NCBI RefSeq assembly: GCF_033097365.1
Contig: NZ_AP028461.1
Location: 1,178,001 to 1,242,000 of the forward strand
Origin: Actinoplanes sichuanensis
Lineage (GTDB): Bacteria; Actinomycetota; Actinomycetes; Mycobacteriales; Micromonosporaceae
Reading direction: 5' to 3'
DNA: 64,000 nt
In this document: positions 1 to 64,000 of the stretch, piece after piece
Position numbering within the stretch: the first letter of the stretch is position 1
How the letters are laid out: each line of letters opens with the position of its first letter
Notes under the pieces: generated by a model
Databases searched by the model: none
Seen by the model: the letters and a program-made list of their open reading frames with translations, nothing else
Told to the model about the DNA's origin: nothing
Translations under genes and position numbers: made by a program

Positions 1-841
1 GGAGGGAGCCGGTGATGCGGTCCACCATGGGCGGGTCGGCCGCGCCGAGATCGTTTATCGCATCGTCGGAGATGATCACCCATCGCACGCCGGCCCGGCG
101 CAGCACATCGCGGTCGAACCGGGCCGGTGCCCGTTCGCCGTGGTCGTCGGCGGTCAGCCGGTTGCCGCTGAGGCCGGTGTTGAGCACGCCGATCTCCCGG
201 CCGGACGCGCGCAGCCGGTCGGACAGCAGGTCGGGCCACCGGCGGTCACCGCCGAACGGGGAACCCAGCCCGTCGGTGATCGACGCCCCGAACGCGACGA
301 TCGCGCCGTCGCCGCCGCGCACGTCCAGCCCGGACAGGAAATACCAGCTCTTCTCGGTTCGTGCGCCGGTCAGTTCGGTGGCGAACACCTGATCCCCGGC
401 GGCGACCAGGTTGTGCCGGGACGCGACCGCGTGCCTTGTGCCGGGCCCGGTCGCGGCCGGCAGATAGAGGCTGACCGTCACATCCGCGTCGGCCGGCACC
501 ACGAACGCCGCCTCGTCACTGACCGCTGTGCCACCGGCCGGGATCGTCACCGATGGTCGCCCGCCGAACGTCACCCTCAGTGCGGCGCCGATCGTGGCCG
601 AGCCGATCGTCAGCGGCCGGTCGCCGAACTCGTTGGTCAGGTGCAGCCGAGCCGCGTATCCGCCGATGCTGGTGTGCACGACCTGCCGCAGCGTCTGGTC
701 GTCGAAGGGGCGGCCACCGCCCTGAACGGCGGCCGCCCAGGTGCCGGTCCAACCAGGCGGCGACGGCGACCCGACGGTGAGTCGTGACGGTGCCGCCGCA
801 CAGCCCGTCAGCAGGAGGAGGAACACGACCGCACGTCGCAT
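1..841 (-). CDS. SGNH/GDSL-family lipoprotein hydrolase (3' end beyond window)
   Basis: The frame is open from an ATG at 841 to the left edge (280 codons, no stop), so the C-terminus is missing. The N-terminus is a short lipoprotein signal with a lipobox ending in Cys14 (L-T-G-C), implying export and lipid anchoring. After a beta-rich N-terminal half comes GASITDG (nucleophile Ser about 187), then NTGLSGNRL (about 219-227) and a D-A-I-N-D-L block. These match blocks I to III of SGNH hydrolases, which act as esterases or lipases on acylated polysaccharides or lipids. The block V Asp/His pair would lie outside the window. The layout (N-terminal beta region, then GASITDG) is typical of actinobacterial secreted SGNH proteins. 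The substrate cannot be inferred. It is divergent from the gene at 1038. Confidence 0.85.
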   Translation of the reverse strand, partial: MRRAVVFLLLLTGCAAAPSRLTVGSPSPPGWTGTWAAAVQGGGRPFDDQTLRQVVHTSIGGYAARLHLTNEFGDRPLTIGSATIGAALRVTFGGRPSVTIPAGGTAVSDEAAFVVPADADVTVSLYLPAATGPGTRHAVASRHNLVAAGDQVFATELTGARTEKSWYFLSGLDVRGGDGAIVAFGASITDGLGSPFGGDRRWPDLLSDRLRASGREIGVLNTGLSGNRLTADDHGERAPARFDRDVLRRAGVRWVIISDDAINDLGAADPPMVDRITGSL

Positions 842-1037
842 GATCCCATCCTGTCATCGAGCGTCGGCCCAGGTCAGAGACCCGGCTTGCAGGTGCCCAG
901 GCGGAAGATGCAAACCCCAGAGCAGAGCCTTTGGTACGGCCATCGAAGGCGCCGTGGCTGTCCACGCGACGTCCGCCCGGCGCCGGGCCGCGAGGCGGCC
1001 GCCGGGCTGAATGCGGTGGTCCCGGCAGGATGGTCCC

Positions 1038-1844
1038 GTGGAGATCATCGAGCAGTTCGTCCTGGGCAAGTCCGGGCACCCGCACCTGTGTGAGGACGCG
1101 ATCGTCGTCACCGACAGTCACGCCGCGGTGATCGACGGGGCGACCGATGTGAGCGGGCGGAGTTTCCACGGCCGGTCGGGTGGCTGGTGGGCGATGGACG
1201 CCTGCCGTGACGCCCTCGGCCGGCTCCCCGGGGACGTCGGCGTGCACACCGCGCTCGAAGCCCTGACCGCGGAACTCGCCGCCCGTGCCGAACCGGGCCA
1301 CACCGCCGCCTCGGTCACCGTCTACTCGCGTGCACGCCGGGAGATCTGGCAGATCGGTGACGTCGGCTTCGCCTACCGGGGACTACCGGCGGAGATCGGC
1401 CGGCCGCGCAAACTCGTCGACCGGGTGGCGACGTCGTTCCGGGTCGCGGTCCTCGCCGCCGAGGCCGCGGCCGGGCGGATCAGCCTGGACCGGGTGGTCG
1501 ACGACGATCCGGGACGCCTGGCCGCCCGGGCGCTCGTCAGCCGGCAGAGCGCCTTCCGTAACAAGGTCGGGCTGTACGGGTATGCGGCGGTCGACGGCCA
1601 CCCGGTCCCCGCGTCGCTGCTCGTCGTGCACCGGGTGCCGGACGGGATCGACGAACTGGTGATCGGTAGTGACGGCTACCCGCAGCTCGGTGCGACCCTC
1701 GCCGAATCGGAGTCGGAACTGGCCCGTCTGCTGGCGAAGGATCCCTGGTGCGTGGCCGAACTCGCCGGCACCAAGGCGGTCCGGCCGGGTCAGGTCAGCT
1801 TCGACGACCGGGCCTATCTACGTCTCGGTCTGCTCAGTCTCTGA
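1038..1844 (+). CDS. PP2C-like protein phosphatase domain protein
   Basis: This is a 268-residue protein. I chose GTG 1038 because an AGGA lies 7 bp upstream and the product then begins VEIIEQFVLGKSG; an in-frame ATG at 1011 has no ribosome site. PPM/PP2C-like landmarks are visible: a Glu-Asp pair (about 19-20), V-I-D-G-A-T-D (about 31-37) in place of the usual V-x-D-G-x-G, a central G-D-V-G-F block (about 109), an I-G-S-D-G-Y block and a C-terminal S-F-D-D-R-A-Y (about 255). The Asp residues that bind metal in PP2C enzymes appear conserved in place, but overall similarity is loose, so activity is uncertain. No membrane segment or signal is present, so it should be cytosolic. The target is unknown. 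Confidence 0.6.
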   Translation: MEIIEQFVLGKSGHPHLCEDAIVVTDSHAAVIDGATDVSGRSFHGRSGGWWAMDACRDALGRLPGDVGVHTALEALTAELAARAEPGHTAASVTVYSRARREIWQIGDVGFAYRGLPAEIGRPRKLVDRVATSFRVAVLAAEAAAGRISLDRVVDDDPGRLAARALVSRQSAFRNKVGLYGYAAVDGHPVPASLLVVHRVPDGIDELVIGSDGYPQLGATLAESESELARLLAKDPWCVAELAGTKAVRPGQVSFDDRAYLRLGLLSL

Positions 1845-1855
1845 AGGCGGCACAG

Positions 1856-1925
1856 CCGGGTGAAGGCTGCTCAGGCGAGGGCTGAAGGCGGCTCAGGCGG
1901 GGGTGAAGGCGGCTCAGGCGGTGAA
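1856..1925. repeat. Short direct repeats of a GAAGGCGGCTCAGGCGG-like unit
   Basis: Three to four imperfect copies of a 20-21 bp GTGAAGGCGGCTCAGGCGG-type unit follow the stop of the PP2C-like gene and run into the 3' end of the convergent membrane-protein gene. This is one of several minisatellite-like arrays in the window. Confidence 0.7.
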
Positions 1926-2363
1926 GGTGCGGCGGGTGCGGGCGGCGGCCACCCGGGCGACCATCAGCTCGACGACGGCCTCGAACACCGACAGGACGAT
2001 CAGGAAGATGTCGGACGGACCGGAGACCGAAGACATGCCGACCGTGACGACGACGACCACCACGGCGATCGGGATCGCCACCACCCGGACACCGGCCAGC
2101 ACCACCGCCACCTCGGCGAGCCGGTGGCCGAGGCCGTCCCGGAACAGGGCGATCGCCGCCAGCAGCATCACCACGGCGCCGACCGCCGCCGAACCGGCGA
2201 ACAGCATGAACGGCGCCACCTCGGCCGCGGTCACGTCGCCGGCCCGGTACGCCGTCCACATGATCGAGTTGATCACGACCAGGCCCGCGTCGACCAGGAC
2301 CAGGATCAGGGTCAGCACGCCCAGGACCCGGTTGCTCACACCCTCGGAAGACCCATGCGCCAC
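1914..2363 (-). CDS. Small four-helix membrane protein, unknown function
   Basis: This is a 149-residue protein with about four hydrophobic segments (about 13-36, 49-73, 81-109 and 117-139), so it is an integral membrane protein. I preferred GTG 2363, preceded by GAGGGGG, over a start at 2450, because the extra N-terminal residues would come from the repeat-rich upstream DNA. I recognise no domain or catalytic motif. It is convergent with the PP2C-like gene and lies downstream of the histidine kinase gene with a 330-bp gap, so co-transcription is unlikely. Confidence 0.6.
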   Translation of the reverse strand: MAHGSSEGVSNRVLGVLTLILVLVDAGLVVINSIMWTAYRAGDVTAAEVAPFMLFAGSAAVGAVVMLLAAIALFRDGLGHRLAEVAVVLAGVRVVAIPIAVVVVVVTVGMSSVSGPSDIFLIVLSVFEAVVELMVARVAAARTRRTFTA

Positions 2364-2410
2364 GGTGTCCCCCTCACGGCTCCACGCATCCGGTTCCGCC
2401 AATATCCCAC

Positions 2411-2574
2411 CGCCGCGCCACCCCGCCGTAGGCCGCGGAGCGCTCACCATGGTGGTGGGGGTGAGGGTGCCGCGTCACCCGCCCGGGGCCGCGGAGCGCT
2501 CATCGCGGTGGGGGTAAGCGTGCCGCGCCACCCAGCCCGGGGCCGTGGAACGCTCAGGGGTGCGCACGGCTTCT
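2411..2574. repeat. Three imperfect tandem copies of a ~54-bp unit
   Basis: Units starting near 2411, 2467 and 2520 share the cores GCCGCG-CACCC, GGGGCCG-GGA and GCGCTCA, with a 53-57 bp period. They occupy most of the 330-bp gap between the kinase stop and the small membrane protein. I see no gene or convincing promoter in the rest of the gap (2575-2693). Confidence 0.75.
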
Positions 2575-2693
2575 CGGTGACGGGCCGCCCTCAGCCCGGC
2601 GGTCGCGTTTCGGCCCGGACGGTGCAGGCGCTCGCGTCGTGGTCCGGGACTGCGTGGTGAGGCGGGAGGGTCTGGCGCGTACCGCCACGGGGG

Positions 2694-4745
2694 TTAACGA
2701 ACGGTGACGGGCGGGGCCGGTGCCGAGGTCGCGGACCGGGTCGGGCCGGGGGCGCAGGGCAGGGAGAGGACGAAGACCGCGCCGCGCGGCTGACCGGCCT
2801 GGTAGGTGATGGTCGCGCCGGACGCGCCGGCGAGCCGGGCGACCAGGTAGAGGCCGAGGCCGGTGCCGGGTTTGGTGGTGGCGACGCCGGTCTCGGCGCG
2901 GGTGAAGCGTTCGAAGAGATGCGGGATGAACGCGGCGGGTACGCCCTCGCCGTCGTCGGCGACGCGGATCAGGACCCGGTCACGGTCCGGGGTGACGGTG
3001 ACCCGGACCGGCGCCGCGCCGTACTTGACCGCGTTGCCCAGCAGATTGCCCAGCAGCAGGCTCAGATGGGCCGGATCGGCGAACGCGGTCACCTGGTCGG
3101 GCGCGATGACCGTGATCGTCCCGGGTTCGGCGCCCAGCGCCGCGACTGCCTCCCGGACCACGTGGCTCACGTCGAGCCGGGTCGGTCGGGCGGTGAGCGC
3201 ACCCGCGTCGAGTTGCGCCAGCGTCAGGATCTCGGTGACCAGTTCGTCGGCGCGGTGCCCGGCGGTGGTCATCCGGCGCAGGTAGTGCAGGCGGGTGTCG
3301 TCGGGCAGGCCGGACCAGTCGTCGAGCAGCAGCTCACCGGCCGACACGATGGTGGTGAGCGGCTGGCGCACGTCGTGGGTGAGCATCGCCATGAAGTCGG
3401 CCATCTGCTCGTTGGCGTGTTCCAGGCGTTCGGCGTGCCGGGCGAGTTCGGCGGCGTCGCGGCGGCGTTCGTTCTCCAGGGCGTGCCGCTCGGTCATGTC
3501 GATGATCTGGGTGGCGATGTACTGCGGCCGGTCCGCCTCGTCGCGGAGCAGGCTCGCGGTGATCGCGACCTCCACGACACGACCGGCGGCGTGTACGTAT
3601 CTCTTGTCGATGTCGAACCCGTCGACCCGGCCGGTACGGCAGTCGCGGATGTTGCGCAGTGACAGGTCCACGTCGTCGGGGTGGGTGAGGTCGGTGACGT
3701 GGCGGCCGATCATGTCGGTCTGCGGCCGGCCCAGCATGTGGCAGAGCGTCGGATTGACCCGGGCCAGCCGTCCGTCCATGTCGGTCAGCGCCATCCCGAT
3801 CCGCGAGTTGTCGAACACTTTGCGCAGTCGCTGCTCGCTGGAGCGCAGCTCACGACGGTTGCGGCGGGCCCGGGTGGCGGCCGCGACCACGAGTAGGCCG
3901 ACCACCGACGCGGTGACCAGCGCGGCCCGTCCGGCGGCCCGGCTGCCCGATGTGGACGCGAACAGCACGTCCTCGGAGACGGCCGCCGACAACCGCCACG
4001 GGGTGCCCGGAATGTCGCGGTAGGTGTACTGCCACCAGCCGCCGCCGTCCTGGTATCGGCCGGTGGCGGCCCGGTCGAGGGCGGCGTGCAGTCGGGGTTC
4101 CTCGTTGGCGAGCAGGCTCACACCGGTGTGCGGGTGGTTGGCGGCGACGACCGCGCCGGCGTTGTCGACCAGGTGCACCTTCACGCCGTCCAGCGGGATC
4201 GCGGTCGACAGGTAGGACGAGAGCGGGCTGTCGCCGACGGCCACCGCCCCGGAGAACACGCGTCGTCCGTACGGGGTGTCGAACGGCACCGCGAAACCGA
4301 CGACGGGCCGACTTTCGGCGGCCGACGCGACCACCGGGGAGACGGCGGCACGGTCCTCGGTGACCGCGGTGTGCAGGTGCGGGTAGCGGTCGGCGATCTT
4401 CTGGCCGAGCAGTGCCGGGTTCGGCGGGATGACCTGCAGGAGCCGGCCTTCGGCGTCGAGCAGGACTGCGGCCGGATAGCCGAAACCGCCGACCGAGCGC
4501 TTGAAATCGGCCGCGTCCACCGCTGGGGTGCTCAGGAACGCGTGGGCCTGGGTGCCCTGTCTGGTGATCAGGTCGCTGACCATGGCCTTGACGAAGTCGG
4601 CGGCCAGGCCGGCCCGCCAGTCGTAACGCTGGACGACGGCGTTCTTGGTGGTTCGTTCGACCCAGGTCAGGACGCCGGCGCCGACACAGGTGAGTGCGAG
4701 CCAGGCCGCGAGCGGCGCGGCCAGGAAACGCCACCCCATCCGCAT
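2694..4745 (-). CDS. Orphan sensor histidine kinase (dCache-PAS-HisKA-HATPase)
   Basis: This is a 683-residue membrane sensor kinase. TM1 is at about 7-28 and TM2 at about 274-292. Between them is a roughly 240-residue extracytoplasmic region of Cache type. A PAS domain follows (about 303-420), then a short coiled linker, the HisKA H-box L-T-H-D-V-R-Q-P-L (His about 457) and an HATPase domain with an N-box (L-L-G-N-A-V-K-Y-G, about 580) and G-x-G boxes near 625-650. It autophosphorylates on His; the partner is unknown because no response regulator lies nearby. It starts 24 bp after the stop of the soluble Cache gene, so it is probably the third gene of a GntR-Cache-kinase operon that faces an ABC importer. 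It may sense the same ligand outside the cell (inference). Confidence 0.9.
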   Translation of the reverse strand: MRMGWRFLAAPLAAWLALTCVGAGVLTWVERTTKNAVVQRYDWRAGLAADFVKAMVSDLITRQGTQAHAFLSTPAVDAADFKRSVGGFGYPAAVLLDAEGRLLQVIPPNPALLGQKIADRYPHLHTAVTEDRAAVSPVVASAAESRPVVGFAVPFDTPYGRRVFSGAVAVGDSPLSSYLSTAIPLDGVKVHLVDNAGAVVAANHPHTGVSLLANEEPRLHAALDRAATGRYQDGGGWWQYTYRDIPGTPWRLSAAVSEDVLFASTSGSRAAGRAALVTASVVGLLVVAAATRARRNRRELRSSEQRLRKVFDNSRIGMALTDMDGRLARVNPTLCHMLGRPQTDMIGRHVTDLTHPDDVDLSLRNIRDCRTGRVDGFDIDKRYVHAAGRVVEVAITASLLRDEADRPQYIATQIIDMTERHALENERRRDAAELARHAERLEHANEQMADFMAMLTHDVRQPLTTIVSAGELLLDDWSGLPDDTRLHYLRRMTTAGHRADELVTEILTLAQLDAGALTARPTRLDVSHVVREAVAALGAEPGTITVIAPDQVTAFADPAHLSLLLGNLLGNAVKYGAAPVRVTVTPDRDRVLIRVADDGEGVPAAFIPHLFERFTRAETGVATTKPGTGLGLYLVARLAGASGATITYQAGQPRGAVFVLSLPCAPGPTRSATSAPAPPVTVR

Positions 4746-4769
4746 CTTTCAGACTATTTCATGTCTGGC

Positions 4770-5477
4770 TCAGATCCAGGTCAGGACCGTCAAAGGCAGC
4801 GTCCCGCACGGAGTCAGAGTGACCCCGGTGGGCAATGTCGATGAGGTGTGGGTGAGCAGCGCGGTCCGGATCGCCTCGTCCCGGATCAGCGAACCGGCCA
4901 GGTGGTGCGCGGTGGTGCCGGCGACCACCCGCCCGTGCGTGTTGACCAGCGCGGTCGGGCTGCCGACGGCACGCAGGGCGGGGCGCAGCGCGCGCTCGAG
5001 ATCGGCGACGAACACGTCGGCCCCGGCGATCCCGGCGAACCGGCCGTCATGGGTGATCGGCACGGTGAAGGTCATCGCGTACTGCTCGGCGCAGACGTAG
5101 TCGACATACGGCCCGGTGACGTGCCGGACCCCGGTGTCGCGGGGAACCGAGAACCACTGCTGCCGGCCGACGTCGACGAAGGTGTCACTGGCCGGATCGA
5201 GATCGAGGTCGAGACGGGTGCGCTGGGCCGGGTCGGCGCCCATCCACCACTCCAGCCGCTGCGGGCGCTCGGCGGTGATCACGCCGGCGCCGCTGATCAG
5301 CCCGCCGAGCGCGGCGGTCACCGCGGGCTCCAACACCGACAGATCGGCATGGGTACGGAGAACGCGCTCGGTCTCCTGCCGGAGGCCGTCGGCGATCGCG
5401 AAAGCATGCTCGGCGAGGTCCGTGGCCAGGGATGCGGCTTCCAGAACGATCGTCTGTCCCACGAGACTCGCCTTCAC
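4770..5477 (-). CDS. Soluble Cache-domain protein coupled to GntR regulator
   Basis: This is a 235-residue protein with no signal peptide or membrane helix. The central part (about 70-210: W-W-M-G, D-V-G-R-Q-Q-W-F-S-V-P, T-G-P-Y-V-D-Y-V-C, T-F-T-V-P-I-T, F-A-G-I-A-G-A-D-V) fits a Cache small-molecule binding fold. Cache domains normally sit outside the membrane in receptors. A stand-alone cytosolic version suggests an intracellular ligand binder. Its ATG overlaps the GntR stop codon (ATGA, 5474-5477), so translation is coupled, implying fixed stoichiometry or a physical partnership with that regulator. Gene order points to sensing of the neighbouring transporter's substrate; this is inference. 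Confidence 0.75.
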   Translation of the reverse strand: MKASLVGQTIVLEAASLATDLAEHAFAIADGLRQETERVLRTHADLSVLEPAVTAALGGLISGAGVITAERPQRLEWWMGADPAQRTRLDLDLDPASDTFVDVGRQQWFSVPRDTGVRHVTGPYVDYVCAEQYAMTFTVPITHDGRFAGIAGADVFVADLERALRPALRAVGSPTALVNTHGRVVAGTTAHHLAGSLIRDEAIRTALLTHTSSTLPTGVTLTPCGTLPLTVLTWI

Positions 5478-6199
5478 TGCTCGATCAGCGTCAAGTGCAG
5501 GGTGACCAGCCGCTCCACAGCTTTCTCGATGTGGTCCTCGGTGAGCCGGCGGGCCAGGTCGCCGTCGCCCGCCGCGATGGCGGCCGTGATGGCCCGATGG
5601 TCCGTGTGCGGATCATATGCGCAGTCGTCGCCGGGGAGAACCGGCGACCAGAGGACTGTTCCCAACTCGGTAGCGAAGCGCACCTCCTCGCGGGCGAGCC
5701 GGGCCGACTGGGCGACCGCGGCGACCTCCAGGTGGTAGGCCCGCTCCATCCGGTGCAGGGGCCGCCCGGTGTCCGCGTCGACCTCCTCGATGCGCAGGAT
5801 GTCGTCGGCGTCGGCGCGCTGGGCGGCCAGCCGGGCGGCGGCTCCGGCGACCGCGGCGTAGTGGTCGGCGATGTCGCGCAGGGTGGGCAGGCTCAGCTCG
5901 GCCAGCCGCGAGTGCAGGTCGTTCTTGGCGGCGGGTGCACGCACGAAACTGCCGCCGCCCCGGCCGCGGCGGGTCTCCACCAGGTTCTGCTGGCGCAGCG
6001 CGACCAGCGCCTCCCGCACGGTGACCCGGGAGACACCGAACTGCGCGGCGAGATCGGCTTCGCTGGGTAGTTGCTCGGCGTCGGTGAGTAGGCCGAAAGT
6101 GATGGCATCGGTGAGCCGCCGGATGACGGTCTCGGCACGGCTGTGCGGGTCGAGTGGTGCGAAAACCACTGCTCGCGCGCTGGCTCGGTCCGTACCCAT
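5474..6199 (-). CDS. GntR/FadR-family transcriptional regulator
   Basis: This is a 241-residue protein. An N-terminal winged helix-turn-helix (about 20-85: L-P-S-E-A-D-L-A-A-Q-F-G-V-S-R-V-T-V-R-E-A-L) is typical of GntR proteins. The all-helical C-terminal domain (about 95-235) contains R-x3-E-x2 and H-x3-I patterns of FCD effector domains. It probably represses the divergent ABC importer at 6320 and its own operon, with release by an imported ligand. ATG 6199 is the first good start and lies close to the intergenic palindromes. The 3' end is translationally coupled to the Cache gene. Confidence 0.9.
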   Translation of the reverse strand: MGTDRASARAVVFAPLDPHSRAETVIRRLTDAITFGLLTDAEQLPSEADLAAQFGVSRVTVREALVALRQQNLVETRRGRGGGSFVRAPAAKNDLHSRLAELSLPTLRDIADHYAAVAGAAARLAAQRADADDILRIEEVDADTGRPLHRMERAYHLEVAAVAQSARLAREEVRFATELGTVLWSPVLPGDDCAYDPHTDHRAITAAIAAGDGDLARRLTEDHIEKAVERLVTLHLTLIEQ

Positions 6200-6229
6200 G
6201 CCGGTGATTCTTCCGTACGGCTGTTAACG

Positions 6230-6237
6230 AACCGGTT
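6230..6237. promoter_or_regulatory. Palindrome AACCGGTT in the GntR/ABC intergenic region
   Basis: An AACCGGTT palindrome lies within a TTAACGAACCGGTTACCGG stretch between the divergent GntR gene and transporter operon. It is a candidate operator on the GntR side. It is short, so chance occurrence cannot be excluded. Confidence 0.35.
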
Positions 6238-6248
6238 ACCGGGCTGTC

Positions 6249-6277
6249 TTGACCTTTAAAGTCTGACGCCATACCTT
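6249..6277 (+). promoter_or_regulatory. Candidate transporter promoter with overlapping operator
   Basis: TTGACC (6249-6254), a 17-bp spacer and TACCTT (6272-6277) make a plausible housekeeping promoter for the operon starting at 6320. The near-palindrome GACCTTTAAAGTC (6251-6263) overlaps the -35 box and spacer. That is where a GntR repressor would block polymerase. The AT-rich core is unusual for this sequence and supports a functional role. Confidence 0.5.
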
Positions 6278-6319
6278 TTCGGCACCTGGCACTCAGGGAC
6301 CTCTCAGAAAGTCGATCAC

Positions 6320-7348
6320 GTGACTGATGCACTCACCCCGGCGATCCGGCTGACCGGGCTCCGCAAGTCGTTCGGCGCCGTCGACGCGGTAGCCGGTATC
6401 GACCTGGAGATCGCCGACGGCGAGTTCTTCTCGATGCTCGGGCCGTCCGGCTCCGGCAAGACCACGGTGCTGCGCATGATCGCCGGGTTCGAGCTGCCCA
6501 CCGCCGGGAGTGTCGTCCTCTCCGGGCAGGACGTCACCCGGCTGGCCCCGTTCGAGCGCGACGTCAACACCGTCTTCCAGGACTATGCGCTGTTCCCGCA
6601 CATGACCGTGCTGGAGAACGTGGAGTACGGCCTCAAGGTCCGCGGGGTCAAGCGGGCGCTTCGCAGATCGCAGGCGGAGGAGGCGCTCGCGTCGGTGCGG
6701 CTGGAGGGCTACGGCGGGCGCAAGCCGTCGGCCATGTCCGGCGGGCAGCGGCAGCGCGTCGCCCTGGCCCGGGCGCTGGTCAACCGGCCCAAGGTGCTGC
6801 TGCTCGACGAACCGCTGGGCGCGCTCGACCTGAAACTGCGCGAGCAGATGCAGGTGGAGCTCAAGCAGATCCAGCGCGAGGTCGGCATCACCTTCGTCTT
6901 CGTCACCCACGACCAGGACGAGGCCCTCACCATGAGCGACCGCGTCGCGGTCTTCGAGTCCGGGCGCATCGCTCAGGTGGGTACGCCGGAGGAGGTCTAC
7001 GAACGACCGGCCAGCCCGTTCGTGGCCGGCTTCGTCGGCACGTCGAACGTCTTCGTCGGCGAGGTCGCGTCCGCTCTCTTCCAGCGGCCCGGCACCTTCT
7101 CCATCCGCCCGGAGAAGATCTCGTTCGCCGCGGACGGCGCCCCCGGAGTCGTCGCCGAGGTCGTCTACGCGGGTCCCGTCACTCGCTATGTCGTCGACCT
7201 CGACGCGGGCAGCCGCGCCGTGGTCGTCTCGCAGAACCGCCACAACGGAGCGCCGCTGGTCGCCCGTGGCGATCGCGTCCACCTGTCGTGGCACGACGAA
7301 CACATCGTCGAGATCCCCCCTGTTGCAAAGGAGACCGCGCATGCGTAG
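6320..7348 (+). CDS. ABC transporter ATP-binding protein, PotA-like
   Basis: This 342-residue cytoplasmic ATPase powers the importer encoded downstream. Walker A G-P-S-G-S-G-K-T-T is at 41-49, the Q-loop is near 87, the signature M-S-G-G-Q is at about 139-143, Walker B L-L-L-D-E-P is at about 160-165 and the H-loop T-H-D is at about 196. A C-terminal TOBE-like region (about 250-335) follows, as in PotA and other MOI/CUT1-type ATPases. The start is GTG 6320. The stop overlaps the next gene by 8 bp. Family similarity indicates import of polyamines or a related amine/amino-acid derivative; the substrate is not proven. Confidence 0.93.
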   Translation: MTDALTPAIRLTGLRKSFGAVDAVAGIDLEIADGEFFSMLGPSGSGKTTVLRMIAGFELPTAGSVVLSGQDVTRLAPFERDVNTVFQDYALFPHMTVLENVEYGLKVRGVKRALRRSQAEEALASVRLEGYGGRKPSAMSGGQRQRVALARALVNRPKVLLLDEPLGALDLKLREQMQVELKQIQREVGITFVFVTHDQDEALTMSDRVAVFESGRIAQVGTPEEVYERPASPFVAGFVGTSNVFVGEVASALFQRPGTFSIRPEKISFAADGAPGVVAEVVYAGPVTRYVVDLDAGSRAVVVSQNRHNGAPLVARGDRVHLSWHDEHIVEIPPVAKETAHA

Positions 7349-8543
7349 CGGAAGAATAGTCATCGCAGCCCTCGCCGCCGGAGTGCTCACCCTCGCCGGG
7401 TGCGGTGGCGACGGCGGCTCGACCTCGACCGGATCGGGCCCCGGCGGCCTGACCGTCCCGAAGATCGACAAGCTGGCGTCGCTCGGCGCCGGTGAGGGCA
7501 CCGTCAACGTCGTCTCCTGGGCCGGATACGTCGAGGACGGCAGCACCGACAAGGCCGTCGACTGGGTCACCGGGTTCGAGAAGGAGACCGGCTGCCAGGT
7601 CAACAACAAGATCGCCGGGACCTCCGACGAGATGGTCACGCTGATGAAGACCGGCGAGTACGACGTGGTGTCGGCCTCCGGTGACGCCTCGCTGCGGCTG
7701 ATCTACGGCGGTGAGGTGGCGCCGGTCAACACCGACCTGATCGGCAACTACAAGGATGTCTTCGAGGGCCTGAAGAACCAGAAGTGGAACTCGGTCGACG
7801 GCCAGCCCTACGGCGTCCCGCACGGCCGCGGCGCCAACCTGCTGATGTACCGCACCGACAACGTCACGCCGGCCCCCACCTCGTGGAGCTCGGTGTTCGA
7901 CCCGGCGTCGCCGTACAAGGGCAAGATCACCGCCTACGACTCGCCGATCTACATCGCCGACGCGGCCCTCTACCTGATGAAGACCAAGCCGGACCTCAAG
8001 ATCACCAATCCGTACGCGCTGGACGACACCCAGTTCCAGGCGGCGGTCGACCTGCTCAAACAGCAGAACGAGCTGATCGGCGAGTACTGGTCCGACTACA
8101 CCAAGGAGGTGCAGGCGTTCAAGGCCGGCAACTCGGTGCTCGGCACCACCTGGCAGGTCATCGCCAACCTGACCAAGGCCGACGGTGCTCCGGTCGAGGC
8201 GATCCTGCCGTCCGAGGGCGCCACCGGCTGGTCCGACACCTGGATGGTCTCGGCTAAGGCCAAGCACTCGAACTGCGCCTACCTGTGGATGAACCACATC
8301 ATCAGCCCGAAGGCGAACGCCGGCGTGGCCGAGTGGTTCGGTGAGGCCCCGGCCAACAAGCTCTCCTGCGCGGAGACCGCGGACAAGAACCACTGCGCCA
8401 CGTTCCACGCCGAGGACGAGGACTACTTCAAGCAGGTCTGGTACTGGACCACCCCGCTCGCCCAGTGCGTGGACGGGCGTACCGACGTGACCTGCAAGGA
8501 CTACGCGGCCTGGACCCAGGCCTGGACGACGATCAAGGGATAG
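7341..8543 (+). CDS. ABC transporter substrate-binding lipoprotein, PotD-like
   Basis: This 400-residue protein has a lipoprotein signal ending in L-T-L-A-G-C (Cys about 20), so it is anchored outside the membrane. The fold resembles spermidine/putrescine-binding proteins: V-N-V-V-S-W-A-G-Y-V at the N-terminus, then a D-V-V-S-A-S-G-D segment and Y-G-V-P-H-G-R-G-A-N at the hinge. ATG 7341 was chosen because AAAGGAG lies 7 bp upstream; a longer frame upstream lies inside the ATPase gene. Several C-terminal Cys residues could form disulfides. It delivers the ligand to the two permeases that follow. Confidence 0.92.
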   Translation: MRSGRIVIAALAAGVLTLAGCGGDGGSTSTGSGPGGLTVPKIDKLASLGAGEGTVNVVSWAGYVEDGSTDKAVDWVTGFEKETGCQVNNKIAGTSDEMVTLMKTGEYDVVSASGDASLRLIYGGEVAPVNTDLIGNYKDVFEGLKNQKWNSVDGQPYGVPHGRGANLLMYRTDNVTPAPTSWSSVFDPASPYKGKITAYDSPIYIADAALYLMKTKPDLKITNPYALDDTQFQAAVDLLKQQNELIGEYWSDYTKEVQAFKAGNSVLGTTWQVIANLTKADGAPVEAILPSEGATGWSDTWMVSAKAKHSNCAYLWMNHIISPKANAGVAEWFGEAPANKLSCAETADKNHCATFHAEDEDYFKQVWYWTTPLAQCVDGRTDVTCKDYAAWTQAWTTIKG

Positions 8544-8544
8544 C

Positions 8545-9390
8545 GTGACCAGTCTCGGTTCGTACCTGCACCGGCACCCGCGCCTGCGCCTGGCCGGCCT
8601 GCTCTCGGCGCCCCTGCTCTGGCTGGTCGTCGCCTACCTCGGCGCGCTCGCGGTGCTGCTGGTGTCGGCGTTCTGGACCGTGAACGGCTTCACCGGAGAC
8701 GTGGTCCGGGAGTTCTCACTCGCGAACTTCCGGACCATCCTCACCGAGGAGGTCTACCGGAACGTCACCCTGCGCAGCCTCGGGGTGGCCACCGCGGTCA
8801 CCGTGATCTGCGCGGTCCTCGCCACGCCGATGGCCTTCTTCATGGCCAAGGTCGCTTCACCTCGCTATCGGAACTGGCTGGTCATCGCCATCCTCACACC
8901 ACTGTGGGCCAGTTATCTCGTCAAGGCGTACGCGTGGCGGATCCTGCTCGCCAACGACGGGCCGATGGACTCGATCTTCGGCGGGCCCGGGTACGGGATC
9001 GGCGCGACCATCCTCGTGCTGTCGTACATGTGGCTGCCGTACATGATCCTGCCGATCTACGCGGGGCTGGAACGTCTTCCCGACTCACTCCTGGAGGCCT
9101 CGGCTGATCTGGGGGCGCGCGGTGGGCGTACCTTCCGATCGATCGTTCTGCCGGTTTTGATTCCCTCGATCTTCGCGGGGTCGATCTTCACCTTCTCGCT
9201 GTCGCTCGGCGACTACATCACCGTGCAGATCGTCGGCGGCAAGACCCAGCTCATCGGCAACCTGGTGTACGCGAACATCGGCGCCGCCAACAACCTGCCG
9301 TTCGCCGCCGCGATCGCCTGCGTCCCCGTCCTGATCATGGTGATCTACCTGATCGCGGTCCGCCGCTCCGGCGCCCTGGAGGAGCTGTGA
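8545..9390 (+). CDS. ABC transporter permease, PotB-like
   Basis: This 281-residue integral membrane protein has about six transmembrane segments and starts at GTG 8545, immediately after the lipoprotein stop. The inner-membrane permease EAA loop (E-A-S-A-D-L-G-A-R-G-G-R-T-F, about 182-195) docks with the ATPase. It pairs with the next gene to form the translocation channel. Its stop overlaps the next start (GTGA). Confidence 0.93.
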   Translation: MTSLGSYLHRHPRLRLAGLLSAPLLWLVVAYLGALAVLLVSAFWTVNGFTGDVVREFSLANFRTILTEEVYRNVTLRSLGVATAVTVICAVLATPMAFFMAKVASPRYRNWLVIAILTPLWASYLVKAYAWRILLANDGPMDSIFGGPGYGIGATILVLSYMWLPYMILPIYAGLERLPDSLLEASADLGARGGRTFRSIVLPVLIPSIFAGSIFTFSLSLGDYITVQIVGGKTQLIGNLVYANIGAANNLPFAAAIACVPVLIMVIYLIAVRRSGALEEL

Positions 9391-10202
9391 CCCTCTCCCC
9401 GTCCGCCCGCTGGGTGCTGCGCGTCGTGATGGCGCTCGGGCTCACGTTCATCTACGTGCCGCTGCTGCTCGTGCTGGTCAACTCGTTCAACGGCGACCGC
9501 ACGTTCGCCTGGCCACCGCACGACCTGACCACCCGCTGGTGGGCCGCCGCCTGGGCGAACGAGGGCGCCCGCCAGGCCCTGCTCACCTCGGTCGAGGCCG
9601 GGCTCGGGGCCACCGCGATCGCGCTGGTGCTGGGCACGATGGTGGCGTTCGCGGTGCAGCGGTTCAAGTTCTTCGGCCGGGACACCGTGTCCCTGCTGAT
9701 CGTGCTGCCGATCGCGCTGCCCGGCATCGTCACCGGCATCGCCCTGGACAGCGCGTGGCGCTCGGTGATGGGTGATCTCGGCATCGGCAAGGGACTGTTC
9801 TCGGTCGTCGTCGGGCACGCCACGTTCTGCGTGGTCACCGTCTACAACAACGTCCTGGCCCGGCTGCGCCGGACCGGCGTCAACTTCGAGGAGGCCTCGG
9901 CCGATCTCGGTGCCTCCGGTTTTCAGACCTTCCGGTACGTGACATTCCCGCTGATCCGGTCGGCGTTGCTCGCGGGTGGACTGCTCGCGTTCGCGCTCTC
10001 CTTCGACGAGATCATCGTGACCACGTTCACCGCCGGGCCCGGTGTCACCACCCTGCCCATCTGGATCTTCAACAACCTGTTCCGGCCCAATCAGGCGCCG
10101 ATCGTCAACGTGGTGGCCGCGGTGCTGATCGTGTTGTCGGTGCTGCCGGTGTGGCTGGCCCAACGGATCGCGGGACCCTCCGCCGGAGCGAGCCGTACGT
10201 GA
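9387..10202 (+). CDS. ABC transporter permease, PotC-like
   Basis: This 271-residue permease has about six membrane helices. The EAA loop E-E-A-S-A-D-L-G-A-S-G-F-Q-T-F (about 169-183) is conserved. The GTG start overlaps the previous stop by 4 bp, so the ATPase, lipoprotein and two permeases form one tightly coupled operon. No catabolic enzyme follows, so metabolism of the imported ligand is encoded elsewhere. Confidence 0.93.
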   Translation: MTLSPSARWVLRVVMALGLTFIYVPLLLVLVNSFNGDRTFAWPPHDLTTRWWAAAWANEGARQALLTSVEAGLGATAIALVLGTMVAFAVQRFKFFGRDTVSLLIVLPIALPGIVTGIALDSAWRSVMGDLGIGKGLFSVVVGHATFCVVTVYNNVLARLRRTGVNFEEASADLGASGFQTFRYVTFPLIRSALLAGGLLAFALSFDEIIVTTFTAGPGVTTLPIWIFNNLFRPNQAPIVNVVAAVLIVLSVLPVWLAQRIAGPSAGASRT

Positions 10203-10256
10203 CGTCTCAGTACTGGCACTGATGTCCCCGGTGCCGGTGACGCCGACGATCGGGAC

Positions 10257-10832
10257 ATGACCTACGCGCGGATCCAGACCACCGACAACCGTCCCTCGGG
10301 TGACTTTCCACTCGCCGAGATCATCTCCGGTCATCCCGGCTACGCCGGTCTGCTCCTCCTCTCCGGACCCGGGCAGACCGGCTTCCTGCTGACTCTCTGG
10401 AAGAGCCGGGAGGACGCCGAACTCGCCTCGTCACGTACCCGGGCGGCGGCCGGGCCACCGCCGGTCGACCTCACCTACGACGCCGTCTACGAGGTCGAGG
10501 AAGACCTGCCGGGCGAGACCGGGCCGGCCTCGGTCGCGCTCGTCGGCTGGTTCGACGGGCCGCTCAGCCCCGCCCGGATCGCTCTCGCCCGGCGCCGTGG
10601 CCGGGAGGTCGTCCACCCGGCGTTGCGGTCGGTGCCCGGGCGGGTCCGGTCCCTCGTTCTCTGGCAGCCTTCACAGCTCGGCTTCGTCATCGTGCATCTG
10701 GCCTCGTCGTCCGACGGTCTCGCCGCGATCGGCGCCACCGTCCGCTCGCTGCCGGTGCGGCCGGACGAGGATCCCGCCCTGCTCACCGGGCCGGATCGGC
10801 TTTCGCAGTATCAGGTCGTGGCTGAGGGGTAG
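10257..10832 (+). CDS. Hypothetical protein, two ABM-like ferredoxin folds
   Basis: This is a 191-residue soluble protein. Two halves look alike. Residues about 25-55 (G-H-P-G-Y-A-G-L-L-L-L, then T-G-F-L-L-T-L-W) and about 122-152 (V-P-G-R-V-R-S-L-V-L-W, then L-G-F-V-I-V-H-L) repeat a pattern seen in dimeric alpha/beta-barrel (ABM-type) proteins, so this may be an internally duplicated, pseudo-dimeric barrel. No catalytic residue can be assigned. It lies 54 bp downstream of the permease and may have its own promoter. Confidence 0.6.
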   Translation: MTYARIQTTDNRPSGDFPLAEIISGHPGYAGLLLLSGPGQTGFLLTLWKSREDAELASSRTRAAAGPPPVDLTYDAVYEVEEDLPGETGPASVALVGWFDGPLSPARIALARRRGREVVHPALRSVPGRVRSLVLWQPSQLGFVIVHLASSSDGLAAIGATVRSLPVRPDEDPALLTGPDRLSQYQVVAEG

Positions 10833-10902
10833 TGCCTGCGTTACCTCGAAGTGTCCATCCTGGATGACTGTTCTGAGGGCTCGGATCGGGTTGGCTCAGG
10901 CC

Positions 10903-12276
10903 ATGACCTTCTCCGAGCGCTCCTCCCGTCCCGCCGCCGTGGTCCTGGCCGTCACCGTGGCGGTGGCCGCCGCGGCGTCCGCCCTGCCTCTGCTCTCGGC
11001 CTCGCCCGCTGCGGCCTCGCCCGCTGCGGCCTCGCCCGCTGCAGCTTCGCCGGCTGCGGTCTCGCCGACTGCGGCCTTGGCCGCTGCGGTCTCGCCGTCC
11101 GTGGGTGCTGTCGCCAGCGTTGCGTCGCCGTTCGTGTTGCCGGCGACCTCCGGGCCGTTCGCCGTCGGGCGTGAGGTGCTGCACCTGACCGACCGGTCGC
11201 GGCCCGACCCTTGGGTGCCCGGTCGTGCTCGCGAGCTGATGGTCTCGATGTTCTATCCAGCGGCCGGGTTGTCTGGGCGGCCCGCTGTCGGGTTGTCCGG
11301 GCGTCCCGCGGTCGGTTTGTCGGGGCGTCCCGCGGTCGGTTTGTCCGGGAGTCCTGCTGTCGATTTGTCGGGGCGGCCTGCTGTCGGGTTGTCGGGGCAG
11401 TCCGCGCTCTATCTTTCGGCCGCTGAGGCGCGGCTGCTGATCGACGACCGTGGGGCCGCCGGGGTCATCGATCCGTCGGAGTTGAGCGCCACCCGCACCG
11501 CCTCGATCCTCTCCGCCCCGGCCCGTCGCGGCCGTCACCCGCTCGTGGTGCTGTCGCCCGGGTTCACGCTGCACCGGCACACGCTCACCCACCTCGCCGA
11601 GGAATTGGCCAGTCACGGCTACGTCGTGGCCACCGTCGACCACGCCTACGAGTCGGCGGGCACCGACTTCCCGGGCGGCCGCACGCTGACCTGCACCGCC
11701 TGCACGCTGGTCTCGTCCGACTACGCCCGGGTGGCCACTGGTCGAGCGCTGGACCTGTCCTTCGTCCTCGACCGGCTCACCGGGCCCCGCCCGGCCTGGC
11801 GTCACGCCCACATGATCGACCGCTCCCGGATCGGCATGGCCGGCCACTCGATCGGCGGCAACGCCACCGCCACGACGATGGCCGCCGACCCGCGCGTCCG
11901 CGCCGGCATCAACATGGATGGTGGTCTCTTCGAGCCGATTCCCGCCGGTGGGCTCGGCGGGCGACCGTTCCTGCTGCTGGGCGCGCCCTCGGCGGTGCCG
12001 TCCGCGTCCTGGCTGCGTGACTGGCCGCTGCTCGACGGCTGGAAACGCTGGCTCGACGTCACCGGCAGCGGGCACATGGATTTCACCGACATCCCGGTGA
12101 TCGGCGAGCAGGCGGGCATCCCTGATCCCGGATTCCCGTTGCCGGGCAGCCGGGCCGCCCAGATCACCCGCGACTACGTCACCGCGTTCTTCGACCTCCA
12201 CCTGCGAGGCATCCGGCAGCCGCTGCTCGACGGCCCGTCAGCCGATCATCCCGAGGTCGTGTTCCGCGAGTCGTAG
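10903..12276 (+). CDS. Secreted alpha/beta hydrolase (PAF-acetylhydrolase/lipase-like) with repeat inserts
   Basis: This is a 457-residue protein with an N-terminal signal segment (hydrophobic about 10-32). Hydrolase features are P-L-V-V-L-S-P-G-F (oxyanion region), nucleophile motif G-H-S-I-G-G (Ser about 316), N-M-D-G-G (acid Asp about 339) and G-S-G-H-M-D-F (His about 391). The region around G-R-T-L-T-C-T-A-C resembles bacterial PAF-acetylhydrolase/lipase-like enzymes that cleave short acyl esters. Two low-complexity stretches stand out: six S-P-A-A-A-like units after the signal, and six G-L-S-G-R-P-A-V octads (about residues 122-169). Both derive from perfect-phase DNA tandem repeats. ATG 10903 was preferred because an upstream in-frame start lies inside the preceding gene. 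Confidence 0.8.
   Translation: MTFSERSSRPAAVVLAVTVAVAAAASALPLLSASPAAASPAAASPAAASPAAVSPTAALAAAVSPSVGAVASVASPFVLPATSGPFAVGREVLHLTDRSRPDPWVPGRARELMVSMFYPAAGLSGRPAVGLSGRPAVGLSGRPAVGLSGSPAVDLSGRPAVGLSGQSALYLSAAEARLLIDDRGAAGVIDPSELSATRTASILSAPARRGRHPLVVLSPGFTLHRHTLTHLAEELASHGYVVATVDHAYESAGTDFPGGRTLTCTACTLVSSDYARVATGRALDLSFVLDRLTGPRPAWRHAHMIDRSRIGMAGHSIGGNATATTMAADPRVRAGINMDGGLFEPIPAGGLGGRPFLLLGAPSAVPSASWLRDWPLLDGWKRWLDVTGSGHMDFTDIPVIGEQAGIPDPGFPLPGSRAAQITRDYVTAFFDLHLRGIRQPLLDGPSADHPEVVFRES
10999..11088. repeat. Six 15-bp tandem repeats inside the hydrolase gene
   Basis: The unit GCCTCGCCCGCTGCG and its variants are repeated six times in frame, encoding an (A/V)-S-P-A-A linker directly after the signal peptide. 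The first three copies are almost identical, which suggests recent expansion. Confidence 0.85.
11266..11409. repeat. Six 24-bp tandem repeats inside the hydrolase gene
   Basis: A unit of the type GGGTTGTCGGGGCGTCCCGCGGTC is present six times with no gap (11266, 11290, 11314, 11338, 11362, 11386). It encodes G-L-S-G-R-P-A-V octads. The period is a multiple of three, so copy number can change without breaking the frame. Confidence 0.9.
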
Positions 12277-12311
12277 GCCCTTCTCGGAGGTTCCCTCGCG
12301 GCCCTCTCCGC

Positions 12312-12488
12312 GGGCCTGGTGTGGGTGTTCTTTCGTCGCGTCGCGGACGGTCCCTTGCGGTGTCCTCTGTGGGCCTGGTGTGGGTGCTTTTCCGTCGCGT
12401 CGCGGACGGTCCCTTGCGGCGTCCTCTGTGGGCCTGGTGTGGGTGCTCTTTCGTCGCGGTGCGGATGCTCCCTCGCCGTGCCCCCGAC
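12312..12488. repeat. Three 59-bp tandem repeats in the leader region of the metalloprotease gene
   Basis: Copies begin at 12312, 12371 and 12430 with the core GGGCCTGGTGTGGGTG and continue through TCGTCGCG and CGGACGGTCCCTTGCGG. The third copy decays at its 3' end. The array fills about half of the 360-bp gap between the hydrolase and metalloprotease genes; the rest (12489-12636) holds the inverted repeat listed next and the ribosome site. Confidence 0.85.
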
Positions 12489-12550
12489 GCGACGCCTCTG
12501 CGGTTCGGCGCCGCGAGACATCGATGAAGATCTGATTGAAACATCTCGAT

Positions 12551-12625
12551 TATGGACGTTCGGCCCATCCCGTGATCATGCGTTCGTGCGATCGGATGCG
12601 AGAAGACCGGTAACGACCGTCCATA
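12551..12625 (+). promoter_or_regulatory. Spaced inverted repeat upstream of the M36 gene
   Basis: TATGGACGTTCG (12551-12562) and CGACCGTCCATA (12614-12625) are complementary at 11 of 12 positions, about 51 bp apart. The right arm ends beside the GAGGAGG ribosome site. It could be a long-range leader hairpin or a pair of operator half-sites. Confidence 0.4.
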
Positions 12626-12636
12626 GAGGAGGTTCC

Positions 12637-15552
12637 GTGCGCACACCATCCCGTGCGATGGCGGCCACCACCACAGCATTCGTCGCAGCCGCGCTCGTCC
12701 TCGCCCCAGGGGCAGGGAGCAGCGCGGCCCCAACCACCCCGGCCCCGGCGGCCGGGACCCCGGAAGTGCACGGCGACCAGGACCATGCCGACATCATCGA
12801 CAACCGCAAAGGCAAAGTAGCGCCCACCGCGACGCAGCGCACCCTCGCCGCCGAGGCGAGCGCGTCCGCCCGGTGGAACGTCTTCGGCACACCGGCCAGC
12901 CTCACCGCGGTCGACGCCGAGCCGCTGGCGTCCGGGCTCCCGGCCGACCCGGTGGCCGCCGCCCGCGCCTACGTGGACGGTAACCGTGACGTCCTCGGCA
13001 TCACGCCGGCCGCGGCCGAATCGCTCGAGGTCCTCACCACTCAGCAGGTCGGCGAGGGCAGCATCGTTCTGCTCCGGCAGAAGTTCGGCGACCTCGAAGC
13101 CGGCCGTGACGGCCTGCTCTCGGTGGGCCTCCGCGACGGCAAGGTCTGGTATGTGAGCTCCTCGCTCGCCCGCGACGCCGCCGCACCGCAGCCCGCCACC
13201 CTGACCGCGGCCGACGCCGAGCGCATCGCCGCCGAGAACGCCGGCATCAGCGACCCCACCTCGCTCGGCACCAGACTGGTCGCCGTGCCCACGCCCGAGC
13301 AGGGCGCGCGGGCCGCGTACCAGGTCGCCTTCGGCGCCGCACTGAACAGCGCCGACCCCGAGGCGTACACCACCTGGGTGGACGCCCGCGACGGCAGCAT
13401 CCTGGTCCGTGAGGACATCGTCGACCACGACTCCGACAACCCCAAGTGGGATGTCTTCCCCAACTCGCCGCGCACCGACTACTCGTCGCGTGACACCCGT
13501 TCGACCTTCTGCTGGGTTCGGGCACGTGGCTGTGACGAGGCCGTCGCCGGTCCCGCCTCCCCGCAGGCGTGGGACGTCGACCCGGCCACCGGCACATCCA
13601 CCAACACGACCAGCGGCAACAACTCGTTCGCGGTGCACAACTGGCTGTCCAACGACCCGTTCACGGTCGGTACCGAGATGGCCACGCCCAGCCCGACCCG
13701 CGACTACACCTACCCGTGGACCAACCAGTGGTACCGGGAACAGTGCGCGCCCACCGTCTTCGACACCCCCGCGCGTAACGACATCGACGCGGCCCGGGCC
13801 AACCTGTTCGTCCAGCACAACCGGATGCACGACTGGTCGTACCTGCTGGGCTTCACCGAGGCCACCTGGAACATGGAGAAGGACGGCGGCGACCCCGAGC
13901 AGGGCAACGCCCAGGCCGGTGGCATCTCCGGCGGCCCGCCGGACTTCGCGGCCCGCAACAACGCCAACCAGATCACGCCGCCGGACGGCCAGGCGCCGAT
14001 CACCAACATGTACCTGTGGCAGCCGATCGCGGCCGCCTTCTACGGCGCGTGCGCCGACGGCGACTACGACATGTCGGTGATCGGCCACGAGTACACCCAC
14101 GCCATCACCAACCGCATGATCGCCGGCCCGAACGGTGGCCTCAGCTCGCCGCAGGGCATGAGTGAGAGCTGGTCGGACCTGCTCGCCGTCGAGTACCTGG
14201 CGGAGAACGGCTACGCCCCGAAGGGCAAGCGCGGTTTCACCGTCGGCGAGTACGTGACCAGTGACCCGGTCGCCGGTATCCGTAACTACAACATGACCGA
14301 CAACCGGCTCAACTACAGTTCCGTCGACTACGACTTCGTCGGCCTGCAGGTGCATGCGTCGGGCGAGGTGTGGAGCGCCACCAACTACGACGTCCGGTCC
14401 GCGTTCATCAAGCGGTACGGCTACGGCTCCGACTCCTTGCAGAAGGCGTGCGCCCTCGGCAAGAAGCCGGTCACCTCGTGCCCCGGCAACCGGCGCTGGA
14501 TCCAGCTGGTGTTCGACTCGTTCCTGCTGCTGGCCAACACCGCCAACAGCCAGGTCGACGCCCGGGACGCGCTGCTCGGCGCCGACCTGGTCCGGTTCGG
14601 CGGCGCCAACCAGGACATCATCTGGAACGCGTTCGCCAAGCGCGGCCTCGGTGAGGGCGCGGTCAGCGTCGGAGCGGGCGACGCCGACCCGACGCCGAGT
14701 TTCAGCTCGCCGCACGCCAAGGAGTCCACTGTCACGTTCCGCCCGGTCGACGAGTCCGGCAAGCCGGTCGTCGGTGCGAAGCTGTTCGTGGGTGACTACC
14801 AGGCGCGGGCCGTCGCGGTCGCCGACACCGACCCGGCGACCGCCCTGCCCGACACGGTCAACCTGGTGCCGGGCTCGTATGCGTTCGTCGCGCAGGCCCC
14901 CGGTCACGGGCACGCCCGAGTGTCGCCGCAGTGGTTCAAGTGGGGCAAGCCCTCGACGCTCACCGTGAAGCTGCCGCGCAACGTCGCCTCGGCGGCCGCC
15001 GGCGCGACCGCCACCGGTGACGGCGTCAACCTGGCCCGGCTGGTCGACGACGACGAGGCGACCAACTGGGCCTCGCTGGCGAGCACGGTCGCCGGCAAGG
15101 GCGTCACCGTCGACCTGGCCGGTGACGCGCAGCGGGTCCGCCGGGTGCAGGTGAGCGCCATGCTCCGCCCGCCGGTCACCGGTGACGTCGACGCCGGCAC
15201 CCAGAACCGGTACACGGCGTTGCGCCAGTTCAAGGTCCTGGCCTGCACGGCCACGGCCACCGTCACCTGTTCGGCACCCGCCGACTTCAGGACGGTCTAC
15301 ACCAGCCGCCCGGACGCCTTCCCGGCCGTGTCACCGCGGCCCCGGGCTCCGCAGCTGCTGCTGAAGTCCTTCGACATCCCGGATGTGACGGCAACCCATC
15401 TCCGCATCGAGGCCGTCACCACCCAGTGCACCGGCGGCCCCGACTACGCCGGCGAACAGGACCAGGACCCGCGCGCCAACACCGACTGCGCCACGGCTAG
15501 CCCGCAGGCGCTGAACGTGCGCATCGCCGAGTTCCAGGCCTTCACCCGATAA
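12637..15552 (+). CDS. Secreted M36 (fungalysin-like) zinc metalloprotease with discoidin-like C-terminus
   Basis: This 971-residue secreted protease starts at GTG 12637, behind a strong GAGGAGG site. The order is: signal peptide (about 1-30), fungalysin/thermolysin propeptide (about 60-240), then the M36 catalytic domain with the zinc site H-E-Y-T-H (484-488) and the downstream glutamate in G-M-S-E-S-W-S-D (about 510). A carboxypeptidase-regulatory-like beta domain follows (about 700-785), then a C-terminal F5/8 type C (discoidin-like) domain with V-D-D-D-E-A-T-N-W (about 800-970) for binding glycans or surfaces. The family is made as a zymogen and degrades extracellular protein. It stands alone between a repeat-rich leader and a strong terminator. 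Confidence 0.92.
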   Translation: MRTPSRAMAATTTAFVAAALVLAPGAGSSAAPTTPAPAAGTPEVHGDQDHADIIDNRKGKVAPTATQRTLAAEASASARWNVFGTPASLTAVDAEPLASGLPADPVAAARAYVDGNRDVLGITPAAAESLEVLTTQQVGEGSIVLLRQKFGDLEAGRDGLLSVGLRDGKVWYVSSSLARDAAAPQPATLTAADAERIAAENAGISDPTSLGTRLVAVPTPEQGARAAYQVAFGAALNSADPEAYTTWVDARDGSILVREDIVDHDSDNPKWDVFPNSPRTDYSSRDTRSTFCWVRARGCDEAVAGPASPQAWDVDPATGTSTNTTSGNNSFAVHNWLSNDPFTVGTEMATPSPTRDYTYPWTNQWYREQCAPTVFDTPARNDIDAARANLFVQHNRMHDWSYLLGFTEATWNMEKDGGDPEQGNAQAGGISGGPPDFAARNNANQITPPDGQAPITNMYLWQPIAAAFYGACADGDYDMSVIGHEYTHAITNRMIAGPNGGLSSPQGMSESWSDLLAVEYLAENGYAPKGKRGFTVGEYVTSDPVAGIRNYNMTDNRLNYSSVDYDFVGLQVHASGEVWSATNYDVRSAFIKRYGYGSDSLQKACALGKKPVTSCPGNRRWIQLVFDSFLLLANTANSQVDARDALLGADLVRFGGANQDIIWNAFAKRGLGEGAVSVGAGDADPTPSFSSPHAKESTVTFRPVDESGKPVVGAKLFVGDYQARAVAVADTDPATALPDTVNLVPGSYAFVAQAPGHGHARVSPQWFKWGKPSTLTVKLPRNVASAAAGATATGDGVNLARLVDDDEATNWASLASTVAGKGVTVDLAGDAQRVRRVQVSAMLRPPVTGDVDAGTQNRYTALRQFKVLACTATATVTCSAPADFRTVYTSRPDAFPAVSPRPRAPQLLLKSFDIPDVTATHLRIEAVTTQCTGGPDYAGEQDQDPRANTDCATASPQALNVRIAEFQAFTR

Positions 15553-15558
15553 TGCAAA

Positions 15559-15587
15559 GGTGGGCGGGGCAGAATGCCCCGCCCACC
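15559..15587. terminator. Strong bidirectional hairpin between convergent genes
   Basis: GGTGGGCGGGGC and GCCCCGCCCACC form a perfect 12-bp stem with an AGAAT loop. It sits 7 bp past the protease stop and 16 bp before the stop of the convergent gene, so it can terminate both. Confidence 0.85.
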
Positions 15588-15602
15588 GCTTCACCCGTGC
15601 CG

Positions 15603-16037
15603 CTAGTCGATCACGACCTTGGGGCGGTCGACGGTGGTGACGTCTCTGCTGACCAGGGCGAACCGACGGGCGAACAGGAAGGCCTCATCCAGGGTCAGCG
15701 TCGGGACCGGGCCGTCGCCGAGCGGCGGGACCTCGGTCGTCAACCCGTAGCGGAACTCCTGTCGTTCGTCGGCGGGCTGCGGAGGTTCGGCACAGATGAT
15801 CTGGCCGGGCCGGGCGGAGTCCCAGGTGCCCGAAGCCAGCAGGGTCTCGGTGATGGCCAACCTGTCGGGACCCGACCGGCGCCACTCGAACACGACCAGG
15901 TCCTGCCCACCGGCCGCGCCCGCCCACAGCCCCCACCCGGTACCGTCGGGCAGCAGAACCAGCTCGGTCGTCTCCATCGACCCGTAGGCGAACGGCCCGT
16001 GATCCCAGTGGCCGACGACCTCATCCCAGTCAGTCAT
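15603..16037 (-). CDS. Hypothetical protein
   Basis: This is a 144-residue soluble protein beginning M-T-D-W-D-E-V-V-G-H-W at ATG 16037; a longer frame to 16091 has no reason to be preferred. The composition suggests a mostly beta protein: W-D-H-G-P-F-A-Y-G-S-M, then G-T-G-W-G-L-W and V-V-F-E-W-R. No catalytic or binding motif or known family is recognised. It faces the M36 gene across a shared terminator. Confidence 0.65.
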   Translation of the reverse strand: MTDWDEVVGHWDHGPFAYGSMETTELVLLPDGTGWGLWAGAAGGQDLVVFEWRRSGPDRLAITETLLASGTWDSARPGQIICAEPPQPADERQEFRYGLTTEVPPLGDGPVPTLTLDEAFLFARRFALVSRDVTTVDRPKVVID

Positions 16038-16131
16038 GGTGGCAGTATGCGGGTCCGCTCTGAATTTTCTCCCCCCGCGCGAATCCCGCATCCCACGTTC
16101 CAGACACCGAAGGCGATCGTCAGCGCCCCGA

Positions 16132-18864
16132 TCAGTCGGCCGGTCGGTTGTCGGTCAGGGTTCGGTGCAGGCGGGCCGCCTCCGTCGTCAATCTGTTCCG
16201 GGTGGGGCGGGTGGCCACCGCGGTCAGCTCGGGGATCTCGTCGTGGGCGTGGGCCGCGGCGGCCGCGGACTCGGCCACCAGGAGCAGGTCGGGGGTGCCG
16301 ATCGCCGGTTTCGGGTCGGACAGGATCGCCGGCAGGAACTCGCGGAGGGTGGCCCACACCTCGGCGGCGGCACCGGCCTGCAGGACCTGACTGAACGTTT
16401 CCGTCACCCGTTTCAGGACCAGGGCGTTCGCCCGGTGCAGGGCGGCCAGCTCCCGGCCGACCACCGCGCCGTCCAGAATTCTCCGGGCGGCCAGGTCCAC
16501 GAAGGCGTCACTGGTGGCCAGACGGCCCTCGGGTCGGCCCGCGCTGGAACCGTAGGCCAGGCACAGGGCCATCGCCGGGCCGAACGGGCCGTCGCACGCG
16601 GCCAGAGCGGGAAGGGCGGTGATGTCGCCGGCCGCACCCTTTCCATCGGACGCCTTGATCAGGCGGGGCTGCATGTGCGCGGCGGCGATCTCCCGGTGGC
16701 TGGGGAACACCATCGGCCAACCCACCATCCGGTCCCAGCTGTAGTCGTGCGCCCGGTCACCGGCGAACTCGGCCGGCTGGAACAGCAGGTAGGGCGAAAC
16801 GGTCAGGTTCGTTTTCAGCGAGTCGAAAGCGACGACCCGGCGGCGGGTCTGTGCGGCGCAGTTGCAGTAGTCCCCGCGCCGGTGTGGACAGGCGCGGACC
16901 GGCTCGAGGGTGATCACGGCCGGGTCGGGCAGGCCGCCGGACTCCAGGAACTCGGCGCAGATCCGGCCCGCCGGGGAGGTGAGCCGGGCGGCCGCAGCCC
17001 GGATCGATGGGTCGATCTCTCGTGGCAGACGCAGCATGGCCTGGGCCAGGTCGTAGGGGCCCGGCTCCCAAGCCTCGCCGAGCAACCGCAGCACCCGGGC
17101 CGGGTCGACGTGACCGTCGGCGGTGGCGGGTGTGGACAGCAGGGCCGGTGGTGGGGTGGTGGTCATCTGCTCGGCGAGCTCCTCCAACCGGCGGACCGTC
17201 ATCCAGAACGGCGGGCCGGATCTCTGCTCCCACACCGCCGGGGACCACTTGACCGCCTCACCGGTGACGACGGCGCCCAGCATGTTGCCGAACGCGGAAT
17301 GCCACTGCGGGACGACCGGTTTCAGCGCCCGCGCCACGGCCGGACGGTCCTCGGCCACGAACCGGACCAGCGCGTCGAGGATCAACTCGAAGCGGACCGG
17401 GTCGTCGGAGTCGTGCAGATAGTGCTTGGCCTCCGCGACCAGCTCCGGAATCGAAGCGATCGGGTCAGGCATCGGCGCGGCGGCCACCGGTGGCACCTCG
17501 GCGAGGCCGGGCCGCTCCCCGAAACCGGCGAGGGCCGACGAAGGCGAAGCCGAAATGTCGGCCGAGACCGAGGAGGCGGACGCGGCGACGGAGGAGGACG
17601 CGAAAGAGGAGGAGGACGCGACAGAGGAGGAGGACGCGGCGGACGAGGACGCGGGGGAGGAGGACGCGGCGGAGGTCGGCGAAGCTGCGGAGATCAGGGC
17701 GGTGGCCTGGCGGCGGACGTCGCCCTGGAGGGCGGCGGTCGCCTCGGTGAGCTGCTCCAGGCCGGACGGGCCGAAATCGGGCAGGTGCCGGCCGGCCAGT
17801 TTCAGGGCGCGCTCGGCCAGGTCGGCGGCCGGGTTGGCGAGGCCGGTCAACAGGGCCTCGAACAGCAGCGGGTCGGGTTTGCGGGTCAGCGCGGCGCCGA
17901 GCCAGTCGAGCTGCGCTCGAACCAGCTTCTTCTCCTTGCGGGGCAGGACCACCCACGCGGCCTCGGCGACCGTGTCCGGCTCCAGAAGACCGGCGTCGTC
18001 GGCCAGGCGGAGGCCGCGCAGGGCCAACTCGACGACCGTGGAGTCGGGGCCGGCGAGCATGCCGACATATTCGCCGCGACGGGCCGCGAACTCCTCGGCG
18101 GTCGGGGCGAGCAGCCGGTGCAGGACGACCATGCGGCGTAGCGGGCCGGTCCGGTCGCCGGCGTGCAGGCGCAGCACACAACCGTCGAGCAGGGCCGACC
18201 GGTCCAGGACTCCGTCGGCGGCCAGCCTGGTCAGGGCCTTCGTCCACTCCTCGTCGAGCTCCTGGCCCAGTAGCGGGATGGTGAACACGTGCGGGAGCAT
18301 CGAGGTCAGGTGGGCGTCGGCGCGGAGCAGGTCGGCGAGATCCGCCCGGTAGCGGTCGGCGCCGACCCGCCGCATCCAGCCGCGCAGCGTGGCCTCGGTG
18401 GCCGGGGCCGGGAGCTCGGCCTCGGCCAGCAGGCGCTCGATCAGCGGCCACTGCGCGTCGGCCTGGGCCGGGCGCAGCTTGTCGGCCATCGCGCGGGCGA
18501 TCGCGGGCAGTGCCGGCCGCCCGGGCAGCCGCAGCACCTGAACCACGGCGTCGATGGTCGCCGGTAGCGGCGGGTGCCAGAACCGGTCGGAGCGCAGCCA
18601 GCTGACGACGTCGGCGGCGCGAGGCAGACAGGCCGCGCCGACCACCCGCAGCGCACCCTCGCGCCGCTGGGAGAACTCGGTGTGCCGGGAGTAGTCGCCG
18701 TAGGCGAGGGACTGGAGCTCGGGATCGCTCCAGTGCAGCTGGATGCCTTTGGCCTGGGCGGCCAGAGCACGACGGGACGGCTCGTCGAGACCCGTGAGAG
18801 CGGTGACGACACGGTCACCCTCTCCGGCCCGGATCCACGACTCCAACTGAGGAATGCTCACCAT
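16132..18864 (-). CDS. DUF6493-family large helical-repeat protein
   Basis: This 910-residue cytosolic protein is built largely of short helices, resembling HEAT-type repeats. Two halves are separated by a serine-rich linker (about 390-440, S-S-S/A-S-S runs) encoded by GGACGCG-GAGGAG-type DNA repeats. The C-terminal half carries C-P-H-R-R-G-D-Y-C-N-C, which could bind metal, and the W-P-M-V-F-P-S-H-R-E-I-A-A-A-H-M block that I associate with DUF6493. Related proteins in actinobacteria often sit beside SWIM-finger or MoxR/VWA genes; none is present here. ATG 18864 is preferred over an upstream TTG at 18873. Function unknown. Confidence 0.7.
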   Translation of the reverse strand: MVSIPQLESWIRAGEGDRVVTALTGLDEPSRRALAAQAKGIQLHWSDPELQSLAYGDYSRHTEFSQRREGALRVVGAACLPRAADVVSWLRSDRFWHPPLPATIDAVVQVLRLPGRPALPAIARAMADKLRPAQADAQWPLIERLLAEAELPAPATEATLRGWMRRVGADRYRADLADLLRADAHLTSMLPHVFTIPLLGQELDEEWTKALTRLAADGVLDRSALLDGCVLRLHAGDRTGPLRRMVVLHRLLAPTAEEFAARRGEYVGMLAGPDSTVVELALRGLRLADDAGLLEPDTVAEAAWVVLPRKEKKLVRAQLDWLGAALTRKPDPLLFEALLTGLANPAADLAERALKLAGRHLPDFGPSGLEQLTEATAALQGDVRRQATALISAASPTSAASSSPASSSAASSSSVASSSSFASSSVAASASSVSADISASPSSALAGFGERPGLAEVPPVAAAPMPDPIASIPELVAEAKHYLHDSDDPVRFELILDALVRFVAEDRPAVARALKPVVPQWHSAFGNMLGAVVTGEAVKWSPAVWEQRSGPPFWMTVRRLEELAEQMTTTPPPALLSTPATADGHVDPARVLRLLGEAWEPGPYDLAQAMLRLPREIDPSIRAAAARLTSPAGRICAEFLESGGLPDPAVITLEPVRACPHRRGDYCNCAAQTRRRVVAFDSLKTNLTVSPYLLFQPAEFAGDRAHDYSWDRMVGWPMVFPSHREIAAAHMQPRLIKASDGKGAAGDITALPALAACDGPFGPAMALCLAYGSSAGRPEGRLATSDAFVDLAARRILDGAVVGRELAALHRANALVLKRVTETFSQVLQAGAAAEVWATLREFLPAILSDPKPAIGTPDLLLVAESAAAAAHAHDEIPELTAVATRPTRNRLTTEAARLHRTLTDNRPAD
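17575..17690. repeat. Ser-codon minisatellite inside the DUF6493 gene
   Basis: Repeated GAGGAGGACGCG-like motifs (12-18 bp) encode, on the minus strand, a nearly pure Ser/Ala linker between the two halves of the DUF6493 protein. Confidence 0.7.
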
Positions 18865-18979
18865 GGCCGACAACCTAGTGGCCCCCTACGACAAGAATTC
18901 TGCGGCGGTAACTGCGGAAGGTGTGGGGCGAGGGTTGCGCCGGTCGACTCAAATAGAGGGAAAACGTATCGGGGGACAC

Positions 18980-20017
18980 GTGACGGATAGGCGCACCTTC
19001 ATGAGAGCGGGTGGACTGCTCGCCACCGGGGTGGCGGTGACCGCGGCGACGTCGGCGCCGGCCCGCGCGTCCCACCCGGCCGCCGTGTTGCCGCTGCTCA
19101 CCTGGCATGCCGCGCTGGCGAACCGGCGGTACGCCCCGGCCGTGGTGGCGGTCCTGGGTTCGTCCAGCAGTGAGGGCGTGGGCGCGTCCGGACACGGCCG
19201 GGGCTACGTCTCGGTGCTGACCGAGAACCTGCGGACGGCGTTCCCGGTGGCGGGCGCCCCGGGCGGGGACAACTACGTGGCCGCGTGGGGCACGCCCCGC
19301 TGGTGGCCGGTGACCGGCGGTGGGACCAGGGTCAACACGGCCGGTTGGGGTCTGAAGGCGGTCGATCTGGGCGGCCCGGGGGAGAGCCTGACCTACACGT
19401 TCGCCGGCACGAGTGTGCGGGTGTGGCACGAGGGCTCCCCGGAGATCGTGGTGGACGGGCGGACGGTCGTGGTGCGCGGGCCGGGGCGGATCCACGGGTT
19501 CGCCACCTTCGACGGCGACGAGGAGAAGGGGATCCAGGTCTACAACGGCGGCCACGGCGGCCGTACCAGCGGCGATTTCGCCTCCCGGCCGGCGGCCTGG
19601 GCGCCTCGGCTGCGGTCGATGCAGCCGCATCTGGTGATCCTCCAGTTGGGCGTCAACGACTGGCGGATCGGGGTGAGCGCGGCGGAGATGAAACGAAACC
19701 TCGTAGCGATCATCGCGACGGTCCGGGCGAACACCGTGACCAGCCCGTCGTTCGTCATCTACGGCACGCCGCGGGTGGGCGCCGATCACCGGGTCCAGGA
19801 TTACACCGGGTTCACCGAGGCCTGGCGGGAGATCGCGGCCGAGGACACCGGCGGGCCGGGCGGCGCGAGTGGAGTCGCCTACTTCGACCTCGCGGCCCGC
19901 CAGTTGTCGCCGTCGTCGGACAATCACCACGGCCTCTACTGCGAGGACCTGGTGCACATGTCGGATCGGGGCGCCGCCTTCACCGCCGACGCGCTGCTGT
20001 CCTTCATCAGACCCTAA
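18980..20017 (+). CDS. Tat-exported SGNH/GDSL hydrolase
   Basis: This 345-residue protein begins T-D-R-R-T-F-M-R-A-G-G-L, a twin-arginine signal, followed by a hydrophobic stretch and A-R-A cleavage region. SGNH blocks are G-S-S-S-S-E-G (Ser about 60), Q-L-G-V-N-D-W (Asn about 225) and a C-terminal E-D-L-V-H-M-S (Asp about 322, His about 325). Between them is a beta-rich insert. It is likely a secreted esterase; the substrate is unknown. I chose GTG 18980 (GGGGGA upstream) because the frame upstream has no export signal at its start. The stop TAA shares four bases (CTAA) with the stop of the convergent response-regulator gene. Confidence 0.85.
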   Translation: MTDRRTFMRAGGLLATGVAVTAATSAPARASHPAAVLPLLTWHAALANRRYAPAVVAVLGSSSSEGVGASGHGRGYVSVLTENLRTAFPVAGAPGGDNYVAAWGTPRWWPVTGGGTRVNTAGWGLKAVDLGGPGESLTYTFAGTSVRVWHEGSPEIVVDGRTVVVRGPGRIHGFATFDGDEEKGIQVYNGGHGGRTSGDFASRPAAWAPRLRSMQPHLVILQLGVNDWRIGVSAAEMKRNLVAIIATVRANTVTSPSFVIYGTPRVGADHRVQDYTGFTEAWREIAAEDTGGPGGASGVAYFDLAARQLSPSSDNHHGLYCEDLVHMSDRGAAFTADALLSFIRP

Positions 20018-20676
20018 GGGCGGACAAGACCGTTCTGGTACGCGATGACGACCAGCTGGGCTCGATCACGGGCGTTGAGCTTGACCATCGTACGGTTGAC
20101 GTGGGTCTTGACCGTGAGCGGTGAAAGGAAGAGCCGCTGCGCGATGTCCTCGTTGGAGAGACCTTGCGCCACCAGCACCAGGATCTCCGTCTCCCGTTCG
20201 GTGACCAGGTCGAGCGCCGCGAGCCGGGGTGTGGCGGGCGCCCGGTTCTGTTCGAGGAACCGGCCGACCAGCCCGCGGGTGGCCTTCGGTGACAGCAGCG
20301 CCTCCCCGGCGGCGACGACCCGGATGGCGTGGGCGAGTTCGGCCGGGGCGACGTTCTTGCCGAGGAACCCACTGGCCCCGGCCTGCAACGCCAGAACCAC
20401 GTTGTCGTCGTTGTCGAACGTGGTGAGCACGAGCACCCGTACCCCGGCCAGGCGTTCGTCTGCGCAGATCCGCCGGGTCGCCTCGATGCCGTCCATGTGC
20501 GGCATCCGCAGGTCCATCAGGACGACGTCGATGCGGGCGGTGTGGCACAGGTCGACCGCCTCCCGCCCGTCGGCGGCCTCCCCGGCGACCTCCAGGTCGG
20601 GTTCGGCGCCGACGATCATCTTGAAACCGGCCCGAATCAGCGCCTGATCGTCGGCGAGCAACACCCTGATCGTCAC
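20014..20676 (-). CDS. NarL/LuxR-family response regulator
   Basis: This is a 220-residue protein. The receiver domain (about 1-120) has the D-D pair near 9-10, phospho-acceptor Asp in V-V-L-M-D-L-R-M-P (about 54) and Lys near 104. A LuxR-type HTH follows (about 150-212: L-V-T-E-R-E-T-E-I-L-V-L-V-A-Q-G-L-S-N-E-D-I-A). GTG 20676 overlaps the kinase stop (GTGA) and follows GGGGAG. It is the output partner of the kinase at 20673-21833 and probably controls the divergent MMPL gene. Confidence 0.92.
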   Translation of the reverse strand: MTIRVLLADDQALIRAGFKMIVGAEPDLEVAGEAADGREAVDLCHTARIDVVLMDLRMPHMDGIEATRRICADERLAGVRVLVLTTFDNDDNVVLALQAGASGFLGKNVAPAELAHAIRVVAAGEALLSPKATRGLVGRFLEQNRAPATPRLAALDLVTERETEILVLVAQGLSNEDIAQRLFLSPLTVKTHVNRTMVKLNARDRAQLVVIAYQNGLVRP

Positions 20677-21833
20677 GTCAGACTCCCCTGTAGACACGGC
20701 AGAACGGCTCGGACCCGGAAACCGCCACCGGGGATCGGCCCGGCGGTGACCTCGCCCTGCGCGGCGGCCGCCCGCTCCCGCATGCCGAGCAGCCCGAACC
20801 CGGACCCGGCCCGGCCCGGACGCGGCCACACCATCCGGTTGGTCACCTGGATCTCCAGCTCCCCGGCACGATAGGTGAGGTCGAGAAGCGCGCTGCCGTC
20901 GCCGTAGCGATGGGCGTTGGTCAACGCCTCCTGCACGATCCGGTAGGCGGCCAGATCGACCATCGCCGGCAGCGGCCGCGGATCGCCGTGCTCCTGACGA
21001 CGGACCCGGAAACCCATCGTGTGCAGCCCGTCGAGCAGGTCACCGAGCCGGTCCAGGCCGGGCGCGGGCTCGGTCGGGTCGGTCTCGTCCGGGTCGCGCA
21101 GCACGCTGATCACCGATTTGATCTCGTCGAGGACGGTGTCGGCGGCACCGCGGATGTGTTCCAGAACCGGCCACACCTCGTCCGGCCGGTCGCGCAGCGC
21201 GTGCCCGGCGGCGCCCGCGTGCACGCTGATCACCGCGATGTGGTGCGCCACGACGTCGTGCAGCTCCCGCGCGATGCGCAGACGTTCATCCATCACCCGC
21301 CGTCGTGCTTCCTCTTCGCGGGTCTGTTCCGCTTGGCGGGCCCTCTCGGTGACCTCGGAGATGTACGCCCGTCGCATGCGCGCCGAATCTCCGGCGCCGG
21401 CCCCGCCGAAGATCCACGCGAACAACCCGAACTGGTCCGGCCCCCACCAGTTCGCGAAGTCCATCACCGACCCGGTGACCACGATCACGCCCCACACGAG
21501 TACCGCGTGCCGCCACGGCCGGCGGCGAGGACTGTAGGCGGCGGCCGTGAACGTCAGCACCCCGAGCGTGATGAACAGCCCGGCCGCCACCGTGTCGGTG
21601 ATCATGGTGAGCACCGCGACGGCGGTGGCCGCGGCCAGGATCCGCTCCGGCGCACGACGCCGCACCAGCACCGCGACCGCGGCGAACACCGCCAGGCCGA
21701 CGGTCACCACGGTGATCACCGGCTGCTGGAGTTTCAGGACCAGCACCACCTGCGCGGCGGCGAGCAGCACGTCACCGATCCAGGCCCGGTGCCGGTGCTG
21801 TTCCAGCCACGGCGGCAGCCACACCTCTTGCAT
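20673..21833 (-). CDS. NarL-type sensor histidine kinase (HisKA_3)
   Basis: This 386-residue protein starts at ATG 21833. Its N-terminal half has about four to six membrane helices with almost no external loop, suggesting it senses a signal in the membrane. The dimerisation/phosphoacceptor domain has R-I-A-R-E-L-H-D-V-V-A-H-H (His about 205), the HisKA_3 form. The HATPase domain is at the C-terminus and ends G-F-G-L-L-G-M-R-E-R. It is translationally coupled to its response regulator. The intergenic DNA toward the MMPL gene holds two dyads. Confidence 0.92.
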   Translation of the reverse strand: MQEVWLPPWLEQHRHRAWIGDVLLAAAQVVLVLKLQQPVITVVTVGLAVFAAVAVLVRRRAPERILAAATAVAVLTMITDTVAAGLFITLGVLTFTAAAYSPRRRPWRHAVLVWGVIVVTGSVMDFANWWGPDQFGLFAWIFGGAGAGDSARMRRAYISEVTERARQAEQTREEEARRRVMDERLRIARELHDVVAHHIAVISVHAGAAGHALRDRPDEVWPVLEHIRGAADTVLDEIKSVISVLRDPDETDPTEPAPGLDRLGDLLDGLHTMGFRVRRQEHGDPRPLPAMVDLAAYRIVQEALTNAHRYGDGSALLDLTYRAGELEIQVTNRMVWPRPGRAGSGFGLLGMRERAAAAQGEVTAGPIPGGGFRVRAVLPCLQGSLT

Positions 21834-21878
21834 GGTCACGACGGTAGGCCGCCGGACGGCCGGTCTCGTCCTGTTCCC

Positions 21879-21907
21879 GCGGTATCCGGACCGGACCGGG
21901 ATACCGC
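21879..21907. promoter_or_regulatory. Inverted repeat GCGGTATCC-N11-GGATACCGC
   Basis: A perfect 9-bp inverted repeat in the 166-bp divergent region between the kinase and MMPL genes. It is a candidate binding site for the NarL-type regulator encoded next door. Confidence 0.5.
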
Positions 21908-21922
21908 GTACGCAGTACGCGG
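21904..21922. promoter_or_regulatory. Inverted repeat CCGCGTAC-GCA-GTACGCGG
   Basis: A second perfect dyad, 8-bp arms with a 3-bp centre, overlaps the end of the previous one. Two adjoining dyads in one short divergent promoter suggest a shared control point for the two-component operon and the transporter. Confidence 0.5.
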
Positions 21923-21999
21923 ATGTCCGCGCGGGCAGGACGACTCGGCCGCCGTTTCCCGGGACCGTTGGGTGGTCCCGACGACGTGGAGGAGTCAAC

Positions 22000-24237
22000 G
22001 TGGCGACCCTGTTGTACCGGCTGGGCCGGTTCTCGTTCCGGCGGCGCCGGCTCACCCTGGCGGCCTGGGTGCTGCTGCTGGCCCTGTTCGGTCTCGGCGC
22101 GTCGACGCTGTCGAAGCCGACGACCGGCGCCTTCGCCATCCCCGGCACCGAGTCGTCGCAGGCCATGGAGGTGCTGGAGGAGAAGTTCGGCGCCGGTGAC
22201 TCGGACGCGGCCACCGCCAAGGTGGTGTTCACCGCCGCCGGGAAGATGACCCCGAAGAGCCTGGCCGGTGCGGTCGCCGCACTGAAGCAGGCCCCGCAGG
22301 TCGCGTCGGTCGCCGATCCGGTGTTCTCGGCCGACCAGCGCACCGCCTACGCGACCGTCACCTACACGGTCGCGCCGGCCGACGTCACCACCGCCGCACG
22401 CGACGCGCTGCTCGCGGTCCGTGCCGGTGACGGGGTGGGTGTGGAGTTCTCCGGCGAGGTCACCCGCAACGCCGAGGAGAGCCACGCCGCCGAGGCGATC
22501 GGCATCGGGGTGGCCGCGCTGGTCCTGATGATCACTTTCGGGTCGCTCGTGGCCGCCGGGTTGCCGCTGCTCACCGCCCTGATCGGGGTCGGCCTCGGGA
22601 TGCTCGGCATCCAGATCGCCACCGGCTTCTTCGACCTGTCGTCGTCGACCGCCGCCCTGGCCACCATGCTCGGCCTGGCCGTCGGCATCGACTACGCGCT
22701 GTTCGTGATCTCCCGCTACCGGCACGAGATCACCCGCAACGACGATCCGGAGGAGGCCGCCGGGCGTGCCGTCGGCACCGCCGGATCGGCTGTCGTGTTC
22801 GCCGGCCTCACCGTGATCATCGCGTTGGCCGCGCTGTCGGTCACCGGCATCCCGTTCCTGACCGCGATGGGCCTGGCCGCCGCCGCGACCGTCGCGGTCG
22901 CCGTCCTGGTCACGCTGAGCCTGGTCCCGGCGGTGATCGGATTCGCCGGCCGCCGGATCCTGCCCCGCCGATCCCGCGAAGCCGACTCCGGCTCGTCTCT
23001 TTCGGGCCGGGAGGTCGGGGCCGGCTCCGGCTCGTCTCTTTCGGGCCGGGAGGTCGGGGCCGGCTCCGGCTCGTCGCTTTCGGGCCGCGAGGTCGGGGCC
23101 GGCTCTGGTCGGCAGGTTCGGTCTCGTCGGGCGGGGCGGGCGGCCGGCATCCCGTTCGGTGAGCGCTGGGCTCGGGGCGTGCTCAAGCACCGGGTGTCGG
23201 CCGTGGTGGTGCCGCTCGGGCTGATCGCCGCGATCGCGCTGCCCGCCCTGGACCTGCGCCTGGCCCTGCCCGACGACAGCACCGCCGCCGTCGACACCAC
23301 CCAGCGCAAGGCCTACGACCAGCTGGCCGCCGGATTCGGGGCCGGCTCCAACGGGCCGCTGATCATCGTGGTCGACGCCGGAGCCGCGGCCGCCGCACAG
23401 AAGGCGATCATCGGGCTGCACGACGTCGTGATGGTCACCCCGCCGGTCACCGACCCGTCCGGTGCGACCGCGATGCTCACCGTCATCCCGGCCAGCGCGC
23501 CCACCAGTGAGGCCACCCAGCAGCTCGTGCACGACATCCGGGACCTGGGTATCGCCTCCCTGGCGGTCACCGGCGCCACTGCGGTGAACATCGACGTGTC
23601 CGACAAACTCACCGGCGCTCTGGTCCCGTACCTCGCCATCGTCGTCGGTCTTGCGTTCCTGCTGTTGATGTTGGTGTTCCGCAGCGTGCTGGTGCCGATC
23701 AAGGCGACGCTGGGTTTCCTGCTGAGTGTGGCGGCGTCGTTCGGCGCGCTGGTCGCGGTGTTCCAGAACGGTCATCTGGCCGGGCTTCTCGGGGTCGAGA
23801 CGACCGGGCCGATCGTGAGCGTGATGCCGATCTTCCTGATCGGGATCCTGTTCGGTCTGGCCATGGACTACGAGGTCTTCCTGGTCACCCGCACCCGGGA
23901 GGAGTTCGTGCACGGCGCCGCACCCGACGACGCGATCGTCACCGGCATGCGGCACGGCGCCCGGGTCGTCACCGCCGCCGCGCTGATCATGATGAGCGTC
24001 TTCGCCGGTTTCATCCTGGCCGACGACACGATCATCAAGAGCCTCGGCTTCGCACTGGCCTTCGGTGTCGCGATCGACGCCTTCCTGGTACGGATGACGA
24101 TCGTGCCCGCCGTACTCAGCCTGCTCGGACGTTCCGCCTGGTGGCTGCCCCGCTGGCTGGACCGCCTGCTGCCGAACGTGGACGTCGAGGGCGAGTCCCT
24201 GTCCCACCGGCGAGAGCTGGTCGCCGTCGGCAGATGA
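22000..24237 (+). CDS. MMPL/RND-family membrane transporter
   Basis: This 745-residue protein has about 12 membrane helices in two MMPL repeats, each with a large external loop after its first helix. G-I-D-Y-A-L-F-V-I-S-R-Y-R and the matching A-M-D-Y-E-V-F-L-V-T-R-T-R in the second half are the proton-relay helix motifs of the family. Members export lipids, pigments or drugs using proton motive force. GTG 22000 follows GTGGAGGAG. A cytoplasmic linker (about residues 329-370) is enlarged by three 13-residue units related to S-G-R-E-V-G-A-G-S-G-S-S-L. It is divergent from a two-component system that may sense envelope stress or the exported compound. Confidence 0.92.
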   Translation: MATLLYRLGRFSFRRRRLTLAAWVLLLALFGLGASTLSKPTTGAFAIPGTESSQAMEVLEEKFGAGDSDAATAKVVFTAAGKMTPKSLAGAVAALKQAPQVASVADPVFSADQRTAYATVTYTVAPADVTTAARDALLAVRAGDGVGVEFSGEVTRNAEESHAAEAIGIGVAALVLMITFGSLVAAGLPLLTALIGVGLGMLGIQIATGFFDLSSSTAALATMLGLAVGIDYALFVISRYRHEITRNDDPEEAAGRAVGTAGSAVVFAGLTVIIALAALSVTGIPFLTAMGLAAAATVAVAVLVTLSLVPAVIGFAGRRILPRRSREADSGSSLSGREVGAGSGSSLSGREVGAGSGSSLSGREVGAGSGRQVRSRRAGRAAGIPFGERWARGVLKHRVSAVVVPLGLIAAIALPALDLRLALPDDSTAAVDTTQRKAYDQLAAGFGAGSNGPLIIVVDAGAAAAAQKAIIGLHDVVMVTPPVTDPSGATAMLTVIPASAPTSEATQQLVHDIRDLGIASLAVTGATAVNIDVSDKLTGALVPYLAIVVGLAFLLLMLVFRSVLVPIKATLGFLLSVAASFGALVAVFQNGHLAGLLGVETTGPIVSVMPIFLIGILFGLAMDYEVFLVTRTREEFVHGAAPDDAIVTGMRHGARVVTAAALIMMSVFAGFILADDTIIKSLGFALAFGVAIDAFLVRMTIVPAVLSLLGRSAWWLPRWLDRLLPNVDVEGESLSHRRELVAVGR
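22984..23106. repeat. Three 39-bp tandem repeats inside the MMPL gene
   Basis: A 39-bp unit containing GGCTCGTCTCTTTCGGGCC and GAGGTCGGGGCCG occurs three times in frame, in the stretch encoding the loop between the two MMPL halves. Copies one and two are almost identical. Confidence 0.9.
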
Positions 24238-24342
24238 GCCGTCGGCAGATGAGCCGCGGGCAGATGAGCCGCGGGCAGATGAGCCGCGGGCAGATGAGCC
24301 GCCGGCAGATGAGTCGCGGGCGGATGAGTCGTCGGGGGATGA
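24223..24342. repeat. Eight 15-bp repeats carrying the MMPL stop codon
   Basis: The unit GCCGCGGGCAGATGA and variants occur eight times with an exact 15-bp period. The first copy encodes the last four residues and the TGA stop of the MMPL gene; each later copy repeats the stop in the same frame. The array runs up to the convergent XRE gene. Confidence 0.9.
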
Positions 24343-24369
24343 GCCGGCGGCGGCCGGGCCGCCGGTGAA

Positions 24370-25380
24370 TCACCCGCCGATGGACGGGCCGCCGGTGAGC
24401 GACCGAGCGTAGAGATACGCCAATTCGGTGACGAAACCCAGTTCGACCAGGGTCTCCATGCCGGGCGAGGCGAGCAGGTGGACCGCGCGGCGTGCGTCGG
24501 GTGACAACCCGGCGTACGCCGACGCGTACCGCCGCCACACCGACAGATCGCCGACGCTGAGAAGCGCGAGCCGCCGATCACTTTCGGCCAGCCGCCCGGC
24601 CAGCTCGGCCATCGACCAGGCCGGCCGGAGCGCCAGCCGGTTCCCGGCCGCCCGCAACGCCAGCGGCAGGTGCCCGCAGTGCCCGGCCACCGCCCGCACA
24701 TGCCCGGACTCCGGATGCCCGGTGATCGCGGTGAGCAGCCGCACCGACTCCTCGACGGTGAACGGCAGCAGCCGGATCGCGGTTCCGAACCCCGGCAGCG
24801 GCCGCCGGCTGGTCACCACGACGGCCCGCCCGGCCTCGGTCGGCAAGCCTGCCGGGTCCGCCACGTCGTCGAGGATCAGCAGGTCACAGGGTGCGCCGAC
24901 GCGGGCGATCCGGTCGGCGATCTCGTCCGCGGCGGCCGGGTCCGGGGTGCTGCCCCGACAGTCCACGAAACACGCGCGGCCGGCGATCCGGGTCGCCGCG
25001 TGTACCGCGAGCGCGGTCTTGCCGACGCCCGGCGGCCCGTGCACCACGGTGATCGACCCCGGTCGGCAGGCGTCGGCGAGTAGCGCCAGCTCGTCCCGAC
25101 GACCGGTGAAGTCGGGCAGGTCGCGGGGCAGGGCACAGATCCCGGACGGCACGTCACGGGTCGGCCGCGCGGCGTCGGCCAGCGCCGACCGCCCGGCCGG
25201 ATCAAGACCGAGGGCATCGGCCAGGGCATCGAGGGTACGGCGTTGCGGCGCCGAGAATCCACGCTCCATATCACTGATCGCCCGTACGCTGACCCCCGAC
25301 TTCACGGCCAGTTCGTGCTGGGTCATCCGGGCCCGGCGGCGGTGGTCACGGAGCAGGGTGGCGAACAGCGGGGCGGTCAT
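24370..25380 (-). CDS. XRE-HTH/NB-ARC (STAND) regulator, short form
   Basis: This 336-residue protein has an N-terminal XRE helix-turn-helix (about 8-65: M-T-Q-H-E-L-A-V-K-S-G-V-S-V-R-A-I-S-D-M-E-R-G) and an NB-ARC-type ATPase core: Walker A G-P-P-G-V-G-K-T-A (about 115-123), Walker B D-L-L-I-L-D-D-V (about 165-172) and a G-x-P-L-A-L motif (about 253). A short helical region follows. The long C-terminal TPR array of larger SARP-like or STAND regulators is absent, so this is a compact version. It probably switches transcription on nucleotide and ligand binding. It is divergent from the LAL regulator, with about 54-93 bp between starts. Confidence 0.85.
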   Translation of the reverse strand: MTAPLFATLLRDHRRRARMTQHELAVKSGVSVRAISDMERGFSAPQRRTLDALADALGLDPAGRSALADAARPTRDVPSGICALPRDLPDFTGRRDELALLADACRPGSITVVHGPPGVGKTALAVHAATRIAGRACFVDCRGSTPDPAAADEIADRIARVGAPCDLLILDDVADPAGLPTEAGRAVVVTSRRPLPGFGTAIRLLPFTVEESVRLLTAITGHPESGHVRAVAGHCGHLPLALRAAGNRLALRPAWSMAELAGRLAESDRRLALLSVGDLSVWRRYASAYAGLSPDARRAVHLLASPGMETLVELGFVTELAYLYARSLTGGPSIGG

Positions 25381-25473
25381 GCCGTTCAGCCTCGACGACG
25401 GTCACCGTGACCGGCTTGAGTCGAACGACTGCGCGTGGCGAATGCGGTAACAGTCGAATGGCAGGATGCACGG

Positions 25474-28158
25474 GTGCATGCGGGGGCGGAACTGTTCGGG
25501 CGCGACGGCGAGGTGGCGCTGCTCGGCCGGTTACTGGACCAGACCGCCGCCGAACGGGGCAGCGCCCTGGTCATCCGGGGCGAGCCGGGGATCGGGAAGA
25601 CGGCACTACTGAACTGGCTGGCCCGTACCGCCGAGAAACGTGGCATGCGGGTCCTGACCGCAGCCGGTGTGGAGAGCGAATCCCGCCTGCCCTACGCGGC
25701 GCTGCACCAGCTGCTGTATCCGCTCTCGGCGGCGATCGGCGGCCTGCCGCCGGTGCACCGGGCCGCGCTGCGGGCCGCGTTCGGTCTCGAGGAGGGCCAC
25801 CCCGACCTGTACGCGGTGGCGCTGGCCGCCCTCGACGTGCTCGTCGACGCCGCTGCCGAACAGCCGATCGTGCTGGTCACCGACGACCTGCACTGGCTCG
25901 ACAAGGCGAGCGCCGACGTGATGGCGTTCGTCGGCCGGCGGGTCGGCAACGACGCCATCCTGGCCGTCGGCGGCACCCGGACCGTCGCGCTCGACGACCC
26001 GCAGCGGCGTGCCGACCTGCCCGACCTGGAGCTGGGCCGGCTCGCCGCCGCCGACGCGGCCGCGCTGCTCGACACGCACGCGCCGCAGCTGTCGCCGTCG
26101 GTGCGGGAACGGTTTCTGGCCGAGGCGGCCGGCAACCCGCTCGCGCTGGTCGAGCTGCCACGCAGCGCCCCGCCGATCGCCACGGCCGGTCCGCTTCCGC
26201 TCAACAGCCGGCTGGAGGCGGCGTTCGCGGCACGGGCCGGCAATCTGGGCGTACGCGAGGGTGCCCTGCTGTTGACCCTGGCCGCGGACGCGGCTCTGGA
26301 CGTTCGGCGGCTGCTCGTCACCGCGTCGGAGGTGGCGGGGGAGCCGGTGACTTTGGGTGACGCCCAGCGGGCCATCGACGCCGCCCTGATCGAGGTGTCC
26401 GGGCCGTCGGTGCGGTTCCGGCATCCGCTCATGCGGTCGGCCGTCTATCAGCGTGCGCCGCTGACGGCCCGGCTCGACGTGCACCGGCGGCTGGCCGGTC
26501 AGCTCGCCGACTTCCCCGACCGGCGGCTCTGGCACCTCGCCTCAGCCGCCCTCGGACCCGACCCTGACCTGGCCGCCGAGCTGGAACGCTATGCCGAGCA
26601 GGCCCGGCTGCGGGGCGCCACCATGTCGGCCGTCGCCGCCCTGCACCGGGCCGGCGAACTGACCGACCAGCCGGCCGCCGCGACCGCGCTGGTGCTGCGC
26701 GCGGCCGAGCTCGCCAGTGAGGTGGGCGCCCGCCACGAGGTCGAGCGTCTACTCACCGAGAGTGACCTGTCGGCGCTCGGGCCGATCGAGGAGGCCCGCC
26801 TCGCGAACGTCCTCGAGGTGGTCCGCTTCGGGCAGTACCGGGACCCGGCGGCCCGAGTCCGCGAGCTGATCGACCGGGCCGTCGCCGCGCGTGACGCCGG
26901 CAGCCGACAGGCCTACCTCCAGCTGCTGTGGCGGGCCGCGTCCCGCTGCTTCTTCCAGGCCACCGGCCCGGAGACGGCCGACGCGCGGGCCCGGATCGCG
27001 GAGCTCGCCGCTGCGGAGGGCGACGATCCACTCGCCCTGGCACTGATCGCCTACACCGTTCCGGAGGAGCGCGGCGCCGAGATCCTGGACCGGCTGCACC
27101 GTCTCGCGGCCACCGGCGGCGGACCGGACACGCTGCGGTTCCTGGGCAGTGCGGCGCTGGTGCTCGGCGACTTCGAACGCAGTTCGGCATGGCTCGACGC
27201 GGCCGTCGCCGACGCTCGCGGCCAGGGCCGGATGGCCGTCATCGTGCGTCTGCTGACCAGCGCCAATTGGGGCCGGTTGTGGCTCGGCGACTGGGCTCAG
27301 GCGATCGCCGAACTCACCGAGTCGGGGGTGCTCGCGCGGGACACCGGCGAGGCGTTCTACGCGGTCGCCGCCCGCACCAGCACTGGCGCGATCACCGCGA
27401 TGCGCGGCGACCTCGACACCGCCGAACGGCTCCTCGACGAGGTCGCCACCAGCCCGCTCGCCGCGGGCATGAGCTACATCCATTCGGCGCGGGTCCAGGC
27501 ACGCGGTCTGGTCCATCTCTTCCGCGGGGAGAATCAGCAGGCGTACGCCGTACTGGCGCGCGCTTTCGACCCGGCCTCGCCGACCTACCACCGGTACATG
27601 CGGTGGTGGCTGGTTCCGGAGCTGCTCGACGCCGCTCTGGCCGCACAACGGATCGCTGAGGTCCGTACCCTCGTCGCGGGTCTGTCGGATCTCTTCCGCG
27701 CGCCGATCGTGGCGGTCGCCGCCGAGTATGCCGCCGTCGTCCTGGACGACGCGCCTCTGGGACCGGCCGTCTCTCGGTGGCCGCTCTACCGTGCGCGGTT
27801 GCAGTTGCATCGTGGCCGGGTCGAACGCCGCCGCCACCGCACCGCCGAAGCCCGTGACCTGCTCCGATCGGCCCGCGACACGTTCGACTCGCTGGGTGCC
27901 GTGCCGTGGGCCGAGATGGCCCGGGCCGAGCTGCGGGCCACCGGCGAGAGCAGCAGCCGGCGTGTGTCGTCGGTCCGTGATCAGCTGTCGCCGCAGGAAC
28001 TGCAGATCGCCGCCCTCGCCGCCGAGGGCCTGACCAATCGGCAGATCGCCGAACGACTGTTCCTGTCGCACCGCACGGTCGGCTCCCACCTGTACCGCAT
28101 CTACCCGAAACTCGGGGTGACCCGGCGAGCCCAGCTCGCCGGGGCCCTCCAGACCTAG
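25474..28158 (+). CDS. LAL-type LuxR transcriptional regulator with AAA ATPase
   Basis: This is a regulator of about 894 residues. The N-terminal ATPase has Walker A G-E-P-G-I-G-K-T-A-L-L (about 35) and Walker B I-V-L-V-T-D-D-L-H-W-L-D. A long TPR-like helical middle follows, then a C-terminal LuxR helix-turn-helix (about 830-890: L-S-P-Q-E-L-Q-I-A-A-L-A-A-E-G-L-T-N-R-Q-I-A). LAL proteins of this size activate operons in response to small molecules. GTG 25474 has AGGA 7 bp upstream; GTG 25435 would add 13 residues. The stop is 8 bp before the left end of the IS element, so the gene is intact. Confidence 0.9.
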   Translation: MHAGAELFGRDGEVALLGRLLDQTAAERGSALVIRGEPGIGKTALLNWLARTAEKRGMRVLTAAGVESESRLPYAALHQLLYPLSAAIGGLPPVHRAALRAAFGLEEGHPDLYAVALAALDVLVDAAAEQPIVLVTDDLHWLDKASADVMAFVGRRVGNDAILAVGGTRTVALDDPQRRADLPDLELGRLAAADAAALLDTHAPQLSPSVRERFLAEAAGNPLALVELPRSAPPIATAGPLPLNSRLEAAFAARAGNLGVREGALLLTLAADAALDVRRLLVTASEVAGEPVTLGDAQRAIDAALIEVSGPSVRFRHPLMRSAVYQRAPLTARLDVHRRLAGQLADFPDRRLWHLASAALGPDPDLAAELERYAEQARLRGATMSAVAALHRAGELTDQPAAATALVLRAAELASEVGARHEVERLLTESDLSALGPIEEARLANVLEVVRFGQYRDPAARVRELIDRAVAARDAGSRQAYLQLLWRAASRCFFQATGPETADARARIAELAAAEGDDPLALALIAYTVPEERGAEILDRLHRLAATGGGPDTLRFLGSAALVLGDFERSSAWLDAAVADARGQGRMAVIVRLLTSANWGRLWLGDWAQAIAELTESGVLARDTGEAFYAVAARTSTGAITAMRGDLDTAERLLDEVATSPLAAGMSYIHSARVQARGLVHLFRGENQQAYAVLARAFDPASPTYHRYMRWWLVPELLDAALAAQRIAEVRTLVAGLSDLFRAPIVAVAAEYAAVVLDDAPLGPAVSRWPLYRARLQLHRGRVERRRHRTAEARDLLRSARDTFDSLGAVPWAEMARAELRATGESSSRRVSSVRDQLSPQELQIAALAAEGLTNRQIAERLFLSHRTVGSHLYRIYPKLGVTRRAQLAGALQT

Positions 28159-28166
28159 GTGGCTAG

Positions 28167-28187
28167 TACGGCAGCCGCCGTTCGTGA
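28167..28187 (+). repeat. IS701-type left inverted repeat
   Basis: A 21-bp terminal repeat beginning TACGGCAGCCGCCGTTCGTGA; it differs from the right end at one position (G versus A at position 14). Confidence 0.95.
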
Positions 28188-28243
28188 GTTGACCTCAGGT
28201 CCCGCGGGAACGAGGACGGCCACCGCATGATCGTCTGTGCGTT

Positions 28244-29593
28244 GTGGACACAACATCAGACCTTGCGGTGGCCGAGAGCCACAGCGTAGAGCCTGCCCGA
28301 TGGCGACGAACCATCGACCTGGTTATCGACTCGTTCGCCAGCCGGTTCCGCCGGGTCGAGCCCCGCCGGGCGGCAGCCGGATTCGTCACCGGACTGCTCG
28401 CCGACCTGGAGATCAAGACGTGCTGGCAGGTGGCTGAGCAGGCCGGACATGCCCGGCCTGATGCGATGCAACGGCTGCTTTACCGGGCCAAGTGGAACGC
28501 TGATGCAGTGCGTGACGACGTTCGCAAGGTCGTCACCGACCGGTTCGGTGACCCCGACGGTGTCCTCGTGGTCGACGAGACCGGCGATCTGAAGAAGGGC
28601 GTGCACTCGGTCGGCGTCCAGCGTCAATACACCGGGACCGCGGGGCGGATCGAGAATGCCCAGGTCGGCGTGTTCCTGGCCTACGCGAGCAGACACGGTC
28701 ACGCCCTGATCGACCGGCGGGTCTACCTGCCGAAATCCTGGACCGACGACCGCAGCCGGTGTGAGCAGGCCGGCGTCCCAGACGACGTCGTGTTCGCCAC
28801 CCGATCCGAGCTGGCCGACGACATGATCACCGCCGCCGTGAACGCACTGGTCCCGGCCCGGTGGGTCGCCGCGGACGAGGCCTATGGCAACAACACCCGA
28901 CTCCGCAGTGAACTGCGCAAACTCCGCCTCGGCTACGTCCTGGCGGTCTCCTGCGACCACCTCGTGCCGATCGATGCAGGTAAGACCCGCTGCCGAGCCG
29001 ACCGGCTGGCCGCCGACCTGCCCGCCACTGCCTGGACCCGGCGCAGCGCCGGTGACGGATCGAAAGGGCCACGGTTCTACGACTGGGCCTGGCTGGCCGA
29101 CGTCGGTGCCGACGGCGATCCCGACGACGACGGCCGGCACAGCCTGCTGATCCGCCGCAACAACACCACCGGTGAGCTGACCTTCTACCGCTGCTGGGCA
29201 TCCCGACCGGCCACCCTCGCCCAACTCGTCCGGGTCGCCGGAGTCCGTTGGATTGTGGAAGAAAGCTTTCAGGCCGGGAAAGGCCAGGTCGGGCTTGACC
29301 AGCACCAAGTCCGACGCTGGACGTCCTGGCACCGGTTCACAACCCTCGCCCTGGCCGCCCTCGCCGTCCTCGCGATCTGCGCCGCCGACGCCCGATCAGC
29401 AGACCGGCACGGCCAACCCGACATGATCGATCTGACCGTCAACGAGATCCGCCGGCTGATCAACGTCCTACTGATCCGCCCGACTCGCACCATCGCCGAT
29501 CGTTTGCGCTGGTCATGCTGGCGACGCCGCCACCAAGCACGAGCCAGAAAAGCCCACTACGCCCGCCGCCTCACCCTTGAATTCCAACCATGA
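28244..29593 (+). CDS. IS701-family DDE transposase
   Basis: This is a 449-residue protein. The block V-V-D-E-T-G-D-L-K-K-G (about 108-118), followed by V-G-V-Q-R-Q-Y-T-G-T-A-G-R-I-E-N-A-Q-V-G, is diagnostic of IS701 transposases and holds the first catalytic Asp. A second Asp lies in W-V-A-A-D-E-A-Y-G-N (about 210), and the catalytic Glu in R-W-I-V-E-E-S-F-Q-A-G-K (about 339). The C-terminus is basic. It starts at GTG 28244 and fills the element. No frameshift or internal stop is seen, so it should be functional. Confidence 0.95.
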   Translation: MDTTSDLAVAESHSVEPARWRRTIDLVIDSFASRFRRVEPRRAAAGFVTGLLADLEIKTCWQVAEQAGHARPDAMQRLLYRAKWNADAVRDDVRKVVTDRFGDPDGVLVVDETGDLKKGVHSVGVQRQYTGTAGRIENAQVGVFLAYASRHGHALIDRRVYLPKSWTDDRSRCEQAGVPDDVVFATRSELADDMITAAVNALVPARWVAADEAYGNNTRLRSELRKLRLGYVLAVSCDHLVPIDAGKTRCRADRLAADLPATAWTRRSAGDGSKGPRFYDWAWLADVGADGDPDDDGRHSLLIRRNNTTGELTFYRCWASRPATLAQLVRVAGVRWIVEESFQAGKGQVGLDQHQVRRWTSWHRFTTLALAALAVLAICAADARSADRHGQPDMIDLTVNEIRRLINVLLIRPTRTIADRLRWSCWRRRHQARARKAHYARRLTLEFQP

Positions 29594-29614
29594 TCACGAA
29601 TGGCGGCTGCCGTA
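29594..29614 (-). repeat. IS701-type right inverted repeat
   Basis: The reverse complement reads TACGGCAGCCGCCATTCGTGA and matches the left end at 20 of 21 positions. Confidence 0.95.
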
Positions 29615-30409
29615 CTAGGCGGCGTGCCTGAGTGCCCATTCCAGGGCGTAGTCGGCCACCGCCTCCCAGCCCGGCTCGCCGCAGGTCCAGTGTGAGCGCT
29701 CCGGGAACTCGTGGAACTCGGTGACCGTACCCGCGGCCTTGTAGTGATCGGCGTTGGACCTGTTCACCGCGGGCGGCATGATGTGGTCCTTACCGCCGGC
29801 GATGAACAGCAGCGGCGCCCGGTCCGCGTTGTGGAAGTCCACCCAGGTCTCCTGCTTGCCGGGCTTGAAGTTGGCGATCAGCCCGTAACTCCACACCCAG
29901 CTGCCCGGGGCCGGGATCGCGTACCGCTCGTAGGTCTGTTTCGCGGCGTCCTCCGGCAGCGTGTTCGTGAACGCGTAGTGGAACTGCTCAGCGGTGAACC
30001 CGGCCGCCTGGTGCCGTTTCGCCGGGTTGTTCAGAATCGGGAACAGCGACTTCAACTGCGACGGCGGCGTCACCCGGATGCCCTCCGGCGGCGCCGAGTC
30101 GATCACCACACCGGCCGCGCCGTGACCGCGGTCCATCAGCAGCTGGGTCAGCGTGCCACCGAACGAGTGCCCGATCAGGATCGGCTTCTCCGGCAGCGCG
30201 GTGATCACCTTCTCCAAGTGGGCGACCGTCTCCGGGACGGTCAGCTCGGCGATCACCCGCGGATCGGCCCGCAGCGCCTCGACCTCCACCTCGAAACCGG
30301 GGTAGGCGGGCGCGATCACCGTGTGGCCCTTGGCCCGGTAGTAGGGGATCCACTGTTCCCAGCTGCGGGGGGTGACCCAGAGTCCGTGAATGAGGACGAT
30401 CGTGCTCAT
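29615..30409 (-). CDS. Alpha/beta hydrolase (alkyl-salicylate-esterase-like)
   Basis: This 264-residue cytosolic enzyme starts at ATG 30409 with GGGAG upstream. Features are H-G-L-W-V-T-P-R-S-W (oxyanion), nucleophile G-H-S-F-G-G-T (Ser about 94), a catalytic Asp in A-G-G-K-D-H-I-M-P (about 214) and His in E-R-S-H-W-T-C-G (about 243). It resembles small esterases of broad specificity; the substrate is unknown. The TAG stop lies within the CTAG target duplication of the IS element, so the insertion exactly preserved the coding sequence. A longer upstream frame overlaps the next gene and is not used. Confidence 0.88.
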   Translation of the reverse strand: MSTIVLIHGLWVTPRSWEQWIPYYRAKGHTVIAPAYPGFEVEVEALRADPRVIAELTVPETVAHLEKVITALPEKPILIGHSFGGTLTQLLMDRGHGAAGVVIDSAPPEGIRVTPPSQLKSLFPILNNPAKRHQAAGFTAEQFHYAFTNTLPEDAAKQTYERYAIPAPGSWVWSYGLIANFKPGKQETWVDFHNADRAPLLFIAGGKDHIMPPAVNRSNADHYKAAGTVTEFHEFPERSHWTCGEPGWEAVADYALEWALRHAA

Positions 30410-30577
30410 GTTCGTGTGCTCCCTTGTCGCGTTCCCTTCAGGAAATCGCCTCCGTCTCGTCGTGGCCAGGCAGAACCTCCGGCAGAACCTGCGTATGACC
30501 GAAGTGGTATGAGACCCCTCCGGGCCGGCTCGCCCACACTGAGGCTTGTCTATACAGCCTGGCGAACGGAGCCCCCC

Positions 30578-31765
30578 ATGCCCGGTCCCACCACCAGACA
30601 TCGGCGCATCGTCGCGCTGCTCGTCCCCGTCCTCAGTGGTCTGCTCGTCGCGACCGTCAGCGTCTTCGGATTCTCCCAGCCCGCGGCCGCCGCCTCGCTG
30701 ACCGTCGCCCAGGCGATCAGCAGCCAGACCGGTGGCAGTGGCACGGTCACCGGATACATCGTCGGCGAGCCGACGGCCACCGACACGGTCAGGTTCAGCG
30801 GCTTCACCGGCGACACCGCCCTCGCCATCGCCGACAGCGCCTCGACGACCAGCACCGGCAGCATGCTGTACGTCCAGATCACCAGTTCCTACCGGTCGTC
30901 GTTCGGGCTGCTCAGCAACCCGTCCCTGATCGGTAAGCAGTTGACCGTCACCGGGACGCTCACCGCGTACTTCTCGCACGCCGGCCTCAAGTCGCCGTCC
31001 GCGATGAGCCTCGGCGGCGGCTCGACCACCAGCCCCACCGCCACCGGCACCGCCTCACCGACGGCCTCCAGCACCACCGACACCTACTACGCGGCGGCAC
31101 TCGGCAAAACCGGGTCCAGCCTCAAGTCGGCGCTGCACACCATCACGTCGACGGGCGTCACCAAGCTGTCGTACGACGGGGTCTGGACCGCCCTCAAGGT
31201 CACCGACCAGGATCCGTCCAACTCGTCGAACGTCAAACTGTTCTACTCCGGGATCAGCCGCTCCAAGACCCTCAACGGCGGCAGCTCCGGCAACTGGAAC
31301 CGCGAACACGTCTGGCCGCAGTCCCACGGCGACTTCGGCACCAGTGCCGGACCCGGGACCGACCTGCACCACCTGCGGCCCGAAGACGTCACCATCAACG
31401 CGCTGCGGGGCAACCTCGACTTCGACAACGGCGGCAGCGCGGTCTCCGGCGCGTCCGGCAACTACTCCGACTCGGACTCGTGGGAGCCGCGGGCCGCGGT
31501 CAAGGGCGATGTGGCCCGGATGCTGTTCTACATGGCGGTCCGGTATTCGGGTGATGACGGGTTCGCCGACCTTGAAGTCAACAACGTCACCGGTAACGGC
31601 AGCGTCCCGTACACCGGCAAGCTCTCCACCCTGATCGCCTGGCACAACGCGGACCCGCCGGACAGCGCAGAGAAGGCCCGCAACCAGCTCATCTACTCGA
31701 CGTACCAGCACAACCGGAACCCGTTCATCGACCACCCGGAGTGGGCCGCCTCGATCTTCGGCTGA
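30578..31765 (+). CDS. Secreted endonuclease I family nuclease with N-terminal DUF6359 domain
   Basis: This 395-residue protein has a signal peptide (about 1-38, A-A-A-A cleavage region). An OB-like DUF6359 domain follows (about 39-150: S-L-T-V-A-Q-A-I-S, G-T-V-T-G-Y-I-V-G, L-T-V-T-G-T-L-T-A-Y-F), then a Thr/Ser linker (about 152-170). The C-terminal endonuclease I (EndA/NucM) domain has N-R-E-H-V-W-P-Q-S-H (His about 244) and D-L-H-H-L-R-P (about 262-268), the metal-binding/catalytic core for non-specific DNA or RNA cleavage. Likely roles are extracellular nucleic-acid scavenging or biofilm DNA turnover. ATG 30578 follows ACGGAG. It is divergent from the hydrolase gene. Confidence 0.9.
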   Translation: MPGPTTRHRRIVALLVPVLSGLLVATVSVFGFSQPAAAASLTVAQAISSQTGGSGTVTGYIVGEPTATDTVRFSGFTGDTALAIADSASTTSTGSMLYVQITSSYRSSFGLLSNPSLIGKQLTVTGTLTAYFSHAGLKSPSAMSLGGGSTTSPTATGTASPTASSTTDTYYAAALGKTGSSLKSALHTITSTGVTKLSYDGVWTALKVTDQDPSNSSNVKLFYSGISRSKTLNGGSSGNWNREHVWPQSHGDFGTSAGPGTDLHHLRPEDVTINALRGNLDFDNGGSAVSGASGNYSDSDSWEPRAAVKGDVARMLFYMAVRYSGDDGFADLEVNNVTGNGSVPYTGKLSTLIAWHNADPPDSAEKARNQLIYSTYQHNRNPFIDHPEWAASIFG

Positions 31766-31777
31766 CCCGGCCCCCCA

Positions 31778-31811
31778 GCGCGGCCACCGCCACCCACGGC
31801 GGTGGCCGCGC
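31778..31811 (+). terminator. Terminator hairpin after the nuclease gene
   Basis: GCGCGGCCACCGCC and GGCGGTGGCCGCGC form a perfect 14-bp stem with an ACCCAC loop, followed by CTTTCT. It starts 13 bp past the stop. Confidence 0.85.
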
Positions 31812-31927
31812 CTTTCTCCGCGCCTTCCCGCCTTGCCCTCCGCCCTTTCCGCGGCGGTCCTTTCCCCCGTGGCGGCTTTCCTTTCTCCGCGCCTTCCCGC
31901 CCTGCCCTCCGCCCTTTCCGTGGCGGC
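31812..31927. repeat. Two 47-bp direct repeats in a pyrimidine-rich spacer
   Basis: A CTTTCTCCGCGCCTTCCCGCC-type block occurs at 31812-31858 and 31881-31927 (period 69). The whole gap to 32051 is strongly C/T-biased on the plus strand and shows no gene. It separates the nuclease terminator from the convergent GlxA gene. Confidence 0.75.
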
Positions 31928-32051
31928 CCCTTCCCCGCGGCGCTTTTCTCGCTGCCCCTTCCCGTTCGCGCCGTCCGCCCCGGGGCGCAGTTCTCCCCTC
32001 GCCCACCCGATTCCGAGAGCTGTCTGATCCCTTCGCTGACAGCCCTGACCC

Positions 32052-33011
32052 CTAGCGGGTGCTGCGGAAACTGGCCCGGTAACCGTGCGGGCTGGTGCCG
32101 ACGACGCGCTTGAAACGGTCCCGGAAGGCGGTCGGTGATCCGAAACCGACCTGCCCGGCGATCGCCTCGACCGGCTGATCGGTGGCTTCGAGGAGGTGCT
32201 GTGCTCGGCGGACCCGGGCCCGGAGCAGCCATTGGAGCGGCGTGGTCCCGGTCTGTTCGCGGAAGCGCCGGTTCAGCGTCCGGATGCTCATCCCGGAACG
32301 TGCCGCCAGATCGTTCAAAGTGAGATCGACGCTGGTGTTGTCCTGCATCCATTGCAACAGCGGTTCGAGCCCGGCCCCACGCGGGGTCGGCGGCGCGGCC
32401 GGAATGATGAACTGCGCCTGCCCACCCTCGCGCTCCAGCGGCATCACCGACAGTCGAGCGGCATCGGCGGCCACCGCCGAACCGTGATCCCGCCTGATCA
32501 AATGCAGACATAGGTCCAGGCCTGCCGCTGCACCGGCGGACGTCAGGAACTGACCGTTGTCGACGTAGAGCACGTCCGGATCGACGTCGATCTCCGGGTG
32601 TCGCGCGGCGAGCTCGGCGGCGCCCAGCCAGTGGGTGGTGGCGCGCAGCCCGTCCAGAAGTCCGGTGGCGGCGAGGACGAACGCGCCGGCGCAGACGGAG
32701 GCGATCCGGACACCGCCGGCGGCGGCTTTCCGCAGATGATCGATAACCTCCTGCGGTACGGCCACCCGCACATCCGCACACCCCGGCAGGATGATCGTGT
32801 CCGCGTCGAGCAGCACGTCGAGTCCCCACGGCGCCCGCAGGGTGAACGCGCCGGCGTCGACTTCCGGAGTGGCCGCGCAGACCCGAACCTCATAGGGTGT
32901 GCTGCCGTCCCCGAGCCGAACCCGGCTGAACACCTCGATCGGCGTGGACAGATCAAACGGGATGACCCCGTCGAGGGCGAGCACGGCAACGAGATGGCAC
33001 CGGTTCGGCAT
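32052..33011 (-). CDS. GlxA-family transcriptional regulator (DJ-1/PfpI plus AraC HTH)
   Basis: This is a 319-residue protein. The N-terminal DJ-1/PfpI-like domain (about 5-180) has the nucleophile-elbow region I-A-S-V-C-A-G-A-F-V-L-A (Cys about 106), usually non-catalytic in GlxA regulators. The C-terminal AraC-type double helix-turn-helix (about 220-315: S-G-M-S-I-R-T-L-N-R-R-F-R, then F-G-S-P-T-A-F-R-D-R-F-K-R-V-V-G-T-S-P) binds DNA. ATG 33011 was chosen; GTG 33018-33020 would add three residues. It is divergent from the membrane-protein gene at 33107, which it may control. Confidence 0.9.
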   Translation of the reverse strand: MPNRCHLVAVLALDGVIPFDLSTPIEVFSRVRLGDGSTPYEVRVCAATPEVDAGAFTLRAPWGLDVLLDADTIILPGCADVRVAVPQEVIDHLRKAAAGGVRIASVCAGAFVLAATGLLDGLRATTHWLGAAELAARHPEIDVDPDVLYVDNGQFLTSAGAAAGLDLCLHLIRRDHGSAVAADAARLSVMPLEREGGQAQFIIPAAPPTPRGAGLEPLLQWMQDNTSVDLTLNDLAARSGMSIRTLNRRFREQTGTTPLQWLLRARVRRAQHLLEATDQPVEAIAGQVGFGSPTAFRDRFKRVVGTSPHGYRASFRSTR

Positions 33012-33106
33012 GGGGCGCACCCTACGCCGTCGTCTGGCCAGAATCCGTTGCAGGTGGGCAATCCTGCCAGTTCTCGCACCGCAGAAACGGGCATAGCGTC
33101 CCCGAC

Positions 33107-33757
33107 GTGACGAAGCTCCTCCTCTCCCTGCACGTCCTGGCGGCCATCATCGCCATCGGCCCGGTGACCGTGGCAGCCAGCATGTTCCCCGCCGTCGCCC
33201 GCCAGGCCACCCGAACTCCCGGCCCCCGGACCGCCCCCGCGCCCGTCACCCGAGCCGAGTCTGCTCCGGGTACTCGTGCCGCCCCTGTTCCCGATACCCG
33301 AGCCGCGCTCGCGTCGGGCGACCGGACCGCCTTCGGGTCGGATGCGCGGGCCGCGTCTGCGTCCGGTGCTGGGGCCGAGTCTGGGTCGGATGCGCGGGTC
33401 GAGTCTGCGTCCGGCGCCCTACCCGAGGCCGGATCGGAGGCTGAGGGCGGCGAACGGCTGCGGCTGCTGCATCGGATCTGTCGTGTCTATGGCGTGGTCG
33501 GGGTGGCTGTGCCGGTCTTCGGGCTGGCCACCGCGAGCAGTCTCGGCGTTCTCGGCGACACCTGGCTGCTGACCTCGATCGCCCTCACCGTAGCCGCGGC
33601 GTTGATCCTGAGTCTGCTGATCGTTCCCGGTCAGCGGCGTGCACTTGTCGACGGTCGGGCGGGTCGGCTCGGGATGTACACCGGGATCTTCAACCTGTTG
33701 TGGGCGACCGTCACCGTCTTGATGATCGTGCGACCCGGCTCGACGACGGGAGCCTGA
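33107..33757 (+). CDS. Membrane protein (DUF2269-like) with expanded low-complexity loop
   Basis: This is a 216-residue membrane protein. The first helix (L-H-V-L-A-A-I-I-A-I-G-P-V-T-V) and the later helices (about 128-150, 155-178, 190-212) resemble small DUF2269-type membrane proteins. Between helices one and two is an unusual insert (about 33-120) rich in Ala, Ser, Asp, Arg and Pro with repeated S-D-A-R-x-x-S-A-S-G-A. At the DNA level a 48-bp repeat (33335 and 33383) underlies part of it. The insert must form a loop of low structure. GTG 33107 is divergent from GlxA. Its function is unknown; the family label is tentative. Confidence 0.65.
   Translation: MTKLLLSLHVLAAIIAIGPVTVAASMFPAVARQATRTPGPRTAPAPVTRAESAPGTRAAPVPDTRAALASGDRTAFGSDARAASASGAGAESGSDARVESASGALPEAGSEAEGGERLRLLHRICRVYGVVGVAVPVFGLATASSLGVLGDTWLLTSIALTVAAALILSLLIVPGQRRALVDGRAGRLGMYTGIFNLLWATVTVLMIVRPGSTTGA
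33335..33417. repeat. 48-bp period repeat inside the membrane-protein gene
   Basis: A GGGTCGGATGCGCGGG block followed by GTCTGCGTCCGG occurs at 33335 and 33383, 48 bp apart, in frame. It encodes the repetitive loop of the membrane protein. Confidence 0.8.
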
Positions 33758-33759
33758 CT

Positions 33760-33987
33760 GTGCGTCCGGCCGCATGGGTTGAGTTGATTTCCCTGTCAAT
33801 ACTGTTGATCAATATGTACACCGCACATATTGACGCGATCACATCAATGTGTGGACCGGTGCACGGGTGTGCGTACCTCATCGTCTTGATCTTGGCCTTG
33901 AATCGGACCACCCTGCCGGTGCGCACGCGGCTGCTCGGGTTGATACCCGGTGTCGGCGGTGTTCTCGTGCTTCGACAAACCAGCTGA
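33760..33987 (+). CDS. Small membrane protein (DUF3817-like)
   Basis: This is a 75-residue protein. GTG 33760 begins 2 bp after the previous stop, so the two genes are probably co-expressed. Two hydrophobic segments flank M-C-G-P-V-H-G-C-A-Y, a pattern resembling the G-P-x-H-G core of DUF3817 proteins, and the C-terminus ends I-P-G-V-G-G-V-L-V-L-R as in that family. Lower local GC than its surroundings (ATATTGAC, ATCAATATG) is noticeable. Function unknown. Confidence 0.6.
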   Translation: MRPAAWVELISLSILLINMYTAHIDAITSMCGPVHGCAYLIVLILALNRTTLPVRTRLLGLIPGVGGVLVLRQTS

Positions 33988-34029
33988 CCTGCCGAATCAG
34001 CTGCCTGCCGAATCAGCTGCCTGCCCGAA

Positions 34030-34992
34030 TCAGCTGACCTGGATGATCACGGCGGTGGCGTTGTCGTCGCCGCCCCGGTCCAGCGTTTCGGCCAGTAACT
34101 CCACCACGGTGGTCCGCTCGGTCAGGGCGTCGGCCAGCCGGCGGTCGTGGATCTGGTCGGAGACTCCGTCCGTACACAATAGAAATCGGTCACCTGGACG
34201 CAGGCTGACGTTGAGCAGATCGGGCTCCGGCATGTCCGGATGGCCCGCGTAGCGGGTCAGACGATGCCGATCGCGGTGGGCCTCCCGCGAGTTCGGCGGA
34301 TACCAGCCATTGAGTATGCCCAGCCAGGCCGCCGTGTGGTCGGACGTCAACAGTTCGAAGACACCGTCCCGCAGCCGGTAGGCCCGCGAATCGCCGAGCT
34401 GCACCAGCCACGCCGAACCGTCGATGTCACCGACAAAAGCGGTCAGCGTGCACCCGGTCAACTCGGCGATGCCGCGGCCCGCCGCCCGAACCGCCCGCTG
34501 CACCTCGGCCACCGCGGCCCGCAACACCGCCGGTCCGATTGAGCCCGCCGGTCCGGTTGACCCCGGCGGGCCGGTCCGATCCACCGGTCCCGTTGAGTCC
34601 GGCGGTCCGATCCGACCTGTCGGCCCGTTCCGATCCGGCGGTCCGGCCCGACCTGTCGGCCCGTTCCGATCCGGCGGTCCGGTCCGACCTGTCGGCCCGT
34701 TCCGATCCGGCGGTCCGGTCCGACCTGCCGGGCCGGGCCGGTCCGCCGGTTGGCCGCCGCCTGCCGATCGAGCGTCGGACGCCGTCTCGCGGACGAAGAC
34801 CTCCACCGCCGTGCGTCCCGCGGCCGTGCTTCCCGGACCGTCGCCCATCCCGTCCGCGACCACCGCGAGCGGACGCCCCTGGTCCAGGTGCAGCACGTCG
34901 AAGTTGGCCGGATAGCGGTTACCGACGACGGTTGCCGCCGTCGCGCTGAGCAGTCGTTGCCCGAGAACCCAGTCCGATGCCGTGACCTCCAT
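34030..34992 (-). CDS. PP2C-type Ser/Thr phosphatase with collagen-like insert
   Basis: This 320-residue cytosolic phosphatase has V-V-A-D-G-M-G-D (Asp about 47), V-Q-L-G-D-S-R-A-Y (about 197), L-L-C-T-D-G-V-S-D (about 273) and D-D-N-A-T-A (about 311), the four Asp-containing motifs that bind the two metal ions in PP2C enzymes. A roughly 65-residue insert (about 85-150) of G-R-T-G-P-P-D-R-N-G-P-T units interrupts the domain after the first motif. It is divergent from the Ser/Thr kinase at 35039 with 46 bp between starts, so the two likely act as an opposing kinase/phosphatase pair. Confidence 0.9.
   Translation of the reverse strand: MEVTASDWVLGQRLLSATAATVVGNRYPANFDVLHLDQGRPLAVVADGMGDGPGSTAAGRTAVEVFVRETASDARSAGGGQPADRPGPAGRTGPPDRNGPTGRTGPPDRNGPTGRAGPPDRNGPTGRIGPPDSTGPVDRTGPPGSTGPAGSIGPAVLRAAVAEVQRAVRAAGRGIAELTGCTLTAFVGDIDGSAWLVQLGDSRAYRLRDGVFELLTSDHTAAWLGILNGWYPPNSREAHRDRHRLTRYAGHPDMPEPDLLNVSLRPGDRFLLCTDGVSDQIHDRRLADALTERTTVVELLAETLDRGGDDNATAVIIQVS
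34530..34750. repeat. 36-bp tandem repeats inside the phosphatase gene
   Basis: Nearly identical 36-bp units start at 34613, 34649 and 34685, with degenerate copies on both sides (about 34530-34750). Read on the minus strand they encode 12-residue Gly/Pro-rich units. The period preserves the frame. Confidence 0.9.
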
Positions 34993-35038
34993 GACCGAAG
35001 GTTAGATCGCCGGCCGATGTGCGGTAGGTTGCCAACCC

Positions 35039-37009
35039 GTGGCAGATCCACTGCGCCCCACCGATCCCCGGTCGATAGGCCGTTATCGGACACTGCGCCG
35101 GCTCGGTGCGGGCGGGATGGGATCCGTGTACCTGGCCGAGGACCCGGCCGGGCGGCTCGTCGCGGTCAAGGTCATCCGCCCGGAGTACGCGCACGAGCCC
35201 GAATATCGCGCCCGGTTCCGCAGTGAGGTCAACCGGGCCCGCGAGGTGCCGCCGTTCTGCACAGCCGAGGTGCTCGACGCCGACCCGGATCACGAGACGC
35301 CGTACCTGGTCGTCGAATATGTCGACGGCCCGAGCCTGGACGAGGTCGTCGCCGACCAGGGGCCGCTTGCCGGTGGCAGCCTGCACGGTGTGGCCGTCGG
35401 GGTGGCGGCCGCGCTGGCCGCCATCCATGGCGCCGGTGTCGTCCACCGCGACCTGAAACCGCGCAACGTGCTGTTCGCACTGGGCACGCCGAAGGTGATC
35501 GATTTCGGTATCGCCCGGCCGCTCGACCCGACGAGTTTCCACACCCGCGCGGATCAGGTGGTCGGAACGCTCGCCTACATGGCCCCGGAACGTCTCGACG
35601 TGGAGACCGACCGGCTGCCCACCCCCGCCGTCGACGTGTTCGCCTGGGGCGCGGTCGTCACGTTCGCCGGCACCGGCCGTACCCCGTTCGGCGGCGACAG
35701 CCCGGCGGTGACCGCCGCCCGCATCCTCACCCAGCCGCCACGGGTCGGTGACCTGCCGCCTTATCTGGCCGAACTCGTCGCCGCCGCGCTGGAGAAGGAG
35801 CCGGAGAACCGGCCCACCGCCCCGGAACTCCTCGACCGCCTGCTCGTCACCGGAGCACCGAGCGCGCCACCGCTGCCGGTCGAGTTGCAGCGGTCCGCCG
35901 AGGCCGCCCAGCAGTCCGGCCGGTTCGACACCGGTCCCCGCAAACGCCCGGCCCGCCGCCGGTTGGCGGTGTTCGCGGCCGCCGCGGCGGTCGTCTCGGT
36001 GGCCGTGGCCGGTGGGATCTCCCTACGGCCGACGTCCTCCGAACCGGCACCACCGGCCGCGCCCACGGCGGTCACCGGCCCGGCGGTGTTCGACGCGTTG
36101 CAGACCGACAGTCTCTTCACCACCGCGAAGACCCAGGACGGGCGCTGCGCCTACGCCGGCGGATTGCGGGTGACGGCGACCTCCGACAACGCCATGATGT
36201 GTGGCGAGTATCAGCGGATCGTCTTCCCGCCCAGCCAGAACGTCAGCGTGCGGGCCGTGCTCGGCGACGGGAAGTCCTGTGCCGTGGTCGGTTTCCGGGC
36301 CGAGGGCGAGGAGTTCTTCCCGGACGCCTACCAGGTCGCCGTATGCCCGACCCGGGTGAGCCTGGCCGCGAGTTTCGACGGTGACGAGTCACCGATCGCC
36401 GGTCTGCCCCGGGCCACGAGCAGCGGGACCGAACACCTCATCCAGGTCGTCGTCGGCGAACGGGAAGCCACCGTCAGCATCGACGGCGAGGCCGTCCTGA
36501 CCGGGCCGCTCGATGAGCCTTCGCTGGTCAGTGGCCGGGTGCTGCTCGGCGCGTCCGGCGGCACGGTCACCTACACCGACGCGCAGTTGCGCTCCGGCAC
36601 CGATCCGGCGACACCTCGTACACCCGAATTCCTCACCGGCGACGCCGAACTGGTCGCCGCCATGCACATGGTCTACGACAAGGGCCGGGTCGCGATCGCC
36701 GAACCGGCCGAATATCCGACGGGCGCCGAATACTGCCGGCGGGTCGCGCTGAACTCTCCCAAATGCGACAGCAAGTACGTCCCGGTGGGCAGCGGCCTCC
36801 AGGTCAGCCTGCCGATCGCCGCCCGGCCGAAATACCTCGACTTCCGGCCGAACCAGCGCAAATGCACCGACCCGGCGACACTGGCCGGGACCTGCCAGGT
36901 GAGTTTCAGCGACTTCTCCACCGTCTACGACGAGCCGTCACCGTTTCCGGCCCTGGTCACCATCCGCGGTGGCAAGGTCACGGCGGTCGCCCGGATCAAC
37001 CTCCACTGA
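35039..37009 (+). CDS. Transmembrane Ser/Thr protein kinase (PknB-like)
   Basis: This is a 656-residue protein. The kinase domain (about 12-270) has G-A-G-G-M-G (23-28), catalytic Lys44 in V-A-V-K, H-R-D-L-K-P (Asp137) and D-F-G (154-156). A juxtamembrane linker leads to one membrane helix (about 307-328). The roughly 325-residue external part is not PASTA; it has a lectin/LamG-like beta pattern at about 340-520 and then a Cys-containing C-terminal segment (S-P-K-C, R-K-C-T, G-T-C-Q), so it may bind a surface ligand. GTG 35039 is the start. Kinase-domain similarity to the protein at 54123-55850 is high; the external parts differ. Confidence 0.92.
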   Translation: MADPLRPTDPRSIGRYRTLRRLGAGGMGSVYLAEDPAGRLVAVKVIRPEYAHEPEYRARFRSEVNRAREVPPFCTAEVLDADPDHETPYLVVEYVDGPSLDEVVADQGPLAGGSLHGVAVGVAAALAAIHGAGVVHRDLKPRNVLFALGTPKVIDFGIARPLDPTSFHTRADQVVGTLAYMAPERLDVETDRLPTPAVDVFAWGAVVTFAGTGRTPFGGDSPAVTAARILTQPPRVGDLPPYLAELVAAALEKEPENRPTAPELLDRLLVTGAPSAPPLPVELQRSAEAAQQSGRFDTGPRKRPARRRLAVFAAAAAVVSVAVAGGISLRPTSSEPAPPAAPTAVTGPAVFDALQTDSLFTTAKTQDGRCAYAGGLRVTATSDNAMMCGEYQRIVFPPSQNVSVRAVLGDGKSCAVVGFRAEGEEFFPDAYQVAVCPTRVSLAASFDGDESPIAGLPRATSSGTEHLIQVVVGEREATVSIDGEAVLTGPLDEPSLVSGRVLLGASGGTVTYTDAQLRSGTDPATPRTPEFLTGDAELVAAMHMVYDKGRVAIAEPAEYPTGAEYCRRVALNSPKCDSKYVPVGSGLQVSLPIAARPKYLDFRPNQRKCTDPATLAGTCQVSFSDFSTVYDEPSPFPALVTIRGGKVTAVARINLH

Positions 37010-37103
37010 CCCTGATTTCGCAGGTCAGCGGTGCTCCCGCCGAAAGTGTCATACCCCGGCGATAGCGTTCGCGCATCAGGTTCGGGCAGTGAGGGGAGGC
37101 CGG

Positions 37104-37421
37104 ATGTACCGGCAGGGTGACGTGCTGATCATTCCGGTCGCGGAGACCGAGGTGCCGGCGAGTGCGCCGGTTCCCCGCGACCGCCGGGGCCGGATGGTGC
37201 TGGCCCGGGGCGAGGCGACCGGGCACGCCCACGTCGTCGGCGGGCCGGGGTTGCAACTGGTCGCCGACCTCGACGATCCGGATGCCATGTTCATCGAGGT
37301 GCCGTCGCACGGCCGGGTGACCCACGAGGAGCACGGGCCGATCTCGCTGCCCGCCGGCCACTACCGGGTGGTGCGTCAGCGGGAGTACATCCCGGGCGCT
37401 TTCCGCCCGGTCGCGGACTGA
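37104..37421 (+). CDS. Small hypothetical protein linked to DUF6745 gene
   Basis: This 105-residue protein begins M-Y-R-Q-G-D-V-L-I-I-P-V at ATG 37104, behind GAGGGGAGG. The conserved-looking core G-E-A-T-G-H-A-H-V-V and the C-terminal L-P-A-G-H-Y-R-V-V-R-Q-R-E-Y form a compact beta protein; the His-rich G-H-A-H could bind metal. I associate this small protein with DUF6745 proteins in actinobacteria, and the DUF6745 gene follows after a repeat-filled gap. Function unknown. Confidence 0.75.
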   Translation: MYRQGDVLIIPVAETEVPASAPVPRDRRGRMVLARGEATGHAHVVGGPGLQLVADLDDPDAMFIEVPSHGRVTHEEHGPISLPAGHYRVVRQREYIPGAFRPVAD

Positions 37422-37527
37422 CCTGGCGTTCTGACGAATCGTTCGGTTCCTGGTCCGGCCGCCGTGTGCGGTCGCTGGTTGTGGTTGCCGACTTCAGCCG
37501 TGGGCCTCGGCCGCTGTTTTCGGCCGC

Positions 37528-37672
37528 CAGCTTGGTCGGTTGGTCTCGGACGGCTTGGTCGGTTTCGGTCGCCGGCGTGGTCGGTTGGTTTCGGTCGTTG
37601 GTTCGGTCGCTGTTTCGGTTGTCGGCGTGGTCGGTTGGTTTCGGTCATAGGTTCGGTTACTGGTTACGGCCG
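37528..37672. repeat. Three ~50-bp G/T-rich repeats before the DUF6745 gene
   Basis: Copies starting near 37528, 37573 and 37623 share GGTCGGTTGGTTTCGGTC. The last two are 50 bp apart and align over most of their length. The 283-bp gap between the small gene and the DUF6745 gene contains little else; the DUF6745 ribosome site (AAAGGAGCGGG) follows the array. Confidence 0.8.
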
Positions 37673-37704
37673 CGGGTTTCGGTTGCGGTTGAAAGGAGCG
37701 GGAA

Positions 37705-39099
37705 ATGAAGCTGAGCCACGCCCAGGAGGCGATGGCTGCCGCCATCGAGGACCAATGGTTGGCCGCCGCGGTCCAGACCGGCGATGCGGCACGTGCGGCT
37801 GCCGAAGAGGGGGTACGGGACTCGTATCGCCTGGCCGGACTTGAGGTTCCCGACCGGATCTACTGGTTCGGGTCACCGCGCGCCGGGGCGGTGGCGATGG
37901 CGTTGCTCTCCGGCCGCCTGCCGATTCCCGCAGCGACCCGGCCAACGGTGTCCTCTCCGGACGTCGAGGCGTTCCCTTCGCCGCCGACCGCCGTCGCCGA
38001 AGCATCTCCCGCAGCGGCGCGTCCCGCGTCGGCGGCTACTGATGGTGGAGCGCCTCCCGGTGTGGCGTCTGGCGAGTCGGCGGCGGGTGGAGCGCCTCCC
38101 GCCGCGGCGTCGTCCGAACGGGTGGCCGCTGGTGTCGGGGTGGGCTCCGGATCGTCGGCGGCCGAGGCCGGAGTTCCCGAGTGGGTCGCTGAGGTCTGTG
38201 CTGAGCTGCGGCTTCAGGGCTGGACACCGGGGGAGACCGCCGGCCCGTCGCTGCGGCGGCGAGTGCGGACCGAGCCGTGGGCGGCCGCGCGCAAGGCCGC
38301 CGTGGAAGCGCTCGGTAACGACGGGTGGGCGCAGCTCAGTGCGGCAGCCGGCCGCCGTTCGTGGGGCCTGGTGATGGATCTGATCGCCGGGCGGCTTCGG
38401 TTGCGCCTCGGCGAGGATCTGGCGGCGGCTTTCCCGGGTGACGACAGCCGTGCCGCGCGGATGCCGGTGCTCGACGCGATCTACGGTCAGTACGACGGCC
38501 CCTGGCTGTCCACCTTCGAGGCGGCCGATCGGCTGTGCCCGGAGGCTGGGCTGATGACCGGCCTGGCGGGTCTGGCCGAGGTGGCCCGGCATGCCGGCTG
38601 GTGGTGGGCGAATGAGAAGGTCGCCGTCCTGACCGAGCGCCCGTCGGCGCTGACCCGCGACAATGTCGGCCGGCTGCACCGGGGTGAGGGCGCGGCACTG
38701 GAGTTCCCGGACGGCTATGGCCTCTGGGCCTGGCGCGGCATGCCGATCCCACCCGAACTGGCCTCCGAGTTGCCGACCCTGACCGTCACCCGGATCCGCC
38801 ACGAGAACAACGCCGAGATCCGGCGGGTGATGCTGGAGCACTACGGCTATGACCGCTACCTCCGCGACGCCGGTGCCCGGAAGATGGGTTCCGACGAGAC
38901 GGGCACGTTGTGGTATCTCGATCTCCCCGGCGACGAGCCCCTGGTCATGGTCGAGGTCGTCAATTCCACCCCGGAGCCGGACGGCACGAGCCGTATCTAC
39001 TGGCTGCGAGTCCCGCCTCGCACCAGAAGCGCCCGGGAGGGTGTCGCCTGGACATTCGGCCTGACCGCCGAGGAGTACCAGCCGATGATCCAGACCTGA
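37705..39099 (+). CDS. DUF6745 domain protein with low-complexity segment
   Basis: This is a 464-residue cytosolic protein. Residues about 85-150 form an Ala/Pro/Ser-rich segment (repeated G-G-A-P-P-x-x-A) that splits a helical N-terminus. The C-terminal half has W-W-W-A-N-E-K, G-Y-G-L-W-A-W-R-G-M-P-I-P and I-R-R-V-M-L-E-H-Y-G-Y-D-R-Y, features I associate with DUF6745, which is related to leucine-rich-repeat-associated proteins. It ends V-A-W-T-F-G-L-T-A-E-E-Y. No catalytic site is assigned. ATG 37705 follows GGAGCGGG. Confidence 0.75.
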   Translation: MKLSHAQEAMAAAIEDQWLAAAVQTGDAARAAAEEGVRDSYRLAGLEVPDRIYWFGSPRAGAVAMALLSGRLPIPAATRPTVSSPDVEAFPSPPTAVAEASPAAARPASAATDGGAPPGVASGESAAGGAPPAAASSERVAAGVGVGSGSSAAEAGVPEWVAEVCAELRLQGWTPGETAGPSLRRRVRTEPWAAARKAAVEALGNDGWAQLSAAAGRRSWGLVMDLIAGRLRLRLGEDLAAAFPGDDSRAARMPVLDAIYGQYDGPWLSTFEAADRLCPEAGLMTGLAGLAEVARHAGWWWANEKVAVLTERPSALTRDNVGRLHRGEGAALEFPDGYGLWAWRGMPIPPELASELPTLTVTRIRHENNAEIRRVMLEHYGYDRYLRDAGARKMGSDETGTLWYLDLPGDEPLVMVEVVNSTPEPDGTSRIYWLRVPPRTRSAREGVAWTFGLTAEEYQPMIQT

Positions 39100-39109
39100 C
39101 CGCCCTCGG

Positions 39110-39133
39110 CCCCGACCGGTCATCCGGTCGGGG
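39110..39133. terminator. Bidirectional terminator between DUF6745 and STM4011 genes
   Basis: CCCCGACCGG-TCAT-CCGGTCGGGG is a perfect 10-bp hairpin between two convergent stops (39099 and 39134). Confidence 0.8.
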
Positions 39134-40108
39134 TCAGGGCCAGACTGCGGGGATGCGTTCGAGGAGCCCGTCGGTGTAGACGTCCCGCAGGCCCAGCGGC
39201 TTCAGGTGGACATAGCCGATGTGGCAGTCGCAGAGGGCGTTCGTACAGGAGCGGGGCTGGAGTGCCGCCCGCCACGTGCCGTCGTACAGATTGCCGATCG
39301 GTGTCTTGATGAAGTGGCATCGACGGACCGTGCCGTCACCGAGGACCGAGATCGCGGTCTCACCGGCGTGACACGGCAGGCCGAGCGACGGATGTGGTCG
39401 CACACTGTCGCCGAACCGTGGATCCAGGGCGGTCCACAGCCGTTCCTCCTCGGATGTGTACACGTGCCCCTCGGCGGCGTTGACCCACAGGTAGACCTCG
39501 GGCGGCAGCGCGTCCCGCAACGCCACCGCCTCCGCATGGTGTCCGGGTAGCCCGACCACGCCGACCGAGAAACGAACGCCGAGAGCGAGCAGTTCCCGGC
39601 ATCGGGCCAGGAACCGTTCCCGCGTGACCTGGCCCGGGTGGTAGGTCGCCCACAGCGCCGCCACCCGTGGATCGGCTTCGGCCAGCCAGCCGGTGCGGGC
39701 GGCCAGGTTCGTCTGGATCGCGACCCGGGCCACGTGCGGCAGGTGTGACAGCCGGACGATGGCATCCCGGTACCAGGACCGGGTCAAGCCCTCGCCCCAC
39801 GGCGTGAACAGCACCGACAACCGCCGGTCGGTGGTCGCCTCCACCCAGTCGGCGAAGCGTTCCAGGTCGGCCCGGTCGGCACGCAACAGCTCCGGCGGAT
39901 CCACCCTCTTCGCGAACGGGCAATACGGACAGTCGTAGTTGCAGCTGGCCAGCGGTCCCCGATAGAGGACGTAGAGGTCGTCCCGGCGCTCGTCCAACAC
40001 GGAAAGGCCGTCGGGCACCGCCGGGCGGTCCAGCGCCGGGTGGGCCGGCATCGGGTGGCTCAGCACCGGAAGGAGCGGCCGGCCCGCGGGTTCGAGGTGG
40101 CCGGTCAT
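39134..40108 (-). CDS. STM4011-family radical SAM protein
   Basis: This is a 324-residue protein and the last gene of a five-gene operon. The radical SAM [4Fe-4S] motif C-N-Y-D-C-P-Y-C gives Cys56, Cys60 and Cys63. Further Cys residues near the C-terminus (L-P-C-H-A-G-E, R-R-C-H-F, S-C-T-N-A-L-C-D-C-H) look like a SPASM-type auxiliary cluster site, used by many peptide- or protein-modifying radical SAM enzymes. G-D-G-T-V-R-R-C-H is also typical of SPASM regions. ATG 40108 overlaps the previous stop (ATGA). The family is named from a Salmonella locus; I know of no assigned reaction. Confidence 0.88.
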   Translation of the reverse strand: MTGHLEPAGRPLLPVLSHPMPAHPALDRPAVPDGLSVLDERRDDLYVLYRGPLASCNYDCPYCPFAKRVDPPELLRADRADLERFADWVEATTDRRLSVLFTPWGEGLTRSWYRDAIVRLSHLPHVARVAIQTNLAARTGWLAEADPRVAALWATYHPGQVTRERFLARCRELLALGVRFSVGVVGLPGHHAEAVALRDALPPEVYLWVNAAEGHVYTSEEERLWTALDPRFGDSVRPHPSLGLPCHAGETAISVLGDGTVRRCHFIKTPIGNLYDGTWRAALQPRSCTNALCDCHIGYVHLKPLGLRDVYTDGLLERIPAVWP

Positions 40109-41406
40109 CGTGGTACGTACATTCCCATCGCCTCGCGCACCTCGCCGGAGACCAGCCACGGGCCGATCGCGTCCGAGTGGTCCAGACCGGCCGGGGTGAG
40201 AACCGCCCGGGCGTCGTCCAGCCAGCCACGATCGACCAATTCGCGGAGCTGGGGAAAGTCGCCGGTGTGGTCGGTGCCGAACCGCTCCCGGTAGGCGTTC
40301 GCGTCGACACCCTCGGCCCGTAGCAGGGACTTGAGCAACCACCGGCGCCGCTGCTCGACCTCATCGAGGTGAAAACCGAACTCCGCGTACCGGAAATCGT
40401 CCGCGGGCCGGGAGAGGTAATCGGTGAGAACCGCGCGGACCTCGGGCACCGCCACCGCGTAATCGAACGAGTAGTGCAGGGTCTTCGTGTACGACCGGGC
40501 GCCGCAGCCCAGCCCGACCATGCCGTCGTCCTGGCAGCAGTAGTCGGGACCGTCCGGAACCGGCGCGTCGACCCGGCGGAACTGACGCATCGAATGCCGC
40601 ACATAACCGCTGCTGGTGAGCACGTCGACGGCCTGCCGGTACAGGTCGAGGCGCTGGCGGTCCCAGTCGGCGCGGGCGTGGGCGCGCCGGCCCAGCCCGG
40701 TCAGTGGTCGCACGTACAACGGATACAGGTACAGCTCCTCGGGCCGCCAGCGCAGCGCCTCGTCGAGCGAGTGCTGCCAGGTCTGCGCGGTCTGCCCGTC
40801 GATGCCGTAGATCAGGTCGATGTTGAGAACCGGGATCCGGGCGTCGCGGATCGTCTGAAGCGCGGCCAGCACCTCGTCGAGCCGCTGTGGTCGCCCGGCG
40901 GCACGCGCTTCGGTGTCGAGGAAACTTTGCACGCCGATGCTGATCCGGGTGGTCCCGTGCCCGGCCAGCACCGCCAGCCGATCCGGGGTGGCGGTGGCCG
41001 GTGACGTCTCCACCGACAGCGGAACCGGCCCGGCCCCGAAGACGCCGGTGACGATGTCGAACAGTTCCTCGAGCTCGGCGGCGGTGAGGTAGGTGGGGGT
41101 GCCACCGCCGATCGCCAGGCGGGAGAACGACGCCGCCGGGCCGAGCGATTCACCGACCGCGACCGCCTGCCGGCGCAGTTGGGCGAGGTAGGCGGTGACC
41201 TGCTCGTCGGGTGGGTTGGCTCGGGTGAACAGGTTGCAGAAGCCGCAGCGCATCTCACAGAACGGCAGGTGCACATACCCGAAGAGGGAATCCGGTGGCT
41301 CGTCGGCCCAGACGTCGCGCAGCAGCGGGCGGGGTTCGAGGCGACGGTAGGCGGTCTTGTGCGGATAGGCGTAGAGGTAACCCTGATAGGGGGAGTCGAG
41401 GTTCAC
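40105..41406 (-). CDS. STM4012-family radical SAM protein (HemW-like)
   Basis: This 433-residue protein resembles coproporphyrinogen III dehydrogenase/HemW enzymes. The C-E-M-R-C-G-F-C motif gives Cys50, Cys54 and Cys57, with G-G-G-T-P-T-Y-L and S-V-E-T-S-P as SAM-binding strands and R-I-S-I-G-V-Q-S-F-L as in HemW. The C-terminal HemN-like domain contains G-L-G-C-G-A-R-S-Y. HemW proteins bind heme; whether this one does is unknown. GTG 41406 overlaps the preceding stop (GTGA), and the 3' end overlaps STM4011. Confidence 0.9.
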   Translation of the reverse strand: MNLDSPYQGYLYAYPHKTAYRRLEPRPLLRDVWADEPPDSLFGYVHLPFCEMRCGFCNLFTRANPPDEQVTAYLAQLRRQAVAVGESLGPAASFSRLAIGGGTPTYLTAAELEELFDIVTGVFGAGPVPLSVETSPATATPDRLAVLAGHGTTRISIGVQSFLDTEARAAGRPQRLDEVLAALQTIRDARIPVLNIDLIYGIDGQTAQTWQHSLDEALRWRPEELYLYPLYVRPLTGLGRRAHARADWDRQRLDLYRQAVDVLTSSGYVRHSMRQFRRVDAPVPDGPDYCCQDDGMVGLGCGARSYTKTLHYSFDYAVAVPEVRAVLTDYLSRPADDFRYAEFGFHLDEVEQRRRWLLKSLLRAEGVDANAYRERFGTDHTGDFPQLRELVDRGWLDDARAVLTPAGLDHSDAIGPWLVSGEVREAMGMYVPR

Positions 41407-42200
41407 CGGGCGTCCAGGATGAAGTCGGCATACGGGACCGTCCACACGGACTCGTGGGCGACGCGGTGGCCGGTGTGGCCGTCCTCGCCGTATAGCGTGC
41501 CGTGATCGGAGCAGAGGATCACCTGACAGGGCCGGCCACGCCCGGTGACCAGGGCGAACAGGCGGTCGAGTCGGCCATCGACATACTCCAGGGCGGCCGC
41601 GTGTGTGGTCGGGTCGTCGTCGGTGGCGCCGGGGAGGTAGTGGCGGTTCGGCTGGTGCAGAGCGGCGACGTTGACGAACGTGAACAGTGGCTGCTCCGCC
41701 GGCAGCCCGCCGATGATCGTTTCCAGGCGGTCGATCTGGGCTCCGAGACAGTCCGGCGCGGTCACCCCGAACGCCTCCTCCCAGTGTGCTTCGGCGAACA
41801 GCCCCGGCAACACCCGGCCCAGCGGCGCGGCCGGATTGAAGAACCCGACCCCACCCAGGCAGACCGTGTGATAGCCGGCCGCGGCCAACCCGGTGGGCAG
41901 ATCCGGGGCATCGAAGACGAAGGTGCCGGGACCGCTGGTCTCGCTGCCCCCGAACCGGGCCGCGAACATCCGCTCATGCGGCCCCGGCGTCACCGGCGTC
42001 GGCAGGAACCCGGCGAAGAACGCATGATGCGCGGCGTAGGTGAAACTCGCCGGGGTGTGCCGCCGCTCCCACACCCCACCGGGTAGGACCTTCGCGAGGT
42101 ACGGCGTCCGTCCGCCCGCCAGACACTCCACCGCCACGTCGTAACGCAACGTGTCGAGGGTGACGAACAGCAGGTCATGACTCCCGATCAGCTCACGCAC
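41403..42200 (-). CDS. STM4013/SEN3800-family hydrolase (alkaline-phosphatase superfamily)
   Basis: This is a 265-residue cytosolic protein. V-T-L-D-T-L-R-Y-D near the N-terminus (Asp about 15 and 19) and C-S-D-H-G-T-L-Y-G-E-D-G-H-T-G-H near the C-terminus (about 229-244) supply the Asp/His metal ligands of the alkaline phosphatase/sulfatase fold. A Thr at the nucleophile position is plausible (D-T-L-R-Y-D). N-V-A-A-L-H-Q-P-N-R-H-Y is another conserved block. It probably hydrolyses a phosphate or sulfate ester, or transfers such a group. GTG 42200 overlaps STM4014 by 13 bp. Confidence 0.85.
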   Translation of the reverse strand: MRELIGSHDLLFVTLDTLRYDVAVECLAGGRTPYLAKVLPGGVWERRHTPASFTYAAHHAFFAGFLPTPVTPGPHERMFAARFGGSETSGPGTFVFDAPDLPTGLAAAGYHTVCLGGVGFFNPAAPLGRVLPGLFAEAHWEEAFGVTAPDCLGAQIDRLETIIGGLPAEQPLFTFVNVAALHQPNRHYLPGATDDDPTTHAAALEYVDGRLDRLFALVTGRGRPCQVILCSDHGTLYGEDGHTGHRVAHESVWTVPYADFILDAR

Positions 42201-43390
42201 GGCACACCCACCCCGGCGGCGGTCGCCGCACCGCTCGGCGCCCAGCCGGCCGTGAGGGCGGCGATCTGGGCGCCGTAGGTGTCGAGGCCGTCGGCCAGGA
42301 CTCGGGGGAGCAGGTCGCCGAACGCGTTCACTTCGGCCACCGCGTGTTCGCGCCAGCCGGTGCGGAACATCAGGTCGACGCCGACGTGCAGGGTGCCGGG
42401 AAAGCACGCCGCCGCCCGCGCGCACGTCTCCATCGCCGCAGCCCAGGAGAGGGAGCCGGCGGCCGCCCGGACCGCTGCGACATCGCCGCGTGCGTTGCCG
42501 AGGTGCAGGTTGGTCATGGGGGAGCGGCTGGTCCGGACCACCACATGCCGTGGCCGGCCGGCGATCACCACGACCCGCAGGTCGAGGACCCGATCGTTGA
42601 GGGCCGCTTTCGGGAACCACCGCTCGACGTGCAACCCGTCCGGCCCCAGCCGGTCGACGATCGCCCTGATCGAGGCTTCGTCGGTATAGCGGCGGACCTG
42701 GAGGTTGTTGAAGATCCGGCCGCCACTGAGCTCGACCGAGGTGACCGCGGACAGTCGACGCCCGGCGACCGCGAAGGCGACCACGCCGGACGCCGAGGAA
42801 CCGTGAGCCGGTTTGACGAACACCCGGCTCCACCCGACACCGGCCATCGCGGCGCGCAATGACTCGTAGTCGTGCACCGGCGGCAACGCGGGCGGCACCG
42901 GAATGCCCGCCGCGGCCAGCAGCGCGTGACAGCGCGGCTTGTCGCTCATGGTGAGGATGTCGCCCGGCTGGTTGAGCAGCAGACCGCCACCGGCCACGAC
43001 CCGGTCGAGGGCGACCCGCAGGCCCGCGAACGCCGCCGCGGTCCCGACGATCTCCCCGTGCTCGGCGGCCACCGCCGGTCGCCCGCTGCCGGCCTCCCGC
43101 AACAGTCGGTCGACCTCGGCATCCTCCCCCGGCGACTCGATCCGGACGACCATGCCCGGCCCGGGGACGGCCGCCCCGGCCGAATCGAGAACACCAGCCT
43201 GCCCGGGTGTGGTGTGCCGGGGTGTGGTGTGCCCGGGTGAGGTGCGGTCGGCCGACATGCGCGGTGCGCCGGCCGACAGAACCTCTCGCCACGGGTAGAC
43301 GACCGGGTCGGGAAGGCCCGCCCGGCGGGCGGCCTCGGTGAACAGGGTCACCCGGCGGTTGTCCGGGTTTGCGACGACGGCGAGGCGCAC
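42188..43390 (-). CDS. STM4014-family ATP-grasp-like protein
   Basis: This is a 400-residue protein. The block S-R-V-F-V-K-P-A-H-G-S-S-A-S-G-V (about 187-202) is the ATP-grasp nucleotide-binding lysine region, and A-V-A-E-V-N-A-F-G-D (about 360) is the C-terminal metal-ligand Glu/Asn motif. ATP-grasp enzymes form amide or related bonds by acyl-phosphate activation, so it is the likely ligase of the operon. A local H-T-T-P-R-H-T-T-P-G run (about 55-66) arises from a small GT-rich DNA repeat and is probably dispensable. GTG 43390 shares one base with the STM4015 stop. Confidence 0.85.
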   Translation of the reverse strand: MRLAVVANPDNRRVTLFTEAARRAGLPDPVVYPWREVLSAGAPRMSADRTSPGHTTPRHTTPGQAGVLDSAGAAVPGPGMVVRIESPGEDAEVDRLLREAGSGRPAVAAEHGEIVGTAAAFAGLRVALDRVVAGGGLLLNQPGDILTMSDKPRCHALLAAAGIPVPPALPPVHDYESLRAAMAGVGWSRVFVKPAHGSSASGVVAFAVAGRRLSAVTSVELSGGRIFNNLQVRRYTDEASIRAIVDRLGPDGLHVERWFPKAALNDRVLDLRVVVIAGRPRHVVVRTSRSPMTNLHLGNARGDVAAVRAAAGSLSWAAAMETCARAAACFPGTLHVGVDLMFRTGWREHAVAEVNAFGDLLPRVLADGLDTYGAQIAALTAGWAPSGAATAAGVGVPCVS

Positions 43391-44313
43391 TACTCGGCCA
43401 CCGCCGTGTAGCGGCCCCACTCCTCTTCCTTCTGTGGGTCGGAGACGTCGACCTCGACGCCGGGCAGCTCGTCGACCACCCGCTGCGCCGTCTCGGTCGA
43501 CATGAAGTGGTGACTGAGGTTGAGTCTGCGCAGGTGGGTGAGCGGCTGACCGGCCAGCAGTGTCTCCGCCCCGGCGTCGCCGAGCACACCCAGCGACAGG
43601 TCGAGGTCGGTGACGCGAGCGACGATGGGTGCGGCCGCGACGGCCGCGGCCAGCTCCTCGGCGATCTCGGCGTTACGCAGGCCCAGGTAGGTGAGCGCGG
43701 GCAGGGAGCGGCCGGCCAGGATCGGCGCCAGGTCGTCGGCGCGGGCGTCGCCGCCATACTGATCGACGCCCAGCCACAGCTCCAGGTGGGTCAGATTGGG
43801 CAGGTCGCTGGCGGCGACGGCCCGGACCACGTCGGCGGGCAGACCACCGGACTGGAACACCAGCTCCCGCAGCCCCTCGTGGTGGACCGGCCGCAACTGG
43901 AGGTCCTCGGCGCCACGGATCCACAGGCGCTCCAGGGCCGGGAAGGCCTCGAGCAGCGCAGTGATGTCGCCCTGGTCGATCCAGGAGATCTCGCACTCCT
44001 CACCGGTGAGCTCGCCGATGAACAGCGCCCGCAACCCGCTCAGCCGTGCCGCGTTGTCGATGAGCAGCTGATACGGGAACGGGGTGTCGTAGGCCGACCC
44101 CCACTCGCCGACGATCAGCGCGGTCGGGCCGGCCGGCCCGGTGCGCTGGAGCAGCTGCTCGAAGGCGGCCTCGAACTCCTCCGGCGGCGCCTCGAACTCC
44201 TCCATGCTGATCCGCCAGGCGACCGCGGCCGCATCGGCGACCGTGGCCTCCTCGTCATCGGCCGCGACCACGGGCAGCCCCGCGAATTCGTCCACGTGCT
44301 CGTAAATGCCCAC
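43390..44313 (-). CDS. STM4015-family leucine-rich-repeat protein
   Basis: This 307-residue acidic cytosolic protein has leucine-rich repeats at about 115-285: L-E-R-L-W-I-R, L-R-E-L-V-F-Q, L-T-H-L-E-L-W-L, L-T-Y-L-G-L-R-N-A-E, V-T-D-L-D-L-S-L and L-R-R-L-N-L-S-H. It begins M-G-I-Y-E-H at GTG 44313 behind GGGGAG, and is the first gene of the STM4015-to-4011 operon. LRR proteins are binding scaffolds; here it may hold a substrate or partner for the enzymes that follow (inference). Confidence 0.85.
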   Translation of the reverse strand: MGIYEHVDEFAGLPVVAADDEEATVADAAAVAWRISMEEFEAPPEEFEAAFEQLLQRTGPAGPTALIVGEWGSAYDTPFPYQLLIDNAARLSGLRALFIGELTGEECEISWIDQGDITALLEAFPALERLWIRGAEDLQLRPVHHEGLRELVFQSGGLPADVVRAVAASDLPNLTHLELWLGVDQYGGDARADDLAPILAGRSLPALTYLGLRNAEIAEELAAAVAAAPIVARVTDLDLSLGVLGDAGAETLLAGQPLTHLRRLNLSHHFMSTETAQRVVDELPGVEVDVSDPQKEEEWGRYTAVAE

Positions 44314-44410
44314 AGGACTCCCCTAGCCCGTAATCGACGCTCACCGGAACAGTGCCGAGAACCTAGCAGCCCCCACCGACACTTTCGCGCCGCGCGTAAC
44401 CCTCGCGGGC

Positions 44411-44430
44411 GACCCGCTGCTCAGCGGGTC
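44411..44430. terminator. Hairpin between the symporter and STM4015 genes
   Basis: GACCCGCTGCTCAGCGGGTC is a perfect dyad (8-bp stem, 4-nt loop). It lies downstream of the symporter stop (44524, leftward gene) and upstream of the STM4015 start, so it probably ends the symporter transcript. Confidence 0.55.
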
Positions 44431-44435
44431 GGGTC

Positions 44436-44491
44436 GATCGGACGCCCGCGATCGGACGCCCGCGATCGGACGCCCGCGATCGGACGCCCGC
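44436..44491. repeat. Four perfect 14-bp tandem repeats
   Basis: GATCGGACGCCCGC is repeated four times without change (44436, 44450, 44464, 44478) between the symporter gene and the STM4015 operon. Perfect identity suggests recent duplication or selection as a binding array. Confidence 0.9.
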
Positions 44492-44523
44492 GACCGGGGT
44501 CCGCGGGCGCGCCGGCTTCCTCG

Positions 44524-46191
44524 TCACGGGACGCGCTGCTCGGGCATGTGATGCGGTGGATACGGTGCCGAGATCGGTCGGCCGCCGGATCCGCCGGTGG
44601 GTAGGCCGTCGATCAGCTCGTCGAGACGTTTCAGGTAGGGGTCGCCGGCGTCGGCGTGGTAGTCGTCGGGGCGGGTGCGGTCGTCGCCGTCGCGGACTCC
44701 GGCCGCTCGCACGAGCAGGGTGAGCACGACGGTGACGAGCAGGTTGACGGCGAGAGCGACGACGCCGACGTAGATGCTCCGGCCGTCGCCGAGCGACCAG
44801 CTGGAGCCGCCGAAATGTTCGGCCACGACCCTGCCGGTGGCGTCGAGTTTCGGGATGTCCCAGAGCATCACCAGACCGGTCACCAGGCCGCTGATCAGGC
44901 CGGCGGTGAGCGCGGCCCGATGGAACCACGGGGTGAGCAGGCCGAGGAAGACCGCCGGGATGGTCTGCAGGATCAGCACGCCGCCGATCAGCTGCAGGTC
45001 GACGGAGAACGCCGGATCCACGGCGAGGATCAGGGCGGCCGCGCCGAACTTGACGACCAGGGACACCCACCGGCTGGTCCACGCCTCGGCCTCGGGGGTG
45101 GCGTTCGGTCGCAGGTAGGTGCGGTAGAGGCTGCGGGTGAACGCGTTGGCCGCGGCGATCGACATGACGGCGGCCGGGATCAGGGCGGCGATGCTCAGCG
45201 CGGCGTACGCGACCCCCGCCGACCAGCTGGGGAAGTACTCGTGGATCAGCCGTGGCACGACGGTGTTGAGGTCGCCGTCAGCCGGTGTCACGCCTCGGGC
45301 CAGTGCGAAGACGCCGAGCATGGCCATCAGGCCCAGCGCCATGCAGTAGACCGGCAGCGCCGCGGCGTTTCGGCGGACCGTGTCGCGGTCTTTGGCGGCG
45401 AGCATCCCGACCAGGGCGTGTGGGTAGGCGAAGATGGCCAGGGCCGACCCGATCACCAGGGTCAGGAAGCCCAGGTGGCCGGTTTCCGGCAGCAGCAGCC
45501 CGTCGGCCGGGTTGGGAGTGGCGGCGAACCGGGTCGCGGCACCGCGGAAGGCGCTGCCCCATCCGCCGTACATGGCCACCATCAGCGCCGCGGTGATCAG
45601 CATCCAGCCGAGCAGCACGTCCTTGACCACCGACAGCAGGGCGGGTGCGCGCAGCCCGGACCGGAACGTGCAGATCGACACGAGCGTCACCGCGGCCAGC
45701 AACGGCCACTCGCCCCCGAACCCGACGGTCCGCAGCACCGCCTGCAACGAGATGAGCTGCACCGCGACATAGGGGATCGTCGCCAGGATCCCGGTGACGG
45801 CGACCAGCGCCCCGAGCCCCGGTGAGCCGAATCGGGCGGCCGCGAACTCGCTGTGGGTGAGGAAGCCGTGCCGTCGCGCCACCGACCACGCCCGAGTGGT
45901 GAAGATGAAGGTCAGGGGCGTGGTGACGATCGCGAACGGCACGGCGAACCACCCGATCGCACCGACGCCGTAGGTGAGCGCCGGGACGGCGATGAACGTG
46001 TACGCGCTATACATGCTCCCGCCGAGCAGGAACCAGATCGTCCAGTTGCCGAACGCCCGCCCGCCGACACTCCACTCCTCGAGGTGGTAGGGGTCGGCGG
46101 GCCGGCGCCAGCGGGCGGCACCGAAGCCGAGCAGCACGACGCCCGTCATCAGGACCAGGAAGACGCCGACCTCGACGTCTCGATCGGTCAC
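44524..46191 (-). CDS. Sodium:solute symporter (SSS family)
   Basis: This 555-residue protein has about 13 membrane helices. G-N-W-T-I-W-F-L-L-G-G-S-M-Y-S-A-Y-T-F near the N-terminus and the central R-S-G-L-R-A-P-A-L-L-S-V-V-K-D-V-L-L-G-W are SSS landmarks, with sodium-site small residues in the first of these. SSS proteins partnered with a DUF3311 protein often import organic acids or related metabolites; the substrate is unknown here. GTG 46191 overlaps the DUF3311 stop (GTGA). The C-terminal 70 residues are a soluble tail with D-D-Y-H-A-D-A-G-D. Confidence 0.92.
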   Translation of the reverse strand: MTDRDVEVGVFLVLMTGVVLLGFGAARWRRPADPYHLEEWSVGGRAFGNWTIWFLLGGSMYSAYTFIAVPALTYGVGAIGWFAVPFAIVTTPLTFIFTTRAWSVARRHGFLTHSEFAAARFGSPGLGALVAVTGILATIPYVAVQLISLQAVLRTVGFGGEWPLLAAVTLVSICTFRSGLRAPALLSVVKDVLLGWMLITAALMVAMYGGWGSAFRGAATRFAATPNPADGLLLPETGHLGFLTLVIGSALAIFAYPHALVGMLAAKDRDTVRRNAAALPVYCMALGLMAMLGVFALARGVTPADGDLNTVVPRLIHEYFPSWSAGVAYAALSIAALIPAAVMSIAAANAFTRSLYRTYLRPNATPEAEAWTSRWVSLVVKFGAAALILAVDPAFSVDLQLIGGVLILQTIPAVFLGLLTPWFHRAALTAGLISGLVTGLVMLWDIPKLDATGRVVAEHFGGSSWSLGDGRSIYVGVVALAVNLLVTVVLTLLVRAAGVRDGDDRTRPDDYHADAGDPYLKRLDELIDGLPTGGSGGRPISAPYPPHHMPEQRVP

Positions 46192-46385
46192 GGCCGGCCC
46201 TCGCGGGTGGCGAGGTAGACGACCGTGATCACGACCATCGCGAGCAGTGCGCAGGCGAACTGATACCAGAAGAAGAACGGCACGCCGAACAGAGTCGGCT
46301 CGATCCGATTGGCGAACGGGGTCAGCAGCGGAGCAGCGGTCGGTATGACCAGCAGCCACTGCCAGTGACGGGAGCGGGGCGACAT
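46188..46385 (-). CDS. DUF3311 small membrane protein, symporter partner
   Basis: This 65-residue protein has two hydrophobic segments (about 9-28 and 34-58) and the G-V-P-F-F-F-W-Y-Q core of DUF3311. Such proteins are nearly always encoded directly before an SSS symporter and probably act as a small subunit. ATG 46385 follows AGGAGA. The stop overlaps the symporter start by 4 bp. Confidence 0.9.
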   Translation of the reverse strand: MSPRSRHWQWLLVIPTAAPLLTPFANRIEPTLFGVPFFFWYQFACALLAMVVITVVYLATREGRP

Positions 46386-46461
46386 CTTCGTCTCCTGCTG
46401 TCGTGGGGTGCGGCGGGAGCCGCCGGAGGCCGGCCACGGCGAGGAGAACGCGGAACTATTA

Positions 46462-46474
46462 GCACTGCTAGTGC
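46462..46474. promoter_or_regulatory. Dyad GCACT-GCT-AGTGC upstream of DUF3311/symporter
   Basis: A perfect 5-bp inverted repeat with 3-bp centre in an unusually AT-rich stretch (ACTATTAGCACTGCTAGTGCC) about 77 bp before the DUF3311 start. It is a candidate operator for the symporter operon. The regulator is not evident nearby. Confidence 0.4.
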
Positions 46475-46534
46475 CGAAACCGTGAAGATTGTTCTACCGC
46501 CCCGTCTCCAAAGAGGAAAGACCCTGATCAAAAC

Positions 46535-46885
46535 TCAGTCGTCGTCGCCGTCATCATCCGCGTCCGCGGTTTTGGTCACGACCTGAAAGGAAGCGTCCAG
46601 ATCGACATCCCACTCCTGACCGGCCGGATCGCGGACCTCGGCCTCGTAGGCCACGCCCTGGTCGTCGGAGGCCTCCGTCTCCAGAACGGTGCCGCCGGGG
46701 ATGGCGGCGAGGGCCGCGGTCTCCACCGAGGTGCGCTCCTCGGCGCTCAGCACCCGATCATCGGCGTCCGGCTTGCCGCCCGCGTTGGCGGCCGTCGCCC
46801 ACACGGTGCCACCGGCGCCGAGGGCGGCCACGAGGGCGATCCCGCCGATGACCGTGCGCTTGCTGCGGAGCTTGCTGGTGTCCAT
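46535..46885 (-). CDS. PepSY-domain exported protein
   Basis: This is a 116-residue protein. The signal-like N-terminus (about 10-33, T-V-I-G-G-I-A-L-V-A-A-L-G-A-G-G) implies export or anchoring. The rest is one PepSY-like unit (about 45-105): E-R-T-S-V-E-T-A-A-L-A-A-I-P-G-G-T-V, then A-Y-E-A-E-V, ending W-D-V-D-L-D-A-S-F-Q-V-V and an acidic tail. PepSY proteins inhibit or modulate peptidases or bind ligands in the cell wall. It lies 160 bp after the two-component pair on the same strand and may be its target. Confidence 0.8.
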   Translation of the reverse strand: MDTSKLRSKRTVIGGIALVAALGAGGTVWATAANAGGKPDADDRVLSAEERTSVETAALAAIPGGTVLETEASDDQGVAYEAEVRDPAGQEWDVDLDASFQVVTKTADADDDGDDD

Positions 46886-46897
46886 CAGGTGTGCCTT

Positions 46898-46964
46898 TCT
46901 CGCGGAAGAACGAGCACGTCTCGCGGGAAGAAGCGAGCACGTCTCGCGGGGAACAACGAGTACG
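46898..46964. repeat. Three 21-23-bp direct repeats upstream of the PepSY gene
   Basis: TCTCGCGG-AAGAA-CGAGCACG-type units start at 46898, 46919 and 46942. They sit immediately upstream of the PepSY ribosome site. The regular spacing of about two helical turns makes them candidate response-regulator binding sites. Confidence 0.6.
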
Positions 46965-47045
46965 GCGACAGCTTGCGCCCCGGTCCCTGAATCTCCCCTG
47001 AACGCACCTGAAAGCCCCTTCAGAAAGCGGGCGCGGATCGGTTGG

Positions 47046-48306
<1,261 letters not shown>

Positions 48307-48320
<14 letters not shown>

Positions 48321-48984
48321 CACCGAGTCGATACCCCGCCCCGCGCACGGTCTGGATCGCCTCCCGCCCGAACGGCCGGTCGATCTTGTTGCGCAGATGT
48401 CGTACATACACCTCGACGATGTTGGGATCGCCGTCGAAGTCGGCATCCCACACCGCCTCCATGATCCGCTGCTTCGACACCACGTCGCCGGTGTTGCGGG
48501 CCAGGAACGCCAGCAGCGCGAACTCGCGGGCGGTCAAGTCGATCCGGGTCTCGCCCCGCCACACCTTCCGGGAGGCCGGATCGATCCGCAGGTCACCGGC
48601 GGTCAATTGGACCGGGCGCTCGCGGGCACCGCGCCGGGCCACCGCTCGTAATCGGGCCACCAACACCGGGTACGAGAACGGCTTCGTCAGATAGTCGTCG
48701 GCGCCGGTGTCCAGACCCTCGACCTGGTCCCACTCGCCGTCCTTGGCGGTGAGCATCACGATCGGTGTCCAATTCTCCTCGGCGCGTAGCGCGGCACAGA
48801 CCTGATAGCCGTTGAGCTTGGGCAGCATCAGGTCCAGAACGATCACGTCGTAATCGTTCTCCCTGGCCAGCCACAAGCCGTCGACGCCGTCCGGTGCGAC
48901 GTCGACAGCGAAGCCCTCGGCCTCCAGGCCCACCCGCAACGACCAGGCGAGCCGCTTCTCGTCCTCCACGACGAGTACACGCAT
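48307..48984 (-). CDS. OmpR/PhoB-family response regulator
   Basis: This is a 225-residue protein. The receiver domain has E-D-E (7-9), phospho-acceptor Asp in V-I-V-L-D-L-M-L-P (about 50) and a Lys in Y-L-T-K-P-F (about 102). A winged-helix DNA-binding domain follows (about 130-222: L-T-A-R-E-F-A-L-L-A-F-L-A-R-N, I-V-E-V-Y-V-R-H-L-R-N-K-I-D). ATG 48984 is the natural start; a longer frame overlaps the divergent gene. It is the partner of the overlapping kinase. Confidence 0.93.
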
Positions 48985-49141
48985 GCCGCCATGATTGCCC
49001 ACCCGACCTGAATCCACCCTGAACGCGACGGAGGACACCGACGGTGCGGGCGGGGCGAGGAGGGCGCCGGAGAGACGGAAGCACCCTGAGATAACGTCGT
49101 GGTGGTTTCGACGACCTGCGGCAGGGGGACAAGCGGACGCG

Positions 49142-53199
<4,058 letters not shown>

Positions 53200-53200
<1 letters not shown>

Positions 53201-53502
53201 TGACCACCGAGCTCAACCTCACGACGAGTCCCGGCCCGGACGGTGGCGTCGTCCTCACCGCCTGCGGCGAGATCGACATGAGTAACGCCGAAACCTTCGC
53301 CGACGCGCTGATCCAGGCGGTCGCCGGCGCGGCCGGCGCCCGCCTGATCGTCGACATCACCGCGGTCCAATACCTGGACAGCGCGGGTCTCGCGGCGCTT
53401 TTCGCCCAGGCCGATCACATCGAGTTGCGTACGGGACCCCTGCTCGCACCGCTGCTGGAGATCTCCGGCCTGACCGACCTGACCACGGTCCACCGCGTCT
53501 GA
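53200..53502 (+). CDS. STAS-domain anti-sigma factor antagonist (RsbV-like)
   Basis: This is a 100-residue single STAS domain. The phosphorylatable Ser lies in Y-L-D-S-A-G-L-A-A-L (Ser61). ATG 53200 shares a base with the preceding TGA, so it is coupled to the hybrid phosphatase. The expected mechanism is dephosphorylation by the SpoIIE domain and phosphorylation by the RsbW-like domain of the same upstream protein, with the unphosphorylated STAS releasing a sigma factor. No sigma factor gene is nearby. Confidence 0.92.
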
Positions 53503-53590
53503 CCGGCGCCCGGATCCGGTCAGGAATCGAGAAGCCCGACGGACCGCTCGGTGACTAGCGTTCGGGCTGTTCCCGAGCCCGGAGGCCCTG

Positions 53591-53791
53591 ATGATCATCC
53601 GTCGCGTTCACCGCTGGACGTCCGCCGTCTTCACCGCAACGGTCGTGCTGACGTTCCTCGCGCTAGCCCAGGAGGACCCGATCGTCTGGGTCTCCTACGT
53701 TCCGCTGCTCCCGCTGGCCGTGCTGATGCTCACCGGCCTGTACCTTTTCGTCCGGCCCTTCCTGCGCCGTCGTCAGTCGCTTGATCAGTGA
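53591..53791 (+). CDS. Small two-helix membrane protein
   Basis: This is a 66-residue protein, ATG 53591 with GGAGG 5 bp upstream. Helices at about 11-26 and 32-54 are separated by Q-E-D-P-I-V-W-V-S. The basic C-terminus (R-R-R-Q) suggests a cytosolic tail. No family is recognised. Its last 129 bp overlap, on the other strand, the 3' end of the convergent membrane-protein gene. Confidence 0.65.
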   Translation: MIIRRVHRWTSAVFTATVVLTFLALAQEDPIVWVSYVPLLPLAVLMLTGLYLFVRPFLRRRQSLDQ

Positions 53792-54055
53792 CCGGATCAC
53801 GATCAACGGAATGATCCCGAACACGCCGAACGACATGTCGATCAGCGTCCATCCGAACGGCAGCTCCCGGACCGCCCCGGCGATCAGCGCCGGCGGGATG
53901 ATCCCGGCGCAGCACACCATGCCCCACTCGATCACCCAGACGTTGCGGACCGGATCCCGCCACGGCCCCCAGAACGCCACCGCGATGACCAGGTGGGCGA
54001 AGGCGAGCCAGTCGGTCCCGTAGGCGACGAACGGATGGTCCCGCCCGGTCGCCAC
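53663..54055 (-). CDS. Conserved multi-helix membrane protein, unknown function
   Basis: This is a 130-residue protein. The block D-H-P-F-V-A-Y-G-T-D-W-L-A-F-A-H, followed by D-P-V-R-N-V-W-V-I-E-W-G-M and D-M-S-F-G-V-F-G-I-I-P-L, resembles a widespread family of small bacterial membrane proteins with about three helices. The only in-frame start is GTG 54055; similar proteins usually have a few more N-terminal residues, and the frame is open further upstream, so the true start is unsure. The last 40 residues (basic, Gln-rich) look like read-through into the antisense of the neighbouring gene rather than family sequence. Confidence 0.6.
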   Translation of the reverse strand: MATGRDHPFVAYGTDWLAFAHLVIAVAFWGPWRDPVRNVWVIEWGMVCCAGIIPPALIAGAVRELPFGWTLIDMSFGVFGIIPLIVIRSLIKRLTTAQEGPDEKVQAGEHQHGQREQRNVGDPDDRVLLG

Positions 54056-54122
54056 CAGGCCGTCCCGGATCCGAACCCTCCGCAGGATCCGTGCAGGGTG
54101 GCGACCAGCCGGGACTGATCGG

Positions 54123-55850
54123 TCAGCTGGGGGCGGGGGAGGGCAGGGGGCCGCGGTCCACGAGGCTGAACGTGGTCAGCGGTGGGGCGTCACCGACCTG
54201 TTCGACGAAGAAGCCGCCGGTTCCCTCGTTGGCGTCCTGGTCCCACTGCACGAAGCCGTACGCATCGTTGTAGAGGTGGAAGCGGGGACGGTTCTTGTCG
54301 TCCTTCAGTTTGGTCGGGATCAGCTCGAACAGGGTGCCGACGCCGGTCGCGCACTCGGTCGCGACAAGCTTCGCCGACGCGTCGGCGAGGAGCCGGACGC
54401 CGACGCAGACCTCTTCCTCGTCCGGGGCGTACAGGGCCCGGATCAGGTAGTCGACACCCATCGGGATCAGGACGAACTCGGACCTGGAACCGGTGCCGTC
54501 GCCCGCCTCGACCTCGCTGAACGGGCCGTCGAGCGCCAGGTCGTGGTCGATCTCGGCGATGTGGATCAGGGCCTTGTTCTTGCCGGCCTTGATGGCCACC
54601 AGCCGCTCCTCGGCGGACGGGGTGCGGCCCGGCTTCGGCGAGGCCGACGTGGGGGCTTCCCCGGACGCCGACGCCGACGCGGGCGTCTCCCCCGGACCGC
54701 CTGCCGAATGGTCGGGAATGGACAGGCCGTTGTACCTGATCAGGACACCCACGGTGGTGGCGAGCAGCACGGCGACCGCGGTGGTGACGACCGCGAGGGT
54801 ACGCCGTCGGCGCGGCCGGGCCGGTGCGGCCGCCGGGTAGACCTGGGACGTCGCCGTCGGCACTTGAGGGGCGGCGTGCCACGCCGGTGCGGCCGGAGAC
54901 ATCGGTGCGGCCGGGGCGGCCGGAGACATCGGCGTGGCCGCCGGCCGGGGGCCGAACGGCTGAATCGGGGCCGCGGGCGATGCGGGTGCCACGGTCGGCA
55001 GCATGATCGTGTCGTCGGCCGGTGGCCGCGCGGACTGCCCGGGCAGCAGGAGATCCAGCAGCTCACGGGCGGTGGGCCGGTCGTCCGGGTGCTTGGCGAG
55101 CGCCCGGGACACCGGTCCGCGCAACGACTCGGGCAGGCCGGTGAGGTTCGGTGCCTGGGTGAGGATGCGCATCGCGGTGGCCGACGCGGACTCGCCGGCG
55201 AACGGGGTGCGCCCGGTGGCGGCGTAGGCGACGACGGCGCCCCACGCGAAGATGTCGGCCGCGGCGGTGACCGGCCGTCCGTCGACCGGGTCGAAACGTT
55301 CCGGCGCCATGTACGTGACCGTGCCCACCACCTGGTCGGTGCGGGTGTGCTGGCTGGTCGCCTCGAAGGCCTGGGCGATGCCGAAGTCGATCACCTTGAT
55401 GCCGCCCCGGGCGAACAGCACGTTGCCCGGTTTGAGGTCGCGGTGGATCACGCCGGCCCCGTGGATGGCGGTGAGCGCGGTGGCGATACCGACCGCCACC
55501 CCGTGCAGGGCGGAGCCGGACAGCGGGCCCTTCGCCTTGACCTCGTCGGCCAGGCTGGGCCCGTCCACGAACTCGACGACCAGGTAGGGCGGCTCGTGAT
55601 CGGGATCCGCGTCGAGGACCTCGGCGGTCGAGAACGGGGGCACCTGCTTGGCCCGGGCGACCTCACTACGGAACCGACCCCGGAACTCGCTCTCGTTCGC
55701 GAACTCGGGCCGGACCATCTTTATCGCCACCGGCCGTCCGTCCGGGTCGCGGCCCAGGAACACCGTCCCCATGCCGCCTTCGCCGAGCCGGCCGACCAGC
55801 TCGTACCGGCCGAGGGCGACCGGGTCTCCCGGACGCAGCGGCATGCTCAT
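54123..55850 (-). CDS. Transmembrane Ser/Thr protein kinase
   Basis: This is a 575-residue protein. The kinase domain (about 14-270) has G-E-G-G-M-G (23-28), Lys44, H-R-D-L-K-P (Asp138) and D-F-G (155-157). A Pro/Ala-rich linker with P-M-S-P-A-A-P-A repeats follows (about 285-345), then one membrane helix (about 352-373) and an external domain of roughly 200 residues including a Ser/Pro stalk. The external beta-rich part (D-H-D-L-A-L-D-G, F-H-L-Y-N-D-A-Y-G-F-V-Q-W-D) may bind a ligand. ATG 55850 follows GAAGGGAAGAG; ATG 55844 is possible. It is a paralogue of the kinase at 35039 in the kinase part only. Confidence 0.92.
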   Translation of the reverse strand: MSMPLRPGDPVALGRYELVGRLGEGGMGTVFLGRDPDGRPVAIKMVRPEFANESEFRGRFRSEVARAKQVPPFSTAEVLDADPDHEPPYLVVEFVDGPSLADEVKAKGPLSGSALHGVAVGIATALTAIHGAGVIHRDLKPGNVLFARGGIKVIDFGIAQAFEATSQHTRTDQVVGTVTYMAPERFDPVDGRPVTAAADIFAWGAVVAYAATGRTPFAGESASATAMRILTQAPNLTGLPESLRGPVSRALAKHPDDRPTARELLDLLLPGQSARPPADDTIMLPTVAPASPAAPIQPFGPRPAATPMSPAAPAAPMSPAAPAWHAAPQVPTATSQVYPAAAPARPRRRRTLAVVTTAVAVLLATTVGVLIRYNGLSIPDHSAGGPGETPASASASGEAPTSASPKPGRTPSAEERLVAIKAGKNKALIHIAEIDHDLALDGPFSEVEAGDGTGSRSEFVLIPMGVDYLIRALYAPDEEEVCVGVRLLADASAKLVATECATGVGTLFELIPTKLKDDKNRPRFHLYNDAYGFVQWDQDANEGTGGFFVEQVGDAPPLTTFSLVDRGPLPSPAPS

Positions 55851-56038
55851 GTGGTTCTCTTCCCTTCGGGCCGTCGCGCCCCGGGAGTCTACTCAAGGTG
55901 ATCACGGTTCTCGGTTACCGCGTCTATGTCGGTTTGACGACGGAATGCCCGCCGGAGCCCCACTTCACCCGCGATCTCGTGCCCTTACGCCCACCCGGCA
56001 TGCCGAAACTCACAAGATCATCGGCGAGGGAGAGCGCG

Positions 56039-57055
<1,017 letters not shown>

Positions 57056-57066
57056 ATGCCTCACTG

Positions 57067-57078
57067 TAGACCGTTCTC
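57067..57078. promoter_or_regulatory. Operator-like site TAGACCGTTCTC
   Basis: An imperfect copy of TAGACCGGTCTA just upstream of the LacI start. It probably serves autoregulation. Confidence 0.5.
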
Positions 57079-57122
57079 CGCGACCGGTGAGGCGGGGGAC
57101 CGGCAGTGCTCATTCAATCTTT

Positions 57123-57132
57123 GAAACGTTTC
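57123..57132. promoter_or_regulatory. Palindrome GAAACGTTTC
   Basis: A perfect 10-bp palindrome with central CG, in the middle of the LacI/ABC divergent region. This shape is common among LacI-family operators, but it differs from the three TAGACCG-type sites nearby and may bind a second LacI-type protein. Confidence 0.5.
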
Positions 57133-57156
57133 GAGTTTCGTCTTGTGCCGCCGACG

Positions 57157-57168
57157 TAGACCGGTCTA
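57157..57168. promoter_or_regulatory. Operator TAGACCGGTCTA
   Basis: A perfect 12-bp palindrome overlapping a candidate promoter (TTGTGC 57143-57148, 18-bp spacer, TACTGT 57167-57172) of the importer operon. This is the best candidate for the main LacI-family operator. Confidence 0.65.
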
Positions 57169-57189
57169 CTGTGACGGCTGTTACACGCG

Positions 57190-57201
57190 GAGACCGATCT
57201 A
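57190..57201. promoter_or_regulatory. Operator-like site GAGACCGATCTA
   Basis: A third copy of the TAGACCG-N-TCTA pattern, 33 bp downstream of the perfect palindrome (about three helical turns). It could block transcription start or form a repression loop. Confidence 0.5.
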
Positions 57202-57228
57202 CAAACATGCGCGAAACCGGAGGTTCAT

Positions 57229-58533
57229 ATGAGGCTCGGTGCGGCGGTACTGCTTGCGGGCGCCCTTTGCCTGTCGGCCTGCAGCGCCGGATCCCTGGGG
57301 TCCAGCGACGATGCTGCGGGCGGTAAGACCCAGATCACCTTCCTGACCAACAACGACCCGGCCAACGTGAAGGTGGCCGAAGCCGTCATCGCCGCGTTCG
57401 AGGCCAGGAACACCGACGTCGACGTCAAGCTCGACACCCGGCCGCAGGGCAGTGAGGGCGACAACCTGGTCAAGACCCGGCTCTCCACCGGCGACATGGC
57501 CGACGTCTTCGAGTACAACTCCGGCTCGCTGCTGCAGGCCATCGCCCCGTCGACGAACCTGACCCCGATCACCGGCGAATCCTGGGTCGGCGACCTGGAC
57601 GAGACGTTCAAGAAGGTCGTCTCCAGCGGCACCGAGGTCTACGGCTCGCCGTGGCAGACCATCTCCGGCGGCGGCATCCTCTACAACAAGCCGCTCTACG
57701 CCAAGCTCGGCCTCCAGCCGCCCAAGACCTGGGCGGACTTCATGAACAACAACGCCAAGATCAAAGCTGCCGGTACGGCGCCCGTCGCCCAGACCTACAG
57801 CGAGACCTGGACGTCGCAGATCCTGGTGCTCGCCGACATGCACAACGTCTCGGCCGCCGATCCCGGCTTTGCCGACAAGTACACGAACAACCAGGCCAAG
57901 TACGCGACGACGCCCGCCGCCCTGGCCGGTTTCCAGCACCTGGAGGAGCTGAAGAAGGCCGGCTACTGGAACGACGACTACGCCTCGGCGAAGTACAACG
58001 AGGGCCTGGCCGCCGTGGCCAACGGCACCGCCGCGCACTACCCGATGATCACGTTCGCGGTCACCGCCATCGACACCGCGGCCCCCGGCAAGACGAACGA
58101 CGTCGGCTTCTTCGCGCTGCCTGGCACCGACGCGAGCAAGAACGGCGTGACCCTGTGGGAGCCGTCCGGCATCTACATCCCGAAGAGCACCGAGGGTGAC
58201 AAGCTCACCGCGGCCAAGAAGTTCCAGGCGTTCCTGGCCTCCCCGGACGGCTGTGCGGCCCAGGCGAGCGCCACGTCGCTGGGCGGCCCGTTCGCGGTGA
58301 AGACCTGCAAACTGCCGGACGACGTGGCCACCGCGGTCAAGGACCTGAGCGTGTACGTGGACGCCGGCGCCGCCAGCCCCGCGCTGGAGTTCCTCTCCCC
58401 GATCAAGGGCCCGGCCCTGGAGCAGATCACCGTCGAGGTCGGCTCCGGCATCCGCCCGGCCGCCGACGGCGCGAAGCTCTACGACGAGGACGTGAAGAAG
58501 CAGGCGCAGCAGCTCGGACTCCAGGGCTGGTGA
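57229..58533 (+). CDS. Sugar ABC transporter substrate-binding lipoprotein
   Basis: This 434-residue protein of the CUT1 type has a lipobox L-S-A-C (Cys about 18). The mature part begins T-Q-I-T-F-L-T-N-N-D-P and contains typical extracellular solute-binding motifs such as G-S-P-W-Q-T-I-S-G-G-G-I-L-Y-N-K. Linked genes suggest capture of rhamnose-containing oligosaccharides. ATG 57229 follows GGAGG. Confidence 0.92.
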   Translation: MRLGAAVLLAGALCLSACSAGSLGSSDDAAGGKTQITFLTNNDPANVKVAEAVIAAFEARNTDVDVKLDTRPQGSEGDNLVKTRLSTGDMADVFEYNSGSLLQAIAPSTNLTPITGESWVGDLDETFKKVVSSGTEVYGSPWQTISGGGILYNKPLYAKLGLQPPKTWADFMNNNAKIKAAGTAPVAQTYSETWTSQILVLADMHNVSAADPGFADKYTNNQAKYATTPAALAGFQHLEELKKAGYWNDDYASAKYNEGLAAVANGTAAHYPMITFAVTAIDTAAPGKTNDVGFFALPGTDASKNGVTLWEPSGIYIPKSTEGDKLTAAKKFQAFLASPDGCAAQASATSLGGPFAVKTCKLPDDVATAVKDLSVYVDAGAASPALEFLSPIKGPALEQITVEVGSGIRPAADGAKLYDEDVKKQAQQLGLQGW

Positions 58534-59447
58534 TGACGACAGTCACCGACGCGGTGACGGAGGCTCCGGCGACCACGGTCCCGGAGCCGGCCCGCCGCAA
58601 GAGTCCGTATCCGTACTGGTTCATCCTCCCGGGCGGTGTCATCTTCGCCGTCTTCTTCCTGGTGCCGTCGGTGATGGCGTTCTGGTTCAGCCTCACCCGC
58701 TGGACCCTGTTCGACCAGGAGTTCATCGGCCTCGACAACTACGTGCAGTTCTTCCGGGAACCGGCGCTGGCGTCCGGGCTGTGGCACACGCTGATCTACG
58801 CGGTGACCACCTCCGGCCTGAAGGTGGTCCTCGGGATGGCGCTGGCCGTACTGCTGACCGGTCCGATCCTGGGCCGCGGGTTCATGCGGTCGGTGGCGTT
58901 CTTCCCGGTGCTGGTCAGCACGATCGGTGTCGGCCTGACCTTCCAGATCCTGATGCACCCGACCCGCGGGGTGATCAACCAGGCGCTCGATCTGGTCGGG
59001 ATCACCGGCCCGGCCTGGCTGGTCGACCCGGACTGGGCGCTGCTGTCGGTCGCGTTCGTCGACGTCTGGCAGGGTGTCGGCCTGGCCACGGTGATCTACA
59101 TGGCCGGCATCCTGTCGATCCCCGGCGAGTATTTCGAGGCGGCCAAGATGGACGGTGCGGGCGCCTGGCACCGGTTCCGCAACATCACCCTGCCGCTGGC
59201 CAAACCGGCGACCGTGTCGGTGATCCTGCTGTCGCTGATCGGCGGGCTGCGCAAGTTCGACCTGATCTGGGCGATGACCAAGGGCGGCCCGGGCTTCACC
59301 TCGGACGTGATGGCCTCGGTGATCTACAAGCAGTACCAGGCCGGCTTCTACGGGCTCTCCACGGCCGGGAACGTCGTGCTGTTCCTGCTGGTGATCCTGA
59401 TCGCGCTGCCGCTGTTCTGGTTCTTCAACCGGAAGGAGGACGCGTGA
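58533..59447 (+). CDS. Sugar ABC transporter permease (MalF/UgpA type)
   Basis: This 304-residue protein has about six membrane helices. The EAA loop E-A-A-K-M-D-G-A-G-A-W-H-R-F lies at about 205-218. ATG 58533 overlaps the preceding TGA (TGATG); GTG 58530 is an alternative. It forms the channel with the next gene. Confidence 0.92.
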   Translation: MTTVTDAVTEAPATTVPEPARRKSPYPYWFILPGGVIFAVFFLVPSVMAFWFSLTRWTLFDQEFIGLDNYVQFFREPALASGLWHTLIYAVTTSGLKVVLGMALAVLLTGPILGRGFMRSVAFFPVLVSTIGVGLTFQILMHPTRGVINQALDLVGITGPAWLVDPDWALLSVAFVDVWQGVGLATVIYMAGILSIPGEYFEAAKMDGAGAWHRFRNITLPLAKPATVSVILLSLIGGLRKFDLIWAMTKGGPGFTSDVMASVIYKQYQAGFYGLSTAGNVVLFLLVILIALPLFWFFNRKEDA

Positions 59448-60277
59448 GCACCCGCACCCGGCCCAACTATCCGCTCAGCGGCCTGGCGATCGTCCTGTTC
59501 GGTGTCGTGTTCCTGGTCCCGTTCGGGTTCATCCTGCTCACCGCGGGCAAGACCGCGCAGGAGTCGGCGCTGCTGGACTTCTCGTGGCCCACCGAGTGGG
59601 CGTTCGTGGCGAACCTGCAGGCGGTCGTCGAGGCCCGCGACTACCTGCTGATCATCGCGTTCATCAACAGCACCATCCTCACCGTCGCCAGTGTCACCGT
59701 GGTGGTGATCCTGGCCGCGATGGCCGGGTTCGTCCTGCAACGACGCAAGAGCCGGGTCACCAAGGTCGCGAACCTGGTCATCCTGTCCGGGCTCGTCCTG
59801 CCGCCGGCCGTGGTCCCGACCATCTGGGTGCTGCAGAAGATCGGCCTGTTCAAGACGATGCCCGGCCTGATCCTGGTCGAGATCGCGTACGCCATGGCCT
59901 TCTGTGTCCTGCTCTTCCAGGCGTTCATCGCGGGCATTCCGAAGGAGATGGACGAGGCCGCGACCATCGACGGCGCCGGGCCGGTGAGCCTGTTCTTCCG
60001 GGTCGTGTTCCCTCTGCTGCGGCCGATCATCGTGACCGTCGTGGTGGTGCAGACGGTGTTCATCTGGAACGACTTCACCAGCCCGCTCTACTTCCTGCCC
60101 GGTGACGAGAACGCCACCGTGCAACTGACCCTCTTCAACTTCCAGGGTCAGTACGCCAGCTCCTACAACCTCCTGTTCATGGACATCCTGCTGGTCACGG
60201 TCCCGCCGCTGATCATGTTCATGATCTTCCAGCGCCAGATCGTGTCCGGCATGGTTGCCGGCTCGGTGAAAGGTTGA
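59444..60277 (+). CDS. Sugar ABC transporter permease (MalG/UgpE type)
   Basis: This 277-residue protein has about six membrane helices. The EAA loop M-D-E-A-A-T-I-D-G-A-G-P lies at about 168-179. GTG 59444 overlaps the previous stop (GTGA). No ATPase gene follows, so the importer must borrow one encoded elsewhere, as MsiK-type ATPases serve several sugar importers in actinomycetes. Confidence 0.92.
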   Translation: MSTRTRPNYPLSGLAIVLFGVVFLVPFGFILLTAGKTAQESALLDFSWPTEWAFVANLQAVVEARDYLLIIAFINSTILTVASVTVVVILAAMAGFVLQRRKSRVTKVANLVILSGLVLPPAVVPTIWVLQKIGLFKTMPGLILVEIAYAMAFCVLLFQAFIAGIPKEMDEAATIDGAGPVSLFFRVVFPLLRPIIVTVVVVQTVFIWNDFTSPLYFLPGDENATVQLTLFNFQGQYASSYNLLFMDILLVTVPPLIMFMIFQRQIVSGMVAGSVKG

Positions 60278-60282
60278 GCCAC

Positions 60283-62490
60283 ATGCAAGGTCGGATGATC
60301 ACCTCGGTGACCGAGCTGGGCAGCGCGCCGCTGTTCCGCACCGAGATCACCCTCGACGACGGGCACGGCCCGGTGACCGCGGCGAGCTTGCGGATCAGCA
60401 GCCTCGGTGTGCACGAGGCCCGGATCGACGGGCAGCCGGTCGGCGACGACGTGCTGAGTCCCGGCTGGAGCTCCTACGAGCACCGGCTGCGTTACCTCAC
60501 CCACGACGTCACCGCCCTGCTGAGCAGCCGGAGTGTGCTCACCGTGCTGGTCGGCAACGGCTGGCACCGAGGACGGCTCGGGTTCATGGGCGGGCGCGCG
60601 TTCTACGGCGACCGGCTCGGGGTCATCGCCGACCTGGAGATCACGTTCGCGGACGGGCACCGGCAGAGCGTCGTCACCGACGAGACGTGGACGGTCGGCG
60701 GCTCGGACGTGCTCGCCGACGACCTCTACGACGGGCAGACCATCGACGCCCGGCGGCGTTCGGCCAAATGGCACCTGGCCGGGGGCGAGCCCGAGTGGTT
60801 CCTGCCGGTCAAGGCCCTCGACTTCGACAAGCGCGTGCTCACCCCGTACCTCAGCCCTCCGGTGACCAGGCAGGACGTCGTGGCGCCGGTGAACGCCTGG
60901 CTGTCACCGACCGGGCGGATCTTGATCGATTTCGGTCAGAACCTGGTCGGCTGGGTCCGTTTCACCGCGACCGGGCCGGCCGGATCGGAGATCCGGATCC
61001 GGCACGCCGAGGTCCTCGAACACGGCGAGCTGGGCGCGCGGCCGCTGCGCGACGCGCAGGCCACCGACCGATTCATCCTCAGCGGCGCGGAGGACCTCTT
61101 CGAGCCGACCATGACGTTCCACGGCTTCCGGTACGCGGAGATCACCGGCCTGTCCCTCGAAGAGGCACGGCGGGTCGAAGCCGTTGTCGTGCACACCGAC
61201 CTGCGGCGCACCGGCACCTTCGCATGCTCCGACGACCTGCTCAACCAGTTGCACAGCAACGTCGTGTGGAGTACCAAGGGCAACTTCCTGGACCTGCCGA
61301 CCGACTGCCCGCAGCGCAACGAACGCCTCGGCTGGACCGGTGACATCGCGGTGTTCGCGCCGTCGGCCGCCTACCTGTTCGACACCGGCCCGTTCCTGGC
61401 CGACTGGCTGGCCGACCTGGCCGCCGAGCAGCGGGCCGCCGACGGCCTCGTCCCGTTCGTCATCCCGGACGTGCTGAAATTCCTGCCCGACGTGCCGGAG
61501 TTCCCGACCCCGGACAGCACCGCCTTCTGGTCCGACGCCGCGGTCTGGGTGCCGTGGACACTGTGGCGGGCCTACGGCGACCGGGCGATCCTGGCGAACC
61601 AGTACGACTCGATGACCGCACACGTGCGCCGGGTCGAGACGCTGCTCTCGCCTGCCGGGGTATGGGACACGACGTTCCAGTTCGGTGACTGGCTCGACCC
61701 GGACGCGCCGCCGGACAATCCGGCCAAGGCGAAGGCCGACCCGGGCGTGGTCGCGACCGCCGCCTTCCACCGGTCGGCCTCGATCACCGCGGAGACCGCC
61801 GCGTTGCTCGGCCGGGACGCCGACGCGGCGGAATTCGGTGCGCTGGCCGCGCGGATCCGGGCGGCGTTCAACGAGCAGTACGTGTCAGCCGACGGCACGA
61901 TCGTCTCCGACTGCACCACCGTCTACACGCTGGCGGTGGTGTTCGGGCTGGTCGACGACGAGGCGGAGGCCGGGCGGCGGCTGGCCCGGCTGGTGGCGGA
62001 CAGCGGGCACCACATCTCGACCGGGTTCGCCGGTACGCCGTACATCCTCGATGCTCTGACCCGGACCGGACATCTCGATGTCGCCTACCGCCTGCTTCTG
62101 GAACGTGGATGCCCGTCCTGGCTCTATCCGGTGACGATGGGCGCGACCACGATCTGGGAACGCTGGGACTCGATGCTGCCCGACGGCTCGATCAACCCGG
62201 GCGAGATGACCAGCTTCAACCACTACGCGCTCGGTGCGGTCGCCGACTGGATGCACCGGGTGATCGGCGGCATCGTCCCGCTCGAGCCCGGCTACTCGCG
62301 GGTGCTGATCGCGCCCCGCCCCGGCGGCGGGCTGACCTGGGCCCGTGCGGGTCTGGACACCCCGCACGGCCGGATCGAAGTGTCCTGGCGCCTGGTCGAC
62401 GGGGAACCCGCCGTCGACGTCTCCCTGCCCGCTGGAGTGACCGGGGTGTTGTCGTTGCCCGGGAAGGAGGACATGGAACTGACCGGCTGA
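60283..62490 (+). CDS. GH78 alpha-L-rhamnosidase, intracellular
   Basis: This 735-residue enzyme has no signal peptide, so it acts on imported substrate. The N-terminal beta-sandwich domains (about 1-300) precede the (alpha/alpha)6 barrel. D-L-P-T-D-C-P-Q-R-N-E-R-L-G-W-T-G-D (about 344-361) is the hallmark GH78 block with the general-acid Glu. A second conserved region is A-T-T-I-W-E-R-W-D-S-M (about 626-636), with the catalytic-base Glu. It removes terminal alpha-L-rhamnose from plant or microbial glycans. ATG 60283 (AAAGG upstream) is preferred over TTG 60274, which overlaps the permease stop. Confidence 0.9.
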   Translation: MQGRMITSVTELGSAPLFRTEITLDDGHGPVTAASLRISSLGVHEARIDGQPVGDDVLSPGWSSYEHRLRYLTHDVTALLSSRSVLTVLVGNGWHRGRLGFMGGRAFYGDRLGVIADLEITFADGHRQSVVTDETWTVGGSDVLADDLYDGQTIDARRRSAKWHLAGGEPEWFLPVKALDFDKRVLTPYLSPPVTRQDVVAPVNAWLSPTGRILIDFGQNLVGWVRFTATGPAGSEIRIRHAEVLEHGELGARPLRDAQATDRFILSGAEDLFEPTMTFHGFRYAEITGLSLEEARRVEAVVVHTDLRRTGTFACSDDLLNQLHSNVVWSTKGNFLDLPTDCPQRNERLGWTGDIAVFAPSAAYLFDTGPFLADWLADLAAEQRAADGLVPFVIPDVLKFLPDVPEFPTPDSTAFWSDAAVWVPWTLWRAYGDRAILANQYDSMTAHVRRVETLLSPAGVWDTTFQFGDWLDPDAPPDNPAKAKADPGVVATAAFHRSASITAETAALLGRDADAAEFGALAARIRAAFNEQYVSADGTIVSDCTTVYTLAVVFGLVDDEAEAGRRLARLVADSGHHISTGFAGTPYILDALTRTGHLDVAYRLLLERGCPSWLYPVTMGATTIWERWDSMLPDGSINPGEMTSFNHYALGAVADWMHRVIGGIVPLEPGYSRVLIAPRPGGGLTWARAGLDTPHGRIEVSWRLVDGEPAVDVSLPAGVTGVLSLPGKEDMELTG

Positions 62491-62496
62491 GGAGGT

Positions 62497-62539
62497 CGCG
62501 GGACCTATGCGCAACCATTGGTTGCGCATAGGTCCCGCG
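62497..62539. terminator. 43-bp near-perfect palindrome between rhamnosidase and SRPBCC genes
   Basis: Two perfect 21-bp arms around a single central base, 6 bp after the rhamnosidase stop. It can form a very stable hairpin that ends the sugar operon. Its centre, GCAACC-ATT-GGTTGC (62511-62525), is also one of two operator-like dyads for the next operon. Confidence 0.75.
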
Positions 62540-62550
62540 CGGCCTAGAGT
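62522..62550 (+). promoter_or_regulatory. Candidate promoter of the SRPBCC-ArsR operon
   Basis: TTGCGC (62522-62527), a 17-bp spacer and TAGAGT (62545-62550). The -35 box lies inside the upstream dyad, and the second dyad begins 6 bp after the -10 box, so repressor binding would cover both promoter elements. Confidence 0.6.
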
Positions 62551-62555
62551 CATAC

Positions 62556-62570
62556 GCAACCAAAGGTTGC
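62556..62570. promoter_or_regulatory. Operator dyad GCAACC-AAA-GGTTGC
   Basis: A perfect 6-bp inverted repeat with 3-bp centre, placed at the expected transcription start and just before the ribosome site (GGGAGG). It repeats the half-sites of the dyad 45 bp upstream. Confidence 0.65.
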
Positions 62571-62581
62571 GGGAGGTTGAG

Positions 62582-63055
62582 ATGGAGTACGGAAGCATCG
62601 AGCGCGAGATCTACATCGAGGCGGCTCCGGAGGTCGTGTTCCAGGTGGTGAGCGACCCCGGCCACGTGAAGCGGTGGTGGCCCGACGACGCGGAGTACGA
62701 CGTGGTGCCCGGAGCGACCGGCCGGATCGTCTTCGGCGACTGCGCCCACGGCGGCACCGCCGAGCAGCTCACCGTCGTCGACGTGCGGCCGCCGAAGACG
62801 TTCTCGTTCCGGTGGACGCACCCGGCCGGGGAGATCGCGGCGGCGGCCAACTCACTGCTGGTCACCTTCGACCTCACCCCGAAGGGTGACGGCACACTGC
62901 TGCGGATGACCGAGTCCGGGTTCCGGGAGCGGGGCTGGAACGATGCCGTCGTCGAGCAGTGTCACCGGGAGCACGTCACCGGGTGGGACTTCTTCCTGCC
63001 CCGCCTGGAGGCCTACGCGGCCACCCTGCGGCCCTCGGTGGACGCCGGATCATGA
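62582..63055 (+). CDS. SRPBCC (AHSA1-like) ligand-binding protein
   Basis: This is a 157-residue protein starting at ATG 62582 behind GGGAGG. I-E-A-A-P-E-V-V-F-Q-V-V-S-D-P and K-R-W-W-P near the N-terminus and the C-terminal W-D-F-F-L-P-R-L fit the START/AHSA1 fold with a hydrophobic pocket. AHSA1-like proteins paired with ArsR regulators are widespread, and their ligands are generally unknown. Its stop overlaps the ArsR start. Confidence 0.9.
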   Translation: MEYGSIEREIYIEAAPEVVFQVVSDPGHVKRWWPDDAEYDVVPGATGRIVFGDCAHGGTAEQLTVVDVRPPKTFSFRWTHPAGEIAAAANSLLVTFDLTPKGDGTLLRMTESGFRERGWNDAVVEQCHREHVTGWDFFLPRLEAYAATLRPSVDAGS

Positions 63056-63387
63056 TCGTCGACGACGATCTCTGGTCGGCGATCGGTGACCCGACCCGCC
63101 GCCGGATGCTCGACCTGCTGCTGACCGACGGCGGTGGCACCGCCACCACGCTCGGTCACCGGCTGTCGGTCACCCGGCAGGGTGTCGCCAAGCACCTGGT
63201 CGTCCTGGAACGGGCCGGTCTCGTGCACGGCGCCCCGGCCGGTCGGGAGCGGCGCTACCGGGTCGACGACGCCCAATTGGCCCGCGCGGTGGCCCAGCTG
63301 TCGTCGGTCGGCGCCGCCTGGGACGCCCGCCTGCAGCGCATCAAGCGCATCGCCGAGGCGATCGCGCGCGAGCCGGGCGCCGACTAG
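63052..63387 (+). CDS. ArsR-family transcriptional regulator
   Basis: This is a 111-residue winged-helix protein. D-P-T-R-R-R-M-L-D-L-L-L (about 12-23) and L-S-V-T-R-Q-G-V-A-K-H-L-V-V-L-E-R-A-G-L-V (recognition helix about 40-60) match the metal-independent ArsR subgroup that pairs with SRPBCC proteins; no cysteine metal site is present. ATG 63052 overlaps the preceding stop (ATGA). It probably represses its own operon through the two GCAACC-N3-GGTTGC sites. Confidence 0.9.
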   Translation: MIVDDDLWSAIGDPTRRRMLDLLLTDGGGTATTLGHRLSVTRQGVAKHLVVLERAGLVHGAPAGRERRYRVDDAQLARAVAQLSSVGAAWDARLQRIKRIAEAIAREPGAD

Positions 63388-63396
63388 GCCGGCTTG

Positions 63397-63520
63397 CTCC
63401 CCGGGCTGTCCCGACCTGCCTTCGGCAGCCCTGGGCGCCGGCCACTTTCGGTCTGCTTGCTCTCAGGGCTGTTGCGGGCGGTGTTCGGCAGCCCTGGGCG
63501 CCGGCCGCTTTCGGGTGGCC
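63397..63520. repeat. Two 63-bp-period direct repeats
   Basis: TTCGGCAGCCCTGGGCGCCG and flanking bases occur at 63421 and 63484, with weaker matching upstream to about 63397. They fill the spacer between the ArsR gene and the convergent partial gene. Confidence 0.8.
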
Positions 63521-63553
63521 GTTCCGCAGAGCTGTTCCGGGGTGGTCGGGTCT

Positions 63554-64000
63554 TCAGCGGCGGGTTCGGCCTCGGCCGTACTGGTCGGTGGAGCTGATCT
63601 CCAGGTAGCCGACACCGGCTGCCGCGTCGACGTCCAGCCCGGTGCCGCCGTCCAGATCGCCCGATCGGACGACGGCGCCGGGTGCGGTGCCGCCGTTCTC
63701 GTCGCCGTACAGGACCACGTTGCCGGCGCCGTCACCGACGGTGACCCGTGCCGGGACCCGGCCGTCGGTCCAGATCCGCCAGTTGCTCACCCCGCCGGTC
63801 ATCCGGATCGGCACGATCCCGGTCAGCCGGCCGAGCACCAGGTTGAAGCTCTCCGCGCCACCGTCCAGGTCGATCCGGCTGACCGAGCCCGCCGTGGTGT
63901 CGAACCGCGCCGATTTCACCCCGGCCGAGAGCTGCAGGCCCCAGACGATGCGGTTGCTGAGCCGGACCTCGACCGACCCGTTCGAGCCGGCCGAGTTGAT
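63554..64000 (-). CDS. Hypothetical protein, 5' end beyond window
   Basis: The frame is open from the right edge to a stop at 63554 (at least 148 residues of C-terminus). The sequence is rich in Gly, Asp, Val and Thr with short beta-strand-like segments: V-S-R-I-D-L-D-G-G, W-R-I-W-T-D-G-R-V-P-A-R-V-T-V-G-D-G-A-G, V-V-L-Y-G-D-E-N-G-G. It ends in basic residues (R-G-R-T-R-R). This could be the C-terminal beta domain of an exported protein, but no family is recognised and the N-terminus is not visible. Confidence 0.6.
   Translation of the reverse strand: MNSAGSNGSVEVRLSNRIVWGLQLSAGVKSARFDTTAGSVSRIDLDGGAESFNLVLGRLTGIVPIRMTGGVSNWRIWTDGRVPARVTVGDGAGNVVLYGDENGGTAPGAVVRSGDLDGGTGLDVDAAAGVGYLEISSTDQYGRGRTRR

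Follow-up and report, generated by a model that had tools for sequence, protein, structure and literature searches.

Five co-inherited genes of the STM4011-STM4015 families in Actinoplanes sichuanensis may act on the C-terminus of a leucine-rich-repeat protein

The locus described here raises the question of what five overlapping genes, encoding a leucine-rich-repeat (LRR) protein, an ATP-grasp ligase, an alkaline-phosphatase-superfamily hydrolase and two radical SAM proteins, do together in the actinomycete Actinoplanes sichuanensis. The genes lie within a stretch of 64,000 nucleotides (hereafter, the window) of a genome that forms a single contig of 12.14 Mb. Inspection of the sequence confirms that all five are leftward, span 39134..44313 and overlap by 1 to 13 bp, and all five products score above the curated cut-offs of the NCBIfam models for STM4011-STM4015 (Table 1), in agreement with the families named in the original prediction. 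Their order, 4015-4014-4013-4012-4011, is the typical one for these families. Three of the models are of the hypoth_equivalog type, one is a subfamily and one an equivalog, i.e., they provide names without a function. A search of the full text of openly licensed papers, using the family names and the Salmonella Enteritidis tags, found no paper that assigns a function to STM4011-STM4015, in keeping with the original prediction. Two of these papers alone mention any of the five Salmonella loci: a sigma54 study lists a site at STM4013.S, and a selection study includes STM4015 in its gene list. No Rfam family matched window positions 30000-52000, and no promoter-like sites were found at 36900-44700. 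A role in anti-phage defence was considered and rejected: PADLOC matched none of four of the proteins and STM4012 only partially (27.6 bits over 80 residues).

Table 1. Positions in the window of the five operon genes, the tail of STM4015 and the neighbouring genes
Feature	Positions	Strand	Details
STM4015 family leucine-rich-repeat protein, proposed carrier or substrate	43390..44313	-	GTG start, 307 aa; NF038076, 361 bits (curated cut-off 275)
STM4014 family ATP-grasp ligase	42188..43390	-	GTG start, 400 aa; NF038074, 420 bits (curated cut-off 175); 1 bp overlap with STM4015
STM4013 family alkaline-phosphatase-superfamily hydrolase	41403..42200	-	GTG start, 265 aa; NF038075, 396 bits (curated cut-off 250); 13 bp overlap with STM4014
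STM4012 family HemN-like radical SAM protein	40105..41406	-	GTG start, 433 aa; NF006067, 601 bits (curated cut-off 380); 4 bp overlap with STM4013
STM4011 family radical SAM protein, SPASM-like	39134..40108	-	ATG start, 324 aa; NF038073, 388 bits (curated cut-off 200); 4 bp overlap with STM4012
Last seven STM4015 codons, RYTAVAE, with the conserved C-terminal Glu last and an acidic linker before	43393..43413	-	
DUF6745 protein, accessory neighbour, convergent	37705..39099	+	464 aa; PF20530, 312 bits
Small protein, DUF6745 partner	37104..37421	+	105 aa; in 49 of 72 complete loci

The five genes appear to belong together. Among 148 genomes sampled from the class, STM4011, STM4013, STM4014 and STM4015 (the four families that this survey covered) share one distribution, each being present in the same 15 genomes and absent from the remaining 133, whereas the linkage of STM4012 rests on the loci. 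In a collection with one genome per species, at least 574 stretches encode an STM4013 relative, from which the 80 loci with the best STM4013 matches, mostly from Actinomycetota, were taken, so that the locus counts are conditional on STM4013. Gene content and order were scored by tblastn segments, because long overlapping open reading frames (ORFs) displace genes in whole-ORF counts. All five genes are present in 72 of these 80 loci and follow the order of the window in 70; the two rearranged complete loci are from myxobacteria and carry 4013-4012-4011 against 4014-4015. The other eight comprise two loci cut by a contig end, four without STM4014 and two with STM4013 alone. The same five-gene order is found in annotated records of Salmonella, Deinococcus, Paenibacillus and Methylobacterium, and a Bacteroides record has 4015, 4014 and 4011, with 4013 and 4012 broken. 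Since content and order are kept in other species and phyla and the active-site columns are conserved, the operon is not a product of chance. It is thus supported that the five genes form one co-inherited system without an assigned function, as originally proposed.

The incomplete loci are informative in their own right. In all four Actinoplanes genomes that lack a linked STM4014, the gene was found elsewhere in the genome, and in each of the three such places fetched it adjoins a second STM4015 gene, with DUF6745 also there in two of them. This arrangement suggests that STM4015 and STM4014 constitute one unit and 4013-4012-4011 another. In the two genomes with STM4013 alone, unrelated genes lie on both sides, and STM4014 was not found at E 1e-10. 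Among E. coli genomes, nothing close to the Salmonella operon was found. Three records of a phage collection contained a match, two of them short and unannotated, and we read these as host DNA. The closest STM4014 proteins carry Actinoplanes names.

A conserved feature of the system is the end of STM4015. Terminal Glu is present in 110 of the 111 complete STM4015 sequences extracted from the loci, and in the lone exception (L051) the family match is split in two and the protein has an unrelated end. The tails differ in detail (RYTAVAE in the window, MNAMYTE in Salmonella and WYYPMITE in Bacteroides), which leaves the terminal Glu as the feature common to all. A search with the Bacteroides protein gave terminal Glu in 100 of the 120 proteins listed; among the remaining 20, P0193 alone extends to the tail, where its last residue is Asn, and the other 19, fragments or chimeras, stop short. 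For the other operon proteins, the commonest last residue accounts for 19/82 (STM4011), 55/88 (STM4012), 35/91 (STM4013) and 26/81 (STM4014) sequences. Between the LRR body and the tail lies an acidic linker of variable length, with a mean net charge of about -4.7 over about 14.5 residues; the set used here excluded L051 and Bacteroidota proteins that lack terminal Glu or have 270 aa or fewer, so that the selection itself accounts in part for the 100% Glu seen there. STM4015 is also multiplied in part of the loci: more than one copy is present in 21 of the 72 complete loci, and in one case (G341) five stand in tandem. Distant extra copies exist as well, including one at 3.64 Mb in the genome of the window; all five that were examined keep the terminal Glu, and no common neighbourhood was recognisable by eye at these five loci.

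A protein that could act on such a terminus is encoded next door. The presence of an ATP-dependent ligase, together with two radical SAM proteins and an ester hydrolase, as anticipated in the original prediction, is supported by family scores and conserved residues. In STM4014, K193 (80/81, one gap), D339 (81/81), E353 (80/81, one Asp) and N355 (81/81), which we take to be ATP and metal residues, are conserved. ArgX, LysX and RimK are ligases that act on the C-terminal Glu of LysW or S6, and these three are the best solved folds for the STM4014 model (VIA ranks 1-8); glutathione synthetase trails by 0.6 to 2.4 Z, so that the assignment to the RimK/LysX/ArgX kind is not exclusive. Against the RimK family model TIGR00768, STM4014 scores 25 bits, under the curated cut-off of 143.4. 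Even in split clusters, STM4014 remains next to a 4015 gene. The original prediction had cast the LRR protein as a scaffold or substrate binder; however, given that it ends in a conserved Glu and occurs in extra copies, and that STM4014 is akin to LysX, ArgX and RimK, STM4015 is more likely to be itself acted upon. The earlier remark that no precursor is visible nearby may thus overlook the LRR protein as a possible precursor. We give an even chance to the reading in which STM4015 serves as protein substrate or covalent carrier, with a group loaded onto its C-terminus and processed there by the products of the other four genes. We do not go further because no conserved releasing enzyme was found for the system, the ligase assignment is narrow and the chemistry is itself deduced.

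The LRR body of STM4015 invites a different explanation. It has LRR Pfam matches, and the protein is homologous to a solved B. fragilis structure (2ra8, E 4e-35), a near relative of which (P0216) ends in YPMITE. Since binding to partners is the usual role of LRR proteins, STM4015 might be an adaptor that recruits the enzymes to some other macromolecule; the tail would then be no more than a docking signal for them, and the modified substrate would reside elsewhere in the cell. Body residues such as E108, S110 and W111 are nearly invariant, Bacteroidota members have an extra WGR domain (Pfam), and the divergence of the extra copies (median whole-protein identity of 55% in 27 paralogue pairs) would fit different targets. 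Nonetheless, a docking tail of varying sequence would not be expected to need a terminal Glu absolutely, and the adjoining ligase is of a kind that acts on C-terminal Glu. On balance, an adaptor role seems rather unlikely.

The radical SAM proteins bear on the question of what would happen at the tail. STM4012 contains the CX3CX2C motif in 85 of 88 sequences (three gaps) and matches PF04055 and, weakly, HemN_C in Pfam. Its sequence relatives include HemN (1olt) and the radical SAM methyltransferase NocN (9p2u), and it falls below the curated cut-offs for HemW (122 vs 205.4 bits), HemN (122.4 vs 324.95) and HutW (125 vs 400). STM4011 combines a CX3CX2C triad with five further Cys, and each of the eight is present in 82/82 sequences; its Pfam SPASM score is below the cut-off (13.6 vs 21.5 bits) despite the five extra conserved Cys. 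Peptides are often substrates of SPASM-like radical SAM enzymes, and Foldseek ranked PsnB, a graspetide ligase with its precursor, first for the STM4014 model. This raises the prospect of a RiPP-like chemistry confined to the tail, in which STM4014, as a graspetide ligase, would join tail side chains, and the radical SAM enzymes would modify tail residues with no building block from outside. The tails of Actinomycetota do contain a recurrent Arg-aromatic pair (R at -7 in 101/111 and Y or F at -6 in 106/111), which would suit such a chemistry. However, the phyla have no tail residue in common other than the final Glu, as a comparison of the Salmonella and Bacteroides tails given above illustrates, and the phosphatases would be left without a role. 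Moreover, unlike in graspetide systems, no short precursor peptide was found, and STM4014 adjoins the gene of an LRR protein. We regard chemistry of the tail residues alone as quite improbable.

The hydrolase and its associates point to a phosphorylated compound. STM4013 matches PF00884 (32.8 bits, Pfam), and Asp16, Thr54, His182, Asp232, His233, His245 and His249 are kept in 88 to 91 of 91 sequences, T54 and D16 in all 91. Thr54 presumably occupies the nucleophile position, where our own alignment to the sulfatase motif, rather than a solved structure, places it. A sulfatase would have there a Cys or Ser for conversion to formylglycine, whereas STM4013 has Thr in 91/91 sequences; judged from its residues, STM4013 looks like a phosphoesterase. 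Thus, the ester hydrolysis of the original prediction, which left open phosphate or sulfate, is upheld, with phosphate the more likely given the Thr and the conserved metal-ligand set. For STM4011, a role as formylglycine activator of a sulfatase is likewise disfavoured, STM4013 having Thr and no Cys or Ser. In Salmonella, a separate HAD-IIB gene overlaps STM4011, and the STM4011 relatives of Bacteroidota contain a HAD phosphatase as a fused part. PF08282 is found in 107 of the 120 listed relatives of Bacteroides STM4011, a biased sample, as the query itself has the domain; these proteins are mostly from Bacteroidota or metagenomes, with one from Inediibacterium. The HAD protein would be a second phosphatase, which supports a phosphorylated intermediate.

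It might be argued that all of this amounts to an ordinary pathway for a small molecule or cofactor, in which STM4014 would use a free substrate, as glutathione synthetase does, and the LRR protein would serve as a regulator or assembly factor. Such a pathway would not explain the strict co-inheritance of STM4015 (present in 15/15 genomes with the system and in none without it), nor its extra copies and conserved terminal Glu, and we find it improbable.

The original prediction had also suggested a search for a conserved sixth gene, which was partly successful: besides the HAD protein of Salmonella (separate) and Bacteroidota (fused), DUF6745 occurs in the flanks of 51 of the 72 complete loci (upstream in 24 and downstream in 27), and a gene of about 105 aa lies next to it in 49. 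Both genes adjoin the operon on the opposite strand in the window and had been overlooked. In the class sample, DUF6745 scores above 300 bits in seven genomes, all within the 15 and all near the operon, and weaker matches occur elsewhere. No fold match was found for DUF6745, nor any mention of it in the openly licensed full-text literature; the small protein has no Pfam or NCBIfam match, and a longer ORF over its gene (36969-37421) has no Pfam match. Conserved ends are seen here too, which counts against reading STM4015 as a carrier: DUF6745 ends in Thr in 52/54 sequences and the small protein in Asp in 54/55. When the other ORFs of the loci, many of which are antisense ORFs of high-GC DNA, were clustered all-against-all, no family extended to more than 18 loci, the distances were scattered, and there was no prominent transporter, peptidase or regulator among them. 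Families found in 8-10 loci in clade-like positions are read as ordinary synteny.

Taking STM4015 as substrate or carrier, the following sequence of events may be proposed. STM4014, as a ligase of the RimK/LysX/ArgX kind, would activate the C-terminal Glu of STM4015 and join an amine-bearing building block to it. STM4012 and STM4011 would then recognise the LRR body with its acidic tail and remodel the group joined there, and STM4013, together with the HAD phosphatase where present, would take phosphate off the building block before or after loading. The product might either be released, as in the LysW and pearlin pathways, or be kept on the LRR protein as a modification.

Known systems offer partial precedents. 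LysW carriers have a small zinc-binding LysW domain, whereas the body of STM4015 is LRR, as its NF038076 score, LRR Pfam matches and homology to 2ra8 indicate, and the proposed carrier measures about 300 aa. The processing enzymes also differ, being here radical SAM and phosphatase proteins, and no LysW-pathway enzymes were seen as conserved neighbours of the loci. Nonetheless, LysW is described as a globular carrier whose acidic C-terminal extension ends in Glu (PMC9303977), features that STM4015 shares, and the modelled STM4014 has a fold of the LysX and ArgX kind. RimK uses the C-terminus of S6 as acceptor, according to another report (PMC4431377), and a RimK-like ATP-grasp ligase and a protein C-terminus are also proposed here; however, STM4014 is far under the RimK cut-off, the target is different and there are additional radical SAM steps. 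In pearlin biosynthesis, as outlined in PMC9303977, a building block is added at the C-terminus of a carrier peptide and then modified, by radical SAM enzymes among others. The proposed logic of C-terminal loading followed by modification is alike, but an ATP-grasp protein would here do the loading that falls there to a tRNA-dependent PEARL, a large LRR protein would take the place of the carrier peptide, and the cluster has no protease. Since the LysW domain is absent from the operon, and no PEARL was found among its five proteins, the system falls outside both the LysW and the pearlin families.

In a bolder version, which we put forward tentatively, the LRR protein would play the part of LysW, a LysX-like ligase would load its Glu with a phosphorylated, amine-bearing block, and the two radical SAM enzymes and the phosphatases would convert this either to a novel small molecule or to a prosthetic group that is permanent. 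A family of LRR carriers, varied in body but alike in tail chemistry, would then be spread over at least six phyla.

The gene set is widespread, as the number of STM4013-encoding stretches indicates, and it is found in Salmonella and in Bacteroides relatives of the human gut. The predicted covalent site is the last residue of one named protein, STM4015. If the proposal is true, LRR proteins would join the few kinds of proteins known as covalent carriers in biosynthesis or as targets of C-terminal ligation, two radical SAM families would gain a substrate, and the operon would represent a novel mode of molecule assembly on a carrier protein.

Relatives of STM4013 also occur away from the operon. 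In Streptomyces-like genomes, there is a second kind of STM4013 relative that lies outside the operon; in two of the three stretches (L031 and L137), genes for a MoaA-like radical SAM protein and a protein resembling thymidylate kinase precede it, and in L031 and L119 it is followed by a Nudix gene. A well-conserved STM4013, approx. 70% identical to the window protein, stands alone in two further genomes (L070 and L072), flanked by a short-chain dehydrogenase-like gene on one side and a small monooxygenase-like gene on the other; STM4014 was not found in either genome in a search at E 1e-10. A weak STM4013-like protein of the sulfatase family (approx. 26% identity) is present in 10 Agrobacterium plasmid records (H16-H25).

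Features and their coordinates (local to each stretch)
Feature	Stretch	Position
Region of second-kind STM4013 relative	L031	447-3838
Region of second-kind STM4013 relative	L137	6816-9774
Region of second-kind STM4013 relative	L119	7744-9315
Solitary STM4013	L070	9914-10861
Solitary STM4013	L072	10001-10843
Second STM4015	L122	8059-8967
Shortened STM4013, end of STM4012	L120	8947-9313
14-bp tandem repeat, 4.5 copies	window	44435-44497

In a plasmid record of Bacteroides finegoldii (L120), STM4013 is shortened and only the end of STM4012 is left; STM4015, STM4014, and a 4011-HAD fusion are open reading frames. In the Salmonella Senftenberg 'plasmid 3' record (L115), the operon is surrounded by chromosome-like genes (typA, glnA, glnL, and glnG), which is perhaps a matter of assembly. 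In the window, the tandem repeat lies between the end of the symporter reading frame and the operon start.

DUF6745 and its small partner gene are present without the STM operon in four stretches (L138, L139, L140, and L141), in varying neighbourhoods. The window's own genome encodes a distant second STM4015 (L122, at 3.64 Mb), in which the terminal Glu is retained, and many Bacteroidota proteins among the listed relatives of Bacteroides STM4015 (P0126-P0245) have, according to Pfam annotation, a WGR domain added to the LRR body.
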